Source of the DNA: a virus
Length of the DNA stretch: 56,543 bases
IMG/VR virus record: IMGVR_UViG_3300031999_000024
Coordinates: 1 to 56,543 of that record
Strand: one strand, 5' to 3'
Below, piece after piece: positions 1 to 56,543 of the stretch. The notes beneath the pieces were generated by a model that saw only the letters and a list, made by a program, of their open reading frames with translations, did no database searches and was not told the DNA's origin. The translations under genes and the position numbers were made by a program. The stretch's first letter is position 1. The number at the start of each line of letters is the position of its first letter.

Positions 1-580
1 TGAGTATTTCGTAAATCTAAATCACCTCCAACCGATGTTAGATTTCCTAATGATTCTATTTGAGTATTTCCTAAATATAAATAACCTCCAACCGATGTTA
101 GATTTCCTAATGATTCTATTTGAGTATTTCCTAAATATAAATAACCCCCAACCGATGTTAGATTTCCCAATGATTCAATTGGTGTATCTCGTAAATTTAA
201 ACCACCCCCAACCGATGTTAGATTTCCCAATGATTCAATTGGTGTATTTCCTAAATATAAATCACCCCCAACCGATGTTAGATTTCCTAATGATTTAATT
301 GGTGTATTTTCTAAATCTAAATAACCCCCAACCGATGTTAGATTTCCTAATGATTCTATTTGAGTATTTCGTAAATATAAATAACCCCCAACCGATGTTA
401 GATTTCCCAATGATTCAATTGGTGTATTTCGTAAATCTAAATCACCCCCAACCGATGTTAGATTTCCCAATGATTCAATTGAAGATCCATATAAATTTAA
501 ATTACCCCCAACCGATGTTAGATTTCCTAATGATTTAATTTCAGACCCGTATAAATCTAAATCACCTCCAACTGAATATA
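1..580 (-). repeat. 60-bp in-frame tandem repeat array
   Basis: Nine consecutive 60-bp units, each holding an invariant ACCGATGTTAGATTTCC core on the plus strand, plus one degenerate unit at the right end (about 541-580). The units differ mainly in two short blocks. The period is a multiple of three and the minus frame stays open throughout, so this is a coding repeat. The array continues past the left edge. Confidence 0.9.
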
Positions 581-722
581 ATGGATTACCTTTTCTCTCT
601 AAATATCTTTGCATCCTGCCCCAATCATTTCCAAAAATTTCAAATGATAAAATATGAAGAACTTTTGGTTCTTCAGAACTTTTTAATTTTTCAAATTGGT
701 TTTCTGTGATGACTATTTTCAT
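1..722 (-). CDS. 20-residue repeat protein, 3' end beyond window
   Basis: Reading from the ATG at 722 toward the left edge gives 240 codons with no stop, so the gene is cut by the window. It starts with the tag MKIVITENQ, like the gene at 33789-34229. After about 50 residues it turns into nine near-identical 20-residue units with the core SLGNLTSVGG followed by D/N-L-D/N-L, a leucine-rich or beta-solenoid pattern. The polar face changes between units while the leucines and the GG stay. The middle of the protein encoded at 5774-7294 has a similar stretch (GNLNAHGSSLETL), so the two may be related. A TATTTATA motif lies 4 nt before the ATG. No enzymatic motif is seen; a binding or structural role is inferred only from the repeat form. 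Confidence 0.8.
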   Translation of the reverse strand, partial: MKIVITENQFEKLKSSEEPKVLHILSFEIFGNDWGRMQRYLERKGNPLYSVGGDLDLYGSEIKSLGNLTSVGGNLNLYGSSIESLGNLTSVGGDLDLRNTPIESLGNLTSVGGYLYLRNTQIESLGNLTSVGGYLDLENTPIKSLGNLTSVGGDLYLGNTPIESLGNLTSVGGGLNLRDTPIESLGNLTSVGGYLYLGNTQIESLGNLTSVGGYLYLGNTQIESLGNLTSVGGDLDLRNT

Positions 723-726
723 ATAC

Positions 727-734
727 TATAAATA
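727..734 (-). promoter_or_regulatory. TATTTATA motif before repeat protein
   Basis: The coding strand reads TATTTATA ending 4 nt before the ATG at 722. The same octamer in the same orientation precedes many structural and tagged genes in this window. Reading it as a phage promoter -10 element is an inference; it would give an almost leaderless mRNA. Confidence 0.5.
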
Positions 735-759
735 CCATATAAAACAAAAAAACCAACTA

Positions 760-1608
760 TTAAAGTTGATCTTCTTTTATCTGTTCAAGAGTTTTAAAAT
801 ATTCAACCCTTGTCTTTGCAATTTCAGTATAGTTTGGTGATAACTCAATACCTAACCATCTTCTTCCGAGTATTTCCGCAGCAACTAATGTTGTTCCACT
901 ACCAGCAAACGGATCAAGAACTACATCGTTTTTGTAGGATAGTATTTTGATTGCTTTAGTTGGGATGTCCATTGAGAACGTCGCCTTGGTGAGTGATTTA
1001 GTATCTGCAAAGTAATTCCACTGACCAAAAACAAGTTCCATAAACTCTTTCTTATCTGTCTCTTCATACACAACTTTCTTTTTTATGGTTCCATCCTCCT
1101 GTTCAATTTCAGTAGGTGTCCCTTTCCACTGTGGTTCTCCTTTTGTTAATTTTTTTGGCGAATTTTTATATGCAATAATAACACATTCCTTTGGGTTATA
1201 AATATATGGTTGACTACAACTCATCCAAGACCCCCAAGCGGTTGTTTTACTTCTATGTGGTGATTGCTCAACCAAATCTACAATTCCGAAAAATTTAAAA
1301 CCAACCTGTTTCATTACCTGATAAAATTCTGAAACAAAAAACACCCTACCCCCTCGTTCACGAACATTAGTCTCGTAAGGGATATTAATTGATACTCTAC
1401 CGTCATCTTTAAGCAATCGGTAGGCTTCCGTTAACCACTCTTTTGTCCAACCCCAATACACATCCATATCTAAAGTGTCGATATGTGTATCATAATTAAT
1501 CCCGCAATTATATGGAGGCGACGTCACAACCAAATCAACCGACCCCTCAGGTAATGTTTTCATCACTTCAACACAATCCCCATTTATTATTTTTCCTGTT
1601 TCTAACAT
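760..1608 (-). CDS. DNA methyltransferase, beta class (SPPY/FxGxG)
   Basis: 282 aa. It transfers a methyl group from S-adenosylmethionine to adenine N6 or cytosine N4 in DNA. The catalytic motif TSPPYN is at residues 29-34 and the cofactor motif DPFAGSGTT at 232-240. This order (catalytic first, cofactor second) defines the beta class. Length is normal for a stand-alone phage methylase. The start overlaps the end of the homing endonuclease gene by 7 nt, so the two are probably co-transcribed. No restriction partner is recognised beside it, so self-protection or regulation is more likely than a complete restriction system. Target base and sequence cannot be read from the protein. It is one of three DNA methylases in the window. 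Confidence 0.9.
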   Translation of the reverse strand: MLETGKIINGDCVEVMKTLPEGSVDLVVTSPPYNCGINYDTHIDTLDMDVYWGWTKEWLTEAYRLLKDDGRVSINIPYETNVRERGGRVFFVSEFYQVMKQVGFKFFGIVDLVEQSPHRSKTTAWGSWMSCSQPYIYNPKECVIIAYKNSPKKLTKGEPQWKGTPTEIEQEDGTIKKKVVYEETDKKEFMELVFGQWNYFADTKSLTKATFSMDIPTKAIKILSYKNDVVLDPFAGSGTTLVAAEILGRRWLGIELSPNYTEIAKTRVEYFKTLEQIKEDQL

Positions 1609-2417
1609 AATTTATCAAATTTTATTTTTTTTCTTTCTAAGAAGAAATTATTTTTACTATAAAAGTAACTTTTAATTTTAACTAAATCAATTTTATTTGA
1701 TATTTGTAATCTGTAAAATGTCTTATAATCGTATTTACTTACCGATTCTAAACCAAAATTTAATAGTTCGTTTTTAACCCTAATTAAAAAATTTTCAGAT
1801 CCTGATGTAAAAGTCACGGAATAATATGTACTACCTTTAACTTTTTTTTGAGTTATACACCCATCTCCATCAAAATACCCTAGTATAAATGAAGGTATTA
1901 ATTCGTCTTTTATTTTCGGGAATTCAATATTATTTGTTTTATTCTGACCGCACCCCAATTTAACCAAATCCTTAACTATTTTTTTTGAGTTCACTAATAA
2001 TACTTTACCTGTGGATTCATATTGTTTACCGTTACTACCTTTAAATTTAGATGTCTCCGTTCTTAATTCTTTTTGATTACTTTCTATGTGACAAATAAAA
2101 GACATTAAGTGATTTTCATCTAATGTTGATAATTTGATTTTTAACACATAACCCCCTTTTATATCCCTAACACATCCGTCGGCAAATAAAAAACCTAACC
2201 AATACGCTTTTAATTTTGAATCTATTTTTTCAAAAAAATTTTCGTTATAGAATATCCTTCTTCTCCCTCTAATTTGAATCCCGTTATCTTTTAATACATT
2301 AGATATCGTTCTGGTGTTTATAACATACTTTTTTGATAAATTAGGTATTGACTCACCGTTTTGGTAATCGGTCATTAAATTACTTATTACACAATCATCT
2401 AAAATTATTTTCTTCAT
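1602..2417 (-). CDS. LAGLIDADG homing endonuclease, free-standing
   Basis: 271 aa. Two LAGLIDADG-type helices are visible: YWLGFLFADG near residues 72-81 and FILGYFDGDGC near 177-187. The acidic residue that binds the metal is present in each, so one chain should form the pseudo-symmetric nuclease. The first 50 residues look like a helix-turn-helix (LSKKYVINTRTISNVLKDNG), common in phage homing nucleases. No intron or intein host is visible around it; it sits between genes and overlaps the methylase gene by 7 nt. It probably cuts a related phage genome lacking the element. More AT-rich, Lys/Asn-rich coding than the methylase suggests separate acquisition. Confidence 0.88.
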   Translation of the reverse strand: MKKIILDDCVISNLMTDYQNGESIPNLSKKYVINTRTISNVLKDNGIQIRGRRRIFYNENFFEKIDSKLKAYWLGFLFADGCVRDIKGGYVLKIKLSTLDENHLMSFICHIESNQKELRTETSKFKGSNGKQYESTGKVLLVNSKKIVKDLVKLGCGQNKTNNIEFPKIKDELIPSFILGYFDGDGCITQKKVKGSTYYSVTFTSGSENFLIRVKNELLNFGLESVSKYDYKTFYRLQISNKIDLVKIKSYFYSKNNFFLERKKIKFDKLC

Positions 2418-2509
2418 ATAATACTTTATATATAAGTATATTAAAGTGTATGTTTGTTGCAGTTATTTAATGCTCTCTAAATTCTTCATACTTTTCTTTT
2501 TAAATGTCA

Positions 2510-2698
2510 TTATATTTTTAAAATCCACTTCATTAACGCATTCATTGAGTGTTGTTCATTTTCACCATTAATGTGTTCTTGTATATTTTCAATAGTTACA
2601 TCATCGTATTTATTTGGATTTCTAACCTTATCCATTAATAATTCAAGATGTCTTAACATTTCATCGTATTTTTCTCTAATTTCTGTTTCCGTTCTCAT
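2510..2698 (-). CDS. Small hypothetical protein, 62 aa
   Basis: Starts MRTETEIREKYDEMLRHLE; charged and predicted mostly helical, with no recognised domain. Its start overlaps the stop of the upstream 111-aa gene by 4 nt (2695-2698), which points to translational coupling in the operon led by the promoter at 3049-3079. Confidence 0.65.
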   Translation of the reverse strand: MRTETEIREKYDEMLRHLELLMDKVRNPNKYDDVTIENIQEHINGENEQHSMNALMKWILKI

Positions 2699-3030
2699 AA
2701 TTTTTCAACCCATTCTAAATTTTTAGTTAATGTCCATAAACAATTAACATCATCAACATCTTTACTAGTAAATCTTTCAGTTATATCTTCACCAGTGTCA
2801 ACATTCTTTACAGATTTTATTTTTAAAAATGGATTTTGACCAACAAGTTCAACTAATAAATCAGATGGTTTTGGTGTTGGTTCTTCTTTGAAGATGTTTT
2901 TGAAAAACTCTTTATGTTCACCACTAATTTCAAGCGAATTTATTTTACTTTCACGTTCTTCTGTTAATGAATAATCTTTATCATTACCTTTTATTAAGTA
3001 AACACCATTCTTTAATTCTTCTTTTTTCAT
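2695..3030 (-). CDS. Hypothetical protein, 111 aa
   Basis: Starts MKKEELKNGVYLIKG. No family recognised. The C-terminal half (LLVELVGQNPFLKIKSVKN, then DTGEDITERF) reads like a small beta domain. It is the first gene after a host-type promoter (3049-3079) and overlaps the next small gene by 4 nt. Likely early and expressed by host RNA polymerase; function unknown. Confidence 0.65.
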   Translation of the reverse strand: MKKEELKNGVYLIKGNDKDYSLTEERESKINSLEISGEHKEFFKNIFKEEPTPKPSDLLVELVGQNPFLKIKSVKNVDTGEDITERFTSKDVDDVNCLWTLTKNLEWVEKL

Positions 3031-3048
3031 AATTTATGTTTTTTTTTA

Positions 3049-3079
3049 CAAAAATACTAATTTATTTCTAATTTATCAA
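3049..3079 (-). promoter_or_regulatory. Bacteroidota-type promoter (TTG-N20-TATTTTTG)
   Basis: On the minus strand TATTTTTG (3049-3056) fits the Bacteroidota -7 consensus TAnnTTTG, with TTG (3077-3079) 20 nt upstream as the -33 element. Transcription would begin near 3043, about 13 nt before the ATG at 3030. Match by eye only. Confidence 0.5.
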
Positions 3080-3107
3080 CCCTCCCACAAAATACTGTGT
3101 ATAACAA

Positions 3108-3140
3108 ATGATAAACAACATTAAAACGATTGTTTATCAT
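3108..3140. repeat. Perfect 11-bp inverted repeat
   Basis: ATGATAAACAA (3108-3118) and its exact reverse complement TTGTTTATCAT (3130-3140) are separated by 11 nt. It lies about 30 bp upstream of the host-type promoter at 3049-3079, in a 160-bp stretch without a gene. Placement and symmetry suit an operator or a transcript hairpin. No T-run follows it on either strand. Confidence 0.6.
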
Positions 3141-3191
3141 CGGACGTTATAACCAATACTACATTTGTGTTTCAATATGTTATTTATTTTT

Positions 3192-3398
3192 TTATTTAAT
3201 ACTCTCTAAAAAATCCCACACCTCATTTGAAAACGATTCATACATATCTCCGTTCTCATCATCCGATAAGTCAACGATGTATTCGTCAACACAAAAATCA
3301 ACAATTATTTCGTATGTTTCTCCAAGCGTTTTTTCATCACTTTTTAAACCCTCATATAAATTGAGAATGTGGTATTTTTGTCCTTCAGTTAATTTCAT
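3192..3398 (-). CDS. Small acidic hypothetical protein, 68 aa
   Basis: Starts MKLTEGQKYHILNLYEGL. It contains a very acidic centre (VDLSDDENGD). The stop of the next gene upstream (4273-3401) is 2 nt before its ATG, so it is likely in the same operon. No family recognised. The overlapping plus-strand frame at 3130-3423 is hydrophobic/serine-rich and reads as a shadow. Confidence 0.65.
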   Translation of the reverse strand: MKLTEGQKYHILNLYEGLKSDEKTLGETYEIIVDFCVDEYIVDLSDDENGDMYESFSNEVWDFLESIK

Positions 3399-3400
3399 CT

Positions 3401-4273
3401 TTATTTATTCTCCAATGTTTTAATGTGATAATCCAAATAAAATTTTGCCTTCTTTAAATCTTCCAATTCTTTATCTTTATTCTTCTTACCTGCCCTTGAA
3501 ATGTATTTTACTGTATTACCAAGTGAGAATCCCAATTCCCAAGCGTCAATCACCTTTATGGTTTCATAAACATTATTTCCTCCCCCATAATGTTCTGGGT
3601 GATTTACTTGTTCTTTTTTAATTGGTGGTGGTGGTATATTTTTATATACCAAATCGTCATCTTTTTCCATAATCACCTCAACTCCTTTTTTGTGAGCCCA
3701 AAATACCCCATCAATATAATAGGTATTAAATCCTTGCCAATCAAATGAATCAATTACTTTATCAACACCTTCCGTTGGATCCTTCGTAGATTTATAATCG
3801 TCCAAATAAATTATACCATCATCATTGATAAAATGGACAACATTATTAATGTCTTCCCTCACACAATCTTCCAAATGACATCCATCAATTTCAATGAAAT
3901 CAAATTTTATATTTGCGGTATCCAAAACTCTTGGGAGAGTATCTCCTGAATCGCCGGGAAATAAATGTAGATGAATATTCCAATTCGCAAAATGGTTTTT
4001 CATAATCTCAAAGTTCGTTGTTGTGCAACCATATTTGCAACTATCAAAAATAAAAAATCTAATTGGATTTTTATTATACGAACTATCTTCCTGAATTAAT
4101 TTGGTTAATGTGTTACAGATTATCATCGCCGAATGTCCTTCATTAAATCCTATCTCAATAATATTTTTTGGTTTTGTTTGAGATATCAAATCTTGTAGTG
4201 TGTCCATTCTTTCGGGATACCAACTAATGTTCCCTTCTCCACCACCTAAAATCATTCCTTTTAGTAACTCCAT
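3401..4273 (-). CDS. SAM methyltransferase fused to DUF3310 domain
   Basis: 290 aa in two parts. Residues about 20-200 are a class I SAM-dependent methyltransferase of the cephalosporin-hydroxylase/Methyltransf_24 kind: IIEIGFNEGHSA is the cofactor-binding loop and FIEIDGCHLEDCVREDI the characteristic IDGxH stretch. A proline-rich hinge (PPPPIKKEQ) follows. Residues 223-290 are a DUF3310 domain (VNHPEHYGGG, NTVKYISRAGKK, DLKKAKFYLDYHI), the family that includes T7 gp1.7, a nucleotide kinase. DUF3310 is usually a separate small phage protein, so the fusion is unusual. A link to nucleotide metabolism or base modification is inferred from the domain pair; the methyl acceptor is unknown. Confidence 0.82.
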   Translation of the reverse strand: MELLKGMILGGGEGNISWYPERMDTLQDLISQTKPKNIIEIGFNEGHSAMIICNTLTKLIQEDSSYNKNPIRFFIFDSCKYGCTTTNFEIMKNHFANWNIHLHLFPGDSGDTLPRVLDTANIKFDFIEIDGCHLEDCVREDINNVVHFINDDGIIYLDDYKSTKDPTEGVDKVIDSFDWQGFNTYYIDGVFWAHKKGVEVIMEKDDDLVYKNIPPPPIKKEQVNHPEHYGGGNNVYETIKVIDAWELGFSLGNTVKYISRAGKKNKDKELEDLKKAKFYLDYHIKTLENK

Positions 4274-4274
4274 A

Positions 4275-4658
4275 TTATTTCTTGTCTTGATATCCTAAAT
4301 TCATTGTATCTTTATTCACCACAAACCGAAGTTTCACTATTTGAAACTTATCTTTTCCGTAGGATTGTTTTATCTCAAAGTTTGTTCCTTTAACATCAAA
4401 TTTAAGTGTTTGAACAACCACTCCTGTAGGATCCAAATATTCAATTGTAACACCAACGATATTTAATAAATCCTTTGGGTTATATGCTTGTTGAACTGTT
4501 TCAAAATATTCGGTTAGGAATATGATTTCCTCACCTTCATTATACATTTTGTATTTCCTAAATAAGAATGGTTCAATATCCATACCATCCAATTTAATAA
4601 TCCAACGATTACATTTTAATGGTTCAATCAATGGGAACCGTTCTACTAATTGTGTCAT
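4275..4658 (-). CDS. Hypothetical beta-rich protein, 127 aa
   Basis: Starts MTQLVERFPLIEPLKCN. The body is a run of predicted strands (RWIIKLDGMDIEPFLF; TLKFDVKGTNFEIKQ; FQIVKLRFVVN) that weakly recalls phage tail-tube proteins, but no diagnostic motif is present. It overlaps the upstream 60-aa gene by 4 nt and ends 1 nt before the methyltransferase-DUF3310 gene. Operon membership is firm, function is not. Confidence 0.7.
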   Translation of the reverse strand: MTQLVERFPLIEPLKCNRWIIKLDGMDIEPFLFRKYKMYNEGEEIIFLTEYFETVQQAYNPKDLLNIVGVTIEYLDPTGVVVQTLKFDVKGTNFEIKQSYGKDKFQIVKLRFVVNKDTMNLGYQDKK

Positions 4659-4837
4659 TTGTTTTTGTTTATATATTTTATGATTTCATCCTCCGTTTTT
4701 CCCTCACAGAACATTTTGAAAACCTCCGTTGAGAAGTCATCGCTTGTGAAGATTGCATCCGCAGATAAATAACCTGATAAGTTATCAAGATTTTTGACGA
4801 TGTTATCCTTTTTGAGTATTCTCTTGTTGAATCCCAT
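4655..4837 (-). CDS. Small hypothetical protein, 60 aa
   Basis: Starts MGFNKRILKKDNIVKNL. Basic N-terminus, then an acidic helical part (EGKTEDEIIKYINKNK). Its stop overlaps the next ATG by 4 nt. The first 35 nt overlap the end of the 46-aa ORF at 4803-4943 in another frame. No family recognised. Confidence 0.6.
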   Translation of the reverse strand: MGFNKRILKKDNIVKNLDNLSGYLSADAIFTSDDFSTEVFKMFCEGKTEDEIIKYINKNK

Positions 4838-4943
4838 CTTTATTGTTTTTTAGGTTGTAATACATTTCTCTAACCTTTTTTCCCAATTCAATATCGTTTG
4901 GGGTTTCAATAACTAACTGTTCTAAAATTTTTAAGATATCCAT
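4803..4943 (-). CDS. Small hypothetical protein, 46 aa
   Basis: Starts with ATG at 4943: MDILKILEQLVIETPNDIEL, then GKKVREMYYNLKNNK. Amphipathic helical composition and normal codon use for the region support a real gene. It fills the gap between the 260-aa gene (start 5737, stop 4955) and the 60-aa gene, overlapping the latter by 35 nt. No family recognised. Confidence 0.6.
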   Translation of the reverse strand: MDILKILEQLVIETPNDIELGKKVREMYYNLKNNKDGIQQENTQKG

Positions 4944-4954
4944 TTTTATTTAAT

Positions 4955-5737
4955 TTAAATTTGTGACATTTTTTTTTCTTGTTCATATATTTCTTGATTA
5001 ACATATGAAATAAGTTTTCTTTTAAATAAAGGTAGTAATGTTTCATTGATTGGAAAAATATCACTACACTTCATTTCAAATACGGGTAATGTTGGTCTTT
5101 CCACTTCATCACTCCATTGAGAAAATGTATTAATTATTTTTGGTATTGTCAACTTACCTTTTGGTTCCGAATAAATTAAATTAACGAGGGTTTTTTTCTC
5201 CATTGATCCTCTTGATGCCGGAGTTACATTGTATTCCCAAACATATAGATTATTTGTTTTCTTTTCGTAATAGAAAAAATAACCCTTATTTGTTAATAGA
5301 TTTTTTTTGTTTTTCTTAATTTTAACCTCAATTGTGTCAAACACAACCGCCCATACAGATTTTGCAATATTAAAATACTCCATCATTCTTGGTGCGGAAA
5401 ATCGTAATATATTATTAAATTCTTGGGATTCTTCCTGGTTCATTTCAGGAATTTGTTTAATCTTCAAATCTTTAACAAGAAGTTCATCATCAATAGTGTC
5501 AAACTTCTTATTAGTATAGATTAATTTTTTGTCTTTAATTAGGGTTTGAATACTTGCCAAATGAAGTGATATTTCAATAAACCCGGGATATAATTCCATA
5601 TTATCAAGTTTTTCACCCATTTTTTGGAAGTAACTCAATAACTTATATTCTTTATGTTCCTGATCAATTGGTTTTTCAAATAACCAATCGGTTTCCATTA
5701 CAAATTCAATACCTTTGTTTTTTTTTCTTTTTACCAT
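4955..5737 (-). CDS. Hypothetical protein, 260 aa
   Basis: Starts MVKRKKNKGIEFVMETDW. Mixed alpha/beta with a lysine-rich hairpin (KIKKNKKNLLTNKGYFFYYE) and no catalytic motif that I can identify. A weak TATATTTG (5743-5750) just upstream resembles a Bacteroidota -7 element but has no clear -33 partner. Followed directly by the small-gene operon. Function unknown. Confidence 0.7.
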   Translation of the reverse strand: MVKRKKNKGIEFVMETDWLFEKPIDQEHKEYKLLSYFQKMGEKLDNMELYPGFIEISLHLASIQTLIKDKKLIYTNKKFDTIDDELLVKDLKIKQIPEMNQEESQEFNNILRFSAPRMMEYFNIAKSVWAVVFDTIEVKIKKNKKNLLTNKGYFFYYEKKTNNLYVWEYNVTPASRGSMEKKTLVNLIYSEPKGKLTIPKIINTFSQWSDEVERPTLPVFEMKCSDIFPINETLLPLFKRKLISYVNQEIYEQEKKMSQI

Positions 5738-5773
5738 TTAAACAAATATAATAAAGGTTTTGTTATCAGTAAA

Positions 5774-7294
5774 TTATTTTTCATAAGTCATAACAATATA
5801 ATCTGTTCCACCAACGGTAATACTGTCATAGGAATTATCATAACTATTTAAAGTTCCATAATCCTCGTTATTCGCCATATCTTCAATAAATTGTCCTTCA
5901 TCTATGAAATTACCCATAGTTAAACCATAATCTCTAATCCATTCCAATGGATTTCGCGATATTTCACTTCTTCTATTGTCAACCACCTCTTCAATTTCAT
6001 CTTCATTTAAATCACCATCAGGATTTTCTTCAATTTCCTGTATTTCATATTCAATATCTACGATTCTACTATCACGATTATCTTGGTGATCTTCAGTATC
6101 TTCATCATCATATAATTCTCCTGGTTGAGCTAAACTTCCGTCTTTATACAATACCCATTCATCTCCTTCATATCTTAATTGGAATTCGTATTCTTCATCT
6201 TCGTCCATAAAATCAAATATTTTACCATTATCTTCTCTCGTTGGATATTTGATTGGGAATCTTATACCTTCATTCTCGTATACCCATTTTTCCATTTTAA
6301 GAACCCAAATTTCTTCTTCTTGACTTTTACTTAATTCTCTAGAAATATCCCAATTTTCAGGATCATCATATATCTGATCTCTCAAATTGTCCGTTAAATA
6401 ATCGGCAACCTCATCTCCATCAATATAGTTTTCAACGGTAGATGTGTTGAATCCTCTATATCCCACATCATCCAACAATCCTTTCACCCAATCTTTTAAT
6501 GATGTGTCCGCTTCAGATGTTGTCCCAACCGCAATTTTATATTCGGAAATATTATCATATGTTGTCTTAAAGGATGTCATATCATAGTGATCATATTTTT
6601 CAGGTATTAACCCATATACATCATTATTTTTAATTGTTAAATCGTCAATTTCCTCTTGTAACTCAACAATTCTACCTTGTAGTTCATCCCAAACTTCTTG
6701 CCAATCATCATTTGATGTATCGTAATCCTCTTGTTGTTGTTCTAAACTATCTAATTCTGATTGTTTGTCCTTTAATTCTTGTTTTTCTTCGTCATCCATT
6801 GCCGCAATCTCACCATTTTGAACCAAGTAGTCAAACGCGGCATTCGCCTTTAACCCTATCTCATCAATGTTTGGATTATCGCTATCCCATTCACCATTTT
6901 GTCTTCTTTCATCGGCTTCCAATTCTTCCATTCTTCTCTGTCTTGCCCTCTCGGCATTGTCCAAAGGTGTTGAAAAATATGACGACCAACCTTTAATTGT
7001 AACACCTTTTAAAGTTTCAAGTGATGATCCGTGAGCATTTAAATTTCCGTCAATATGTATTGTTCCTAAATTTTTAACAGGTAAACCAATAATATCTAAA
7101 GTGCCTTTAACTACAATTTTTTTACCTCTGAATCTTCTGGTTTTTTCTAAAATTGCACCATTATTACCTGTTATGGACAATAAATGTTTGTATTCAGATG
7201 CCGGAATTTCAATTGTTTCAGATTCTTCTTCGTTAAGTTTGGATTTAATTATTTTGATTAAATCTGATTCGGTAAGTTTAATTACTTTTTTCAT
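5774..7294 (-). CDS. Tagged acidic protein with short solenoid repeats
   Basis: 506 aa from the ATG at 7294. An in-frame TTG at about 7321 would add nine residues, but the ATG sits 4 nt from a TATTTATA motif like its sister genes. The N-terminus MKKVIKLTESDLIKIIKSKL followed by NEEE looks like a short amphipathic targeting peptide with (L/I)xE sites (LTE 7-9, LNE 20-22) of the kind cut by T4-type prohead proteases. Residues about 65-115 hold strand-turn units (VVKGTLDIIG, HIDGNLNAHGSSLETLKGV). The rest is very acidic with long helical stretches. A head-internal or ejected protein is my inference; no enzyme domain is seen. Confidence 0.8.
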   Translation of the reverse strand: MKKVIKLTESDLIKIIKSKLNEEESETIEIPASEYKHLLSITGNNGAILEKTRRFRGKKIVVKGTLDIIGLPVKNLGTIHIDGNLNAHGSSLETLKGVTIKGWSSYFSTPLDNAERARQRRMEELEADERRQNGEWDSDNPNIDEIGLKANAAFDYLVQNGEIAAMDDEEKQELKDKQSELDSLEQQQEDYDTSNDDWQEVWDELQGRIVELQEEIDDLTIKNNDVYGLIPEKYDHYDMTSFKTTYDNISEYKIAVGTTSEADTSLKDWVKGLLDDVGYRGFNTSTVENYIDGDEVADYLTDNLRDQIYDDPENWDISRELSKSQEEEIWVLKMEKWVYENEGIRFPIKYPTREDNGKIFDFMDEDEEYEFQLRYEGDEWVLYKDGSLAQPGELYDDEDTEDHQDNRDSRIVDIEYEIQEIEENPDGDLNEDEIEEVVDNRRSEISRNPLEWIRDYGLTMGNFIDEGQFIEDMANNEDYGTLNSYDNSYDSITVGGTDYIVMTYEK

Positions 7295-7298
7295 ATCA

Positions 7299-7306
7299 TA
7301 TAAATA
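7299..7306 (-). promoter_or_regulatory. TATTTATA motif before tagged protein
   Basis: Coding-strand TATTTATA ends 4 nt before the ATG at 7294, the same spacing as at 722, 34229 and 42277. Coordinates are good to within 1 nt. Confidence 0.5.
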
Positions 7307-7388
7307 TAATTGAAGTCCCAAAATTATTTACATATTACACATTCATAAGATATTTATTATAAAATAAACTTATTAAAAACAATTAGCC

Positions 7389-7535
7389 GTGGGATGTGGG
7401 TGCAAGCAAAACAATAATGGTGGATCTCAATCTACTCAACAATCACCGGGTCAAGGACAACCGCAGCAAGTAAAAAATGCGACTGTTCAAGAGTCAGTTA
7501 AAAAAATCGTTGAGAAGTATTATAACAAAAAATAA
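7389..7535 (+). CDS. Small Cys/Gln-rich protein, 48 aa (GTG start)
   Basis: Read from GTG at 7389: MGCGCKQNNNGGSQSTQQSP, a Gln/Pro-rich middle, then a helical tail ending VKKIVEKYYNKK. The clear two-part composition and the clean stop before the next plus-strand gene argue for a real gene. No ATG is available in frame. The CGC near the N-terminus could bind metal; this is not a lipobox. A TATTTATT variant lies about 35 nt upstream. Function unknown. Confidence 0.6.
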   Translation: MGCGCKQNNNGGSQSTQQSPGQGQPQQVKNATVQESVKKIVEKYYNKK

Positions 7536-7590
7536 TCAATTTCTACCGAAAAATTATTAAGGTGGTTACGAAAGTTTCTACCTTTTTTTA

Positions 7591-7598
7591 TATTTATA
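7591..7598 (+). promoter_or_regulatory. TATTTATA motif before 339-aa gene
   Basis: Plus-strand TATTTATA ends 3 nt before the ATG at 7602, the tightest spacing in the window. That the motif is also on the coding strand of plus-strand genes shows it follows gene direction. Confidence 0.5.
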
Positions 7599-7601
7599 AG
7601 T

Positions 7602-8621
7602 ATGTCAAAAATAAAAGATTTAGTTAACAAACTTAATAATGGTGATTGGGATGATATCTCAAACATTTTTAGTGATAACATTAGGTTATTTTTATCGTCA
7701 GTAAAACGAGCTGGTTTATTATCCACAATTGATTTAGACAACATTAGTCGTCACAATGAAAAAATGATAAATGAAATAATGTTATTTATCCTAAATAACG
7801 ATCCGTCATACATTAATACAATTGCGAAAGATATTTTAACGGATGTTGAAGTTCGTGCCGATGGTTATTATTTAAAATTGGCAGATTTAGAGGAATTATC
7901 AGAGTTTTTTAGAGATGATAGTTGGCGTGGAGAATATAACGATAGAGAAGTTGTTAAATCGGTATTAGGTGAAGATTGGTGGGAACCTTATAATGATACT
8001 ATATATGATGTTTATAACGAAATTGTAAATGTATTAACCGATAAAAATAAAACTTTACTGGCAGAACGAATTATTGAGATAATGGGTAATGAAGAACTTT
8101 CCATTGAGGAATATTATACCGTTCTTTTTAATGATATGTCGGACGATGATGGTATGTTTATCATAACCGAATCAAATGTGATGTCCGTTATTAATGATCC
8201 TGACGCAATGAATAAACTATTTGAAGGTGGATTAAACGATTTAAAATATCAATTGAAAAATTTAGGTGACAACGCTTATAATAACGCTTATAACGATGGG
8301 GTTTATTCCGAAGTATTTGATGAGTTATCAACCCATTTTGATGGTAAACACGAATGGCAAACAAAGAATTTGGAAAACAATCCAAGAACATTACAAATCC
8401 CTTATATTAAAATTCGTAATCTGAATGCAGATGTAACAAACTTTTTAGAAGCATTTAAAGGATATGGAGATACTCTATTTTACTACAATAGTTATACCGA
8501 AATGATGAAACATTATATGGATAATGATGGTGAATTTTTAAGAATTAGAGTTCCTGATTATCCAGATAGTAGTAAAGTTGACGATTATATCAACGAAGGG
8601 TTTCCTGATTACCTATATTAA
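7602..8621 (+). CDS. Hypothetical acidic protein, 339 aa
   Basis: Starts MSKIKDLVNKLNNGDWDDIS. Acidic, Asp/Asn/Tyr-rich, with a helical N-terminal third and a C-terminal part rich in aromatics (YYNSYTEMMKHYMDNDGEF). No membrane segment, signal or catalytic motif found. First large gene of a plus-strand island (7389-9372) inserted in a minus-strand genome stretch. Length and unbroken frame make it real; role unknown. Confidence 0.75.
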   Translation: MSKIKDLVNKLNNGDWDDISNIFSDNIRLFLSSVKRAGLLSTIDLDNISRHNEKMINEIMLFILNNDPSYINTIAKDILTDVEVRADGYYLKLADLEELSEFFRDDSWRGEYNDREVVKSVLGEDWWEPYNDTIYDVYNEIVNVLTDKNKTLLAERIIEIMGNEELSIEEYYTVLFNDMSDDDGMFIITESNVMSVINDPDAMNKLFEGGLNDLKYQLKNLGDNAYNNAYNDGVYSEVFDELSTHFDGKHEWQTKNLENNPRTLQIPYIKIRNLNADVTNFLEAFKGYGDTLFYYNSYTEMMKHYMDNDGEFLRIRVPDYPDSSKVDDYINEGFPDYLY

Positions 8622-8626
8622 CAAAC

Positions 8627-8634
8627 TATTTATA
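8627..8634 (+). promoter_or_regulatory. TATTTATA motif upstream of 231-aa gene
   Basis: Plus-strand TATTTATA, 42 nt before the ATG at 8677 and 5 nt after the stop of the preceding gene. Longer spacing than most copies; it would give a normal leader. Confidence 0.4.
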
Positions 8635-8676
8635 TTGTTATTTTAATTTCATACACATTATAAAAATATAATAGAT

Positions 8677-9372
8677 ATGAGATTAATTAATAAAAACTCA
8701 AGAAGGGGAATTACAAATTTATTTGCCGACTTCATCCTTTCAAAAATCAAAAGAACAGAAAAATCAATAATCCAAGTCACAGATTGTGGTGCGTTTATGA
8801 TTGTTAATGGTTTAACAACATCAAATGAGTATTTAGACATAAACGAAATTAAAAACGAATTTAAGGAATCTTTCGGTGATATCCTGAAGGAATCGGAGAT
8901 GTTGGATCTTAATACGATTGATGTTATCAGATACAATGAGGATATTAAACCAATTCATAAAGGTTGGGTTATTGTAAATAAAACTACATTCGTTGAGGAA
9001 CCTGATCCTGACATTTCGGAGATATCTATTTCATCAGAATTTCCTTACGGTTATAGTTTAGATTGTGGTAGAATAAACACTTACTACTCACACTACATAA
9101 TGAACCATATGTTTAATTTATTGGGTGTGGATGAGGTTTCGTTTTATTTCACAAATGAAGAAGAGGACGAGGATTTAAAAATCAAAATTGTCTCTGACTC
9201 AAAAATTGATAAGAAATCAATCAAGTCACTTATTCTTGATGTGTTTGATTTTGATATGGAATCATTTAGAGAGCGTTTATCGGACTATAATCTAATTGAT
9301 GATATCCTGAATCCTAATAGAGATAAACCATACCTTAAACAAGATTTATTGGAACATATAATTCTTTTCTAA
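8677..9372 (+). CDS. Hypothetical protein, 231 aa
   Basis: Starts MRLINKNSRRGITNLFADFI. Basic N-terminus, then an alternating strand/helix body with an acidic segment (FTNEEEDEDLKIKIV). Not recognised. It ends at a bidirectional terminator that it shares with the convergent glutaredoxin gene. Confidence 0.72.
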   Translation: MRLINKNSRRGITNLFADFILSKIKRTEKSIIQVTDCGAFMIVNGLTTSNEYLDINEIKNEFKESFGDILKESEMLDLNTIDVIRYNEDIKPIHKGWVIVNKTTFVEEPDPDISEISISSEFPYGYSLDCGRINTYYSHYIMNHMFNLLGVDEVSFYFTNEEEDEDLKIKIVSDSKIDKKSIKSLILDVFDFDMESFRERLSDYNLIDDILNPNRDKPYLKQDLLEHIILF

Positions 9373-9411
9373 CAAAAACCCCCCATCCTAAAAAAGGTGG
9401 GGTTTTGTTTT
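9373..9411. terminator. Bidirectional intrinsic terminator
   Basis: AAAACCCC on one side and GGGGTTTT on the other form a GC-rich stem with A-runs before and T-runs after, so it can work on both strands. It sits between the convergent genes ending at 9372 (+) and 9410 (-); its outer T-run overlaps the glutaredoxin stop. Confidence 0.85.
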
Positions 9412-9694
9412 ATTTCTCAATCCATTCTTTAATTATCTTAACACCGTCTTCAATATCTTGATAATCTCTGTCAGGAGCATATAATTCACTGATTGGTTCT
9501 GTTTCGGGATTCTCAATTAACATAAATGCCGGTACAAATTCATTCTCTGTAATCTCAACAAACATATTATATTCTTCCTCGTATTCGTCAATATCACGAT
9601 CAACAAAATCAATCCCCTCTTTAACTAACATATCTTTCATATCAACACAATAGGGACATCCTTGCATTGTGAAAACAACTACTACCTTATCCAT
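9410..9694 (-). CDS. Glutaredoxin-like protein (CPYC)
   Basis: 94 aa. Small thiol-disulfide oxidoreductase: an FTMQGCPYC motif with redox cysteines 13 and 16 right after the first strand, and a cis-proline loop (EFVPAF). CPYC is the classical glutaredoxin active site. T4-type phages carry such proteins as reductants for ribonucleotide reductase; none is visible here. The start overlaps the thioredoxin stop by 8 nt, so the two are coupled. Confidence 0.9.
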   Translation of the reverse strand: MDKVVVVFTMQGCPYCVDMKDMLVKEGIDFVDRDIDEYEEEYNMFVEITENEFVPAFMLIENPETEPISELYAPDRDYQDIEDGVKIIKEWIEK

Positions 9695-10001
9695 TAATTA
9701 ATTCTTGAACTAACCCTTTTATTTCGTCTTCTTGAAGGACTCCAACTTTGGTTTTTGTCACATCACCTCCATTAATCACTTTAATAGTGGGAACACTTCT
9801 AACTCCTAATTTCACCGCAACATCTCTGTTTTGATCAACATCCATTGTATACATTTGAACATCTGTTGTGTTTTCTAACGCAACTTTTTCAAATATTGGT
9901 TTTATTATCTTGCAGGGCGAACACCAAACGCCATATAGCTCAACGATAACCTTCTCCCCATTTTTAATTTTTTTCTCTAATTCTTTACCTGTAATTTCCA
10001 T
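9687..10001 (-). CDS. Thioredoxin (WCSPC)
   Basis: 104 aa, full thioredoxin length. Active site VWCSPCK with cysteines 27 and 30; the usual WCGPC has Gly replaced by Ser. The buried Asp region (YTMDVDQN) and the cis-proline loop (RSVPTIKVI) are present. It reduces disulfides in the cytoplasm, for example ribonucleotide reductase, or acts as a polymerase processivity partner as in T7. Coupled to the glutaredoxin gene downstream; a homing endonuclease gene lies 3 nt upstream. Confidence 0.93.
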   Translation of the reverse strand: MEITGKELEKKIKNGEKVIVELYGVWCSPCKIIKPIFEKVALENTTDVQMYTMDVDQNRDVAVKLGVRSVPTIKVINGGDVTKTKVGVLQEDEIKGLVQELING

Positions 10002-10004
10002 ATT

Positions 10005-10712
10005 TTATATATTTTTCCATCGTTTATTATTTTTAATTGCACTTAAATAACCTTTATTAAATTGTGGGTATATGTCCGATACCTCACCAATTTTAAATCC
10101 TTCTTTGAATTTATTTTTTATTTCTTTTATTAATTCAACTCCATATTTGGAGTTTTTCCTGGTCGTCTCGGTTAATTTATTAACTCGGTTTTCTTTTTTC
10201 TCGTCGGATATTGATCCCCAACCTTTTTTAACTGACATTCTTCTTTTTTCTCGTTCCTCATCGGCTTTGTCACCATATAACTCCTCATAAGTTTTACCTT
10301 TATGTGAATTACCATTTTTAACATTTTCAGAAATTTTTTGTCTTATTTCTGGAGAATGTGTATACCCTAAACACCCTTCACCTCCAAATGTGGAATTTAA
10401 TCCATTATCATATGATTTAAATTCTTTAATATAAAATTTTTCTCTTTCATATATTATAGATATATCACATTCTTCAATTATTTCAACATTAAAATTTTTA
10501 ACACCATATTTTCTTACGGAATTACAAAATTTAGTATTGGAGTCCGTTTTTAAACATCTGTAAATGTGTGCCTCAAATCTTTTTTTTATTGGGTATATGG
10601 TACACCCCACATATTCCTTTTTATTTATTAGATTTGTTATTTTATATATGATACCTTTTTTTACGCTCATTGGTGTTTTATTATAAATATCACCAAGTTG
10701 CGTAATTTCCAT
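10005..10712 (-). CDS. GIY-YIG homing endonuclease with NUMOD3 motif
   Basis: 235 aa. The catalytic module is near the N-terminus: GIIYKITN (20-27) and EYVGCT (33-38), with a following Arg (KKRFEAH). After it comes a NUMOD3-type DNA-binding segment (GYTHSPEIRQKISENVKNG) and a C-terminal helix-turn-helix-like tail (KIGEVSDIYPQFNKGYLSAI). Free-standing, between a small gene and thioredoxin. The residues before the module start MEIT, as thioredoxin does, so the insertion may have copied the thioredoxin start; Met15 is an alternative start. Confidence 0.88.
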   Translation of the reverse strand: MEITQLGDIYNKTPMSVKKGIIYKITNLINKKEYVGCTIYPIKKRFEAHIYRCLKTDSNTKFCNSVRKYGVKNFNVEIIEECDISIIYEREKFYIKEFKSYDNGLNSTFGGEGCLGYTHSPEIRQKISENVKNGNSHKGKTYEELYGDKADEEREKRRMSVKKGWGSISDEKKENRVNKLTETTRKNSKYGVELIKEIKNKFKEGFKIGEVSDIYPQFNKGYLSAIKNNKRWKNI

Positions 10713-10713
10713 A

Positions 10714-11052
10714 TTATTTTAATCTTGTTAAATTTTTTATGAATAACACCACCTCATCAAGTTGTGTTATGTCGTATATTACTTTTATTTTATAAGTAGT
10801 TTCAATCTCCATTTTAGATAGGTATAAATAGATACCGGCATTATTCCTAAAAATACCTTCAGTGTGGATTAAAGCACCTCCATAAGATTTACTATCAAGA
10901 TACTCAATTGTAAATCGTTTAGTTAATAAAAGTTCGGGTGTAATTGGTATATGATCCATACACTCAATAACACTATAAACCTTATTTGTTTTCCCCAATA
11001 AGGAACTAATAAAGTCATCAATTTTTTTAAAATATTTTATTTCGTTTTCCAT
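10714..11052 (-). CDS. Hypothetical protein, 112 aa
   Basis: Starts MENEIKYFKKIDDFISSLLG; alpha/beta with no known motif. The leader sequence TTTAAAATAATATG is nearly the same as that of the tandem-repeat genes upstream, so it appears to have been copied with them. Function unknown. Confidence 0.65.
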   Translation of the reverse strand: MENEIKYFKKIDDFISSLLGKTNKVYSVIECMDHIPITPELLLTKRFTIEYLDSKSYGGALIHTEGIFRNNAGIYLYLSKMEIETTYKIKVIYDITQLDEVVLFIKNLTRLK

Positions 11053-11058
11053 ATTATT

Positions 11059-11382
11059 TTAAATTATAGGTGTCCTCCAACTGAATGAAATAGGTGAAAT
11101 CACAACTCCTGGTATGTATTCCCCTAAATTATAGGTATCCTCCAACCATACCTTTAATAACTCACTGATTTCCGAATGTTTCATAATAAAAACGGATTCC
11201 AAAAATAACCAAATTCTATCGTAATTAGAATAAATATGTCTACTTTTTTGACTATTATGGTAATGAACAAATAAAGGTAACCTATCTTTATCAACATAAA
11301 ATGTTCTATCATCGTTAACCACCGAAGTAAGATTACCAAACTCCTTGTTCAACCACTTTAATATGATTTTTTGTTTATTCAT
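11059..11382 (-). CDS. Tandem paralogue A, IWLFLE family
   Basis: 107 aa. Starts MNKQKIILKWLNKEFGNL and carries the block NYDRIWLFLESVF, then LLKVWLEDTYNLGEY. It is closely similar over its whole length, including the end (FSWRTPII) and the intergenic bases, to the neighbouring gene at 11389-11709: a recent tandem duplication. A more distant relative is at 33789-34229 (YEEIWSFLEEF, IYNLRG). Function unknown. Confidence 0.75.
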   Translation of the reverse strand: MNKQKIILKWLNKEFGNLTSVVNDDRTFYVDKDRLPLFVHYHNSQKSRHIYSNYDRIWLFLESVFIMKHSEISELLKVWLEDTYNLGEYIPGVVISPISFSWRTPII

Positions 11383-11388
11383 AATATT

Positions 11389-11709
11389 TTAAATTATAGG
11401 TATCCTCCAACTAAAACAAATTGAAATGAACGTAATTTGTGGTGTGACTCCCCTTAAATTATAGGTATCCTCCAACCATACCTTTAACAACTCACGGATT
11501 TCTAAATACTCCATACTAAAAACAGATTCCAAAAATAACCAAATTCTATCGTAATTAATGTAAACCCACCCATTTTTTTCATCCTGGTGATAATAAAACA
11601 AAGGTAAATTGTTTTCGTCAACATAATATGTTCTATCGCCACTAACTACCGGGGTTAGTCCACCAAACTCCTTATTCAACCATTTAACTATAATTTTTTG
11701 TTTATTCAT
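11389..11709 (-). CDS. Tandem paralogue B, IWLFLE family
   Basis: 106 aa from ATG at 11709; the upstream in-frame TTG is unlikely because paralogue A begins at the matching Met. Shares MNKQKII-KWLNKEFG, YDRIWLFLESVF, LLKVWLEDTYNLRG and a FSWRIPII end with paralogue A. A strong minus-strand terminator (11717-11742) stands directly before it, and no promoter was recognised, so its expression depends on readthrough or on an unrecognised start site. Confidence 0.75.
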   Translation of the reverse strand: MNKQKIIVKWLNKEFGGLTPVVSGDRTYYVDENNLPLFYYHQDEKNGWVYINYDRIWLFLESVFSMEYLEIRELLKVWLEDTYNLRGVTPQITFISICFSWRIPII

Positions 11710-11716
11710 AATCACC

Positions 11717-11742
11717 AAAAAAAGGAGGGTGATTAACCCTCC
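11717..11742 (-). terminator. Intrinsic terminator after DUF932 gene
   Basis: Minus-strand hairpin GGAGGGT/ACCCTCC with a 5-nt loop, followed by seven T, starting 8 nt after the DUF932 stop. Strong Rho-independent form. Confidence 0.88.
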
Positions 11743-11749
11743 GTTATTT

Positions 11750-12505
11750 TTAAATCATTTCTTCAGCCAGTTCCCAAAGTTTTGTGTTGATGTTGTTTAC
11801 CGTCAAGATACTTTTAAGATTTCGTAATTTTGACTTTCTTCCTGTTTTAGTTCGGTAGTCAAACCCCCCTCTTACAAACTTCTCCTGAACCACATTGAAT
11901 GTTGTCCACAAGTCATTCTTATTGTCTTCCACACGATTTGGTGTAAGGATGTCAACAAGTTGGTTATCACTTGGGATTGAACCCTCTGCCCATCGGATTT
12001 TTGATGCTTTCTGAACATACTGAATTTGTTCGTCAATTGTAAGTTCTCTCTCCATCATTCGTCCAACAGATCCTTGGATTATTGGTAATTTTTTTGAGAA
12101 CCCGTCCATCAATCGTTTAACATCATCAAGTTCAAAACCACTGTGTCTAACATTGAATTTTTCCGCCACTGATGTCGGAACCACAAGTCCATTGGAACAC
12201 ACTAGTCTGTGTAATCCCGCACTTACCGAAAAGGTTGACATACCATTGTGTGAGTTTCTTACAATTGCCTCAACCAATGTGTCTCCAACCGCAGGAAGTT
12301 GTCCGTGACGGAATTTAAGTTGGTGAGTTGCGTGAATACCTCTACCTGTTTGACTAACATCAGAAATTTCCCATCCTTCACGATCAAAATATTCAATTAC
12401 TTGATCAGTTGGGACAAAAACATATTTGTCTGATAATTTGTTAGATGCCGAGGTAGCGAACACTGAAGGTGCTACGGATTTGATAAGTTCTGGTGTATAA
12501 ATCAT
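11750..12505 (-). CDS. DUF932 (phage/plasmid-like TIGR03299) protein
   Basis: 251 aa. Family signs are GLHRLVCSNGLVVPTSV in the middle and KNDLWTTFNVVQEKFVRGG near the end, both typical of DUF932 proteins carried by phages and plasmids. Biochemical role of the family is not established; several members are abundant early proteins. It is a single-gene unit: a consensus host-type promoter (12529-12559) in front and a strong terminator behind, so early expression by host polymerase is likely. Base composition is less AT-rich than that of its neighbours. Confidence 0.85.
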   Translation of the reverse strand: MIYTPELIKSVAPSVFATSASNKLSDKYVFVPTDQVIEYFDREGWEISDVSQTGRGIHATHQLKFRHGQLPAVGDTLVEAIVRNSHNGMSTFSVSAGLHRLVCSNGLVVPTSVAEKFNVRHSGFELDDVKRLMDGFSKKLPIIQGSVGRMMERELTIDEQIQYVQKASKIRWAEGSIPSDNQLVDILTPNRVEDNKNDLWTTFNVVQEKFVRGGFDYRTKTGRKSKLRNLKSILTVNNINTKLWELAEEMI

Positions 12506-12528
12506 AATGTCTATTTTTAATTACATCA

Positions 12529-12559
12529 CAAAGATAGTAATTAATCTTTAATATCCAAA
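12529..12559 (-). promoter_or_regulatory. Bacteroidota-type promoter (TTTG-N19-TATCTTTG)
   Basis: Minus strand TATCTTTG (12529-12536) with TTTG (12556-12559) exactly 19 nt upstream matches the Bacteroidota vegetative consensus. Transcription would begin about 20 nt before the DUF932 ATG. Same sequence and spacing as the promoter at 15692-15722. Confidence 0.75.
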
Positions 12560-12571
12560 TATGAAATGAAA

Positions 12572-12868
12572 TTAATTCAAAATAATATCACCAAATTTTG
12601 TTTTCTGAATAAAACCCTCCACAACTTGTTTGGGATTTAAATTTTCAGATATTTCCGGTATTTTAAGTTCCACAACAATATCAATGATTTGATTTTTAGT
12701 TAAAACAATGTCCTCACCTTTCTTGTGGTTTTCCTCACACTTTTGTCTTAATTTCTGATAAAACTCTTCTTTCTGAATGTTACCAACCAAATCAATTAAA
12801 TCGTTTGGGTTATTCTCAAAGAAATTAATTAATTGTGAAACATAAATTTCAATGTCAACATTGCTCAT
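12572..12868 (-). CDS. Conserved phage hypothetical protein, 98 aa
   Basis: Starts MSNVDIEIYVSQLINFFENN; it ends with the segment VEGFIQKTKFGDIILN. I believe similar short proteins occur in other T4-like phages, but no function is known to me. It lies 15 nt after the stop of the 614-aa gene and before the DUF932 promoter. Confidence 0.7.
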   Translation of the reverse strand: MSNVDIEIYVSQLINFFENNPNDLIDLVGNIQKEEFYQKLRQKCEENHKKGEDIVLTKNQIIDIVVELKIPEISENLNPKQVVEGFIQKTKFGDIILN

Positions 12869-12883
12869 ATATATGGTTTTAAA

Positions 12884-14728
12884 TTAATCTACCGAAATAA
12901 CATAAACACCTTCAGATTCCTCCACCATTTTTTCTTTCAATCTTTCAGGTATTACCATACTTGGATTTGATCCTGACAATGTGATAAGCTCCAAAAGTTC
13001 TAAATCCGATAAAGATGTTGGTAAAGATTGTAAGTTTTTATTTCGTTGTAATGTTAAGAACGATAAACTTTCCATTTGCCCCATTTCTTCAGGTAATGTT
13101 TTTACACAGTTTTCAAGAACCAATGCCATCATATTTTTGAATTTACCAATACTTGGTGGTATATCCAAATCAAGGCTATCTTGTGAGGTATTATTAATAG
13201 TTAAAAATTGAATATTATCGGATAAGTTTTCAAACAATTCTTCAAATCCAAATAACGCAATGTATTTGGATGACGCATCATTTGGATATGTTATCTTAAC
13301 AAGTGTATCTCCTTCCGCAGACAATTGTCCAGCGTATTTAACCTTCAATTCTTCTTTAAGGTTTCTCATTGTCGGCATATTGATTAATGCAATATCAGCA
13401 GTTGTTAGATTAGACAAAGTTTTAGTTCTCAAAGAATCAATCTTTCTTGCCAAATAATATTTAACAACATCAGGTTCAGAATTTGTAATCATATCACCTG
13501 TCAAGTCCATACCCAAAGAAATGTATTTCTTTTTAAGTTCTGCCGGTAAGTTAATATAAACTCTCGGTTTGTTAGTTAAGTTTGGACTAGCAATTTCCAA
13601 CCAAAATTCAGCGTCTTCAACTGAACCAAGTTCTTGAACCGCATCCTCATTCACATTGATATTTTTATATCTTCTTAATAATTCCTTTTCTCTGTCAGTA
13701 AGTGGGTCAGCAGTGAATAAATTTTCTTTATCCGCTAGTTTCGGAACTTTTGAAGATATTACATCCCAACTTTCAGTTTTATGTCCCGAGAATCCTCCCG
13801 CCATATTTTTACCATCGGCAATTCTTTTTCTTCCATATTCATCAACCAAGATAACCACCGCAAAGTTTAAATCGTCAAATGATTTGTCTTTATCAATAAC
13901 ATAATAAAGTGTTAGGTTGTTTTCCAAACGATAGTTGTAGTATAAGTTACCACCACCAACTCTTGATGTACACCAAGGTCTTCCGTGTGCTAATCTAATA
14001 CATTGTTCTTTACCATTTGGTTTGAAGATGTATAAATTATCTTCATCGTAAATGTTTTCTATTCCTTGAAAGTCGTCACCTTTCTTTTGTGGTACATCGT
14101 CACCATCAGGTAAGTGATCCAATGATGCTTCTAAATCATCAAATGACATTAACATAATTGGTGGAGTATTAGGTTCCAATCTATCGTATAAATCAACATA
14201 TCTTTCAATATATGAAAGGATTTGTTCATTTGTTAAATCATTTCTTTCTCTTTTAAATTTTTCAAAAGCCGCTTTAGTAATAAGTCCCCCAAATTTATTT
14301 TGGATTAACTCAACCAATCTTAAATAAGGATATTTCATAATATCTCTATTTGGTTCAGGTAAATAATCTCTTATCTCCAAAAATTTCTTAATCATTGATT
14401 TAACTTGTCTTTGATCAGAACCTTTACCAGGACCTTTCATATATGTCTTATATATATCACCTTCTTCTTTCTTAACCCTTTTAGATTGGATTAAAGATTT
14501 AAGTTGATCATATGTATATTTTGTAATGTCTCTTTTGTCGGATGCCAATCCGTTTTTATATTTGTCAAAATCGTTAATATAACTTTTAATGTCGTCCTCC
14601 GAATCTTCAGTTCCTTCTTGGAATTTAACAACAAGTTGATTCATTAATTTATTTGATATTTCCGTTAACCTAAATCTTGGATCAACATTTTCCACTATTA
14701 CTGATGATAAAATTTTTACTAATTTCAT
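12884..14728 (-). CDS. Tagged 614-aa protein with C-terminal leucine-rich repeats
   Basis: N-terminus MKLVKILSSVIVENV aligns position by position with MKLLSIFKNLISESV of the gene at 15896, with IxE at residues 11-13 in both: a probable head-targeting peptide cut by a T4 gp21-like protease. The middle (about 220-330) contains QCIRLAHGRPWCTSR, YYVIDKDKSF, NFAVVILVDEYG and RIADGKN, a Trp-Cys-containing domain seen in other phage and plasmid proteins of unknown role. The C-terminus (about 500-600) is leucine-rich: MMALVLENCVKTLPEEMGQM, then SLSFLTLQRNKNLQSLPTSL. Best guess is an internal head protein; the LRR part may bind a host protein. Confidence 0.82.
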   Translation of the reverse strand: MKLVKILSSVIVENVDPRFRLTEISNKLMNQLVVKFQEGTEDSEDDIKSYINDFDKYKNGLASDKRDITKYTYDQLKSLIQSKRVKKEEGDIYKTYMKGPGKGSDQRQVKSMIKKFLEIRDYLPEPNRDIMKYPYLRLVELIQNKFGGLITKAAFEKFKRERNDLTNEQILSYIERYVDLYDRLEPNTPPIMLMSFDDLEASLDHLPDGDDVPQKKGDDFQGIENIYDEDNLYIFKPNGKEQCIRLAHGRPWCTSRVGGGNLYYNYRLENNLTLYYVIDKDKSFDDLNFAVVILVDEYGRKRIADGKNMAGGFSGHKTESWDVISSKVPKLADKENLFTADPLTDREKELLRRYKNINVNEDAVQELGSVEDAEFWLEIASPNLTNKPRVYINLPAELKKKYISLGMDLTGDMITNSEPDVVKYYLARKIDSLRTKTLSNLTTADIALINMPTMRNLKEELKVKYAGQLSAEGDTLVKITYPNDASSKYIALFGFEELFENLSDNIQFLTINNTSQDSLDLDIPPSIGKFKNMMALVLENCVKTLPEEMGQMESLSFLTLQRNKNLQSLPTSLSDLELLELITLSGSNPSMVIPERLKEKMVEESEGVYVISVD

Positions 14729-14741
14729 TTGATGTTTTTAC

Positions 14742-14749
14742 TATAAATA
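14742..14749 (-). promoter_or_regulatory. TATTTATA motif before 614-aa gene
   Basis: Coding-strand TATTTATA, 13 nt before the ATG at 14728. Confidence 0.5.
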
Positions 14750-14777
14750 TTACAATAATTAAAAATGGACGAATTAA

Positions 14778-15617
14778 TTAATAATTCATTATGAGAAGTT
14801 CCTCACCCATATTTTGTTTGGTTCCTTTTTTTGCCGCCGCAGCCTTTGCAAACTCCTTTCTTTCCCACCTGTATATGTTGTCAGGAAAGAAAAAATGTAA
14901 TTGTTCAAAGTCATAATAAGATAAACTAAATTTACCCTGAACCCCATTTAATACATTTGCCAACCTTTCGTGATCTTTTCTGTCAAAGTCGTGGTTTGAA
15001 TAATAATTCTCTGTTTTCCAATAAGGTGGATCAACATAAAAATATGTGTTCGGTGAATCATATTTTTTAATCACATCCTCAAAATCCATATTCTCAACAT
15101 CGGTAATTTTTAAAAAATGTTCAATCCAATCAGGTTTTGACAATTTATCTCTAAATGTTAAATACTTTGATTTATACTTACCCTTTAAATCAATAAATGA
15201 ACTTGTTTCAGGTTTACTACCACTAAAAACTTGTGTTAGAATGTAAACATATTTCGCAGCAACCTCATAATTACCAGGTTCTACGCTGAAACCTTCACCA
15301 AAAATTTCAGCCTGAAACCTGATAAATTGTTCTTTGCAAATTGGGGGTGTAGGAAATTCACCAAATTTTTGACACTCAATCGCATTAATCGCATTCAATA
15401 ATTCTGTTGGGTTTTGAATACACTTGAATAAATTGTAGTTTAGTGGATTAAAGTCATTGTAAACAACTTTTTTTAGATTTGGAAATTGTTTTAAATCCAT
15501 ATTAAAGAAACACCAATACATGCCACCGAAGCACTCAACATATGTTTCCATATTTTTATCATAGAAAGGGACTATCCACTTTCCAATCTTACTCTTACCT
15601 CCAATGTATGAAACCAT
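14778..15617 (-). CDS. Dam-like D12-class DNA adenine methylase
   Basis: 279 aa. Methylates adenine N6 in DNA. SYIGGKSKIGKWIVPFY is the N-terminal signature of the D12 (alpha) class, YVECFGGMYW (26-35) the cofactor loop, YVDPPYW (194-200) the catalytic motif IV, and the C-terminal EELLIMNY matches the family end. The cofactor loop has Cys where EPF is usual. Preceded by a near-consensus host-type promoter (15637-15667), so probably early. Target may be GATC-like, but this cannot be read from sequence. Confidence 0.92.
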   Translation of the reverse strand: MVSYIGGKSKIGKWIVPFYDKNMETYVECFGGMYWCFFNMDLKQFPNLKKVVYNDFNPLNYNLFKCIQNPTELLNAINAIECQKFGEFPTPPICKEQFIRFQAEIFGEGFSVEPGNYEVAAKYVYILTQVFSGSKPETSSFIDLKGKYKSKYLTFRDKLSKPDWIEHFLKITDVENMDFEDVIKKYDSPNTYFYVDPPYWKTENYYSNHDFDRKDHERLANVLNGVQGKFSLSYYDFEQLHFFFPDNIYRWERKEFAKAAAAKKGTKQNMGEELLIMNY

Positions 15618-15636
15618 AATATTATTTTTCTTTGTT

Positions 15637-15667
15637 TAAAGATAGGATATTTATCTTTATCTGTCAA
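15637..15667 (-). promoter_or_regulatory. Bacteroidota-type promoter (TTG-N20-TATCTTTA)
   Basis: Minus strand TATCTTTA (15637-15644; one mismatch to TAnnTTTG) with TTG, as TTGACA, 20 nt upstream. It would drive the Dam-like methylase. It lies back to back with the plus-strand promoter at 15692-15722. Confidence 0.5.
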
Positions 15668-15691
15668 TAAAAAGTTTTTTTTAAAAAAAGT

Positions 15692-15722
15692 TTTGGCAGA
15701 ACCAAAAACTTCACTATCTTTG
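15692..15722 (+). promoter_or_regulatory. Bacteroidota-type promoter of putative small RNA
   Basis: TTTG (15692-15695) and TATCTTTG (15715-15722) are exactly 19 nt apart, the Bacteroidota vegetative consensus. The predicted start, about 15727, coincides with the first base of a hairpin. No ORF begins within the next 140 nt. Confidence 0.78.
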
Positions 15723-15726
15723 TATC

Positions 15727-15880
15727 GTTGATGTGATTGAGTAATCAATGTTATCAACAGGTTGTCAGAATCCTATTAAACAAACTGACCACTAATGACT
15801 GGGTGAATCGGTCTGGGTTGATTACCCCAATTTTAGGAATGAAATAATTGTAACCCCGTCCCAAAAAGATGGGGTTTTCT
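15727..15880 (+). ncRNA. Putative phage small RNA with own promoter and terminator
   Basis: A consensus host-type promoter ends at 15722 and an intrinsic terminator closes at 15880, with no usable reading frame between. The predicted RNA, about 150 nt, starts with a nested hairpin: outer arms GTTGAT (15727-15732) and ATCAAC (15753-15758), inner arms GATT and AATC (15735-15746). Further small stems are GACTG/CGGTC (15797-15813) and TGGGT/ACCCCA (15814-15829). It matches no RNA family I know; tRNA, tmRNA and hammerhead cores are absent. It may act on host or phage mRNAs or bind a protein. The alternative is an attenuated leader of the gene at 15896, but that gene has its own TATTTATA motif. Confidence 0.62.
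15852..15880 (+). terminator. Intrinsic terminator of putative small RNA
   Basis: AACCCCGTC (15852-15860) pairs with GATGGGGTT (15868-15876), one G-U pair, loop CCAAAAA, followed by TTCTTAT. The in-frame ATG at 15869 lies inside the stem and was rejected as a start. Confidence 0.8.
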
Positions 15881-15882
15881 TA

Positions 15883-15890
15883 TATTTATA
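15883..15890 (+). promoter_or_regulatory. TATTTATA motif before tagged 163-aa gene
   Basis: Plus-strand TATTTATA, 5 nt before the ATG at 15896 and directly after the small-RNA terminator, which makes it the only candidate start signal for this gene. Confidence 0.55.
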
Positions 15891-15895
15891 ATAAT

Positions 15896-16387
15896 ATGAA
15901 ATTATTATCAATATTTAAAAATTTAATATCCGAATCCGTATTCGTTAAAAAATTTCATTATGGTAGTCAACCTATTGAAATAGTTAAAACTTACGAATCG
16001 TTAAGATCGTCATCAAATACAGGTGAATTTGTTAGGGTGTTTCCAGATGAAATATTGGATTCAATGTCGGATATTTATGATGTTATTATTGATCAAGCAC
16101 ACGATGTCCTTATTTCTTGTAAAAATAGATGTTCACTTCTTATTCGTGATTACAGGTTTGGATTAGATTTTGACTACCAATTATTTATCAATTATAAAGA
16201 AAAGGACAATATTCTCAAATTCACAATTAACACATCTATTAGACATCCAAAAAAATTATATAACAACCATCAAAAAACTCGTGAAATTCTAATCACCAAA
16301 AATGATAGTATTATTATTAGAGAAGATTTTGATTTAAATCACTTTACTAAAATTGTTAAAGGTGATATCATTATCTATATTATTTAA
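15896..16387 (+). CDS. Tagged protein, 163 aa
   Basis: Start chosen at ATG 15896; the ATG at 15869 is in a terminator stem. N-terminus MKLLSIFKNLISESV has the same spacing of hydrophobic residues and IxE (11-13) as the 614-aa protein at 12884-14728. The remaining 150 residues are an alpha/beta region (PDEILDSMSDIYDVIIDQ, CSLLIRDYRFGLDFDY) with no known fold signature. Likely packaged in the head if the tag works as proposed. Confidence 0.72.
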   Translation: MKLLSIFKNLISESVFVKKFHYGSQPIEIVKTYESLRSSSNTGEFVRVFPDEILDSMSDIYDVIIDQAHDVLISCKNRCSLLIRDYRFGLDFDYQLFINYKEKDNILKFTINTSIRHPKKLYNNHQKTREILITKNDSIIIREDFDLNHFTKIVKGDIIIYII

Positions 16388-16390
16388 ATT

Positions 16391-16567
16391 ATGGAACAAG
16401 AATTAGAACAACCAAAAGATGAAGCAACTCAAGTTAAAGGGTGTAAACAATGTAAAAAAGGTATGAGTAAAACTCAATGGGGATTACTAATATTTTCATT
16501 ATATATGTTTGGTTCCGGTATTTACGGAACCTACCATATAGTTAAAGACATTATTTCTTTATTTTAA
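16391..16567 (+). CDS. Small single-pass membrane protein, 58 aa
   Basis: Starts MEQELEQPKDEATQVKGCKQ. A charged N-terminus with CKQC is followed by one hydrophobic segment (about residues 31-46, LLIFSLYMFGSGIYG). It begins 3 nt after the preceding stop, so it is translated from the same mRNA. Its stop overlaps that of the convergent dnaJ gene by 3 nt. Could be a metal-binding membrane peptide; function unknown. Confidence 0.7.
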   Translation: MEQELEQPKDEATQVKGCKQCKKGMSKTQWGLLIFSLYMFGSGIYGTYHIVKDIISLF

Positions 16568-17481
16568 TCCCTTTCAAATCTTACGTGTTGGTTAACCAAC
16601 AAATCACCTACCATCTCACCTTTAAACCCTTTTGATTTAACTCTTAAGGGTTTTGTTGTATCAAATACCTTTGGAAACTTCAATCTTACAGTCCCATCAG
16701 GATGTGGGATTTCAAAATCACTGTTTTTCAAATCTTCCAATGTGAAATATACATTATACACCAAATGTGGTCCGTATTTCTCAAAATTATTATCTGAAAC
16801 CAACTTGATTCTAACCACTAAATTACCGTAAACTCCATTTCTAAAATCACCAATACCTTGTAGTCGTATGAATTGTCCTTCATCAATACCTACAGGTAAT
16901 TGAACCTCCACAGTTTTCATTTCGTCTTTAGTTCCCGCACCGTTACAAATATGACAAGGATTTGTGATAACCTGTCCTTGCCCTGAACAAGTGTTACAAG
17001 CAGCCTGAACCATCTGTATATACATTCCTGACCCCATTTGTTTGATAATAAAACCTTGTCCGTTACAAGTGGGACATATTGTTTTTTCACCACCCCCACC
17101 ATTACAAGGATCACATTTTAGTTTTCTCTTATATGTAAATTCTTTTTTCGCACCTAAATACGATTCGGTTACATTTAATTCGGTATCAATTACTAAATCG
17201 TGAACTCTATTTTGTTGTCTACCACCAAATGTCTGATTAAACATATTTCGGAGAGCTTCCTCGTGCCCACCAAATGGATTATTTCTTCTTACATCATATT
17301 CTTTTCGTTTGTTTTCATCACCGATCGTATCATACGCCTCGCTAATTTTTTTAAACAGTTCTTCATCACCACCAACATCGGGATGATTCTCTTTTGCCAA
17401 TTTACGATACACTTTTTTAATCTCATCTTGAGTTGAGGTTTCAGGAACCCCTAATATGTCGTAATAATTTTGATTATTCAT
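16564..17481 (-). CDS. dnaJ: DnaJ (Hsp40) co-chaperone
   Basis: 305 aa, shorter than the usual ~375. J domain at 1-66 with HPD at 33-35, which stimulates DnaK ATPase. The Gly/Phe linker is reduced to NPFGG and FGG. The zinc region has four CxxC motifs: CDPC 123-126, CPTC 136-139, CNTC 162-165, CHIC 176-179. The C-terminal substrate domain follows (VQLPVGIDEGQFIRLQGIG, LEDLKNSDFEIPHPDG), but the dimerisation tail is missing. A type I DnaJ from a phage probably redirects host DnaK to phage assembly or replication. It has its own host-type promoter. Confidence 0.95.
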   Translation of the reverse strand: MNNQNYYDILGVPETSTQDEIKKVYRKLAKENHPDVGGDEELFKKISEAYDTIGDENKRKEYDVRRNNPFGGHEEALRNMFNQTFGGRQQNRVHDLVIDTELNVTESYLGAKKEFTYKRKLKCDPCNGGGGEKTICPTCNGQGFIIKQMGSGMYIQMVQAACNTCSGQGQVITNPCHICNGAGTKDEMKTVEVQLPVGIDEGQFIRLQGIGDFRNGVYGNLVVRIKLVSDNNFEKYGPHLVYNVYFTLEDLKNSDFEIPHPDGTVRLKFPKVFDTTKPLRVKSKGFKGEMVGDLLVNQHVRFERD

Positions 17482-17510
17482 TTATACAGTATTTTGGTTA
17501 TATTTAATTA

Positions 17511-17541
17511 CAAAGATATTAAAAAATGGACAATTTTACAA
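17511..17541 (-). promoter_or_regulatory. Bacteroidota-type promoter of dnaJ
   Basis: Minus strand TATCTTTG (17511-17518) with TTG (17539-17541) 20 nt upstream. The predicted start gives a leader of about 25 nt before the dnaJ ATG at 17481. The -33 element lies within the first codons of the divergent gene at 17526. Confidence 0.6.
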
Positions 17542-18164
17542 TTGTATTATTCAAAAATAAGGTAAAAAAGAAAATTATAAAGAAATTTAAAACTAAAACC
17601 AGAGCAACAAAGTTTTATAAAACTTTAATTGAGGAGAATAAAGAAGTGTTTTTTGGTGTTGAAACTGAAAACGGGAAACAGTGCAAGTATGAAATCGCAT
17701 TGGTTTCAAGAATGACTGACTCAAACCCCTACTTCGTTAGAGATGAATACGGTAGAACAATAAAGATTGAGATGGAGGATCCTGATTTTATGATCCTTGA
17801 AATTAACTCGTATAATAAAGAGGAAATGTTGTTTGATATTAAGAACTCAAAACGAATTAGTGTTCCGGAGTTTTTAAGGAAATATCTACCCAAAGTTGGG
17901 GTTAAATTATTATCAAAAATAAATAATAAGATTGTTGTTCAACGAGATAGTGATATAAATTTATTCTCACTAAAGAGTGAAGATGATTGTGATAGATTTG
18001 TTGATGGTATTTCTAATTATATGATGGATGGGGGTAGAATAGATACGATTATAGTTAAAGATTCTTCACAACATCAAAAGAAATATCTTTACGATTTGTT
18101 AAATGAAAATGGTATTTCTAAATCAAAATTATATAGAAGGTTCACCACCTATAGAAGAGAATAA
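17526..18164 (+). CDS. Hypothetical protein, 212 aa
   Basis: Starts MDNFTIVLFKNKVKKKIIKK. A basic N-terminal part (KTKTRATKFYKTLIEEN) is followed by alpha/beta segments and ends LLNENGISKSKLYRRFTTYR. Its last 36 nt overlap the convergent gene at 18129-18446, which is unusual in this window. No known motif; basic N-terminus could bind nucleic acid. Confidence 0.72.
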   Translation: MDNFTIVLFKNKVKKKIIKKFKTKTRATKFYKTLIEENKEVFFGVETENGKQCKYEIALVSRMTDSNPYFVRDEYGRTIKIEMEDPDFMILEINSYNKEEMLFDIKNSKRISVPEFLRKYLPKVGVKLLSKINNKIVVQRDSDINLFSLKSEDDCDRFVDGISNYMMDGGRIDTIIVKDSSQHQKKYLYDLLNENGISKSKLYRRFTTYRRE

Positions 18165-18446
18165 TCTTCTGATGAAATGTTTTTTTACGGGTTTTTCAAT
18201 TGGTTTTGAATCCTCATATTGATGTCCCTCCAAAATAAAAACCATCTCAACACCTGACATATCAATTTTAAACTTTTTATGTCCTTGATCTATTTGTCTA
18301 AAATGTCCCAACACTTTTTTAAAATCTTCATTATTTAATTCAAAAAGCATTGCGGATTTTCCTTCGGGGAACATAGATAATGTAGCATCAGAAATTAACG
18401 CTAGTTTCTCCATTATCCCAATAACATTTTCTTCAGTTTCTGCCAT
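18129..18446 (-). CDS. Hypothetical protein, 105 aa
   Basis: Starts MAETEENVIGIMEKLALISD. A compact alpha/beta body (FKIDMSGVEMVFILEGHQ) and a basic tail (KPVKKHFIRRLF). Its start overlaps the upstream 68-aa gene by 34 nt in another frame. No known function. Confidence 0.68.
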   Translation of the reverse strand: MAETEENVIGIMEKLALISDATLSMFPEGKSAMLFELNNEDFKKVLGHFRQIDQGHKKFKIDMSGVEMVFILEGHQYEDSKPIEKPVKKHFIRRLFSSIGGEPSI

Positions 18447-18619
18447 AGTGTTAATTTAACTTCATTTGTTTTGTTGGGGATTATGTCATCCTTCTTAAAA
18501 TTTTTTATCTCATTTAAAAATTTTAACTTGTCAAGTTCAATCTCTTTTTGATCTTTTTTAATCTCGTTCTTCAACCAATCCTGCATCCCTTCCAGTTGGT
18601 TCAGCGGTTTCTTCATCAT
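18413..18619 (-). CDS. Small coiled-coil protein, 68 aa
   Basis: Starts MMKKPLNQLEGMQDWLKNEI, then a strongly charged heptad-like helix and a C-terminal KLTLWQKLKKMLLG. The form resembles small proteins I recall from other Bacteroidota phages. It overlaps both neighbours (34 nt downstream, 62 nt upstream), a compressed gene set. Function unknown. Confidence 0.7.
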   Translation of the reverse strand: MMKKPLNQLEGMQDWLKNEIKKDQKEIELDKLKFLNEIKNFKKDDIIPNKTNEVKLTLWQKLKKMLLG

Positions 18620-19004
18620 CCTCTAATTCAATTTTAGGTTCATTTATGTCAAAGGTTAACGCTTGCAAACTGTTTAAATTTTGTTTTTCAAAGATTGCTT
18701 TCAACTCATTTACCTTATGTTGGAACAATTTATCTTTATCCTCTCTTTCTTTGTTATAAGAGATAACATTTTTAATACTATCAATCAACTCATTAGTTGA
18801 TGTTTCACTAAACTCCGCAACAAAAGAAAAAAATCTATAACCCGGTGTGGTTTTTTCATTTTCCATTACTGATTTCTCATTAACAAACTTTTTAGGTAAT
18901 TTCCAACTTTCAGGAAATTCTATGTCAAAAGATAGATAGTTTTTAATTTTCCTAACCGATTGTAGGTAAGGAAATAATATATTGAACTCTTCAAATAATC
19001 CCAT
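18558..19004 (-). CDS. Hypothetical protein, 148 aa
   Basis: Starts MGLFEEFNILFPYLQSVRKI. Alpha/beta N-terminal part, helical middle, and a very acidic C-terminus (NEPKIELEDDEETAEPTG). Its ATG shares one base with the stop of the membrane-protein gene upstream. No family recognised. Confidence 0.7.
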   Translation of the reverse strand: MGLFEEFNILFPYLQSVRKIKNYLSFDIEFPESWKLPKKFVNEKSVMENEKTTPGYRFFSFVAEFSETSTNELIDSIKNVISYNKEREDKDKLFQHKVNELKAIFEKQNLNSLQALTFDINEPKIELEDDEETAEPTGRDAGLVEERD

Positions 19005-19195
19005 TAATTTAATTGTATTAAATATGTTATGATGTAAGATAAAAATAAACCGAAAAAAATGGTTCCCCTACCACTCATCTCAAACTTTTTAGGTTCGGAT
19101 TGTAGTAGGGAAACAATAAATCTAAAAACAATTCCAAAAACTGAAATTAGTGAAAACACAAATACAAAAAGATATATGGTGTTTAAACTTGTCAT
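19004..19195 (-). CDS. Two-pass membrane protein, 63 aa
   Basis: Two hydrophobic stretches (about 6-31 and 46-61) flank a polar loop QSEPKKFEMSGRG. Both ends would be on the same side of the inner membrane. It begins 1 nt after the stop of the histone-like gene. Holin-like size but not next to the amidase; function unknown. Confidence 0.7.
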   Translation of the reverse strand: MTSLNTIYLFVFVFSLISVFGIVFRFIVSLLQSEPKKFEMSGRGTIFFGLFLSYIITYLIQLN

Positions 19196-19196
19196 A

Positions 19197-19370
19197 TTAC
19201 GCAGTTTTTTTTGCTTCTAATATTTCACCTCGTAGTTGTTGAAGCAAAGCCTTTAATTCTTGAGAAGTTTTTCTCGCTCTCGTTCCAGCACTTTTATTTC
19301 CTGTTTCAAATTTAGTTACATCCACACTAAGTTCTTCAGTAAGTGCTTTAATTTTTTCTAATGTTTCCAT
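19197..19370 (-). CDS. Histone H1-like (Hc1 type) DNA-binding protein
   Basis: 57 aa from ATG at 19370: METLEKIKALTEELSVDVTK, then FETGNKSAGTRARKTSQELK. It resembles the short Hc1-like histone proteins of Bacteroidota, whose shared features are an N-terminal helix, the GNKAAGTRARK-like basic core and a final LKxLxQxxRxE helix. Those proteins bind DNA as nucleoid components. The phage copy may compact phage DNA or interfere with host chromatin. It supports a Bacteroidota host and probable acquisition from one. Confidence 0.82.
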   Translation of the reverse strand: METLEKIKALTEELSVDVTKFETGNKSAGTRARKTSQELKALLQQLRGEILEAKKTA

Positions 19371-19435
19371 TTTATTAATTAAAAAAGTTTATTTATATTA
19401 ACCTAAATCTAAAATAGATAATCCTAATGTCAATA

Positions 19436-19900
19436 TTATACCGACATATTTTTATCTAAAGATTTATATATACTTGATATCATATCCAAATCGGATTTTG
19501 TGAAGGGTTTTTTTCTATCAAATAAGTCGTTGAAGAATGTTCCTATGGAACTTTTTATTTTATTTTCTTTTTGGTTATAAAAGATATCGGTGAAGAATGA
19601 CAAGAAATAATCATAGTGATCACCTTTTTTATTGAAGGATATCTCTTCTTTTTTGAAATTTTCAATGGTTTTATTCCAGCACCACTCAAAGTGTTTAAGG
19701 TTATCCTCCTCGGATAAAACAATTTGAGTTTCACCGTTTTTATCGTCCCCCAAATATGTGTCTAAAACCAAATAGTATAAGGAGAAACTAAAGTCATAAT
19801 ATAAATCCATCTTTTCGGGTATTATATTATTAACTCTAAACCATATGTCCACATCATCGGGTTCCATTGGTTTTGCTATATAATTAAAAAAATTCTCCAT
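19436..19900 (-). CDS. Hypothetical acidic protein, 154 aa
   Basis: Start taken at ATG 19900 (MENFFNYIAKPMEPDDVDIW); Met12 at 19867 is an alternative. The ATG lies inside a perfect 12-bp hairpin whose T-run codes for Phe-Phe, so the ribosome site is occluded in a transcript coming from upstream. Aromatic- and Asp/Glu-rich, helical, with no known motif. No promoter was recognised. Confidence 0.68.
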   Translation of the reverse strand: MENFFNYIAKPMEPDDVDIWFRVNNIIPEKMDLYYDFSFSLYYLVLDTYLGDDKNGETQIVLSEEDNLKHFEWCWNKTIENFKKEEISFNKKGDHYDYFLSFFTDIFYNQKENKIKSSIGTFFNDLFDRKKPFTKSDLDMISSIYKSLDKNMSV

Positions 19901-19921
19901 AGACAAGTATCTATGGAGAAT
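19886..19921 (-). terminator. Terminator-like hairpin covering a start codon
   Basis: Arms ATTCTCCATAGA (19892-19903) and TCTATGGAGAAT (19910-19921) pair perfectly over 12 bp with a 6-nt loop, followed on the minus strand by seven T (19886-19892). It lies about 27 nt after the stop of the 393-aa gene. The right arm contains the ATG at 19900, so it may both end the upstream transcript and hide this start. Confidence 0.75.
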
Positions 19922-19947
19922 AATAATAAAGATATTTTTTATGTAAA

Positions 19948-21129
19948 TTATTGAGTTCTATCCTCGTATCCCATTAACGATTTCATTCTAATTGACTCCT
20001 CATTAAGTTTTTTAGTTGTCTTATCTTCAGTTGATTCAAGTTTCATCATTATTTTACTTGCTTTGTCTGTTTCACTTCCTGATTTATCATTAACAACAGG
20101 TTGAGCAGATTTATTATATGCCTTTCTTTTTAATTTAGCAAGTAAATTATCTTTTCTAATTGTGTTTCGTTTTTTGTTTGTTGGTGTTTCAACTGCGTTA
20201 GCCCATTCAGGGTTATTTCCCGTTCTTGAAGAACCTTCAACATTATCACTAACCCAATCTTCATTTGGATGAATTTCATCGTAGTCAAGGTTTTCTAATC
20301 CAGCTGCAGTAAAGTTATCAACATAATCTTGAACCGCATTTGATGGGACATAAGCCATTTTTTCCATTTTTTCAATTTCACCGTTACCCATTGGGAAATT
20401 TTTAGGATTCATATCGTAGTCACCTTTAGATCCGTCCTTAAGATAATCTTTCATTTTCTTTTGAACACTTTTCATATAGTCGTCTTCTTCTTTTTTAGAA
20501 CCCTTATGTGATTTTTCATATGCCACATATCCTGCCGGTGTTTTTCCTTTTTTGATTGTATCTTTTGTTTTACTTTCTTCTTTTATAATACCTTCAATAA
20601 TATCAATTATTTCATCTTCGGTGAATAATGCGGTTTCATTAATGTATTCCAATTTATATAAAGTATTGTCAACATTTTGTTTTTTACTTTCTTTAACTGG
20701 ATATTTTTTACCGTCAACAGAGAAACTTGATTTACCATCTTTTTTAGCGTCGGCAAGAGCTCCTGAAAACGCATTACCTTCTTCCATTTCTTCTTCTTCC
20801 ATTGAAGATTTCCCTTCTTTTCTTTCTTTTTTACCTCTTAACATTTTAAAATCTTCGGAATCTAATCTATTGTTTTTGTTTTTGTCTAAATTGCGTTGTT
20901 TTCCGTGTAGTTTTTCCATAACTTCACCTTTTGAGTATCCGCATTCCATACAATCACCCTCATTCATTTCTGAACCACACTGCTCACAAGTTTCTCCTTC
21001 TTGGACATAGTCAAATGATGATCCAGGAGGATTAAATTTTAACTTTTCCATTATTTCATCCGCCTTATCTTCTAATGTTTCAGTTAAGACCTTTCTAAAT
21101 AAATTATCGTAATAAGTGTTACTTTTCAT
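19948..21129 (-). CDS. Probable head-associated protein with zinc ribbon and EF-hand-like loop
   Basis: 393 aa, very Lys/Glu-rich. N-terminus MKSNTYYDNLFRKVLTETLE has a helical tag with LTE (15-17). Then a zinc ribbon (CEQCGSEMNEGDCMECG) and an EF-hand-like loop (LDKNKNNRLDSEDF). Middle segments GNAFSGALADAKKDGK and GYVAYEKSHKGSK resemble prohead-associated proteins that I recall from T4-like phages. The C-terminus KKLNEESIRMKSLMGYEDR resembles LLNEESNRIRKSYGMI in the gene at 22964-23584. Composition suits a scaffold or internal head protein processed at (L/I)xE sites; this is an inference. Confidence 0.75.
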   Translation of the reverse strand: MKSNTYYDNLFRKVLTETLEDKADEIMEKLKFNPPGSSFDYVQEGETCEQCGSEMNEGDCMECGYSKGEVMEKLHGKQRNLDKNKNNRLDSEDFKMLRGKKERKEGKSSMEEEEMEEGNAFSGALADAKKDGKSSFSVDGKKYPVKESKKQNVDNTLYKLEYINETALFTEDEIIDIIEGIIKEESKTKDTIKKGKTPAGYVAYEKSHKGSKKEEDDYMKSVQKKMKDYLKDGSKGDYDMNPKNFPMGNGEIEKMEKMAYVPSNAVQDYVDNFTAAGLENLDYDEIHPNEDWVSDNVEGSSRTGNNPEWANAVETPTNKKRNTIRKDNLLAKLKRKAYNKSAQPVVNDKSGSETDKASKIMMKLESTEDKTTKKLNEESIRMKSLMGYEDRTQ

Positions 21130-21155
21130 AGTTTTGTTTTTTATAATAAATATCG

Positions 21156-21956
21156 TTATTTACCTGTTTTTCTTAATTCATACAAAATAATATCTTTTAT
21201 ATGATCTTCGTGTAAGTTATAGGTGTTACTCACTTTCCCAATAATATCCTTAAGAGTTTCGTTTTCAAATATTTTAAGGGCGTTAATATCCCCCTGATTA
21301 CAATAGGGAAATGTTTTACATTTTTTTTTAACCTGAACGAATTTTCCTCCCGGTAACTGTGTTTTTCTTGATGGTTTCCAATTTTTCTTACTATTGGTTT
21401 TTGCCCAAATACTAGTTCCTTCGTAAGAACCTGAAGATGCGGTAGATGTGGCTTCCTTTGTTTCCACTTTCTTAACTTTTCCTTGACAATGTGCTTTTTG
21501 ACTAAACCCTTTTGGATTATTACAATCAATACTGTCTTTATATTTTTTAGACCATTTTTCCTCAATCTCGTCTTCTTCTTTCATATCCCCAAATAATGGT
21601 GATTCAAATGCTCCAACACCACCACCTGAACCTGTCGCCTCTTTAGTTTCGGTTTTATCTTTCCTTATTAAGGATGTTAGAAACTCAATTAACTCATCAG
21701 GATTCTTCAATATTTTTCTTATTTCAGCCTTGATTTTATTGTTATTCATTTTTTTATTCTTAACTAACTTCATAACATCAGATAATGTATAATCATCTTT
21801 AAGATAATCGGTTGATTTGTTCCTAATATCATCTTCTTCCGACTTTTCATTTTCGGTAAATTCTTTTCTCGCATTTGCTTGATCAATACCTGTCACCCCC
21901 ATACTAGTTGCTTCTTGGTTGAATTGTTTTTTAAATAAGTCGGTTAAATTTTCCAT
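21156..21956 (-). CDS. Probable head-associated protein, 266 aa
   Basis: Lys/Glu-rich. The segment KKYKDSIDCNNPKGFSQKAH followed by CQGK is a Cys/His motif that I recall from proteins of T4-like phages. Two matching linkers, ETKEATGSGGG and ETKEATSTASSG, separate the modules and may be protease sites. It lies between two similarly composed genes (19948-21129 and 21956-22201), each pair touching or nearly so. Likely prohead core or neck-related; not certain. Confidence 0.7.
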   Translation of the reverse strand: MENLTDLFKKQFNQEATSMGVTGIDQANARKEFTENEKSEEDDIRNKSTDYLKDDYTLSDVMKLVKNKKMNNNKIKAEIRKILKNPDELIEFLTSLIRKDKTETKEATGSGGGVGAFESPLFGDMKEEDEIEEKWSKKYKDSIDCNNPKGFSQKAHCQGKVKKVETKEATSTASSGSYEGTSIWAKTNSKKNWKPSRKTQLPGGKFVQVKKKCKTFPYCNQGDINALKIFENETLKDIIGKVSNTYNLHEDHIKDIILYELRKTGK

Positions 21957-22201
21957 TACGCACTTCTGAATTTAGATTCCCAGAAACTTCTTTGTTGATA
22001 CATTATCGTATAGAATTCTCTGAATGATTTTATTATTAGTTCTTTAACATCTTTTTCTATTTTACCTCGTTTCATCTCTTTAGAGATTCTGTCCAATAGT
22101 TTGTCCTCAAACTGTTTTATAGTTGTTGATCCCAAGAAATCTTTAATTTCTTTTTTAATCAATGTTTCAATTTCTCGTTTATCTGTTTGTGATAATGCCA
22201 T
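21956..22201 (-). CDS. Conserved helical phage protein, 81 aa
   Basis: Starts MALSQTDKREIETLIKKEIK and ends FREFYTIMYQQRSFWESKFR. All-helical and charged. I recall the same pattern in other Bacteroidota phage proteins with no assigned role. One-base overlaps with both neighbours indicate a tightly coupled operon. Confidence 0.75.
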   Translation of the reverse strand: MALSQTDKREIETLIKKEIKDFLGSTTIKQFEDKLLDRISKEMKRGKIEKDVKELIIKSFREFYTIMYQQRSFWESKFRSA

Positions 22202-22611
22202 TACTTAAAAATGAATATATAAGTTAATCCCCCAATTATCGCACCTCCTACGATTTCAATAACTGTATTCTTGGTTTTTAATTTCTTAATGTCCTTTCTC
22301 AAACCATCATTTTGGTTCTCAACTATTGTAAATTTCTCTTGTTCTTTTTTAATTTGTAACTTGTAATTATCTTCTTTTAATTCCATAGTCGCAATAATAC
22401 TGTCCTGAATAGTAACTTTATTTTGAGTTTGTTTTAATTCGGTTTCAGTCAATTTATGAACTTCAGTCAATTGATCCAATTTATTTAAATCCAAGGCGAT
22501 TTGTTTAGCTACACCATAAGGAAAACAAATTTGCGTTGTGTCCTGTTTAACCTGACTAAAAATTATTGACGGTATTAATGTTAATAACAATATGATTAAT
22601 AACTTTTTCAT
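22201..22611 (-). CDS. Secreted/anchored coiled-coil protein, spanin-like
   Basis: 136 aa. A signal peptide (MKKLLIILLLTLIPSIIFSQ), a periplasmic coiled coil (about 45-110) and a C-terminal membrane segment (VIEIVGGAIIGGLTYIFIF). The layout resembles one-component spanins, which link outer and inner membranes at lysis, but the signal lacks a lipobox cysteine, so outer-membrane anchoring is not shown. It lies beside a second spanin-like gene and close to the amidase gene. Function inferred from layout and context. Confidence 0.65.
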   Translation of the reverse strand: MKKLLIILLLTLIPSIIFSQVKQDTTQICFPYGVAKQIALDLNKLDQLTEVHKLTETELKQTQNKVTIQDSIIATMELKEDNYKLQIKKEQEKFTIVENQNDGLRKDIKKLKTKNTVIEIVGGAIIGGLTYIFIFK

Positions 22612-22613
22612 TT

Positions 22614-22967
22614 TTAATATTTATATCTTTTATGGAATAAACTATCAAGTTGGGCAACATCCATTTTTGAAATTTCTTCTCCCTTATCTTTATAGTATTC
22701 CCGTATTATTGTTTTTTGATTTCTAACTTGAGCAATTGTTGAGTCAATTTTGGTTAATTCACTTTTATAACCCTCAATTGTTTTATCAAGTTGTTGTTGG
22801 TTTTTTAAAATTAAATCAATATCTTTATTTAATTGTTCTAATTTATACTTATCTAATTCGGGCATTTGGGGTTTTGGTGTGAACAAATAAACCGCCAAAT
22901 AAATTACGAATAATCCTATTCCGACAATTAGAATATCCTTAAAATTTGTTTTTAAAAATTGTTTCAT
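22614..22967 (-). CDS. Rz-like inner-membrane spanin candidate
   Basis: 117 aa. One N-terminal transmembrane segment (about 12-29), then a long charged coiled coil ending DSLFHKRYKY, expected in the periplasm. Size and form are those of an i-spanin, the inner-membrane half of the complex that disrupts the outer membrane. The next gene (22201-22611) could be its partner. It overlaps the upstream gene by 4 nt. Confidence 0.65.
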   Translation of the reverse strand: MKQFLKTNFKDILIVGIGLFVIYLAVYLFTPKPQMPELDKYKLEQLNKDIDLILKNQQQLDKTIEGYKSELTKIDSTIAQVRNQKTIIREYYKDKGEEISKMDVAQLDSLFHKRYKY

Positions 22968-23584
22968 TTTTCAGGTGTTTTCTTTTTTGATGCAATTACT
23001 TTAGACCATTTAGATTTAAATTTCTCGTAATATGTTTGCAATTTATTAATAAATTCAAGGAACTCATCATCTAACTTAACCATAGTCCCGTTTATATATA
23101 CTCCTTTAGATTCTCCAATTGAGAAGAAAAATTCAAGATCCAATTCTGTGATTTTACCTGACCATTCAACATTGTTTTCATAAACATTAAGTTTATTAAA
23201 ATCCACGATTTCCGCAACTTCAGTTACGAACTCATCCATACTTTCTTGGAATGCAATTTTATCATCAGTCGTTAATTGAATGTCTGTGCTATCGGTTCCG
23301 TGAAGAACTAATATACCCCCAGATATTCGGTAAGCTTTTTTCTTTTCAGGTTTACTTACTTTCTCCTCGTTGTCATCCTCCGCAGTTTCGTAATCAATCT
23401 CTTCTTCCGAATCTTCTAATGGATTAATTTTTTTTGTGATATCAGTAGTAGGATTGGATTGTTCGGTAATCATACCATAACTTTTTCTAATTCTATTAGA
23501 TTCTTCATTTAATAAATTACCTCCAAGTAATCTTCTTGATGATTCTAATAATTGTTTTAACTCCTCGTAATTATTCATTTTCAA
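22964..23584 (-). CDS. Tagged hypothetical protein, 206 aa
   Basis: Starts MKMNNYEELKQLLESSRRLL, followed by LLNEESNRIRKSYGMITEQ. That second stretch recurs at the end of the 393-aa protein (LNEESIRMKSLMG), so it may be a shared binding or cleavage module. An acidic linker (about 55-78) leads to an alpha/beta domain (VYENNVEWSGKITELDLEFF). Located inside the lysis cluster, with 14 nt overlap with the amidase gene, but more like a virion protein. Confidence 0.7.
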   Translation of the reverse strand: MKMNNYEELKQLLESSRRLLGGNLLNEESNRIRKSYGMITEQSNPTTDITKKINPLEDSEEEIDYETAEDDNEEKVSKPEKKKAYRISGGILVLHGTDSTDIQLTTDDKIAFQESMDEFVTEVAEIVDFNKLNVYENNVEWSGKITELDLEFFFSIGESKGVYINGTMVKLDDEFLEFINKLQTYYEKFKSKWSKVIASKKKTPEK

Positions 23585-24167
23585 TTTGGTTTATAAATTG
23601 TTCAAAATTAAAAGCCGGACTAACATCTGTAAATTCAATATCAAAATTACTTTTAGTCACAATACCTTCATATCTTTCAACACCATTTATTTTAGTATTA
23701 TGTCCAATACATTCTTTATTTATGGAGAGTTCTTTGGTTAGTTTTTTACATAATTCAACAGTGTTTTCTATTTGAATTTCAGTATATGGTTGCCAAAAAA
23801 AGTAATCTCTCCACTTTTTTTCATATATCTTCTCTTTATAAATATTACCAATCCAATTAATGTGTGAATTTTTTAATGGTTCTTTTTCCATCCACCCTAA
23901 ATTCTCTAAACATATTATTATAGAATTCCTATTTATATTGACATCGGAGAAATAATTAGTGTGTTCATTATCGTTTAATAGTTTCAAAATTTTACCCTCT
24001 CTATTTATTACATAGTTTGGAATTTTGTCGTATTTACCGTTATAACGATACTTTAAAGACATCAAATAATTTTTAATTTCCCTTGAGGAGTGTGTTAAAA
24101 TTATTTGTTTTTTCTTTTTCTGTTTACCTGTCGGTTTAAATTCCCCGTATTTTACAATATCAATCAT
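23571..24167 (-). CDS. N-acetylmuramoyl-L-alanine amidase (endolysin)
   Basis: 198 aa, Amidase_2/PGRP fold as in T7 lysozyme. It cuts the bond between muramic acid and the stem peptide. Zinc ligands expected at His26 (IILTHSS), His156 (ECIGHNTK) and Asp181 (TDVSPAFNF, where T7 has Cys). The core PNYVINREGKILKLL and NSIIICLENLGW fit the family. No signal peptide, so release needs a holin. Overlaps the membrane-protein gene upstream by 4 nt and lies next to the spanin-like genes. Confidence 0.88.
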   Translation of the reverse strand: MIDIVKYGEFKPTGKQKKKKQIILTHSSREIKNYLMSLKYRYNGKYDKIPNYVINREGKILKLLNDNEHTNYFSDVNINRNSIIICLENLGWMEKEPLKNSHINWIGNIYKEKIYEKKWRDYFFWQPYTEIQIENTVELCKKLTKELSINKECIGHNTKINGVERYEGIVTKSNFDIEFTDVSPAFNFEQFINQIENE

Positions 24168-25357
24168 TCTTTCTTATACACTAACCTTTTTTTATTTTTC
24201 ACTCCCCTATCATATAGTTCATAATCGTCAGTTGTGTCAAATAATTCCTCATTTGTGACTTCATCAAATGACGGTATTGGATCATCTTTCATTACCTCAT
24301 CAGATATTTCTTCAGATGTTTCGTAATTCGCAAAACTATCTTCTTTAGTTTCATATGGTGTAAACGCCAATGCGGTTGGTTCATCTTTCAAATCTTCAGG
24401 TGTTGGTGTGGGAAGTTTACCTTCTTCTCTCAATCTTTTAACCTTTTCCCATATTTTTTTTACTTGTTCGGTATTTGGTCTGTGTTTGATTGGTGTTTGT
24501 TCGGTTGTCAACTCCTCAACAATATCCTCCAATAATTCTTTTGTGGTGTCAGGTTTTTTTCGTAAACCTTTAAATGCTTGATTGGTTGCAATAACTAATG
24601 TGATTGCTAATGGATCAAAAACAAAGATTAATATTAATATAAAAAGGTTGGCAGTTTTCTTAATATCCCAATTTAAAAGTTCGCTAACATATTTTAACGC
24701 ACCCAATTCACTACCTGAAATTTCTTCTGATTCCATATTCAAAATATCAACATCAAGTTTTGTGATACTATCATTCATTGAATCAATTCTTTTTGCAATG
24801 GTATCCCTTCTAACTTGTGCTTGTGATAATTGTGTTTCAAACGACTTTCTGTTGGCATTATTCGCTTTAGTGACTACTTGTCCCGTTTTTCTATCCACAG
24901 ATTGTGTTGTGGTGTTATTGGACAATCCATCTCTTAATTTGGTGATGTCCCCATCTAAAGTTGTTTTCTCTTCGCTTAACTCATCCTTAACTTCCTCAAA
25001 TCGTTTCTTTTTAACCTCAATGTTCTTAACTTGTTTCTCGTTTATTTCAAGTTTTGCAATATTCCCTTGGAATCCTGTGCTTAATAAACCGTAAATCCCA
25101 AGTGAGGTAATAATAGATAGGGTGACTAATGCAATTGTCAGATATATTTTTAATACTCCATATGTTTCTTTCCATTTATCGTGTAGATAAGTTGCAATTG
25201 CAATTTTAGATATTTCAAGGAATGATCCCATAATGATTACAGGTAATGCAACTCCAACAAATACGATTGATAATCCGACAACCGAATAATATGCTGCCGT
25301 TCCAGATAACCCTAAGGCACAAAATAATAAAAACCAAGGTAAAAATTTTTCTTTCAT
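24164..25357 (-). CDS. Four-pass membrane protein with coiled coil, 397 aa
   Basis: Hydrophobic segments at about 8-25, 27-48, 69-93 and 237-257. Between the third and fourth lies a ~130-residue charged coiled coil; the last 140 residues are acidic and cytoplasmic. The layout resembles DUF4407-type membrane proteins, though I cannot confirm the family. It is first in the lysis operon (amidase, spanins), so a holin or membrane-remodelling role is possible but not shown. A TATTTATT variant lies upstream. Confidence 0.75.
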   Translation of the reverse strand: MKEKFLPWFLLFCALGLSGTAAYYSVVGLSIVFVGVALPVIIMGSFLEISKIAIATYLHDKWKETYGVLKIYLTIALVTLSIITSLGIYGLLSTGFQGNIAKLEINEKQVKNIEVKKKRFEEVKDELSEEKTTLDGDITKLRDGLSNNTTTQSVDRKTGQVVTKANNANRKSFETQLSQAQVRRDTIAKRIDSMNDSITKLDVDILNMESEEISGSELGALKYVSELLNWDIKKTANLFILILIFVFDPLAITLVIATNQAFKGLRKKPDTTKELLEDIVEELTTEQTPIKHRPNTEQVKKIWEKVKRLREEGKLPTPTPEDLKDEPTALAFTPYETKEDSFANYETSEEISDEVMKDDPIPSFDEVTNEELFDTTDDYELYDRGVKNKKRLVYKKE

Positions 25358-25394
25358 AATATATAAACTATACCCAATAAATACTAAAGATAAA

Positions 25395-25422
25395 GAAAAA
25401 CCCCCATTTTAGGTGGGGGTTT
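25395..25422. terminator. Intrinsic terminator, zinc-ribbon gene/lysis operon boundary
   Basis: AAACCCCCA (25398-25406) pairs perfectly with TGGGGGTTT (25414-25422). On the minus strand it is followed by TTTTTCTTT, ending the transcript from 25446. On the plus strand the T-run is weaker. Confidence 0.87.
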
Positions 25423-25445
25423 ATATATGATAGGTTAGTTATTTT

Positions 25446-25850
25446 TTAATTATCAATCAATGTCTCAACTTTAATTTCACCATCAACAAACCTTGATACT
25501 GAACAATGTTCAATTTCAACATCACCTTCAATAGTGTTTTTAAATTCATTGTATTGTTCTTCATTCTCTAATGAACCACATTGAGTTGCCGGTGACTGAT
25601 ATACTTTCAATCTATATGCACCATATGGATTTTTTAACTCATTGGTTTCCCAAATTAAATTATCAAAGGTATAATTTTCAGTCCCATCGTTGGTTAGAAA
25701 TTTACCATTCTCATCTCTTTTATAAAATGCCGATCTATGATATCCACAATTATTACAATTTACATAATCTTCCCCCGTTTTGTAATAGAAATCGCTAAAC
25801 GCTTCTTGTTTACAATTTGGACACTCAATATAATCTATTACACTTCCCAT
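25446..25850 (-). CDS. Zinc-ribbon protein, 134 aa
   Basis: N-terminal zinc ribbon: ECPNCKQEAF and NCNNCGYHRS, two CxxC pairs about 20 residues apart. A beta-rich C-terminal part follows, with acidic EGDVEIEH. Small zinc ribbons of this kind often bind nucleic acid or RNA polymerase. It directly follows the sigma-factor gene (15 nt) and ends at a strong terminator, so the two are probably co-expressed; a link to transcription is only suggested by this. Confidence 0.75.
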   Translation of the reverse strand: MGSVIDYIECPNCKQEAFSDFYYKTGEDYVNCNNCGYHRSAFYKRDENGKFLTNDGTENYTFDNLIWETNELKNPYGAYRLKVYQSPATQCGSLENEEQYNEFKNTIEGDVEIEHCSVSRFVDGEIKVETLIDN

Positions 25851-25865
25851 TTTTATTTTTATTTT

Positions 25866-26666
25866 TTATAAGTAATCAAATAACTCCGAACTATCATTCC
25901 TCAACTTTCGCAAACTTTTTTCCTTTATCTGACGAACCCTCTCTTTCGTCAAACCAAAATCCGAACCAATGTCCTCCAAAGTTCTTGGTGTGCCGGATAG
26001 TCCAAAGTAATCTTCAATGATTACTCGTTCTCTTTCGTCCAAAACATTGAGAGTATTTATTAATTTTTCTTTAAGGATGTCCGCAGTGTTAAATGCTGCA
26101 TCAGGAGCGTCAGCGTCCATATTTGGAATCATATCTATGAATGTATCACCTTCATCATTGATATTCATATCCAAATCAATCATTGATGGTAATGAAGCGA
26201 ATTTATCGGATAGTTTTCCACCATTGTTTTGAATTTCTTTCTTCGCCCTGTGAAGATCTTGGACCACATTTACCGGTAACCTGATTGTTCTTGCATTATC
26301 ATTCAATGATTGGATGATTGATTGTTTAACCCACCAAACCGCGTATGAAATAAACCTCAAGTTTTTACTCCAATCAAAGTTTTTAATTGCTTTCAACAAT
26401 CCCAAATTACCTTCGGCAACCAAGTCAGGAAAGTCCAAACCTTGATTTTGATATTGTTTTGCAACGGTAATAACAAATCGTAAATTACCAACCAATAATT
26501 CTTGTTCAACCTGTCTTCGTTGGTTATCAGTTAAAGTATCTGACATCATAAGTCCCGATAATTCTTTTTCCCTTTCAGGTGTCATAACTTTAATCTTCCT
26601 AATATCTTTTAAATAGTGAGAGATTTCGTCCTGATTAATCGGCATTCCTGTTCCTTTTTCTTTCAT
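25866..26666 (-). CDS. RNA polymerase sigma factor, RpoD-like (group 2 size)
   Basis: 266 aa. Region 1.2 (HYLKDIRKIKVMTPEREKEL), region 2 at about 58-120 including the -10 recognition helix (RFISYAVWWVKQSIIQS), region 3 with RTIRLPVNVV, and region 4 at about 200-256 with the -35-binding helix-turn-helix (LEDIGSDFGLTKERVRQIKE). Region 1.1 is absent. It is close to Bacteroidota primary sigma factors and unlike T4 gp55. It is the second gene after a host-type promoter (27213-27242). It could redirect host polymerase to phage genes; whether it reads TATTTATA or TAnnTTTG is open. Confidence 0.93.
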   Translation of the reverse strand: MKEKGTGMPINQDEISHYLKDIRKIKVMTPEREKELSGLMMSDTLTDNQRRQVEQELLVGNLRFVITVAKQYQNQGLDFPDLVAEGNLGLLKAIKNFDWSKNLRFISYAVWWVKQSIIQSLNDNARTIRLPVNVVQDLHRAKKEIQNNGGKLSDKFASLPSMIDLDMNINDEGDTFIDMIPNMDADAPDAAFNTADILKEKLINTLNVLDERERVIIEDYFGLSGTPRTLEDIGSDFGLTKERVRQIKEKSLRKLRNDSSELFDYL

Positions 26667-26671
26667 ATATT

Positions 26672-27199
26672 TTATTTTGAATATTCTTCCAATTTTAGTT
26701 TCTCCACACTCGTGAGAGAATCCATTCCTCCATCATTGATTTTATCAAGAAGTTCGTCCAAAGACATATTACACACATCTTCTTTTTGTTTGTCAACAAC
26801 TAATGGATTGTTTAATTTAACCATATCAAGTAACATATCAAAATATGGATTAGGTTTCTGCGATTCAAATGTAGTGTTTTTATTGTCAACCTTATCTTCT
26901 TTATTGATGGATAAAAGGTGATTGTGTCTATCCTTACCCATATTTGTTGACATCTCTCCGTTAAAAGGAATTAGAGTGAACATCAAATCTTCAAACTGGT
27001 TAAATAACAAACCGATATAGATTGACATTTCATCGTGTTTCAATGCGGAGTCAAAATGAAAAATTGCATTCCCATCACCATAAACAAATTTTACTTGATC
27101 GGAAATTACAATAGGTTGTATTTCTTTACCGATTCTATTGGTTAACTCTTCACTAGATATAGTTTCAATTTCACCGTATACAAACATTAGATACTTCAT
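26672..27199 (-). CDS. Hypothetical protein, 175 aa
   Basis: Starts MKYLMFVYGEIETISSEELT. The C-terminus MSLDELLDKINDGGMDSL followed by TSVEKLKLEEYSK resembles the short helical tail found on Bacteroidota rhomboid-family and related proteins. The N-terminal 120 residues are an unrecognised alpha/beta domain. First gene of the sigma-factor operon: host-type promoter in front, 5 nt to the sigma gene behind. Confidence 0.72.
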   Translation of the reverse strand: MKYLMFVYGEIETISSEELTNRIGKEIQPIVISDQVKFVYGDGNAIFHFDSALKHDEMSIYIGLLFNQFEDLMFTLIPFNGEMSTNMGKDRHNHLLSINKEDKVDNKNTTFESQKPNPYFDMLLDMVKLNNPLVVDKQKEDVCNMSLDELLDKINDGGMDSLTSVEKLKLEEYSK

Positions 27200-27212
27200 A
27201 TTATTTTTTTTA

Positions 27213-27242
27213 CAAAGATATAAATAATTCTTAAACTGACAA
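27213..27242 (-). promoter_or_regulatory. Bacteroidota-type promoter of sigma-factor operon
   Basis: Minus strand TATCTTTG (27213-27220) with TTG (27240-27242) 19 nt upstream, overlapping the last codons of the methylase gene. It would transcribe the 175-aa gene, the sigma factor and the zinc-ribbon gene. Confidence 0.7.
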
Positions 27243-28142
27243 TTTTTTAGATTCTTTATTATTTTTTCGTTTCAATAAAGCATCCTCTTTAGATAAAAGA
27301 AACTTAACTTTTGGATTTGGTGTTTCCTCATTATAAGGTATTAAGTTCTCAACCCTTCTGTTGGATAAATCAACATAATCTTTATCTAAATCAATTCCAA
27401 CATAGTTTCTATTATTAAGTTTCGCCATTTTTAATGTGGTTCCACTTCCACACATAGGATCCAACACCAATTCACCTTCATTACTCCAAGATAGGATATG
27501 ATCTTCCGCCAATGATTCAGGAAATATTGCCGGATGTTGGAATGCAATGTCGTCTTTGGATGAGAATCCTTTTCCGTTATTGATATACCAAACATTGTAT
27601 CTGGTTCCAAATTCGGATACGACAAATCTATCTACCTTTTTAAGGTTACCATCTTTTTCTCTTTTTGACGGATCACCAAAGTTACTATGCCCCGCCCATC
27701 TATTCGGTTTATCCTTCAATAAATTTACGGTTTTTGGTTTTCCTTTTGATAAGACAAACATATACTCAAATACTTGAGAATATCTTCCCGTTTCAGGAAA
27801 TGGAGCACCATTCTTATGGTAAATCATAGTGTCATAAAGGGTGAATCCAATCTCCATAAACTTAAGAGCTTGTTTGAATGAACTTCCTGTCTCACCACCA
27901 TTTTTTACTTGATCATTTACAACCCAAATAACGACACCACCTTTTTTGGTTACTCTATACAATTCACGAGCCATTTCCACAAATGGGAAACTAAATCCAT
28001 CCTCAAAAACAACCTCATCCTTAATTTTACCATTATAGGTTCTCATATTATCATAGGGGGGTGATGTCACCGTCAAGTCAAATGTGTTATCCTCATATCT
28101 TTGTAATGTTTCTATAGCATTACCTAAAATTATTTCGTTCAT
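27231..28142 (-). CDS. DNA methyltransferase, beta class (TSPPYD)
   Basis: 303 aa. Catalytic motif TSPPYD at 26-31 and cofactor motif DPMCGSGTT at 228-236, so beta class, methylating adenine N6 or cytosine N4. The helix VVIWVVNDQVKNG and the segment FGDPSKREKDG belong to the target-recognition region. Its ATG directly abuts the stop of the nuclease-like gene at 28143-28679, which suggests a restriction-modification or anti-restriction pair. It shows little similarity to the methylase at 760-1608 beyond the motifs. Confidence 0.9.
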   Translation of the reverse strand: MNEIILGNAIETLQRYEDNTFDLTVTSPPYDNMRTYNGKIKDEVVFEDGFSFPFVEMARELYRVTKKGGVVIWVVNDQVKNGGETGSSFKQALKFMEIGFTLYDTMIYHKNGAPFPETGRYSQVFEYMFVLSKGKPKTVNLLKDKPNRWAGHSNFGDPSKREKDGNLKKVDRFVVSEFGTRYNVWYINNGKGFSSKDDIAFQHPAIFPESLAEDHILSWSNEGELVLDPMCGSGTTLKMAKLNNRNYVGIDLDKDYVDLSNRRVENLIPYNEETPNPKVKFLLSKEDALLKRKNNKESKKLSV

Positions 28143-28679
28143 TTATTTTAATTTAAATTCAATATTTATCCTATGATAACCTTTCCACGCAGTTCTGTTA
28201 ATCGCAGTTCTAAATTCTAACTCATTTTTGGAAATAAATCCATCCATACAGACAATTCCCTCACTTAAATTATTAATCCCTTTTTCTATTTTATCAAATA
28301 AATCAGTATTTTGATTGTAGTCCCAAAAATCCTGAACAAATTTATTATAAGTTGTTTGGTTTATTTTAGTTAACGCCGATTTACTTGATATTTTAAAATA
28401 TGGTTCTGAATATAATGTCCAAGAATTAAAGTGAGATTTCCTATATTTTTTAATCTCCCGATATTTTTTAGTTAGAGGATGATATAAGTCATATTTAGAT
28501 AAGTCGGATTTTTCGGATAAAACAAATAAAGAGGGGTTAAAATTACAATTTTTAAGTTTTGTAATATTATCCCTTCCTTCCCCTAACCAAATTATTTTAG
28601 GTGATTTTGTTTTCCTAATCCAACCATCAACCTCACATTTTTCCTCAAAATCAATTCCTGTCTTTGCCCTTATTTGCAT
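28143..28679 (-). CDS. Putative PD-(D/E)XK endonuclease next to methylase
   Basis: 178 aa. Starts MQIRAKTGIDFEEKCEVDGW. A possible catalytic core is Asp64 (SKYDLYH) with Glu75-Ile-Lys77 (YREIKKYRK), the D-x(n)-ExK spacing of this nuclease fold, and an upstream Glu (FEEKCE). The N-terminal FEEKxxxxGW, PKIIWLGEGRDN pattern resembles phage endonucleases that I recall. No gap to the methylase gene downstream. Assignment rests on this motif and on the neighbour, so treat as probable only. A possible TACATTTG promoter element is at 28697-28704. Confidence 0.6.
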   Translation of the reverse strand: MQIRAKTGIDFEEKCEVDGWIRKTKSPKIIWLGEGRDNITKLKNCNFNPSLFVLSEKSDLSKYDLYHPLTKKYREIKKYRKSHFNSWTLYSEPYFKISSKSALTKINQTTYNKFVQDFWDYNQNTDLFDKIEKGINNLSEGIVCMDGFISKNELEFRTAINRTAWKGYHRINIEFKLK

Positions 28680-28710
28680 AAAATTTGTAATTTATACAAA
28701 TGTAATCATA

Positions 28711-30930
28711 TTATTGATACACTTGCGAAATATTATCTTCTTTTCTAATTTTAACTATAGTATCCGCCCATTGGCTAACCATTGGGTTATGTGTGATAAC
28801 AAATATCTTCTCAAAGTATTCTTTAATTTTAAAGAAAAATTCTGAAACCATTTCTAAATTATCGTTAGATATTTTTCCAAAAATCTCGTCCATGACCACG
28901 ATATTTGGTTTTGGTAATGAACAAATTTTACTTAAAACACATCTCAATGCTAATGACGCGATTGTTTTTTCATAACCTGATCCAGATATCATTAGTTTCT
29001 CCACACCGGTACCATTATCAATCATCATAAACTCAACTTCATTTTTATCACTAATTCTAACCTCAAGTTTGAAGTATGAACTATCTTCCATTAGTCGTTG
29101 GAGTTCTGAATTTATCAACGGTATCATAGTTTTCATTATGATTTTAGAAATCCCATTTTTACCAAAAGCTTCCAAATATATTTTATACAATTTCTCTTTT
29201 TCAGATTCTTCCTGAATTTTGATAATCATACTTAAATTATTCTTAATCTTTTCTTCTAAAGATGTAATCTGATAAGTGTTATTATTGATTGATGTATTTT
29301 TTTGAGTTCTTTCTCTTTCAAGTTCTTCAATTCTAATACCGGCTTTCAATAACAATGTTTCAATCTTTTCATTTTCTTTGATTTTATCCTGAAGTTCAGA
29401 ATATTTAATCAATTTTTGTTTAAGGTTTTCAATTTTTAAATCAAAACCCTCAATACTTAAATCATATTTTTCTTTGATTAGTTTGTTTTTTTCATACTCG
29501 TCAAACTCTTTTTTAAGTTGAGTGAAGGCTTGTTCTTTGCCTGATAAAACTTGCATTAACCCCAAAATTTCGTCTTTATGCTTGATATAACCATCAAGTT
29601 CGGCAATTTTAGATTGGGTAATAGATGCCATCATTAAGTCAATTCCACAGTGTTCACATTTGATTCCACCGTCCACAGAACTTTTCAATTCTTCAATTGA
29701 CTTAATTTTGGATTCTACCTCAACTTTTTGTTTAAACGCTTCGTTATATTCTTCCTTAACCTTGTCGTGCTTATCTTCGTAATAAAATGAAGATGGTTCA
29801 ACCACCTGTAATTCATTTAACTTTCCAATCACGTCATTTTTTTGACGTTCAAATGATTTTATTTCCTCACTAACTTTATCAGGATTTGTTTGAGCAATAT
29901 CATTATCAATATTGGTATGTTTCTTTTTTAACATATCATCACGATAATCCTTACCCTTCGTTAAGTTTACATCAATTTGATTAAGTTCTTCTTTTAATGT
30001 TTCAATACCGGTTTTTAAAGTTCCAATACTAGTTTCATATGTTTCATTATCACTTTTTAATTGTTCGGTGTTATAAACATTTGACAACATTGATTTGGAG
30101 AAATCAGAATAAATTTGTTTTGCAGATTCTTCTTTTTTCTTTAAAAACTCCAACCCCATAAACCTTGAGAGAACTTGTCCTCTTGCGGTTGGTTTTGACT
30201 CTAAAAGATCCTCAAGATTTGTTGCGGTAGTTAGGATTGTCATTAAGAAATCCTCTTTAGAACCTATTGATGTTTTAATAAACTGTTCAGTTTCTCGTCT
30301 TTGTTCACCAGTAAAATTTTGTAAACTTCCATCGGCAAGTTTTTTGAAAAAGTCCAATTCAGTTTTTACATTCCATTCACCCTTTTTAGACATCTTTCTT
30401 TCAATATTCCTAACAATAACATATTCCTCACCATCAATGATAATCTCACCTTTAACGGATACTTTATCTTTGGTTGTAAATCTGTTAAAGATTTCTTCCG
30501 CCTTTGATGTTTTTGTGGTTTCATTAAAGAATAGGAACATCAATAGATCCACACTTAAAACTGTATTATGAGATACAATACCATTTGTGTAATATTGATG
30601 CACTTCAGCAACTTGGACATCATAAAGGGTATCTTTTTCGTCCAATAACTTAATACTTGTTACCGAACTGTTACCATCAATAGTTTGTATTTTTTCCCCA
30701 ATTTTAAGTTCTTTAAGGACGACAAACTCGTTGTCCGTTTTTTTTAATTTATGATAATCCGCACCCTCAACAAACATACCGTTGTCTAATTCACATCTAT
30801 ATACCTCCGCATTTTTTTCCGTAATACCACACCACTCAATGTTTTTATACCCATATGGTGTATTAACTTTAAACCCTAAATCACCATATTTTTGGTAAAT
30901 TTCATACAACTCCCCAATTTTAATTTTCAT
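28711..30930 (-). CDS. gp46/Rad50-SbcC-like ATPase, C-part, preceded by intein C-fragment
   Basis: 739 aa. Residues 1-122 are the C-terminal part of an intein: block B region EGADYHKL, block F DVQVAEVHQYY, and the junction NGIVSHN followed by Thr123. From Thr123 on it is the body of the recombination ATPase: it continues the P-loop (TVLSVDLLMF), then long coiled coils around a zinc hook (IKCEHCG, about residue 424), the ABC signature (SGSGYEKTIASLALR), Walker B (NIVVMDEIFG) and the H-loop (FVITHNPM). Walker A's Gly-Lys is encoded by the other gene (30971-31582), so this protein alone should not hydrolyse ATP. With gp47 it would process DNA ends for recombination-dependent replication. Confidence 0.9.
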   Translation of the reverse strand: MKIKIGELYEIYQKYGDLGFKVNTPYGYKNIEWCGITEKNAEVYRCELDNGMFVEGADYHKLKKTDNEFVVLKELKIGEKIQTIDGNSSVTSIKLLDEKDTLYDVQVAEVHQYYTNGIVSHNTVLSVDLLMFLFFNETTKTSKAEEIFNRFTTKDKVSVKGEIIIDGEEYVIVRNIERKMSKKGEWNVKTELDFFKKLADGSLQNFTGEQRRETEQFIKTSIGSKEDFLMTILTTATNLEDLLESKPTARGQVLSRFMGLEFLKKKEESAKQIYSDFSKSMLSNVYNTEQLKSDNETYETSIGTLKTGIETLKEELNQIDVNLTKGKDYRDDMLKKKHTNIDNDIAQTNPDKVSEEIKSFERQKNDVIGKLNELQVVEPSSFYYEDKHDKVKEEYNEAFKQKVEVESKIKSIEELKSSVDGGIKCEHCGIDLMMASITQSKIAELDGYIKHKDEILGLMQVLSGKEQAFTQLKKEFDEYEKNKLIKEKYDLSIEGFDLKIENLKQKLIKYSELQDKIKENEKIETLLLKAGIRIEELERERTQKNTSINNNTYQITSLEEKIKNNLSMIIKIQEESEKEKLYKIYLEAFGKNGISKIIMKTMIPLINSELQRLMEDSSYFKLEVRISDKNEVEFMMIDNGTGVEKLMISGSGYEKTIASLALRCVLSKICSLPKPNIVVMDEIFGKISNDNLEMVSEFFFKIKEYFEKIFVITHNPMVSQWADTIVKIRKEDNISQVYQ
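30565..30930 (-). other. Split intein C-fragment, 122 aa
   Basis: Residues 1-122 of the gene at 28711-30930. It starts with its own Met (MKIKIGELYEIYQKYGDLGF) and ends with penultimate His121 and Asn122, the pair that cyclises to free the C-extein. The +1 residue is Thr123, an accepted nucleophile. Block B has Ala where TxxH is usual (ADYH). No homing endonuclease domain. Confidence 0.88.
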
Positions 30931-30970
30931 TTTTTTATAACTTTTTCTTTATTTTCCTACCTATTTGTTT

Positions 30971-31060
30971 TTATTTTAATTCATCAGGTAAAAAACCTAT
31001 CTTATTTACTATGTAATCAATATCAAATTCAATTTCAATATTTGTATCATACCTAATACA
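30971..31060 (-). other. Split intein N-fragment, 29 aa
   Basis: Codons 175-203 of the gene at 30971-31582 plus the stop. Cys175 is followed by IRYDTNI, the block A pattern. At 29 residues it is much shorter than the ~100 residues of canonical split inteins and close to atypical ones such as AceL-TerL. Confidence 0.88.
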
Positions 31061-31582
31061 TTTCCCACCAAAATTTGGTGGATTAGATTCAACCACCGTA
31101 ATTCCATTACATTTATCAAAATCAATTCGTTGATTCTCACCATATGATAAGAAATTAGAGAACTCAATGTTTTTAATATACCATTTCTTAAATGATGAAG
31201 TTTCTTCTTCCGATTCGGACATTTTATTCTCAACCATTCTATTGATTGACATTACCTCGTCAACACGGTTTTCATACCCTTTAGATTTAAGGAATTGTTT
31301 TAACAAATCAGATTGATAATTTGTATCCATAATATTTACGGACACATCAACACTTTGCATCGTATCTTCCTGAATGTTTTTAACTTTCGTAATAACATTT
31401 ACATTGGTGGAATTATACTTCTTTTGAAAGTAATGTTTAACACTCTTGATTTTATCTTGAGTGAAATTATCCGAAATGTCTTCCCAAACTACCTGAATAG
31501 ATGGGTTTTCAAAGTTAGAAAACTCTAAATCTTTTATCATAATATTGTAATTAAATTTTTTTGGTGGATTAAATAGATCCAT
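30971..31582 (-). CDS. gp46/Rad50-SbcC-like ATPase, N-part, ending in intein N-fragment
   Basis: 203 aa. Residues 1-132 are an N-terminal extension not typical of T4 gp46. Residues 133-174 are the start of the ATPase domain (WYIKNIEFSNFLSYGENQ, then ITVVESNPPNFGGK), ending exactly at Gly-Lys of Walker A. Residues 175-203 begin CIRYDTNIEIEFDIDY and match the N-terminal block A of an intein, with Cys175 as the first residue. A stop follows, then 40 nt, then the second gene in another frame. Splicing in trans would produce the P-loop NPPNFGGKT. The ATG lies 3 nt after the preceding stop. Confidence 0.9.
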   Translation of the reverse strand: MDLFNPPKKFNYNIMIKDLEFSNFENPSIQVVWEDISDNFTQDKIKSVKHYFQKKYNSTNVNVITKVKNIQEDTMQSVDVSVNIMDTNYQSDLLKQFLKSKGYENRVDEVMSINRMVENKMSESEEETSSFKKWYIKNIEFSNFLSYGENQRIDFDKCNGITVVESNPPNFGGKCIRYDTNIEIEFDIDYIVNKIGFLPDELK

Positions 31583-31585
31583 TTA

Positions 31586-31861
31586 TTATTGTTCGTCTTC
31601 AGATGTAATAGATTCTTCAACTGTGTTTACTTCATCAATAGTTTCAACATCAGTTACGTTTTCAATGTCGTTAGTGTCAACAATATTAAATTCAATAGGA
31701 CTATCCCCCACTTGAACCTCCAAACCTTCAGATTCTTTGAATTTGTCCATTTGTTCTTTAAGAAGTTTGTTAAATGCGTTTTGCATCTTTGTTTTTTCTA
31801 ACGCAATTTTTTGATTTCGTTTTGCAACTTTTGCTCTGTGCTCTTTGTCTCTTTTTCCCAT
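31586..31861 (-). CDS. Small protein with basic head and acidic tail, 91 aa
   Basis: Starts MGKRDKEHRAKVAKRNQKIA; the first 40 residues are basic and helical, the last 40 acidic and disordered-looking (ETIDEVNTVEESITSEDEQ). Could bind DNA or a recombination protein through the basic part; no family recognised. Between the membrane-protein gene and gp46 N-part, co-directional with short gaps. Confidence 0.7.
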   Translation of the reverse strand: MGKRDKEHRAKVAKRNQKIALEKTKMQNAFNKLLKEQMDKFKESEGLEVQVGDSPIEFNIVDTNDIENVTDVETIDEVNTVEESITSEDEQ

Positions 31862-31871
31862 TTTTATTTTA

Positions 31872-32276
31872 TTAGTCGTTTAAAATTTGTGGTCCATTTT
31901 CATCTTCCACGATATATGTTGTCTCAATTTTTTGATTTGATAATCTGTTTTCTTCAAACCATTCCACAATAGCATTTATTCCCCATACTGCTCCTGACGC
32001 TAATAAACCGTCAAAGAATATTGATGCGTATTGATTAACTCCCAACATTTCATGCCAAGGAGAATATGCCACAAATGACATAAAAAATCCTGACCAAGCA
32101 CTGGTACACATCATGCAGGAAACCAAATCAGATATAAATCCAAATAACTGACTTAATACGGGAATACCACTATCCCCAACTCTTCGGAACCAATTTCTTA
32201 ATCCCTGAAATATTGATCCATAAACCAATATGTTTGACATACCATATACTGATAATATCCAAATTAATATACTCAT
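31872..32276 (-). CDS. Membrane protein with CMMC motif, 134 aa
   Basis: Three to four hydrophobic stretches (about 1-24, 43-72, 84-108). The motif LVSCMMCTSAWSGFFMSF recalls DUF1360-type small membrane proteins, which have a similar Cys pair in the membrane followed by a Trp. Cytoplasmic polar tail. It overlaps the upstream coiled-coil gene by 4 nt. Function unknown. Confidence 0.7.
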   Translation of the reverse strand: MSILIWILSVYGMSNILVYGSIFQGLRNWFRRVGDSGIPVLSQLFGFISDLVSCMMCTSAWSGFFMSFVAYSPWHEMLGVNQYASIFFDGLLASGAVWGINAIVEWFEENRLSNQKIETTYIVEDENGPQILND

Positions 32277-32983
32277 AATTTTTGTGTTATATTAGAACCT
32301 TTAAGATAAACAGCCCCTTGACTAACCTTAATACTTTCTAATTGTTTATTTATGCCTTCCAGCTCTTCTATTTTTTTGTCTTTTAATGATAGTTCTTTTC
32401 TTAATTTCTGTAAAGTTTCCCCCATCATTTTTAACTTTTCATCATCTACAGGAATGTCTAATTTTTGTCTAAGTTTGTCTAACTCTTCATCTTTTTTAGA
32501 CATTTCATTTTGGAAAATATTTTCCATTTCAGTCGTTTTAGTAGAAAATATTTGTCTTTCATTACCCAATTCTTGGTTTAAGTGGAAAATATTTTCATTC
32601 AACTGTTGGATTTTTCCGAACAGTTCATCTTCACCTGTTTTGTCACTAATGTATTCTATTTTTGTGACAACTTTTTCAACGGGAACTTCCTTAATTACCT
32701 CAACTATTTTCTCAACCTCTCTAATAACTTCAACGGGAACTTCCACTCGTTTTTCAACTATTACCTCAATTTCCGTGTGTTTTTCACCAATCCCGTCTGT
32801 TTTTAAGTGTTTTTCCTCATCATTAAGTGAATTTCCCAAAAAACCATACTTTTCAATATTAAATCCTGATTGAAAACATTTTTTAAAAAATTTATCGGTG
32901 TCGTCAATTTTGTTTAATTCACAAAACGATAATACCGACTGTATGGTTTTTTTGTTAAATATTTTTGAGTAGTTCGGTTCCAT
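32273..32983 (-). CDS. Long coiled-coil protein, 236 aa
   Basis: Start chosen at ATG 32983 (MEPNYSKIFNKKTIQSVLSF); the longer frame starts with TTG. Residues about 70-105 hold a Val/Glu/Pro/Lys repeat (VEVPVEVIREVEKIVEVIKE) and the rest forms a long coiled coil. The start lies 29 nt inside the end of gp47, so it is translationally coupled. Possibly an accessory factor of the gp46/47 complex or a structural rod; inferred only from position. Confidence 0.72.
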   Translation of the reverse strand: MEPNYSKIFNKKTIQSVLSFCELNKIDDTDKFFKKCFQSGFNIEKYGFLGNSLNDEEKHLKTDGIGEKHTEIEVIVEKRVEVPVEVIREVEKIVEVIKEVPVEKVVTKIEYISDKTGEDELFGKIQQLNENIFHLNQELGNERQIFSTKTTEMENIFQNEMSKKDEELDKLRQKLDIPVDDEKLKMMGETLQKLRKELSLKDKKIEELEGINKQLESIKVSQGAVYLKGSNITQKL

Positions 32984-33734
32984 TTTCAATATCTTCAAAT
33001 GATTTAATCTCAAACTTCAAAAATGGCTTGGGGTTGAATAAGTCGGTGTATGCGTATTCTTTTGTTTCCACATTATACACTCCATATCCGTGTCTTCCAA
33101 TACTTTCCGCAATTGTCTGTTGTATTGTTGATCCCACCATATACCCCTTACCCGTTTTGAACTTAAATTCTTGTCTTTTGTGGATGTCACCACATAAAAC
33201 GACTTCAAGTCCATTAAATTTTTCAATGTCATAAGCTTCTTCACCAAAGTCAAAACCAATATCTGTTTTCATACCTTGTATTGGTCCGTGAAATAAACCA
33301 ATTCTTTTTCCTTTCGTCTCAGTAATATCGGGGGGAATATTTCCTTGATATTGAGAATACACACACCAACTAATGTTATCGTCTTCATAAACGCCACGAT
33401 CTCTGTAATAACGAATGTTTGGGTTGTTTAATGAATTTATGATTGGTGTTAATGCGTCCAATCTTTCAATATTCCCCGTGAGAAAGTCGTGATTACCTGG
33501 TATGATGATAGTTGGTGCAACATAAGAACATTCAGTCAGTATCCAAGCAACAAACTCAATTAATTCCGGTGTCATTTGATTTTTAGAATGGACTAAATCT
33601 CCCGTAAATATGATACGATCAGGTTCTAATTCTCTCCATTGTCCAATTGCGGTTTCAAGTATGGAACGATATAAATCGTGATCTTTAAATAATCTGATAT
33701 GTAAATCAGAGAAATGTATAATTTTTTTAACCAT
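32955..33734 (-). CDS. gp47/Mre11-SbcD-like nuclease
   Basis: 259 aa. Calcineurin-like phosphoesterase motifs are all present: FSDLHIR (Asp10, His12), FTGDLVH (Asp46), PGNHDF (Asn81, His82, Asp83), LFHGPI (His149) and CGDIHKRQ (His185). They bind two metal ions for DNA end cleavage. Partner of the gp46-like ATPase, here three small genes away. Shorter than T4 gp47 (339 aa), with little after the nuclease domain. Confidence 0.95.
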   Translation of the reverse strand: MVKKIIHFSDLHIRLFKDHDLYRSILETAIGQWRELEPDRIIFTGDLVHSKNQMTPELIEFVAWILTECSYVAPTIIIPGNHDFLTGNIERLDALTPIINSLNNPNIRYYRDRGVYEDDNISWCVYSQYQGNIPPDITETKGKRIGLFHGPIQGMKTDIGFDFGEEAYDIEKFNGLEVVLCGDIHKRQEFKFKTGKGYMVGSTIQQTIAESIGRHGYGVYNVETKEYAYTDLFNPKPFLKFEIKSFEDIENGTELLKNI

Positions 33735-33788
33735 ATATAAAATATAGTTATTTGATATTAAATTGTCAAATCTTATTCAGATGGGGGT

Positions 33789-34229
33789 TTAATTGTTAAC
33801 CTCACCCAACAAGTGTCGTAGTTGATCCTTACCTACTGGAATTGTCAATCCCCTTAAATTATATATTTTATCCATCCACCCCTCTGTAAGTTTCAGAATA
33901 ACGCGATAGGTTAAACTAAATTCTTCCAAAAACGACCAAATTTCTTCATAACTAATGTAAACTTTCTTATTTCTTCTATCGTAAACCATTAGATTATTAC
34001 CTTTTTTATATCTAAATAATGTCCAATCAGGTTCTTCTTCCAACTGAACAACATCAAGATTGTTAAATAGATGTAAAAACTCCATCGGATCATCATTAAA
34101 CACTAATTTTAATAGGTTTTCAGGTCCACCTATTATATCAGAAGCTTGTCTCCACCCCAATACTTTGACAATTTTTTTTAATTTATCTTGAGAAGATTGT
34201 TTTTGACTTTCCGTAATTATTATTTTCAT
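33789..34229 (-). CDS. Tagged IWxFLE-family protein, 146 aa
   Basis: N-terminus MKIIITESQ matches MKIVITENQ of the gene at 722. The C-terminal half has VYISYEEIWSFLEEF and WMDKIYNLRGL, aligning with the tandem paralogues at 11059-11709. It therefore joins two families: the ITE-tagged proteins and the IWxFLE proteins. TATTTATA lies 4 nt before the ATG. Function unknown. Confidence 0.75.
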   Translation of the reverse strand: MKIIITESQKQSSQDKLKKIVKVLGWRQASDIIGGPENLLKLVFNDDPMEFLHLFNNLDVVQLEEEPDWTLFRYKKGNNLMVYDRRNKKVYISYEEIWSFLEEFSLTYRVILKLTEGWMDKIYNLRGLTIPVGKDQLRHLLGEVNN

Positions 34230-34233
34230 ATCA

Positions 34234-34241
34234 TATAAATA
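34234..34241 (-). promoter_or_regulatory. TATTTATA motif before tagged 146-aa gene
   Basis: Coding-strand TATTTATA, 4 nt before the ATG at 34229, right after the terminator at 34253-34279. Confidence 0.55.
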
Positions 34242-34252
34242 CTACATAAAAC

Positions 34253-34279
34253 AAAAAACCCCACCTTATTCGGATGGGG
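34253..34279 (-). terminator. Terminator overlapping gene end
   Basis: Minus strand CCCCATCC, part of the last codons of the gene at 34266, pairs with GGTGGGG (one bulge), followed by TTTTTTGTTTT. The stop codon lies in the loop. Confidence 0.75.
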
Positions 34280-34466
34280 ACTTAATTTCTATTGAGGGTT
34301 GATTACTAGTGTTCCGATACTTTTTAAAGTCGTTAATCCACTTTTGTTCATCACTAATGACTTGTCCCATTTTTTCAACAATAGGTGACATTGGTATGTC
34401 TTTATTTTCTAACTTACCATCCAAATATCCCTCCAACCAAATGTAAAATTCTTTATAACTTAACAT
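34266..34466 (-). CDS. Small hypothetical protein, 66 aa
   Basis: Start at ATG 34466 (MLSYKEFYIWLEGYLDGKLE) preferred over the upstream start eight codons away, which would extend into the zinc-ribbon gene. Helical, with a conserved-looking FYIWLEGYLDG N-terminus. A terminator hairpin overlaps its last codons. Confidence 0.68.
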   Translation of the reverse strand: MLSYKEFYIWLEGYLDGKLENKDIPMSPIVEKMGQVISDEQKWINDFKKYRNTSNQPSIEIKSPSE

Positions 34467-34467
34467 A

Positions 34468-34680
34468 TTAATCAAATAATTGAAAATCAATGTTTACGTG
34501 TCCACATTCATTACACATATAAGTTGGGAATGGAACTAACGTGTCTTCCGAACTACCTGTCATTAGTTTAGGGACTTTTTTAATCAACACAACTTCCTTG
34601 AAGTATTTTGACATACATTTCTCACATTCAATCGTTGGTTGTTTTTTAAGATCAATTTTTGGTTTTAAAATATCATCCAT
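34468..34680 (-). CDS. Zinc-ribbon protein, 70 aa
   Basis: Two knuckles, IECEKCMSKYF and YMCNECGHVN, frame a loop with VPKLMTGSSEDTLVPFP. Four cysteines bind one zinc. I recall highly similar small proteins near replication genes in T4-like phages; their role is not known to me. It ends 1 nt before the next start. Confidence 0.8.
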   Translation of the reverse strand: MDDILKPKIDLKKQPTIECEKCMSKYFKEVVLIKKVPKLMTGSSEDTLVPFPTYMCNECGHVNIDFQLFD

Positions 34681-34683
34681 TTC

Positions 34684-34776
34684 TTATTTAATTATATAAT
34701 TTATTTTTAATCCGTTTGGGATAACATTATCCCAAGTTGTGGTATATACCCATACCATTTCAATAGTTGTTTCCAT
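34684..34776 (-). CDS. Possible 30-aa peptide
   Basis: ATG at 34776: METTIEMVWVYTTTWDNVIP, then NGLKINYIIK. It fills the gap between the exonuclease and zinc-ribbon genes and stops 3 nt before the next ATG, which fits an operon gene. Very short, so support is limited. Confidence 0.35.
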   Translation of the reverse strand: METTIEMVWVYTTTWDNVIPNGLKINYIIK

Positions 34777-34798
34777 ATCCAATTATAACTAATCTTTA

Positions 34799-35656
34799 TT
34801 ATTTTTTCAAGTATTGTTTCATATTCATATCTAATATTGTTTGTTGGACTTCTTTTGGAACTCTAAACTCTTCAAATGTTCCATCCTCTTTAACTAAAAC
34901 AATAATCCCCCCATATAGTTTAATGTTACCATATTTTGATCCTTTTAACATCTTTAATAATAATTTACAATAAAAAGGAAGTTGTGTGAAGTAATGTCCG
35001 AGAGCATTATTTGGGTGTTTTTGAAATGGTGGTTTCATTTTTTTAGTGAAGAAGTTTTCCTCAAAGTTTTTTGGGCGATTACTTTTCCAATCTGTTATGA
35101 TTAACCCAAATTCGGTTCCCTCTCTATTCATTATTAACCAAAATTTATCGGGTTGTCCAACATAACCAATCTCATTACATCCCAACACCATTTCAGTATC
35201 CAATAATACCGCACCTCTTTCTTTCATCAATTCCAAAAAGTCGGTACCGGCATGAATCATTGAGTCACCCTTCAATATCTGTGTAAAATCACAATCAAAT
35301 ATTGGTTGTCTAACCTCCTTTTCAATCCCAAACATTTCCAATGATTTCTGTTCAAGAAAAAAGTGAACTCTTGACCCCAAATTTGTTGAGTATGTTCCCG
35401 CATCTCCCCATTCTTTCAATAGTCTAGCCTTTTCTTCGGGATCACCTTTAGCCTTCTTTTCCGCAATTCCATCTGAATCAAATTCATCATAAAATAACTT
35501 CATTACTTTTGATACTGACGGCCAGTCACTTCTCAATTCACCCGATAAATTAATCATCGTGTATGTGTGACTATCTTCCTCAAAAGTTAGTTGTAATTCT
35601 TTTTGTTTGTTTGCAACAATTTCTCTAATCTCACTTGCAATTTCTTTTAAATTCAT
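34799..35656 (-). CDS. RecB/Cas4-like PD-(D/E)XK exonuclease
   Basis: 285 aa from ATG 35656, whose A is the last base of the primase stop region (TGATG overlap). Motifs in order: GSRVHFFLE (His about 98), LLDTEMVLG (Glu about 155), GYVGQPDKFW (Asp about 170) and IITDWKSN (Asp-x-Lys about 189-191), the RecB-family nuclease core. It probably trims DNA ends in replication/recombination with primase, gp46 and gp47. No 4Fe-4S cysteine cluster as in Cas4. Confidence 0.85.
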   Translation of the reverse strand: MNLKEIASEIREIVANKQKELQLTFEEDSHTYTMINLSGELRSDWPSVSKVMKLFYDEFDSDGIAEKKAKGDPEEKARLLKEWGDAGTYSTNLGSRVHFFLEQKSLEMFGIEKEVRQPIFDCDFTQILKGDSMIHAGTDFLELMKERGAVLLDTEMVLGCNEIGYVGQPDKFWLIMNREGTEFGLIITDWKSNRPKNFEENFFTKKMKPPFQKHPNNALGHYFTQLPFYCKLLLKMLKGSKYGNIKLYGGIIVLVKEDGTFEEFRVPKEVQQTILDMNMKQYLKK

Positions 35657-36555
35657 CAATCTCTTATTTCAATATAATAATCGTTTATTTCACCTTTTAA
35701 ATCACAAACATCCTTATCTTCAGGTAGTTTGACAATTTTTATTCTACCCCATAACATACCACCATTTAATTCGTGGTAAAGTTTCACCGCACTTATCCAC
35801 GCATCTTCGTCCAAACAAATAATTATATCTCCTTTGGATTTATTGTATATTGTCTCAAACAATAACTCTGACATATGTTTACCCAACATCGGTATTGAGT
35901 TTTCCAAGAATATTCCGTCAAATGCCCCCTCAACAAGGTAGATATCTTTATCCCAATCAATTAAACTTTCCCAAAAAATAATCTTTTCTTTTTCAGCCTC
36001 AGGGTTTCGGTATTTCGCCTTTGTATATGGATCCCAACTTCTACCTATATAATAATTAAGTTCACCTTTTAAATCATAGGAGGGAATAATTATTCTACCG
36101 GAGTGACTTCCACTATCACAAAAACCAATTTGATATTTTTCAATCATATAATCGGAAATTCCCCGATTATATAGGTAATTTATTGCTTGTTGTCTAACAG
36201 GATATCTTGGATTTACATCCTTAAATAATTTATATTCTTTTGGGAGTTGGGCTTTTGGTGATTTCTTTTCCCTCACTTGGACTGTTTCAGGTTTGAGGAT
36301 ATTATATAATTTCTTTAATTTTTTATTCCCAAATTTGTCAAATAATTTACCTAAAGACCCGTGAGTTCCCTCACTATCTCCACAACTCCAACAATGGAAC
36401 ACTGATTTTTCAACATTAACTTCTAAATTACCTTTATTTTTATCGTCATCACATATTGGACAATCCCACGAAACTTGAGATCTGTTTTCGTAAATTTTTT
36501 TTGGATCTCCTAAAAATTCACTAATTAATTCAACTACATTATCAAATTCATCCAT
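35656..36555 (-). CDS. DNA primase, DnaG/TOPRIM type
   Basis: 299 aa from ATG 36555 (MDEFDNVVELISEFLGD); ATG at 36573 is possible too. An N-terminal zinc finger has Cys32/35 (CPIC) and Cys55/58 (CWSC). The TOPRIM domain has Glu209 (IYLVEGAFDG) and Asp249/Asp251 (IIICLDEDAW). It makes RNA primers for lagging-strand synthesis. No helicase domain is fused, so a separate helicase is expected outside the window. Divergent from the adhesin genes starting at 36642. Confidence 0.92.
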   Translation of the reverse strand: MDEFDNVVELISEFLGDPKKIYENRSQVSWDCPICDDDKNKGNLEVNVEKSVFHCWSCGDSEGTHGSLGKLFDKFGNKKLKKLYNILKPETVQVREKKSPKAQLPKEYKLFKDVNPRYPVRQQAINYLYNRGISDYMIEKYQIGFCDSGSHSGRIIIPSYDLKGELNYYIGRSWDPYTKAKYRNPEAEKEKIIFWESLIDWDKDIYLVEGAFDGIFLENSIPMLGKHMSELLFETIYNKSKGDIIICLDEDAWISAVKLYHELNGGMLWGRIKIVKLPEDKDVCDLKGEINDYYIEIRD

Positions 36556-36617
36556 ATTTTGCAATATAATCATAAAATATGAAATAATCAAACTTCACAA
36601 GTTTTCCTATTCCTTTA

Positions 36618-36625
36618 TATTTATA
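36618..36625 (+). promoter_or_regulatory. TATTTATA motif before adhesin operon
   Basis: Plus-strand TATTTATA, 16 nt before the ATG at 36642, between the divergent primase and adhesin transcription units. Confidence 0.5.
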
Positions 36626-36641
36626 AAGATAATAATAGTAA

Positions 36642-36863
36642 ATGCCAACGGATATAACAATAAATAATATTTCAGGAACAACACCATTTGATGTTTATGT
36701 ATGTGATACAGGATACACTTCTTGTATTTATGTGTCAACAATAACAAGTGGTGAATTACCATACACCTTTGAGATTCCACCTGTTTACTCATCTTTGACT
36801 AATTTTATAGTCAAAGTTGTGGATGATAATGATTGTGTCGTAACTAACACCGTAACAGTTTAA
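36642..36863 (+). CDS. Small beta protein paired with adhesin, 73 aa
   Basis: Starts MPTDITINNISGTTPFDVYV, then CDTGYTSCIYV. Similar to the 100-aa protein at 46631-46933 (INNVTGLTIPYQIYICD), so the two are paralogues. Each stands next to a large repeat adhesin. 2 nt before the next start. Probably a small baseplate or fibre-attachment protein; inferred from this repeated arrangement. Confidence 0.75.
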   Translation: MPTDITINNISGTTPFDVYVCDTGYTSCIYVSTITSGELPYTFEIPPVYSSLTNFIVKVVDDNDCVVTNTVTV

Positions 36864-36865
36864 AT

Positions 36866-39106
36866 ATGGGAGGTTGTTCAGTAAATTATTGTGTTAGTGG
36901 TGGAACCATCTATGATGGTACCTATACTTATGGTGGATCATATTCGGGTTATGATTATTTTGTTGGGGGTAGTCACACTATATACTATTCCACAGGTCAA
37001 ACTCAATGGTGTTTGGCAACTACTTTAGGTGATCCAACTTGTTTATTATTTGGGAAATCTCCTTGCGTGAGTTCTTGTCCTGATTTGTGTGATGAAATTT
37101 TTGGTCCAGGTATTTGTCCTTCACCAACTCCATCACCTACCGCGGCTTGTTCAATAGATTTTGACGCAATTTTTGATTGTGAGGTTGTTGTTACTCAAAC
37201 ACCAACACCAACACCAACTCCAACGGTAACTCCAACAATGACACCAACATCAACTAATCCTTGTGGGGGAGTTGGTATTGATGTTTCGGGAGTTACTTAT
37301 AGTCCAACACCGACACCAACACCAACGATAACTCCATCACAGTCCCCCGAAATTACAAGACCTTGTAATGTTAACGGAACGGTTACATTTAACACATTAG
37401 ACGATTATATTCAATGCTCAAATAGTAAGCAATTCAAAGATTGTTTAAATGGATTTGTGTATTCAACAACTAATGTTGTATTAGATCCGATGGGTTCTAC
37501 TCCTGTAATTGGTATGGTGTATGAGGCGACTGTCAATGAAATTGATATATGTGTTGAATATATTGGAACTGTGGATAATACTAGTGGTGTTGCAACTATT
37601 GTATTAAACACCGAAATTGGTTTAGTTTCTGAAGGTGGATGTCTTGTTTGTATCCCTCCTGTTAGTTCTACGCCAACTCCAACACCAACTGTAACACCAA
37701 CAATAACACCATCATCAACACCGAGTGTTTGTTGCGAATATGTGGTAACGAATTTATTATTTAGTCCAAACACATTTAATATTAAAAGTTGTTCCACTAA
37801 TCAAACCGAAGTGATTACAATAAATGGTGGGTCATCAATAACGGTTAAATCATATAAAGTCCCTGTTGGTAACAATATAAATATTGTTTTTGTTGATTGT
37901 CCTTGTGTTACTCCAACACCAACACCTACGGTAACACCAACAATTAGTGTGACACCAACGGTAACTCCAACTCCAACGGTAACTCCAACATCAAGTTTAC
38001 CAATAGTTAATCCTTTTATATCAGTTTGGAGAACGACTAGTCCTTCGGAAACTATTAATTTACCTTACGATCCTGCGGGAACATATAGTGGAACAATTGA
38101 TTGGGGTGATGGTAATACATCCGTTAATTCATACGCAAATATATCACATACTTACGCCTCCGCAGGTGACTATACCGTAACTATAACCGGAACAATTAAT
38201 GGATTTAGTTTTTTCCACGACAATACTAATGTGTTAAATATATTGAGGGTTGAACAATGGGGTAATGTAATAATTAGTAATACTGGTGGTCAATTTGAAG
38301 ATTGTTCTAATCTTACTTTAACCACAGTTACCGATATACCAAATCTTACATCCACATCAACTTTATATCATATGTTCCTTAGTTGTACATCATTAACCAC
38401 AATAAATAATTTGAATTCTTGGGATGTTTCTAATGTCACTAATATGGGTGCAATGTTTTTTGCCTGTCCTCTATTTGATCAGGATATAAGTTCTTGGGAT
38501 GTTTCTAATGTTACTAATATGAGTTCTATGTTTACCGGTTCTTTATTTAACCAAGATATTAGTTCTTGGAATGTTTCTGGTGTGACTAGTATGATTTCTA
38601 CGTTTTCTAATACACCGTTTAATCAGGATATAAGTTCTTGGGATGTTTCTAATGTTACTGCTATGAATGCTATGTTTAACGATACTCCATTCAATCAACC
38701 TATTGGGAGTTGGGATGTTTCTAATGTTACTAATATGAGTGCAATGTTTCTTAGTTCTTCATTTAACCAACCTATTGGTTCTTGGAATGTTTCTGGTGTA
38801 ACTAATATGGGTAATATGTTTACTACCGCAACCGCGTTTACTCAGGATATTAGTTCTTGGAATGTTTCTGGCGTTACCGATATGGGATATATGTTTAATA
38901 ACGCAACCTCATTTAATCAGGATATTAGTTCTTGGGATGTATCTAATGTTACCAATATGCTTCAGATGTTCCGATCCGCAACTTCATTTAACCAAGATTT
39001 AAGTAGTTGGTGTGTCACATTAATACCTTCATCACCAACTTTCTTTGATTTTCTTGCAACATCTTGGGTTTTACCTAGACCTGCTTGGGGTACTTGCCCA
39101 CCATAA
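36866..39106 (+). CDS. Adhesin/tail fibre with PKD domain and BspA-DUF285 repeats
   Basis: 746 aa. The N-terminal Cys-rich region is followed by several Thr/Pro linkers (TPTPTPTVTPT type) that separate small domains. About residues 390-450 form a PKD-like Ig domain (GTIDWGDGNTSVNSYANISH). The rest has about nine ~25-residue repeats of the form FNQDISSWDVSNVTNMSSMF, the DUF285/BspA leucine-rich type used for surface binding by bacteria and mycoplasmas. No signal peptide. A host-receptor-binding fibre is the most likely role; it lies apart from, and opposite to, the main tail module. Confidence 0.82.
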   Translation: MGGCSVNYCVSGGTIYDGTYTYGGSYSGYDYFVGGSHTIYYSTGQTQWCLATTLGDPTCLLFGKSPCVSSCPDLCDEIFGPGICPSPTPSPTAACSIDFDAIFDCEVVVTQTPTPTPTPTVTPTMTPTSTNPCGGVGIDVSGVTYSPTPTPTPTITPSQSPEITRPCNVNGTVTFNTLDDYIQCSNSKQFKDCLNGFVYSTTNVVLDPMGSTPVIGMVYEATVNEIDICVEYIGTVDNTSGVATIVLNTEIGLVSEGGCLVCIPPVSSTPTPTPTVTPTITPSSTPSVCCEYVVTNLLFSPNTFNIKSCSTNQTEVITINGGSSITVKSYKVPVGNNINIVFVDCPCVTPTPTPTVTPTISVTPTVTPTPTVTPTSSLPIVNPFISVWRTTSPSETINLPYDPAGTYSGTIDWGDGNTSVNSYANISHTYASAGDYTVTITGTINGFSFFHDNTNVLNILRVEQWGNVIISNTGGQFEDCSNLTLTTVTDIPNLTSTSTLYHMFLSCTSLTTINNLNSWDVSNVTNMGAMFFACPLFDQDISSWDVSNVTNMSSMFTGSLFNQDISSWNVSGVTSMISTFSNTPFNQDISSWDVSNVTAMNAMFNDTPFNQPIGSWDVSNVTNMSAMFLSSSFNQPIGSWNVSGVTNMGNMFTTATAFTQDISSWNVSGVTDMGYMFNNATSFNQDISSWDVSNVTNMLQMFRSATSFNQDLSSWCVTLIPSSPTFFDFLATSWVLPRPAWGTCPP
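38400..39010 (+). repeat. DUF285/BspA repeat region in adhesin
   Basis: About nine 72-78-bp coding units with conserved SSW(D/N)VS(N/G)VT and MF positions. The DNA copies differ mostly by silent changes, so they are not a fresh duplication. Confidence 0.8.
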
Positions 39107-39121
39107 TACAAAATATAACGC

Positions 39122-39150
39122 AAAAAAAAATATCGGTTGATTAACCGATA
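39122..39150. terminator. Terminator between convergent adhesin and resolvase genes
   Basis: TATCGGTT (39131-39138) and AACCGATA (39143-39150) form a perfect 8-bp stem with loop GATT. On the minus strand nine T follow, ending the resolvase transcript. On the plus strand the tail is weaker. Confidence 0.78.
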
Positions 39151-39178
39151 ATTGGATTTATCTATGTTTTTTATATAC

Positions 39179-39787
39179 TTATTTCCAAATATCTTTTGAA
39201 TTCATATACCCCAAGACACAAGCATACGCATCTGTCTGATCAAAGTTTTCTTTCTTGAGTGTGTTATTTTTAGTGTATAACCATTGAATTTGAGGTTCTT
39301 TTTTAGCGACTAAATCCCAAATAATTTGTTTCTTATCTATGTCTTTTGGAAGACCTCCAAATAAAACATGCTTACCTTTATCATTAGGTTGAACTAATTC
39401 AGGGAATGCAAACTTTCTTGAGTTATATGTTGATATAAATTCAGGAACTATCCCTAACGCATCATATATTTCTTTACATATTAAAGTATTAAACCTTAAT
39501 AGAGTTTGTATCGTATATGCATTATTTGAGTTCATTAATGGTTCTTCAATTATTACATTAACAATACCTAAATTTTTGTATTCCAATAATTTTGTTCTAA
39601 AGATTTCAGATTTAAGTAATAACTCCAATATTTTATTATCCCCATGATCTTTAGTTTTTGGTCTTGGTGATATGTGAGTTAGTTCTAATAGTTCTTGATT
39701 TTGTATATCAAATAGTGCCCACCCTATTGTTCTTGTTGAGACATCAAGTCCGAGAACCTTTGGTGAATTTTTAATAGGTCTAGCCAT
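39179..39787 (-). CDS. RuvC-like Holliday junction resolvase
   Basis: 202 aa, RNase H fold. Acidic catalytic residues: Asp15 (VLGLDVSTRTIGWALFD), Glu81/Glu82 (NVIIEEPL) and Asp183/Asp186 (FDQTDAYACVLGY). It resolves branched DNA before packaging, the role of T4 gp49. Terminator behind it; tail module upstream. Near-normal RuvC length (E. coli 173 aa). Confidence 0.85.
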   Translation of the reverse strand: MARPIKNSPKVLGLDVSTRTIGWALFDIQNQELLELTHISPRPKTKDHGDNKILELLLKSEIFRTKLLEYKNLGIVNVIIEEPLMNSNNAYTIQTLLRFNTLICKEIYDALGIVPEFISTYNSRKFAFPELVQPNDKGKHVLFGGLPKDIDKKQIIWDLVAKKEPQIQWLYTKNNTLKKENFDQTDAYACVLGYMNSKDIWK

Positions 39788-39838
39788 AAAAATATTTATT
39801 TATTAACAATATAATAATGAATGTGTAAAATTAAAGTT

Positions 39839-42277
39839 TTACAGGTCCAACTTTACCACAAACTGTTGTATTCCCTGTCTTAATACGGGTGATTGTAGTT
39901 TAGATATAATCACAATATCTTTATTTTTGTCCAATAACGCAATCTCCGTAATGTATGATTTAGTTCCTTGTGTCCAAGTAGGATTTGATGTGTTTAAAAA
40001 TTCAGCATTACTCAAATTAATCTTATATTTCATTTCATATATTGTTGCTTGGATATCAGTTTCCAAACCGCCATAAAAATAAAATTCATCTCCAAAATTT
40101 AAAGTTTGTCCTGTCGTCCCCAATGTTGTTAAGGATATGTAGTCATTTAAATCATAATATGGTGCGGTATTATACAATTCAGGAGTAATCACAAATGTGG
40201 TTCCTGTAAGTCCATCTTGAGTTAAATATCCATTGATTGTTGACGCACTGATGACATCGGTATAATCAATTATTCTCCATTGAGTTGAGTCAGGTTTATT
40301 TCCTGTTGTAACTTTTTGACATAAAATTTCAAAATTGGTTCCGAAATATCCTTGAGGTAAATAATTACAACCGGTAATACAAGGTGTTCCTGCACTATAT
40401 ACCGGTTGAACCATACATCCAAACTCGGCACCAAATCTTAATGCAACATTTTTAGAAGTGTCCGGGTTACAATCATTGTTATTACCAACAACTTTTGAAT
40501 AGTAATTACAGTGTAATGAATTGGTGAAACCTGTTTGATTTGTCAGTCTATAAGTGACATACATAGTTTCAGTATTTCCTGTCAATATCCCATCAACTGT
40601 TGATGTTGGTGTTCCACAGGTATTTGGTGTTACCAATGATACTTGAGGTGCCGGTAAAGTCCAGTTTCTGTTTGCTTTATATGACATTGCGGCAATTATC
40701 TCTTCATCGTCAATAATAACAATTTTACTATCAGGGAATACTTTACCTATTCTACTTGGGTATCCGTCAGCATTTGCGTGTGTATCCCAAAGATGATAAT
40801 ATCTAATACCAGGTTGATTCATTCCCGAATTTTTATTTGATTGTATGTATTGAACATCAAATAAGTTTTTATCCTCAAATCCTTCAGGATCAACCCAAAA
40901 TGTTTGTCCTGAACAACATTCAGGATTTTTGTGCCACATCAACCAAGGTAAATGTAGTTTAAAGTTTCTCGCTTGTCCTGTCGTATCTTCAGGATTTGCT
41001 GAATCATAAGGTTCTAACGCAAATTTCTCACCATAGAAGAAATCAATCGTTTGATTTGTATAATGTATAATTGCAATCGCTTTTTGTTCTTCAGGTTGAA
41101 CTACTATCTTCTCATCAAATGAGTTATAGTAATTAACGGAACTCGTATCTTTTTGTCCCAAACTTGATGCGTATCCAAAATATTCTTTTGTTCCAAGATA
41201 ATCAATAGATCCAAAATACTCATATCCTTCATATACTGAAGGGTATAATCCTGCCGGGCTTTCACTCCAAGGAATATTCATATTCCATATTTTAACATCA
41301 AACTCATCAATATCACATACGGTTTCAAAATTAATAACATCAGTACTCCAATGAGGTGCCGGTGTTATACTATCGTATAATGTTGTCATATTTGACGGGT
41401 ATATTAATGTTCTTGAATAACATGATCCTGAGAATGATGAAAAGTCAGGTAAATTTCTATCTACCGTAATTACATTGTTACAATATGCAACAATTCTATA
41501 TGTCATCATAGGATAACAACTATTGATTGACATAAAACAATCCGCCATTGGTGGTAATGGACACACAGACGATGACGATGGTGTCAAACAAGGTGTTTTT
41601 GTTGGGGTTGGTGTTGGACTTGCCGAACACTCAAATGTGTATGTCGCACTTGGTGTTGGTGTTGGTGTTTGTGTTGTACCAACGGATGCCGATGGGGTTG
41701 GTGTTGGTAAATTATAACAAGTATTATTTACATCCCACTTACCATCATAATAAATTGTGATGAAATCACCAACCGAAGGGATTGATTCATTAATTAAATT
41801 AGATCCCGAATATATTAACTCAACTTGATTTGTCCCACTTAAAGAACACATATTAACAACATAGTTTGAGCTGACAACATAATTATTATTCGTTAACGCA
41901 CTCCAACTAATTGTTGTTGCGGTAGTGTTTCCCGAAAAAAATCCTCTTAACGGTGCTCTATTAAACACAGGTTCAACAACCGAATCCATATAAGGAATAC
42001 CAAATGTGTTACCTGCCGTCCCATCAACATAATAAGGATACTTAACATTTTGTCTGTTAGATTGTGGAGATCCAGCACTATTTTGACTATTAAATGGTGG
42101 TTCCAATACCATACTATATGGTTGATTATATGTTGACGATAATGCGTTATACGATACTTCACTATCTCCCACTTGGAAATACGCGATGTTAAAATTACCT
42201 TCAGATAATTTTTGTCTACCTGTATCCGTAACTCTTGTGTTAACTAAACCAGAGGTATTTTTGATTATGTATGCCAT
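39839..42277 (-). CDS. Virion structural protein (tail/baseplate), 812 aa
   Basis: Starts MAYIIKNTSGLVNTRVTDTG, then RQKLSEGNFNIAYFQVGDSE, a start I recall from tail-associated proteins of large phages. A Thr/Pro-rich Cys-containing insert lies at about 190-245. The C-terminus (KSYITEIALLDKNKDIVIIS) resembles the attachment domain of tail-fibre or baseplate proteins. Late, with a TATTTATA motif 4 nt before the ATG. Confidence 0.78.
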   Translation of the reverse strand: MAYIIKNTSGLVNTRVTDTGRQKLSEGNFNIAYFQVGDSEVSYNALSSTYNQPYSMVLEPPFNSQNSAGSPQSNRQNVKYPYYVDGTAGNTFGIPYMDSVVEPVFNRAPLRGFFSGNTTATTISWSALTNNNYVVSSNYVVNMCSLSGTNQVELIYSGSNLINESIPSVGDFITIYYDGKWDVNNTCYNLPTPTPSASVGTTQTPTPTPSATYTFECSASPTPTPTKTPCLTPSSSSVCPLPPMADCFMSINSCYPMMTYRIVAYCNNVITVDRNLPDFSSFSGSCYSRTLIYPSNMTTLYDSITPAPHWSTDVINFETVCDIDEFDVKIWNMNIPWSESPAGLYPSVYEGYEYFGSIDYLGTKEYFGYASSLGQKDTSSVNYYNSFDEKIVVQPEEQKAIAIIHYTNQTIDFFYGEKFALEPYDSANPEDTTGQARNFKLHLPWLMWHKNPECCSGQTFWVDPEGFEDKNLFDVQYIQSNKNSGMNQPGIRYYHLWDTHANADGYPSRIGKVFPDSKIVIIDDEEIIAAMSYKANRNWTLPAPQVSLVTPNTCGTPTSTVDGILTGNTETMYVTYRLTNQTGFTNSLHCNYYSKVVGNNNDCNPDTSKNVALRFGAEFGCMVQPVYSAGTPCITGCNYLPQGYFGTNFEILCQKVTTGNKPDSTQWRIIDYTDVISASTINGYLTQDGLTGTTFVITPELYNTAPYYDLNDYISLTTLGTTGQTLNFGDEFYFYGGLETDIQATIYEMKYKINLSNAEFLNTSNPTWTQGTKSYITEIALLDKNKDIVIISKLQSPVLRQGIQQFVVKLDL

Positions 42278-42281
42278 TTGT

Positions 42282-42289
42282 TATAAATA
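42282..42289 (-). promoter_or_regulatory. TATTTATA motif before 812-aa structural gene
   Basis: Coding-strand TATTTATA, 4 nt before the ATG at 42277. The N-terminus of this protein is convincing, so the short spacing is real. Confidence 0.55.
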
Positions 42290-42306
42290 CTATATTTTTT
42301 ATTTTA

Positions 42307-43893
42307 TTACGATCCAATATGTGGTGGTGGGTTTATAACGGTTACCGTACTACAAGGGCAATTATTTAATGTCACATCATTCAAATATAAATGATACGAG
42401 TTTGTCACACCTAAACATTTGGTAAGGATTGGTAAATTTAATGTCGGTGTTGGATTACTTATTGTACCACTTACCGTATCTCCTTGAACTATTGTAATTC
42501 CATTCCAAGTATACGTGTTTAACGATTGAATACTAACCCCTGTTGGACATTGAAGATTATTTAATAAATTAGTATTTCCACTATTTACAACTGTACTATA
42601 CGGAATTGAAACCATATTTTTATTCACCGTTACAACATTATTCCAAGTATAAGCACCATATTGCGGTTGCTCTATTAAATCTTTCACATGCACTATGTCA
42701 AACGATATACTAGCACCAATTGGTAATTGGGGTGATACCGTTACATTAAATGTTGTTGCGTTAATATTTAAACTTAATGTTACAGTATAAAGTATTGGTG
42801 CCGGTGGTGCGTTTAAAGTAATATTTTGATTAAATGTTTGTCCCGACGCATCCATCACAATTGTTGGGTATATACCCGGACATAGATTTTGAAACACAGG
42901 TTGATTAGGGATAAAATTAATTCCATTAATACTATACGAATACGGTGGAACTCCATCCTCAACATTAAAAATTATACTTCCATCACTAACACAATTACCA
43001 GGAGTGTTATTAGTAATACAAGTAGGTTGATTAACCGTTAATGTATAATTCAAATTATTTTGAACAACGCAACTACCTTCGTTCATTTGAACCGATCCTA
43101 TCACAGGATTTGGTGGAACTGACCCTAATGAATACCATCCTGAAATAGGTGGTGCCACAGTATTGGTATTAATTAAACTACCATATGTCCATCCTGATAC
43201 TTCCCACTGACTTGATCCGCTCATCCATACCACATCATAACCTGACGGTGTTGATGTCCAAGTAGGTTTTCCATTGTAATAACCGTTATAACTAAAATCA
43301 ATCAATTCCGAATAAATATGGTTTTCAAAATTACCCAAAATAGTTAAACATAAATCACCATATACCGGTGTTGGGCTTGGTGTTGGTGTGGGAGTTGGTG
43401 TAGGAGTTGGACTTGGTGCCATTAAATAACAAGTGGTTCTTGCGGTAAAATCACCATAAAAATCGGTAACAACCGCATCATATTCTCCACTACCTAAATT
43501 TGTTAATGTTTGTGAATAATTACCGTTTTCCCATTGTATTGTGTATGGTGGAGTTCCTCCTGTCACATATAAAGTTGCGACTCCGTCAAAACTACTTATT
43601 GATGTGGGATTTTGAGTTACGCATTGAACTCCTAATGGGAATATTGTTATCACATTACATTCGTTTTGATAACTATATACTTCACCAGTACATACACCAT
43701 CAAGACAAAAACCGTTAACATTAAAATTTATGTCTAAACAATTTGATATTGGATTCAAATCCTCACTACATATACTATATGTTGTTCCGCTTTGGAATGT
43801 TTCCGTTACGGTATTTCCACTACAATTAGTGTATGTTAAATCATACTCACTAACTTTAGTAAAACTAAATTCTAAACAATAACAATTTGGCAT
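42307..43893 (-). CDS. SprB-repeat fibre/adhesin with Thr-Pro linker, 528 aa
   Basis: Starts MPNCYCLEFSFTKVSEYDLT, Cys-rich. Residues about 100-150 are a SprB-type repeat (DGVATLYVTGGTPPYTIQW). A pure SPTPTPTPTPTPTPSPTP linker (about 162-180) leads to more beta domains with a second such unit (DGSIIFNVEDGVPPYSYSIN). SprB repeats are named after the Flavobacterium gliding adhesin. No signal peptide, so it acts on the virion. Probably a fibre. Confidence 0.78.
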   Translation of the reverse strand: MPNCYCLEFSFTKVSEYDLTYTNCSGNTVTETFQSGTTYSICSEDLNPISNCLDINFNVNGFCLDGVCTGEVYSYQNECNVITIFPLGVQCVTQNPTSISSFDGVATLYVTGGTPPYTIQWENGNYSQTLTNLGSGEYDAVVTDFYGDFTARTTCYLMAPSPTPTPTPTPTPSPTPVYGDLCLTILGNFENHIYSELIDFSYNGYYNGKPTWTSTPSGYDVVWMSGSSQWEVSGWTYGSLINTNTVAPPISGWYSLGSVPPNPVIGSVQMNEGSCVVQNNLNYTLTVNQPTCITNNTPGNCVSDGSIIFNVEDGVPPYSYSINGINFIPNQPVFQNLCPGIYPTIVMDASGQTFNQNITLNAPPAPILYTVTLSLNINATTFNVTVSPQLPIGASISFDIVHVKDLIEQPQYGAYTWNNVVTVNKNMVSIPYSTVVNSGNTNLLNNLQCPTGVSIQSLNTYTWNGITIVQGDTVSGTISNPTPTLNLPILTKCLGVTNSYHLYLNDVTLNNCPCSTVTVINPPPHIGS

Positions 43894-43908
43894 TTATTAA
43901 TCTTTTAC

Positions 43909-43916
43909 TATAAATA
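43909..43916 (-). promoter_or_regulatory. TATTTATA motif before SprB-like fibre gene
   Basis: Coding-strand TATTTATA, 15 nt before the ATG at 43893. A second copy lies farther upstream at 43946-43953, the only tandem pair seen. Confidence 0.5.
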
Positions 43917-43945
43917 ATCAACTTACCATTTTTTAGTAACTTAAT

Positions 43946-43953
43946 TATAAATA
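43946..43953 (-). promoter_or_regulatory. Second TATTTATA copy upstream of SprB-like gene
   Basis: 52 nt before the ATG at 43893 in the 123-bp gap after the YadA-head fibre gene. May be an alternative start site. Confidence 0.35.
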
Positions 43954-44016
43954 AAGATATTATAGTATTGTGAAAAGTGAATTATGTGGTATGGTAAACA
44001 CCTCATATGTGAGTTT

Positions 44017-46596
44017 TTAATATGTTTTATTTAATACGAATATATCACTGTAGATTGAGTTTAACGCACTATTAGAACTCCATTGTGCGGTTACATTTAA
44101 AGTATTACTACCTGTCGTATCAAATGTTGTATTATTAACCGTATTAAAACCAAATCCTTCTTGAACTCCACTAGAATCTTTTAAAACGTGTAAGTTTCCT
44201 AGTGTAACAATAGACGCAACTGTTGTCCCACCAATTTGTCTTATCGTAAAATTAAGGCTCATTGACCATACTTTACTCACAATTCCCGGCATTGTTAATG
44301 GTCCTGAATCGGCTAATATTACGGATCCCGACTTTACTCTAATTGTTAAGGTGTCATTATTTTTAGCAGATATTACCCCACCAAATTCCCCACTAAATGA
44401 GTCACCAACACTAAAACCATTTGCCGGTACTATTAATGTTCCAACACCACCACCAATTATTGTCGTTTCTACTGTTGTTGCACTTATCGCAACGCTATTA
44501 CCCGTTTGAGAGAATAACCCATAATTTGTTACTCCTGCAACTGTTTTAGTTTTAACAATACCTGTTGACGAATCTCTCGTTAAAAATTGTGTAACTGTTT
44601 GGGTATCTGTAATTGGAGTATCTTGTATCGCCAAATTATTAATATGGAAAGTGCACGCAGATACTGAATATACACCTTTACCTGAAGCCGATGAAAAATT
44701 GTGACTCACAGTATTTCCCGAACCTCCTAATATTGAAGAAAGTGATCCATTTGAGGTATTATCTTTTCCACCACCTATATTTGATTGATTACATAATGTT
44801 GTGTTATCCCACCCTCCACTTATTGTTGAAAACTGTCCGATTATTGTATTTAGATAACCACCACCAATTGTGGATCCAATACCAAATACCTTATTTCCAC
44901 TACCACCTAAAATACTTGATGTATCCCCTGTTGTTGTATTACATAACCCACCCCCAATTACCGAATAAGTATCCACAGTTGTATTTTTACAACCTCCACC
45001 AATAAATTCGTGACCAGATTTAACACAATTTTTTTCACCACCACCTATGGTTGATCTTCCCGCCGTAGGTGCGTTAGAATTACATAATCCACCCCCAATT
45101 GTTGAGTATTCCGAATTTAAAAAATTACAAACACCTCCCCCTATTGTTGAGAAATTGTTTGATACAGTATTTCCACTACCACCTCCTATGGTTGAAGTAG
45201 TTCCTGAAACCATATTACCATAACCACCACTTATAGTTGATCCTGAGGAAATTACCGTATTTCCAGCTCCCCCACCAATCGTTGATCGAATACCATAAGA
45301 TCCATTTTGTTTTCCTCCACCAATAAATGACATATCGCAGTATGACACATTACCAACACCTCCACCAATAAATGAACTACCCCCACAGGTTGTATTACCA
45401 TCACCACCACCAATTGTTGAACAGTTTCCGATGGATGTGTTTTTATAACCACCACCTATGGTTGATCCTATATCCGTTGCAGTATTTCCACTACCACCAC
45501 CGATGGTTGAACTATCCCCTAATGATGTGTTCTGATTACCTCCACCAATAAACGAACATGCTCCGAAGGATGTGTTTTTATAACCTCCACTAATTGTGGT
45601 GTTACATCCATTTGAGGTATTAAAATTACCCCCACCAATGGACGAATAACATCCGCTTGATGTGTTACTACCACCACCACCAATTGTTGATCTATGTCCA
45701 CTTGATGTGTTGCTATTTCCTCCTCCAATTGTTGAATAATATCCACTTGATGTGTTTCGTATACCCCCACCAATGGACGAATAACATCCACTTGATGTGT
45801 TACATACTCCACCACCAATTGTTGAGAAATATCCACTTGATGTGTTAAATACTCCACCCCCAATAAATGAATAACAATTACTTGATGTGTTACGCCTTCC
45901 ACCTCCAATTACAGAATAACACCCCTCCGATGTGTTTTGAGATCCCCCACCAACAAATGAATAACATCCACTTGATGTGTTATAATATCCCCCACTTATT
46001 GTTGATTTATCACCACTTGATGCGTTACAAAACCCCCCACCAACAAATGAATAATATCCGCTTGATGTGTTACTTCTACCTCCACCTATTGTTGAGTAAT
46101 ATTCACTTGATGTGTTATACCATCCACCACCAATAAATGAACCTATTTCTTCTGACGCATTACCAATACCTCCACCAACAAATGAATAATCCCCACTTGA
46201 TGTGTTGTTATAACCTCCACCAATAAACGAATAATCTCCACTTGATGCGTTACTTTTACCTCCACCTATTATTGAGAAATATCCACTTGATGTGTTGTTA
46301 TAACCTCCACCAACTGTTGAACATATTCCACTTGATGTGTTAAGATACCCCCCACTTACGGTAGAATAATCCCCCGAAGCATCGTTACCATTACCACATC
46401 TTTCAACCGAACAATTTCCCGCACCAACGATCATAACATATGTCCCCCCGGTTAAAGAACTCACTATTTGTTGAAAACACGCTTTATATGATGATCCCGC
46501 AGGATTACCTTGTGATGTGTCGTTAGGGTTGACGATATGAATTAAATCGGTTAAATTAACTCCTGTTGCTGGTGTTTGATCAGTTAAAAATGCCAT
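44017..46596 (-). CDS. Tail fibre with ~38 YadA-head-type repeats, 859 aa
   Basis: N-terminus MAFLTDQTPATGVNLTDLIH looks like an attachment part. Residues about 65-650 are 15-residue repeats of the type NTSSGYYSTIGGG, the left-handed parallel beta-roll of YadA/Hia heads, where three chains form a rod. The distal part (from about 665) is a beta-rich domain (IVPANGFSVGDSFSGEFGGV) like fibre tips. No signal peptide or outer-membrane anchor, so a virion fibre, not an autotransporter. Probably receptor binding. TATTTATA lies 14 nt upstream. Confidence 0.85.
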   Translation of the reverse strand: MAFLTDQTPATGVNLTDLIHIVNPNDTSQGNPAGSSYKACFQQIVSSLTGGTYVMIVGAGNCSVERCGNGNDASGDYSTVSGGYLNTSSGICSTVGGGYNNTSSGYFSIIGGGKSNASSGDYSFIGGGYNNTSSGDYSFVGGGIGNASEEIGSFIGGGWYNTSSEYYSTIGGGRSNTSSGYYSFVGGGFCNASSGDKSTISGGYYNTSSGCYSFVGGGSQNTSEGCYSVIGGGRRNTSSNCYSFIGGGVFNTSSGYFSTIGGGVCNTSSGCYSSIGGGIRNTSSGYYSTIGGGNSNTSSGHRSTIGGGGSNTSSGCYSSIGGGNFNTSNGCNTTISGGYKNTSFGACSFIGGGNQNTSLGDSSTIGGGSGNTATDIGSTIGGGYKNTSIGNCSTIGGGDGNTTCGGSSFIGGGVGNVSYCDMSFIGGGKQNGSYGIRSTIGGGAGNTVISSGSTISGGYGNMVSGTTSTIGGGSGNTVSNNFSTIGGGVCNFLNSEYSTIGGGLCNSNAPTAGRSTIGGGEKNCVKSGHEFIGGGCKNTTVDTYSVIGGGLCNTTTGDTSSILGGSGNKVFGIGSTIGGGYLNTIIGQFSTISGGWDNTTLCNQSNIGGGKDNTSNGSLSSILGGSGNTVSHNFSSASGKGVYSVSACTFHINNLAIQDTPITDTQTVTQFLTRDSSTGIVKTKTVAGVTNYGLFSQTGNSVAISATTVETTIIGGGVGTLIVPANGFSVGDSFSGEFGGVISAKNNDTLTIRVKSGSVILADSGPLTMPGIVSKVWSMSLNFTIRQIGGTTVASIVTLGNLHVLKDSSGVQEGFGFNTVNNTTFDTTGSNTLNVTAQWSSNSALNSIYSDIFVLNKTY
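44660..46400 (-). repeat. 45-bp in-frame repeat array in fibre gene
   Basis: About 38 units of 45 bp, each coding GGG near its end. The central copies (about 45600-46350) are the most alike, with the plus-strand core CCACTTGATGTGTT recurring, which suggests recent unit duplication or recombination there. Confidence 0.88.
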
Positions 46597-46610
46597 TATT
46601 CTTTTTTATA

Positions 46611-46618
46611 TATAAATA
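46611..46618 (-). promoter_or_regulatory. TATTTATA motif before YadA-head fibre gene
   Basis: Coding-strand TATTTATA, 14 nt before the ATG at 46596 and 13 nt after the preceding stop. Confidence 0.5.
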
Positions 46619-46630
46619 CACCTTAATTTG

Positions 46631-46933
46631 TTATTGAAATTGGTAAATACTATAATCCATAAAGAAAAAATCGTCCCCATCTTGGAATTGTTTGAATATC
46701 GGTGGTAATTCGTTACAATTAATAATAACAAGTTTTTCACAAAATGTGTCATTTAATTTAACTCCTATTGCGGGTGCGGTATTAAATTGTAGTGGTAGCG
46801 TTATTGTTACTGTCGGAGGAATTGCGGTATTTACCGTCGCAACCAAAACACATTGATTACCATATACATCACAAATATAAATTTGGTATGGTATTGTTAA
46901 TCCGGTTACATTATTTATTTGTAATTGTGTCAT
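46631..46933 (-). CDS. Small beta protein, paralogue of 36642 gene
   Basis: 100 aa. MTQLQINNVTGLTIPYQIYI, then CDVYGNQC, parallels the 73-aa protein at 36642-36863. The C-terminal 25 residues (PPIFKQFQDGDDFFFMDYS) are extra. Lies between the YadA-head fibre and the SprB-repeat protein, consistent with a fibre adaptor. A 7-bp inverted repeat (46935-46950) is just before the ATG. Confidence 0.75.
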   Translation of the reverse strand: MTQLQINNVTGLTIPYQIYICDVYGNQCVLVATVNTAIPPTVTITLPLQFNTAPAIGVKLNDTFCEKLVIINCNELPPIFKQFQDGDDFFFMDYSIYQFQ

Positions 46934-46957
46934 TATAATTCTTGAATTATATAACTG

Positions 46958-49147
46958 TTATGGTGTGCACGAGACGCAATATATGTCATAATCAATTAAT
47001 AAATTGATAATAACTCTTGCATCGTCTAATTGTGTCGTTACTGTAGGTTGACAACTTGTTCCGCTAGTTAAACAACCACTTTTTATAATTACTTTATTTA
47101 TCTCAATATTTGTCTCAACCGAACTAATTCCTGAAAACCCATATAAAGTGTCCTTAATCACATCCGTCCACTCGTTGTCAGTAGGATAATCGTCAAGTCC
47201 TGTTGAGGTGTAAAATAAACTTTGAGAATTAACTCCATCAACAGTGACATCAATTGTGAATGTTGCGGAGCTTAATATACAATTTGTATCTCCTGATGTT
47301 AAATCAAAGAAACCTTCATTAAACATTTGTTGAACCCCTCTCCTACCAAGTACCCCACTATTTTGGAAATTACTGTCACAAACTGAATATGTTTGGTAAC
47401 TACTTTGTAATACTGTCCCAAATAAACTAATTGTTTTAGTTAATGAACATCCATTATCATCAATGACTTCTAACGAATATGTTCCGGCAGTTAATCCCGT
47501 TACAGTGGATCCTGTTTGTCCATTAACATTAGAACTCCAATTTAAAGTGAATGGTGGTTCTCCACTAGTAATTAATGTATTTAATTCACCATCATTACCC
47601 GAAACTGGTTGTGTTACGAAAAAATCAAAATATACAGGTGATGATGCGGTTACATATGTGGTTTCCGTTTGTTGACATCCACCCGCATCTGTGACTGTTA
47701 CACTATAAAATCCTGGAGATAAATTACTAAATGTTGTCACAGGTCCAGCCGGAAATCCTGTGATTTCATAAGTGTATGGTAATGTTCCCCCACTTGACGC
47801 TAAAATTTGTATTGTCCCATTATTAAACCCACAAGTTGTCCCCGTAGTATTTGCGGTAATAGTATATAAATTAGTGTTATTAATTTCAGTAGTTCCTGTG
47901 TATGTACAAACACCATTACTAATAGTTATTGTATATGTATCTGAAGATAACGGTGGTGAATTATAATTATTACCATCGGTAGATGTAGTTACGGTATTAC
48001 CTAAAGAATTTATTATGGTGTATGTGTAAGTACCAACATTACTACCCCCATCCAATTCAATAAATATTTGCCCATCATTATTGTTACAATTTGAATTAAC
48101 CGTGCTAATGTTAATTATTGAGAATCCATTTGGTGTTAATAATGTTGTTGTTTGTGACGCACTACATAACCCCGCATCGGTAACATTAACGGTAAAATCA
48201 CCTGAAGATAACCCCGTAAATGTATAACTATTTGAGAATGTAACCGCCACAGATCCGTTTGAACCCGAAAAATAAAATGGTGCGGTTCCTCCTGTAAGTT
48301 GTGCGGTTACCTCACCATTATTTGAGAAACAACTAGGTGCGACAATCGTAAAATTAACAATACCTACCGGTAAAACTTGATTTACCGTTATATTTGTCAG
48401 TGTTTTTGAACACGACAATGAATCAGTCATAGTCACACTATACACGCCACTTGTCAATCCTGTTACGGTTGATCCTGTTTGCCCATTAGCGTTAGAACTC
48501 CAACTATATGAATATGGTGGTGTTCCTGTTTGTCCTGTGACAAATATTTTTCCACTACCATCAAGGGCAACGCAACTTCCATCATCTATCACATAAACCC
48601 CAAAATCAACCGTTGTTGACGATTTTATAATACAACTTTCACTTTTTCCTGTGCATCCACCCCCATCATCACCTATAACATAATATGTTCCTCCAGATAA
48701 AGGAGCAAATGTGTAACTACCTAATGTGGTGTCACCACTTAACTGATATCCATTTGTTAATTCATATAGATACACTTTACCACCACCATAATTAACAGAA
48801 AATGTTGAGGTTAATGATCCATTATTAGTCCCGCAGGTTGTATTTGTTTGTGATGATATGGATAAACAACTACCTGTAGATATATTAAAATTTATTATTG
48901 TTGATGTCGGTCCAGGACTTAAACAAGAATCCGTTATTTCCAAACTGTATGATCCACCCGTCAAACCACTAAAATAGTATGATGTTGTAGATGCCGAAGT
49001 CGGTAATAAACCCGACGAAGTTAATTCCATAACCGAATATGGAGGTGCGGTGCTACCTGTAATATCAAACGACACTACCCCCGACCCATTACTTGAACAG
49101 TCACCTGTTACAAAATAATTATATACAAATGGTAAACCACAACTCAT
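46958..49147 (-). CDS. SprB-repeat virion protein, 729 aa
   Basis: About seven SprB-type units of 75-90 residues, recognisable by GGTxPYxYxW and SxGxYxVxVTDxxGC blocks (TGTPPYSYSWSSNANGQTGS; LSPGFYSVTVTDAGGC). The DNA of two units (around 47500 and 48480) is nearly the same. The C-terminal ~170 residues form a separate domain with a Cys-rich end (DIYCVSCTP) that recalls the end of the 1001-aa protein next door. Starts one base inside the stop of that gene. Likely a fibre or baseplate decoration. Confidence 0.8.
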   Translation of the reverse strand: MSCGLPFVYNYFVTGDCSSNGSGVVSFDITGSTAPPYSVMELTSSGLLPTSASTTSYYFSGLTGGSYSLEITDSCLSPGPTSTIINFNISTGSCLSISSQTNTTCGTNNGSLTSTFSVNYGGGKVYLYELTNGYQLSGDTTLGSYTFAPLSGGTYYVIGDDGGGCTGKSESCIIKSSTTVDFGVYVIDDGSCVALDGSGKIFVTGQTGTPPYSYSWSSNANGQTGSTVTGLTSGVYSVTMTDSLSCSKTLTNITVNQVLPVGIVNFTIVAPSCFSNNGEVTAQLTGGTAPFYFSGSNGSVAVTFSNSYTFTGLSSGDFTVNVTDAGLCSASQTTTLLTPNGFSIINISTVNSNCNNNDGQIFIELDGGSNVGTYTYTIINSLGNTVTTSTDGNNYNSPPLSSDTYTITISNGVCTYTGTTEINNTNLYTITANTTGTTCGFNNGTIQILASSGGTLPYTYEITGFPAGPVTTFSNLSPGFYSVTVTDAGGCQQTETTYVTASSPVYFDFFVTQPVSGNDGELNTLITSGEPPFTLNWSSNVNGQTGSTVTGLTAGTYSLEVIDDNGCSLTKTISLFGTVLQSSYQTYSVCDSNFQNSGVLGRRGVQQMFNEGFFDLTSGDTNCILSSATFTIDVTVDGVNSQSLFYTSTGLDDYPTDNEWTDVIKDTLYGFSGISSVETNIEINKVIIKSGCLTSGTSCQPTVTTQLDDARVIINLLIDYDIYCVSCTP

Positions 49148-52100
49148 TAGTTACATAGTAAATTAAAATTTATTCCAATATTGAGTTCAAAACTTTGAAC
49201 AATACTTAATGGGATACAAGTATTATTAAATACTGTAAAGTTTGTTTCATCTTCATTTAAATAATAACTTAACCCATATGTTTGTAAATCAACAAAACTG
49301 TTTTGTATTCCGTCCAACCAATTTTGATTACTTGGAACTGAAAGTGCGTTATTGTAACCCACCCCATTAAAGAATGGGTAATTTATTATATCACTACCAT
49401 TGAATTTAACATTTACATACCAAGTAGTTTGTAATGTGTTCATATCACAATCGTTAAATGTTAATCCATTTGTCGCTAAATAACTGTTTAATGTATTACC
49501 CAAAACTCCACCAAATGAATTGATTTGTGGATTTGTATCCCAAGGATATACAGAACAACTTACCGTTTGAATTGGACAATCGTATGTAAATAATTGTCCT
49601 ATTAGCGTACAAGGATTACAAGGAACAAGAACTAATTGACAACCCATTTGTCTTCTCCACACATATTTTTGTCTGTGGAATATTGAATTTTCGTATTTAG
49701 TTCCGGCATTCCATATTGTCGTCGCTGGTACCATTTGTTCAATTAATCTTATCCAATAATCACCAATACCGTTCACATAATCTATCATTGTTTGGTAAGT
49801 GAAATTATCATTTTCAATTCCCGCTAATGTTTGTGATTCAAGATATTTCCAATAGATTGATTGTAATGTTGGGTAACCCCCTGTTTTACCATCGGTAATA
49901 AATTGTCTATTTCTAACATTAATTGTGTTATGCCAAAAACTTTGAGCAAATTCAAAAAATGTTTTTTGTTTTGGTTTTGGTATAATTTCAGTCCAATCTA
50001 TACCCCCTCTTTGTGGATATGGTGTATTAGGATTTGGGTTACAATATGTTGGTGCAATGTAATTCAATCCTTCTTCAGGTATTGGGTAATTATACTGTCT
50101 TGACATATTCCATACATCATACACAAGTCCTTGAGCCGGATTCATAAAAATGTCAATGTTTTTAACATTTAACACCAATCTATCATCCTCTGTGGGATAA
50201 TAGGCGGTGAATCCACCATCTGAACTTCTTCTAATTACTTCATTATTTACCACCCAACTTTTCTTGTTATCAGGTGTTTTTCTTAATTTAAACCCTAAAT
50301 CCATATATGGAAATTGTTTAAATCTCTGTAAATATTCTTCACCATAATTAAATGGTTGTAATGTTGTTTGGTAATCAGGATTCGCCCCTGTAAACACACT
50401 AGTTGTCAAATTAATCTGTGCCGGCATCCTATGTTGAGGTGTTGATTCAATCCAACCTCCACCAATTTGGAAGAAGAAGTTATCACTTTCCGCTGGCATG
50501 CTTGGGTAACCAAAACTATCTATAGGGTAATCAACTGTCGTAACTGTAATATCTTGAGTCGTTGTACTAGTTGTAAAACCGGTATATTGAACTCCCATTA
50601 TTGAATAAATGTCTGTGGTATCTAACACAGGTGTATCCTGAACATAAGTTCCTCCCGATATTTGAGCGTATTGTTCCCCAAATTGAGTAAGATTAACTCG
50701 TTGATCGGCAACATAAACATATTCATTAAAATCCGTAATTGCGTCAGGAGCCCCTATCAATCTTAATAACATTTCAATTGACTTCCTTGTCCCTTTGGAT
50801 TTGAATAGATATGCTGAATTTAATATTAAATTTCTATAATATTGGTAGTTAATTTCTTCAGGTGTTTGTCCATTAGACAGTCCCGTAAATGTGTTTTCAC
50901 CACTTGAGAATACGGAATTAAGTAACTCTTCATTAGTGATTGGTGAGATATTATCTTTCCATCCTAATGTTTGTGCTAAATTCTTTAAAAGTTGTGATGG
51001 TATATCATTTTTAACAGTGTAATGAACCGAATTCATATAAGCCAAAGCTCCTATAAATTTCTTTGTTTCATCAAAACTTCTACCATATATTTGAAGTAGT
51101 TTTTCAACTTTCTGATCTTGAGTATCAAATTCTTTGATTGCTCCTGTAGTTAAAAATCTTGAGATTAAGTTAGTTCTATACTCATCCAAGTTTTCCGCAA
51201 TACCACTTAATTTTAATAAATAACTATTAAAATCGTTACCACTAATACTTAAATTCCATATACCCCCTATTGGGAAAGTAGCAACTTCTTGAGAGATAGT
51301 ATATGTCCCGTCATCATTTTCTACAGGTTTGCTGAAATATGCGGTATATTTTGGGGTTATTTGCCTATTTAAAAGGAAGTTTTCAACCTGATCAAAGTCC
51401 TCGTTAAACACTTTATTCACATAATAATCCGTTGGTCTTATCACAATTGAACTAACAATATCCGAAGCCCCATTAAATGGATTACCTTCAACATATAACT
51501 TCAATGTTGTGTCCGTATCAGTTGTTGGTGTCAATGTATTGATTGGGTAACTAACCCCCTCTATGATTACTTCGTATTTTGAATATTCTATTGTTAGGTT
51601 TCTCAATGGAGAAACTGTAACTTCCCTTAATGTTAAATTTCTTGTCGCATTTACACTAAAATCAATATCAAACGGATTACGAATTAGATATAATGGAATT
51701 TCAAAATAAGTTTCATTCTCAATAACATCATACGATGATGAAGTCACAGTTTGCCCTGTAACAAATCTTGTTGTTGACGATAAAACTTCTAACGCCGCGG
51801 GAAAGTAATTAATTATTTTAGTGATTGACACCGAGAATCTTTTCGCTAAAGAACCATAAATTGTAAAATTTGTAATTTCACTTAAATCATAATTTGGGTA
51901 AACTTGGAAGTTCTTACTTACCAATAATTTTGATTGTTCAATATCATTGATATTCATTGATTCCAACGAAATAGGGTCAGAGAACGATCCAATTGAGAAT
52001 GTTCTATTAACTTTTTCTGTCACATTAGTTGTGAACTCAAAGTTTGCTTGAGTAAAACCTCCACCGTCAACCAATTGGAATCCGACAAGATTGTCTGAAA

Positions 52101-52152
52101 AACTCCCTTCTCCGCTAGCCTGTGGTGGGCAAGTATACTTAATAATCGCCAT
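49147..52152 (-). CDS. Large baseplate/tail protein, 1001 aa
   Basis: N-terminal 270 residues are beta-rich. Residues about 320-480 contain LDEYRTNLISRFLTTGAIKE, LLKNLAQTLGWKDN, and the block NYQYYRNLILNSAYLFKSKG, TRKSIEMLLRLIGAP. The last recalls tail/baseplate proteins of contractile phages, where a YxxLLxxLPYLxKxKGT pattern is usual. A Cys-rich C-terminal domain is extra. Starts one base inside the stop of the upstream structural gene. Assigned to the baseplate by motif and context, not to a specific T4 gene. Confidence 0.8.
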   Translation of the reverse strand: MAIIKYTCPPQASGEGSFSDNLVGFQLVDGGGFTQANFEFTTNVTEKVNRTFSIGSFSDPISLESMNINDIEQSKLLVSKNFQVYPNYDLSEITNFTIYGSLAKRFSVSITKIINYFPAALEVLSSTTRFVTGQTVTSSSYDVIENETYFEIPLYLIRNPFDIDFSVNATRNLTLREVTVSPLRNLTIEYSKYEVIIEGVSYPINTLTPTTDTDTTLKLYVEGNPFNGASDIVSSIVIRPTDYYVNKVFNEDFDQVENFLLNRQITPKYTAYFSKPVENDDGTYTISQEVATFPIGGIWNLSISGNDFNSYLLKLSGIAENLDEYRTNLISRFLTTGAIKEFDTQDQKVEKLLQIYGRSFDETKKFIGALAYMNSVHYTVKNDIPSQLLKNLAQTLGWKDNISPITNEELLNSVFSSGENTFTGLSNGQTPEEINYQYYRNLILNSAYLFKSKGTRKSIEMLLRLIGAPDAITDFNEYVYVADQRVNLTQFGEQYAQISGGTYVQDTPVLDTTDIYSIMGVQYTGFTTSTTTQDITVTTVDYPIDSFGYPSMPAESDNFFFQIGGGWIESTPQHRMPAQINLTTSVFTGANPDYQTTLQPFNYGEEYLQRFKQFPYMDLGFKLRKTPDNKKSWVVNNEVIRRSSDGGFTAYYPTEDDRLVLNVKNIDIFMNPAQGLVYDVWNMSRQYNYPIPEEGLNYIAPTYCNPNPNTPYPQRGGIDWTEIIPKPKQKTFFEFAQSFWHNTINVRNRQFITDGKTGGYPTLQSIYWKYLESQTLAGIENDNFTYQTMIDYVNGIGDYWIRLIEQMVPATTIWNAGTKYENSIFHRQKYVWRRQMGCQLVLVPCNPCTLIGQLFTYDCPIQTVSCSVYPWDTNPQINSFGGVLGNTLNSYLATNGLTFNDCDMNTLQTTWYVNVKFNGSDIINYPFFNGVGYNNALSVPSNQNWLDGIQNSFVDLQTYGLSYYLNEDETNFTVFNNTCIPLSIVQSFELNIGINFNLLCN

Positions 52153-53060
52153 TATCCTGTTATATTTGTAAAGTTTTTAGTAAAATCAATATTATTTCCT
52201 CTGTCCTGTCTAACCTCATAAAGAAGTTCATTGAACTGATCTTTAATTTCGTATAGGTTGTATTGTTTGTAAATATTATTATCACTGTCGTAAATAGTGT
52301 AGATACCATCGTCAATAGATTTGGTTTGATTACCATAAAGAGCAAGTGCCAATGTAGATATATCGTGTTCAACAATTTCAATCTCCGTTGTTACAGGGTT
52401 GAAATAAGTGTTAGTTATTACAATATCTTGATTTGGTTGTCCGATGAACGGTGTTGCATTTGGTTTGTTAGTCGGTGATGATGATGGTGAAAGCGTGCAA
52501 AACACTAAATTAGTGGTGCCTTCAGTATATCTATATCTAATTGATTTTTGTGATGTATTTGTAAGATTTTGTATTACCGGTTCACAGTAAAAAGATGAGG
52601 TTATCATTCTGAAAAAATTTGGAATTTTAGTCCCATCAGAATTTAAGTATTCAACTCTAAACCCGATTAATCCCTGATTTACAAAATTATTTCTGAATTG
52701 TGAGGGAACATTATTAACATCAATAACGATACCCTTAACATTTGGTAATGCTGATAAAATACCACAATCTGTTATTCTTGTTCTTATCTCTGCAGGTCTA
52801 ATATACAAGGTATATATCCCCAACTTATTAAACACATCAGCCGGAAGTTTTAGGTTATATAATCCGCCTAAAATTTCAACATCCGCATTACCTCCAGTAG
52901 TGTTATTATTAAAATAAGGTCGTAATATTGTTTTTGCGTCCAATTTTGTCAAAACGAAATTATCTGTATCATCCCTACTTGGTGTATAATTCAAAATGAT
53001 GTCTACATCATCAGGACTAACATCTGCGGGTCTAATTGTCCCATACGATCCACTCGCCAT
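52152..53060 (-). CDS. Virion structural protein, 302 aa
   Basis: Starts MASGSYGTIRPADVSPDDVD. Beta-rich with a Ser/Pro linker (TLSPSSSPTNKPNATP, about 190-205) and a helical C-terminus. The start pattern (GTIRPADVSPDDVDI) is one I recall from tail genes of other large Bacteroidota phages. It is the first gene of a TATTTATA-preceded group with the 1001-aa baseplate protein. Confidence 0.75.
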   Translation of the reverse strand: MASGSYGTIRPADVSPDDVDIILNYTPSRDDTDNFVLTKLDAKTILRPYFNNNTTGGNADVEILGGLYNLKLPADVFNKLGIYTLYIRPAEIRTRITDCGILSALPNVKGIVIDVNNVPSQFRNNFVNQGLIGFRVEYLNSDGTKIPNFFRMITSSFYCEPVIQNLTNTSQKSIRYRYTEGTTNLVFCTLSPSSSPTNKPNATPFIGQPNQDIVITNTYFNPVTTEIEIVEHDISTLALALYGNQTKSIDDGIYTIYDSDNNIYKQYNLYEIKDQFNELLYEVRQDRGNNIDFTKNFTNITG

Positions 53061-53094
53061 TATTAATATCTTTTATATTGTTTATCGTTTTAAA

Positions 53095-53102
53095 TATAAA
53101 TA
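53095..53102 (-). promoter_or_regulatory. TATTTATA motif before 302-aa structural gene
   Basis: Coding-strand TATTTATA, 34 nt before the ATG at 53060, 8 nt after the preceding stop. Confidence 0.45.
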
Positions 53103-53109
53103 CCTAAAA

Positions 53110-54282
53110 TCATTGTTTTTCTACTTTAAAGAAATTATACCCATATTTAGTTAAGTCCCCAACATTGTCAACTTCACCTAACCTCTCAATATATTCTAAA
53201 GCAGACATTTTACCCCTTTCTATGAATATGTTGGATTGTATTTCAGGTTGATCTATAACATTGATTAACGCCTCATTTTTTGTTATTGCAGATAATACCA
53301 AATCATCTTGAGTAAATCCAGAAGATTGTATAACATATAATGTTGTCCCATCAGGATAATCATAATAGTCAACACCATCTATTGTATATGCAACATAAGT
53401 TCCACTTGGATCCGGACCCCAATATGTTCCGACAGTATTTGATGTTCCCGTTACTTGTATTCCAGGTTTAAATTTACCTTCCGCCAACATATATTTAGGC
53501 CCATATTGTTCCAAATCGTTAATTGATGATTGAGTGTATCCTGTTATAGTGAAAGGTACGGTAGTGTAATTATAACTGTAGAAATCGTTTATGTTTGTAT
53601 TGGAATCTCCCGTAAATATGTATTCGTAATTAAATGAAGTTGCCGACCAATTACCTCCCGCAGGTGTGAATGTTGCAACACCAAATGGATCCAAATTTGG
53701 AACAAAGACAAAAGGAACTGTTATTGTTTTTGACACTTGAGATATACCCCAAGGCGATGTGGCAGTCATTGTTATCGTATATTGATTACTACCCAATGGA
53801 TAATTGTGTGATAGTGGTGCGGTTCCCGTTATTGTTTGAATTGTTGTCCCGTCACCCCAATCTACCTTAAATGTTGTTAATTCTAAAAACTTTTTAAGTT
53901 CCACATCCGATGTATTGTAAAAATAGTAGGTATATGGGCTCCCTGTTGTTGCAGAAAACATAAAATTAGTGATAACTTCTTTTTGTAATATCGCCCCATC
54001 AAAAACAGAATAATAACCGTAATCAATACCTGTTTGTGTTAGTAGAATCGGAATTGTTAACCCTGTCAATATTGATGTCCCACCTGAAGCTCCCGATAAG
54101 ACATATGTCATTCCGGTATACACACCTGTTGATCCTGTTAATGTGTTTTCGGTAATTCCCGTTATAGGGCAACAAGGATCAATATCGTAGATATAATCAG
54201 TATCACCAGTGTAGTTAACCGTAATTAAATCCCCTTTTATGTTTTCGGGTGATATTTTAAAATAATACTTTTGTTCAACCAT
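53110..54282 (-). CDS. Virion structural protein with PKD-like domain, 390 aa
   Basis: Starts MVEQKYYFKISPENIKGDLI. Residues about 105-195 look like a PKD/Ig domain (FKVDWGDGTTIQTITGTAPL, then YTITMTATSPWG). The C-terminal 80 residues are helical (ERGKMSALEYIERLGEVDNV). Ser/Thr/Gly/Tyr-rich. Operon with the next structural gene, 4 nt apart. Tail or baseplate component by context. Confidence 0.75.
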   Translation of the reverse strand: MVEQKYYFKISPENIKGDLITVNYTGDTDYIYDIDPCCPITGITENTLTGSTGVYTGMTYVLSGASGGTSILTGLTIPILLTQTGIDYGYYSVFDGAILQKEVITNFMFSATTGSPYTYYFYNTSDVELKKFLELTTFKVDWGDGTTIQTITGTAPLSHNYPLGSNQYTITMTATSPWGISQVSKTITVPFVFVPNLDPFGVATFTPAGGNWSATSFNYEYIFTGDSNTNINDFYSYNYTTVPFTITGYTQSSINDLEQYGPKYMLAEGKFKPGIQVTGTSNTVGTYWGPDPSGTYVAYTIDGVDYYDYPDGTTLYVIQSSGFTQDDLVLSAITKNEALINVIDQPEIQSNIFIERGKMSALEYIERLGEVDNVGDLTKYGYNFFKVEKQ

Positions 54283-54286
54283 TTTA

Positions 54287-55102
54287 TTAAGGATTTACAT
54301 ATTCAAACCAAACAATTGGATTGTTCTCCAATCCTACTCTTTGTATGTTATTATCAGTTCTATACGCCTGATATGTTTTATCATTATAATTTAAATTAAC
54401 TTTGTAATAAAAATAATTATCTCCATTAAAAGTATATGGATTTGGTATTTGGAACTGTGGTTGATTCACCATAGTTGTATATATACCGGTACTTCCATTA
54501 AAAAATTTAGCCGACATATAAAATTGGGATATGTTAATAAAATTTTGTTTTCTTAACCAATAAATAAAAAACCCTTCTTTATCCCCAATGAAATCCAATC
54601 TCATTGTTGGTTTTTTAACATCAACATTTGGTAATAATGTGGATATTGTAACAGATTCGGTTAATCCTTGTTGGACGGGTAAAATTATGGTAAAATACAA
54701 TGTTTGATTTACAGGATCCGTGGTATCATAAAAATCCAACTTAAAGAATGATTTGGTGAATGGTTTACTATAATAGTATAACTCTTTTTCGGTAAATCCT
54801 GCAGTTAAATAACTACTTACATAATTGGTAATATTTGCCGATGGAATATTTTGAGGTAATCCATTGTAAAAATAAAACTCATAATTTAATGAAGTTTTTA
54901 GAACATTCAGTATTTGATAATCGTTATGTGAAAACCTATCAACCTCAAAATCATTCGGAATTCCAAGAACCTCACTTAAAACAGTTTTTTCATATTCCTC
55001 AATACCACCGTCTCTACCCCCAAAATCCCATTTAAGTTCTATTGGAATGTCAATTTGTTTATCGTTAGTTGGTATTACTATTTTATATTTATTCACACTC
55101 AT
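54287..55102 (-). CDS. Virion structural protein, 271 aa
   Basis: Starts MSVNKYKIVIPTNDKQIDIP. All-beta looking, aromatic-rich, with LKWDFGGRDGGIEEYEKTVL near the N-terminus and FEYVNP at the end. It overlaps the upstream structural gene by 14 nt. No catalytic motif; baseplate or tail protein by neighbourhood. Confidence 0.72.
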   Translation of the reverse strand: MSVNKYKIVIPTNDKQIDIPIELKWDFGGRDGGIEEYEKTVLSEVLGIPNDFEVDRFSHNDYQILNVLKTSLNYEFYFYNGLPQNIPSANITNYVSSYLTAGFTEKELYYYSKPFTKSFFKLDFYDTTDPVNQTLYFTIILPVQQGLTESVTISTLLPNVDVKKPTMRLDFIGDKEGFFIYWLRKQNFINISQFYMSAKFFNGSTGIYTTMVNQPQFQIPNPYTFNGDNYFYYKVNLNYNDKTYQAYRTDNNIQRVGLENNPIVWFEYVNP

Positions 55103-56543
55103 CTATTGTTGGTTTGGCAATTTCGTTTATGAATTGATCACCAATTTGACTACCTTCAGGTATTAATCTAAATATGTTTTCGGTAAATGGATAGTGTTTA
55201 CCATTTATAAAAGGATAATCCACACCGTTTCCAATATCGTCAATAAATCCAAAATCATACAAATCTCTCCATCTAAAACTATTTGATAGATTTGAGTAGA
55301 ATGAATAATCCGGAATCCCAACGATTAATTGAGCATCCCCTTCTTCAATATAATCAGAAAAACTTCTAATCACAATAGGTTTATGTGGACGATAATAATA
55401 ACCCAATTGGTTGGGGTTATTAGATGTTGTATTTCCCGTTAGATTAAATCTTAATGAATTAAATGTGAATTTGTGTAGTATGTTTGATACTACTCTTTCT
55501 ACTTGATTGTAGGAATTAAATTCACAAAAATCCCCATCAATTATATCGCCAATTTGTAAATTCTCGGTATAAACAAAAGGACCAATGGGTGGTGTTGTTT
55601 GACTAAAATAAATTCCAATTGGTAAATTTGTATCCGACGATGCGTTATTAACATTCCACCAAGGAGATGGTTGGTTATTAACCAAAGGTAAATTAAATGT
55701 AAAACCTTCTTTTAATGGATTTGTCCATCCAAAATAACCTTTCCATATGGTTGTAAAATATAACTCACTTAAAGGTCTTTTTTGATTATCAATTAAATCT
55801 GTAATATCAATATCGGTATTAAAAGTTAGGGTATATGCTTGTCCTCCTTCCTTTACGGAAGTTCTAGTAAGATTGTTAGGGGTTAAAACCGCAGTTTCCA
55901 ACTTACTTTTTGAATTGAAGATGTTTTGTTCAAATCCCGCTTTAACTAAAACCGCATTCTCCGAACTTGTAAGAATTTTATGTCTTCTAACATAATAAGT
56001 TGACATTGTTTCTCCTGAATTTGCATCATTTATTACCTTTTTAAAGGTACCGGTAACTCCTTGATTGAATGTTGCTCCTATATAACCAATGTTGGTAATG
56101 TTAAAAATATATTCTTCACTACCAAAACCTGCATCACCTAAACTTGACACTAAAAATAGTCGTTCCCCAACATAATCAAATGACAAATAAACATAGTCAT
56201 TAACATTTAACCCGTGTGGCATGACACATCTAAAAGATATTACCCTAGCGGAGTCATTACTTCCAACAGAAATGATAAATGGAATCCCATCAGATGCAAC
56301 CCAAGACCAAGATGCGGTTGTTTTGTTATCAACCGCTTCTAATTGTTTATTTGGGTTATTATCATACGCATAACTCATATAGTGTGTCCAATTATATGTG
56401 GTGGCACTTTTATTAACAAAGGTTAAATGGTTATTTGGCGGTTGAGTATATCCAGGATTATTATTATCCGTTCTAATAAAATCAAATTCAAAATATTGTG
56501 GATATCCCTCCCAAGGTAAATTTGGGTTTACGGTTGCACTAAC
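55089..56543 (-). CDS. Virion structural protein, 5' end beyond window
   Basis: 484 codons visible. The ATG at 56378 is not the start: the frame stays open to the right edge and the upstream 55 codons are plausible protein (ATVNPNLPWEGYPQYFEFDF, then HLTFVNKSATTYNWTHY). Rich in Asn, Thr, Tyr and Phe, beta-type, with an attachment-like segment (FRCVMPHGLNVNDYVYLSFD) seen in baseplate proteins. Function assigned only from context. Confidence 0.75.
   Translation of the reverse strand, partial: VSATVNPNLPWEGYPQYFEFDFIRTDNNNPGYTQPPNNHLTFVNKSATTYNWTHYMSYAYDNNPNKQLEAVDNKTTASWSWVASDGIPFIISVGSNDSARVISFRCVMPHGLNVNDYVYLSFDYVGERLFLVSSLGDAGFGSEEYIFNITNIGYIGATFNQGVTGTFKKVINDANSGETMSTYYVRRHKILTSSENAVLVKAGFEQNIFNSKSKLETAVLTPNNLTRTSVKEGGQAYTLTFNTDIDITDLIDNQKRPLSELYFTTIWKGYFGWTNPLKEGFTFNLPLVNNQPSPWWNVNNASSDTNLPIGIYFSQTTPPIGPFVYTENLQIGDIIDGDFCEFNSYNQVERVVSNILHKFTFNSLRFNLTGNTTSNNPNQLGYYYRPHKPIVIRSFSDYIEEGDAQLIVGIPDYSFYSNLSNSFRWRDLYDFGFIDDIGNGVDYPFINGKHYPFTENIFRLIPEGSQIGDQFINEIAKPTIDECE

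Follow-up and report, generated by a model that had tools for sequence, protein, structure and literature searches.

Two described systems come closest to the phage RNA analyzed here. Phage phiTE blocks the host toxin ToxN with an expanded pseudo-ToxI RNA (PMC5449768). In a Clostridioides difficile prophage the ncRNA RCd22, about 130 nt long and with its own promoter and terminator, lies directly before a protein gene, and RCd22-AbiF is active in cis and in trans through RNA-protein binding (PMC12373285). By analogy, the former would be the nearest precedent for the mode of action of the phage RNA, and the latter for its layout with the neighboring gene, c1.

The RNA gene lies in a 56,543 nt stretch of viral DNA (IMG/VR record IMGVR_UViG_3300031999_000024), the whole of which is referred to as the window. 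Like pseudo-ToxI, it would provide a phage-expressed, pseudoknotted RNA with a variable number of units, and the tandem units of its family resemble the expansion of pseudo-ToxI units against ToxN (PMC5449768). A short H-type pseudoknot is shared with ToxI, as is a terminator between the RNA and a gene of about 160 aa, found in the window and in relatives. However, the phage RNA has no sequence or Rfam match to ToxI or pseudo-ToxI, possesses a 5' hairpin of its own, and usually consists of one unit. Type III systems (ToxIN, CptIN, TenpIN) contain tandem repeats of 34-50 nt; here there is one unit in the window, and the two units of some relatives are 57 or 92 nt long and add hairpins. No ToxN-fold toxin was found beside the RNA, c1 not being ToxN-like, and a search of the window was also silent, as it was for control genomes. 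The evidence does not place the RNA among the type III toxin-antitoxin systems, although in fold it resembles their pseudoknotted antitoxins.

With RCd22/AbiF the phage RNA shares the arrangement of an ncRNA with promoter and terminator before a protein gene (PMC12373285), but it differs in hosts and fold, has no Rfam match, and also occurs without the protein; c1 does not match the Abi_2 (AbiD/F) family in Pfam or PADLOC. Riboswitch-like pseudoknotted aptamers likewise place a compact pseudoknot and hairpins with invariant loops ahead of a terminator and a gene, whereas the phage RNA has no conserved domain-terminator switch, precedes unrelated genes and exists in tandem or gene-less copies. 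GOLLD and ROOL (Rfam) are also structured ncRNAs, some of them phage-carried, but the phage RNA is far smaller and matches no Rfam model.

Promoter, transcript and fold

The features of the RNA gene are collected in Table 1. The Bacteroidota housekeeping promoter consists of TAnnTTTG with an upstream TTTG (PMC7366714). The exact form TTTG-N19-TATCTTTG occurs twice in the window, against 0.02 copies expected from 100 dinucleotide shuffles, while the looser form TTTG-N18..21-TANNTTTG occurs six times, against 3.4 by chance. Transcription is predicted to start at about 15724-15728. The transcript (15726-15880) contains no ORF of at least 60 aa on the plus strand and has a folding energy of -42.4 kcal/mol (z = -2.7), better than nearly all shuffles, which taken alone is modest evidence for an RNA gene. 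The terminator was listed first of 7 candidates in the 11-20 kb region, where 3.4 were expected. A perfect TTTG-N19 promoter, a 9-bp intrinsic terminator, the absence of a reading frame and a hairpin at the first base of the transcript had all been described in a first-pass annotation of this DNA, and each was recovered here.

Table 1. Positions of the RNA gene, its structural parts and gene c1 in the window
Feature	Position	Strand	Description
Bacteroidota-type promoter	15692-15722	+	TTTGGCAGAACCAAAAACTTCACTATCTTTG; -33 TTTG 15692-15695, 19-nt spacer, -7 TATCTTTG 15715-15722
5' hairpin	15727-15758	+	GTTGATGTGATTGAGTAATCAATGTTATCAAC; from folding; begins at about the first transcript base
Whole conserved domain	15759-15850	+	match to covariance model R1, 93.4 bits
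H-type pseudoknot PK1	15759-15790	+	S1 AGG 15759-15761/CCT 15772-15774; S2 GTCAG 15764-15768/CTGAC 15785-15789; A-rich third loop
Hairpin P3	15797-15813	+	GACTG/CGGTC, loop GGTGAAT (GGTG conserved); double compensatory changes in 6 of 6 model pairs
3' domain	15815-15849	+	P4 GATT 15820-15823/AATT 15846-15849 around P5 15830-15840; double changes in 8 of 8 model pairs of P4 and P5
Candidate crossing helix of 3' domain	15815-15818/15824-15827	+	GGGT/ACCC; double change in 1 of 4 pairs only
Intrinsic terminator	15852-15876	+	AACCCCGTCCCAAAAAGATGGGGTT, then T-rich tail; 9 pairs
c1	15896-16387	+	begins MKLLSIFKNLISES; about 160 aa, no known family; often accompanies the RNA, not required for it

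The second exact promoter of the window (12529-12559, minus strand) is directly upstream of a DUF932 gene (11750-12505). At 11059-11718 two adjacent genes encode near-identical proteins (MNKQKII-KWLNKEFG...), a pair that we read as a recent tandem duplication.

From 5' to 3', the RNA consists of the 5' hairpin, an H-type pseudoknot whose third loop is A-rich, a GGUG-loop hairpin, a 3' domain that itself bears a hairpin, and the terminator. The annotation had given two further small stems behind the first hairpin; this misses the core, since the central part is the pseudoknot, which is visible in relatives and which simple folding cannot show. The compensatory changes that it proposed to look for in homologous regions were found, well above both shuffled and slid controls. 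They were counted in the model alignment of 27 copies over four helices, S1 of PK1 being left out of the model. In this alignment 90.9% of helix cells are paired, double changes occur in 14 of the 19 helix pairs (9.7 in shuffles) and in 69 cells (24 in shuffles), and the covariation score reaches 0.390, compared with 0.177 for shuffled and at most 0.108 for slid alignments; these counts lean towards the structure because the alignment was fitted to it. The evidence is located in P3, P4 and P5. S2 hardly varies and therefore says little by itself. S1, with just 3 pairs in the window against 4-6 in relatives, is paired in 87.5% of cells, an undercount since the rows of the L020 group are shifted by one base, and it has AU to GC double changes in that group.

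PK1 scored better than 150 of 150 shuffles in L002, L020, L096, L238 and a sister type, type B; in the window, whose best-scoring pairing is not the S1 of the family, it exceeded 148 of 150, and in L128 it was not significant. The strongest indication that the shape of the knot matters comes from L238 and type B, which retain it on unrelated sequences. The crossing helix of the 3' domain (GGGT/ACCY) is present in most copies and rarely varies, and in single-sequence tests it was not significant, being marginal in L096. It would make the 3' domain a second pseudoknot, which is possible rather than proven because of the small number of its pairs with a double change. Nearly all conserved sequence is folded or in short loops, with no exposed conserved seed of at least 7 nt seen; thus the RNA does not appear to offer a long single-stranded seed for base pairing.

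Relatives, copy number and distribution

A protein search with the neighboring DNA methyltransferase gathered 80 viral loci, and in many of them the same promoter and a similar RNA occupy the space between the methyltransferase gene and the adjacent one. Further relatives were found by pattern scans of IMG/VR and with the covariance model R1. Besides the window, the RNA family comprises about 35 IMG/VR contigs, some of 150-304 kb, scoring 62-107 bits with R1 (window, 93); the R1 E-values are rough, and sequences used to build the model match it by construction. Two divergent relatives, L128 (25 bits, E 3e-4) and L238 (26 bits, E 7.5e-6), have the promoter directly upstream and their parts in the same order. 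Type B, in 13 contigs, matches the family in its kind of promoter and 5' leader but has a different core. Nearly all relatives are preceded by the promoter seen in the window, with a spacer of variable length. A hairpin lies directly 3' of this promoter in every promoter-driven relative examined, while the sequence of the hairpin changes; terminator sequences vary as well. In all, promoter, 5' hairpin, terminator and covarying helices are common to about 50 viral contigs. In L238 more G+C-rich hairpins and a second terminator (1600-1750) follow the terminator of the divergent RNA, possibly another RNA.

Copy number varies within the family. The window RNA is a single unit, whereas an extra PK1+P3 unit (57 nt, in tandem) is present in five relatives (L016, L017, L073, L090 and L092) and two complete 92-nt domains are present in L107 and L117. 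In L105, L108, L133 and L137 the domain directly follows a stop codon and is without promoter and 5' hairpin, so that it can also form part of an mRNA 3' end.

The remark that no known RNA family fits by eye agrees with a search of all 4227 Rfam families, in which neither the window nor 16 homologous loci gave a match at the gathering threshold; a permissive search returned chance-level matches only. A tRNA/tmRNA search found none. In BLAST against described phages and plasmids, no match went beyond fragments the size of a promoter or a low-complexity stretch, and the best (LR756502) shares a promoter but not the RNA. In the same 642-kb phage, two successive Bacteroidota-type promoters precede a tRNA-like stretch (L198 1515-1800, by eye). 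Scanning 84,980 prokaryote genomes for the motif returned seven matches, none from named Bacteroidota and none scoring with R1, and thus no homologue. The feature is almost certainly a real and new RNA family. As far as was searched, for prokaryote genomes by motif scan, this family is confined to phages, and its carriers are large phages, with Flavobacterium-like bacteria as the probable hosts. Two resemblances were considered and dropped: mimicry of the 16S rRNA 3' end (GAUNACCUC), as P4 covaries freely, and mimicry of a CRISPR repeat (GTTG...CAAC in some 5' hairpins), as other relatives have unrelated hairpins.

The neighboring gene c1

The RNA is most commonly found between the divergent methyltransferase gene and c1, which is followed by c2, encoding a small membrane protein; many related phages have neither the RNA nor c1 at this site. 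A protein search recovered 16 full-length c1 genes, and each of them has the RNA 50-700 nt upstream. In L096, L099 and L116 the RNA and c1 occur together in a different gene neighborhood, with a c1 remnant marking the old site, and L128 and type B have the pair in divergent form. The RNA is intact after recent deletion of c1 in L115 and L145, and it is kept in contigs of 154-224 kb, possibly incomplete, without any c1. It therefore works without c1 and is not simply a c1 leader, and the earlier proposal of a stand-alone RNA gene is sustained by an RNA that outlasts the loss of its neighbor. Divergent, type-B-like c1 genes without the RNA exist in L011, L012 and L057. C-terminal c1 remnants lie directly before c2 in L213 and L217 (around 2501) and in L068, where the RNA-c1 pair is elsewhere or missing, which suggests that c1 has been lost repeatedly from a single site. 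In L115, L139 and L146 a homing-endonuclease-like gene and a small ribbon-helix-helix-like gene (by eye) are situated between the methyltransferase gene and the RNA.

The c1 protein matched no ToxN or Abi model in Pfam and no PADLOC model, and its predicted fold (pLDDT 80) had no PDB match at E<=0.001. A ToxN-like identity was rejected on these Pfam and PDB results, and a structural match with a phage protein predicted as a 'site-specific RNA endonuclease' was too weak to be of use (E 0.08, TM 0.46/0.52). A TATTTAT-like sequence before c1 may be a promoter of its own. The c1 protein (MKLLSIFKNLISE) and that encoded at 12884-14728 (MKLVKILSSVIVE) both start with MK-L--(I/L)--(I/L)-E, and these starts resemble T4-type capsid-targeting sequences, which the prohead protease cleaves. 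Many genes adjoining the RNA in relatives begin in a similar way, suggesting that such genes encode packaged proteins.

Possible modes of action

We give about an even chance to an early, trans-acting, protein-binding RNA, most likely a decoy or an RNA antitoxin. The host sigma factor would drive a stand-alone RNA of about 150 nt, probably early in infection, a timing suggested by the host-type promoter alone. The 5' hairpin and the terminator hairpin would cap its ends, and the RNA would fold into the H-type pseudoknot and two hairpin domains, act in trans as a stable RNA and occupy an RNA-binding protein. The candidate partner is either a host protein of anti-phage defence or RNA metabolism or the c1 product of the phage. 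Action in trans on a protein is favored because of the compact fold, the protected ends, the host-type promoter, the duplication of units and the absence of any conserved seed that is exposed; that the partner would be a protein and not a base-paired target is suggested by the fold. Relatives retain the promoter and the 5' hairpin despite sequence drift in both, PK1 persists on altered sequences in type B, L238 and, weakly, L128, and the RNA has its own promoter and terminator, a conserved structure and no conserved ORF.

The strong link between the RNA and c1 allows a function in cis or as a pair. It is rather unlikely, in our estimate, that the two form a module like a type III toxin-antitoxin system or AbiF/RCd22, in which the RNA would bind and silence c1, the intervening terminator would keep the RNA in excess, and c1 would be packaged and injected by virtue of its capsid-targeting-like N-terminus. 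The order of promoter, pseudoknot RNA of one or two units, terminator and a gene of about 160 aa agrees with this, and c1 starts about 170 nt past the RNA start, near the 168 nt of RCd22-abiF (PMC12373285). The consistent presence of the RNA upstream of full-length c1 and the recurrence of the pair, elsewhere and in divergent form, point the same way; the RNA is often found without c1. On the other hand, c1 matches no ToxN, Abi or PADLOC model and its predicted fold no PDB structure at the threshold given above, phages without c1 keep the RNA well, type-B-like c1 genes exist without it, and c1 may have its own promoter. Somewhat less probable is a new class of phage RNA-protein module, in which an early pseudoknot RNA neutralizes or guides c1 as a virion-packaged effector, the RNA alone giving immunity against c1 or serving as an anti-defence decoy for a host RNA-regulated toxin. 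A cis-acting leader, in which the domain, as a riboswitch-type or attenuator-type sensor, would govern read-through past the terminator into the following gene, we consider improbable: in most loci promoter, folded domain, terminator and gene follow one another on one strand, and many terminators have an AACCC arm to which the invariant GGGTT could pair, but the downstream genes differ (c1, c2, c7, c14, c32), the RNA stays intact when c1 is deleted, and terminator sequences are not conserved. By eye, no conserved pairing exclusive with the terminator was found, as the arms vary, and in L128 and type B, whose terminators start with the G-rich arm, the GGGTT-AACCC pairing is impossible.

A base-pairing sRNA acting on host or phage mRNAs, with which size, promoter and terminator would agree, is very unlikely given that the conserved bases are in helices and short loops. 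Least probable of all is a passive stability element, in which hairpins and pseudoknot would guard RNA ends with no partner protein. xrRNA-like and 3' UTR elements protect RNA ends, and the four copies placed like a 3' UTR behind stop codons recall them, but a promoter making only a protective element would be without evident use, and the invariant loop bases suggest specific contacts.

The comparison thus yields a phage-only RNA family with covariation support, absent from Rfam and from described phages and plasmids and unseen in the scanned prokaryote genomes. If the RNA is a decoy or an antitoxin, it would represent RNA-based counter-defence in Bacteroidota phages and would be a natural bait for its target protein, for which the linked gene c1 provides a direct candidate partner.
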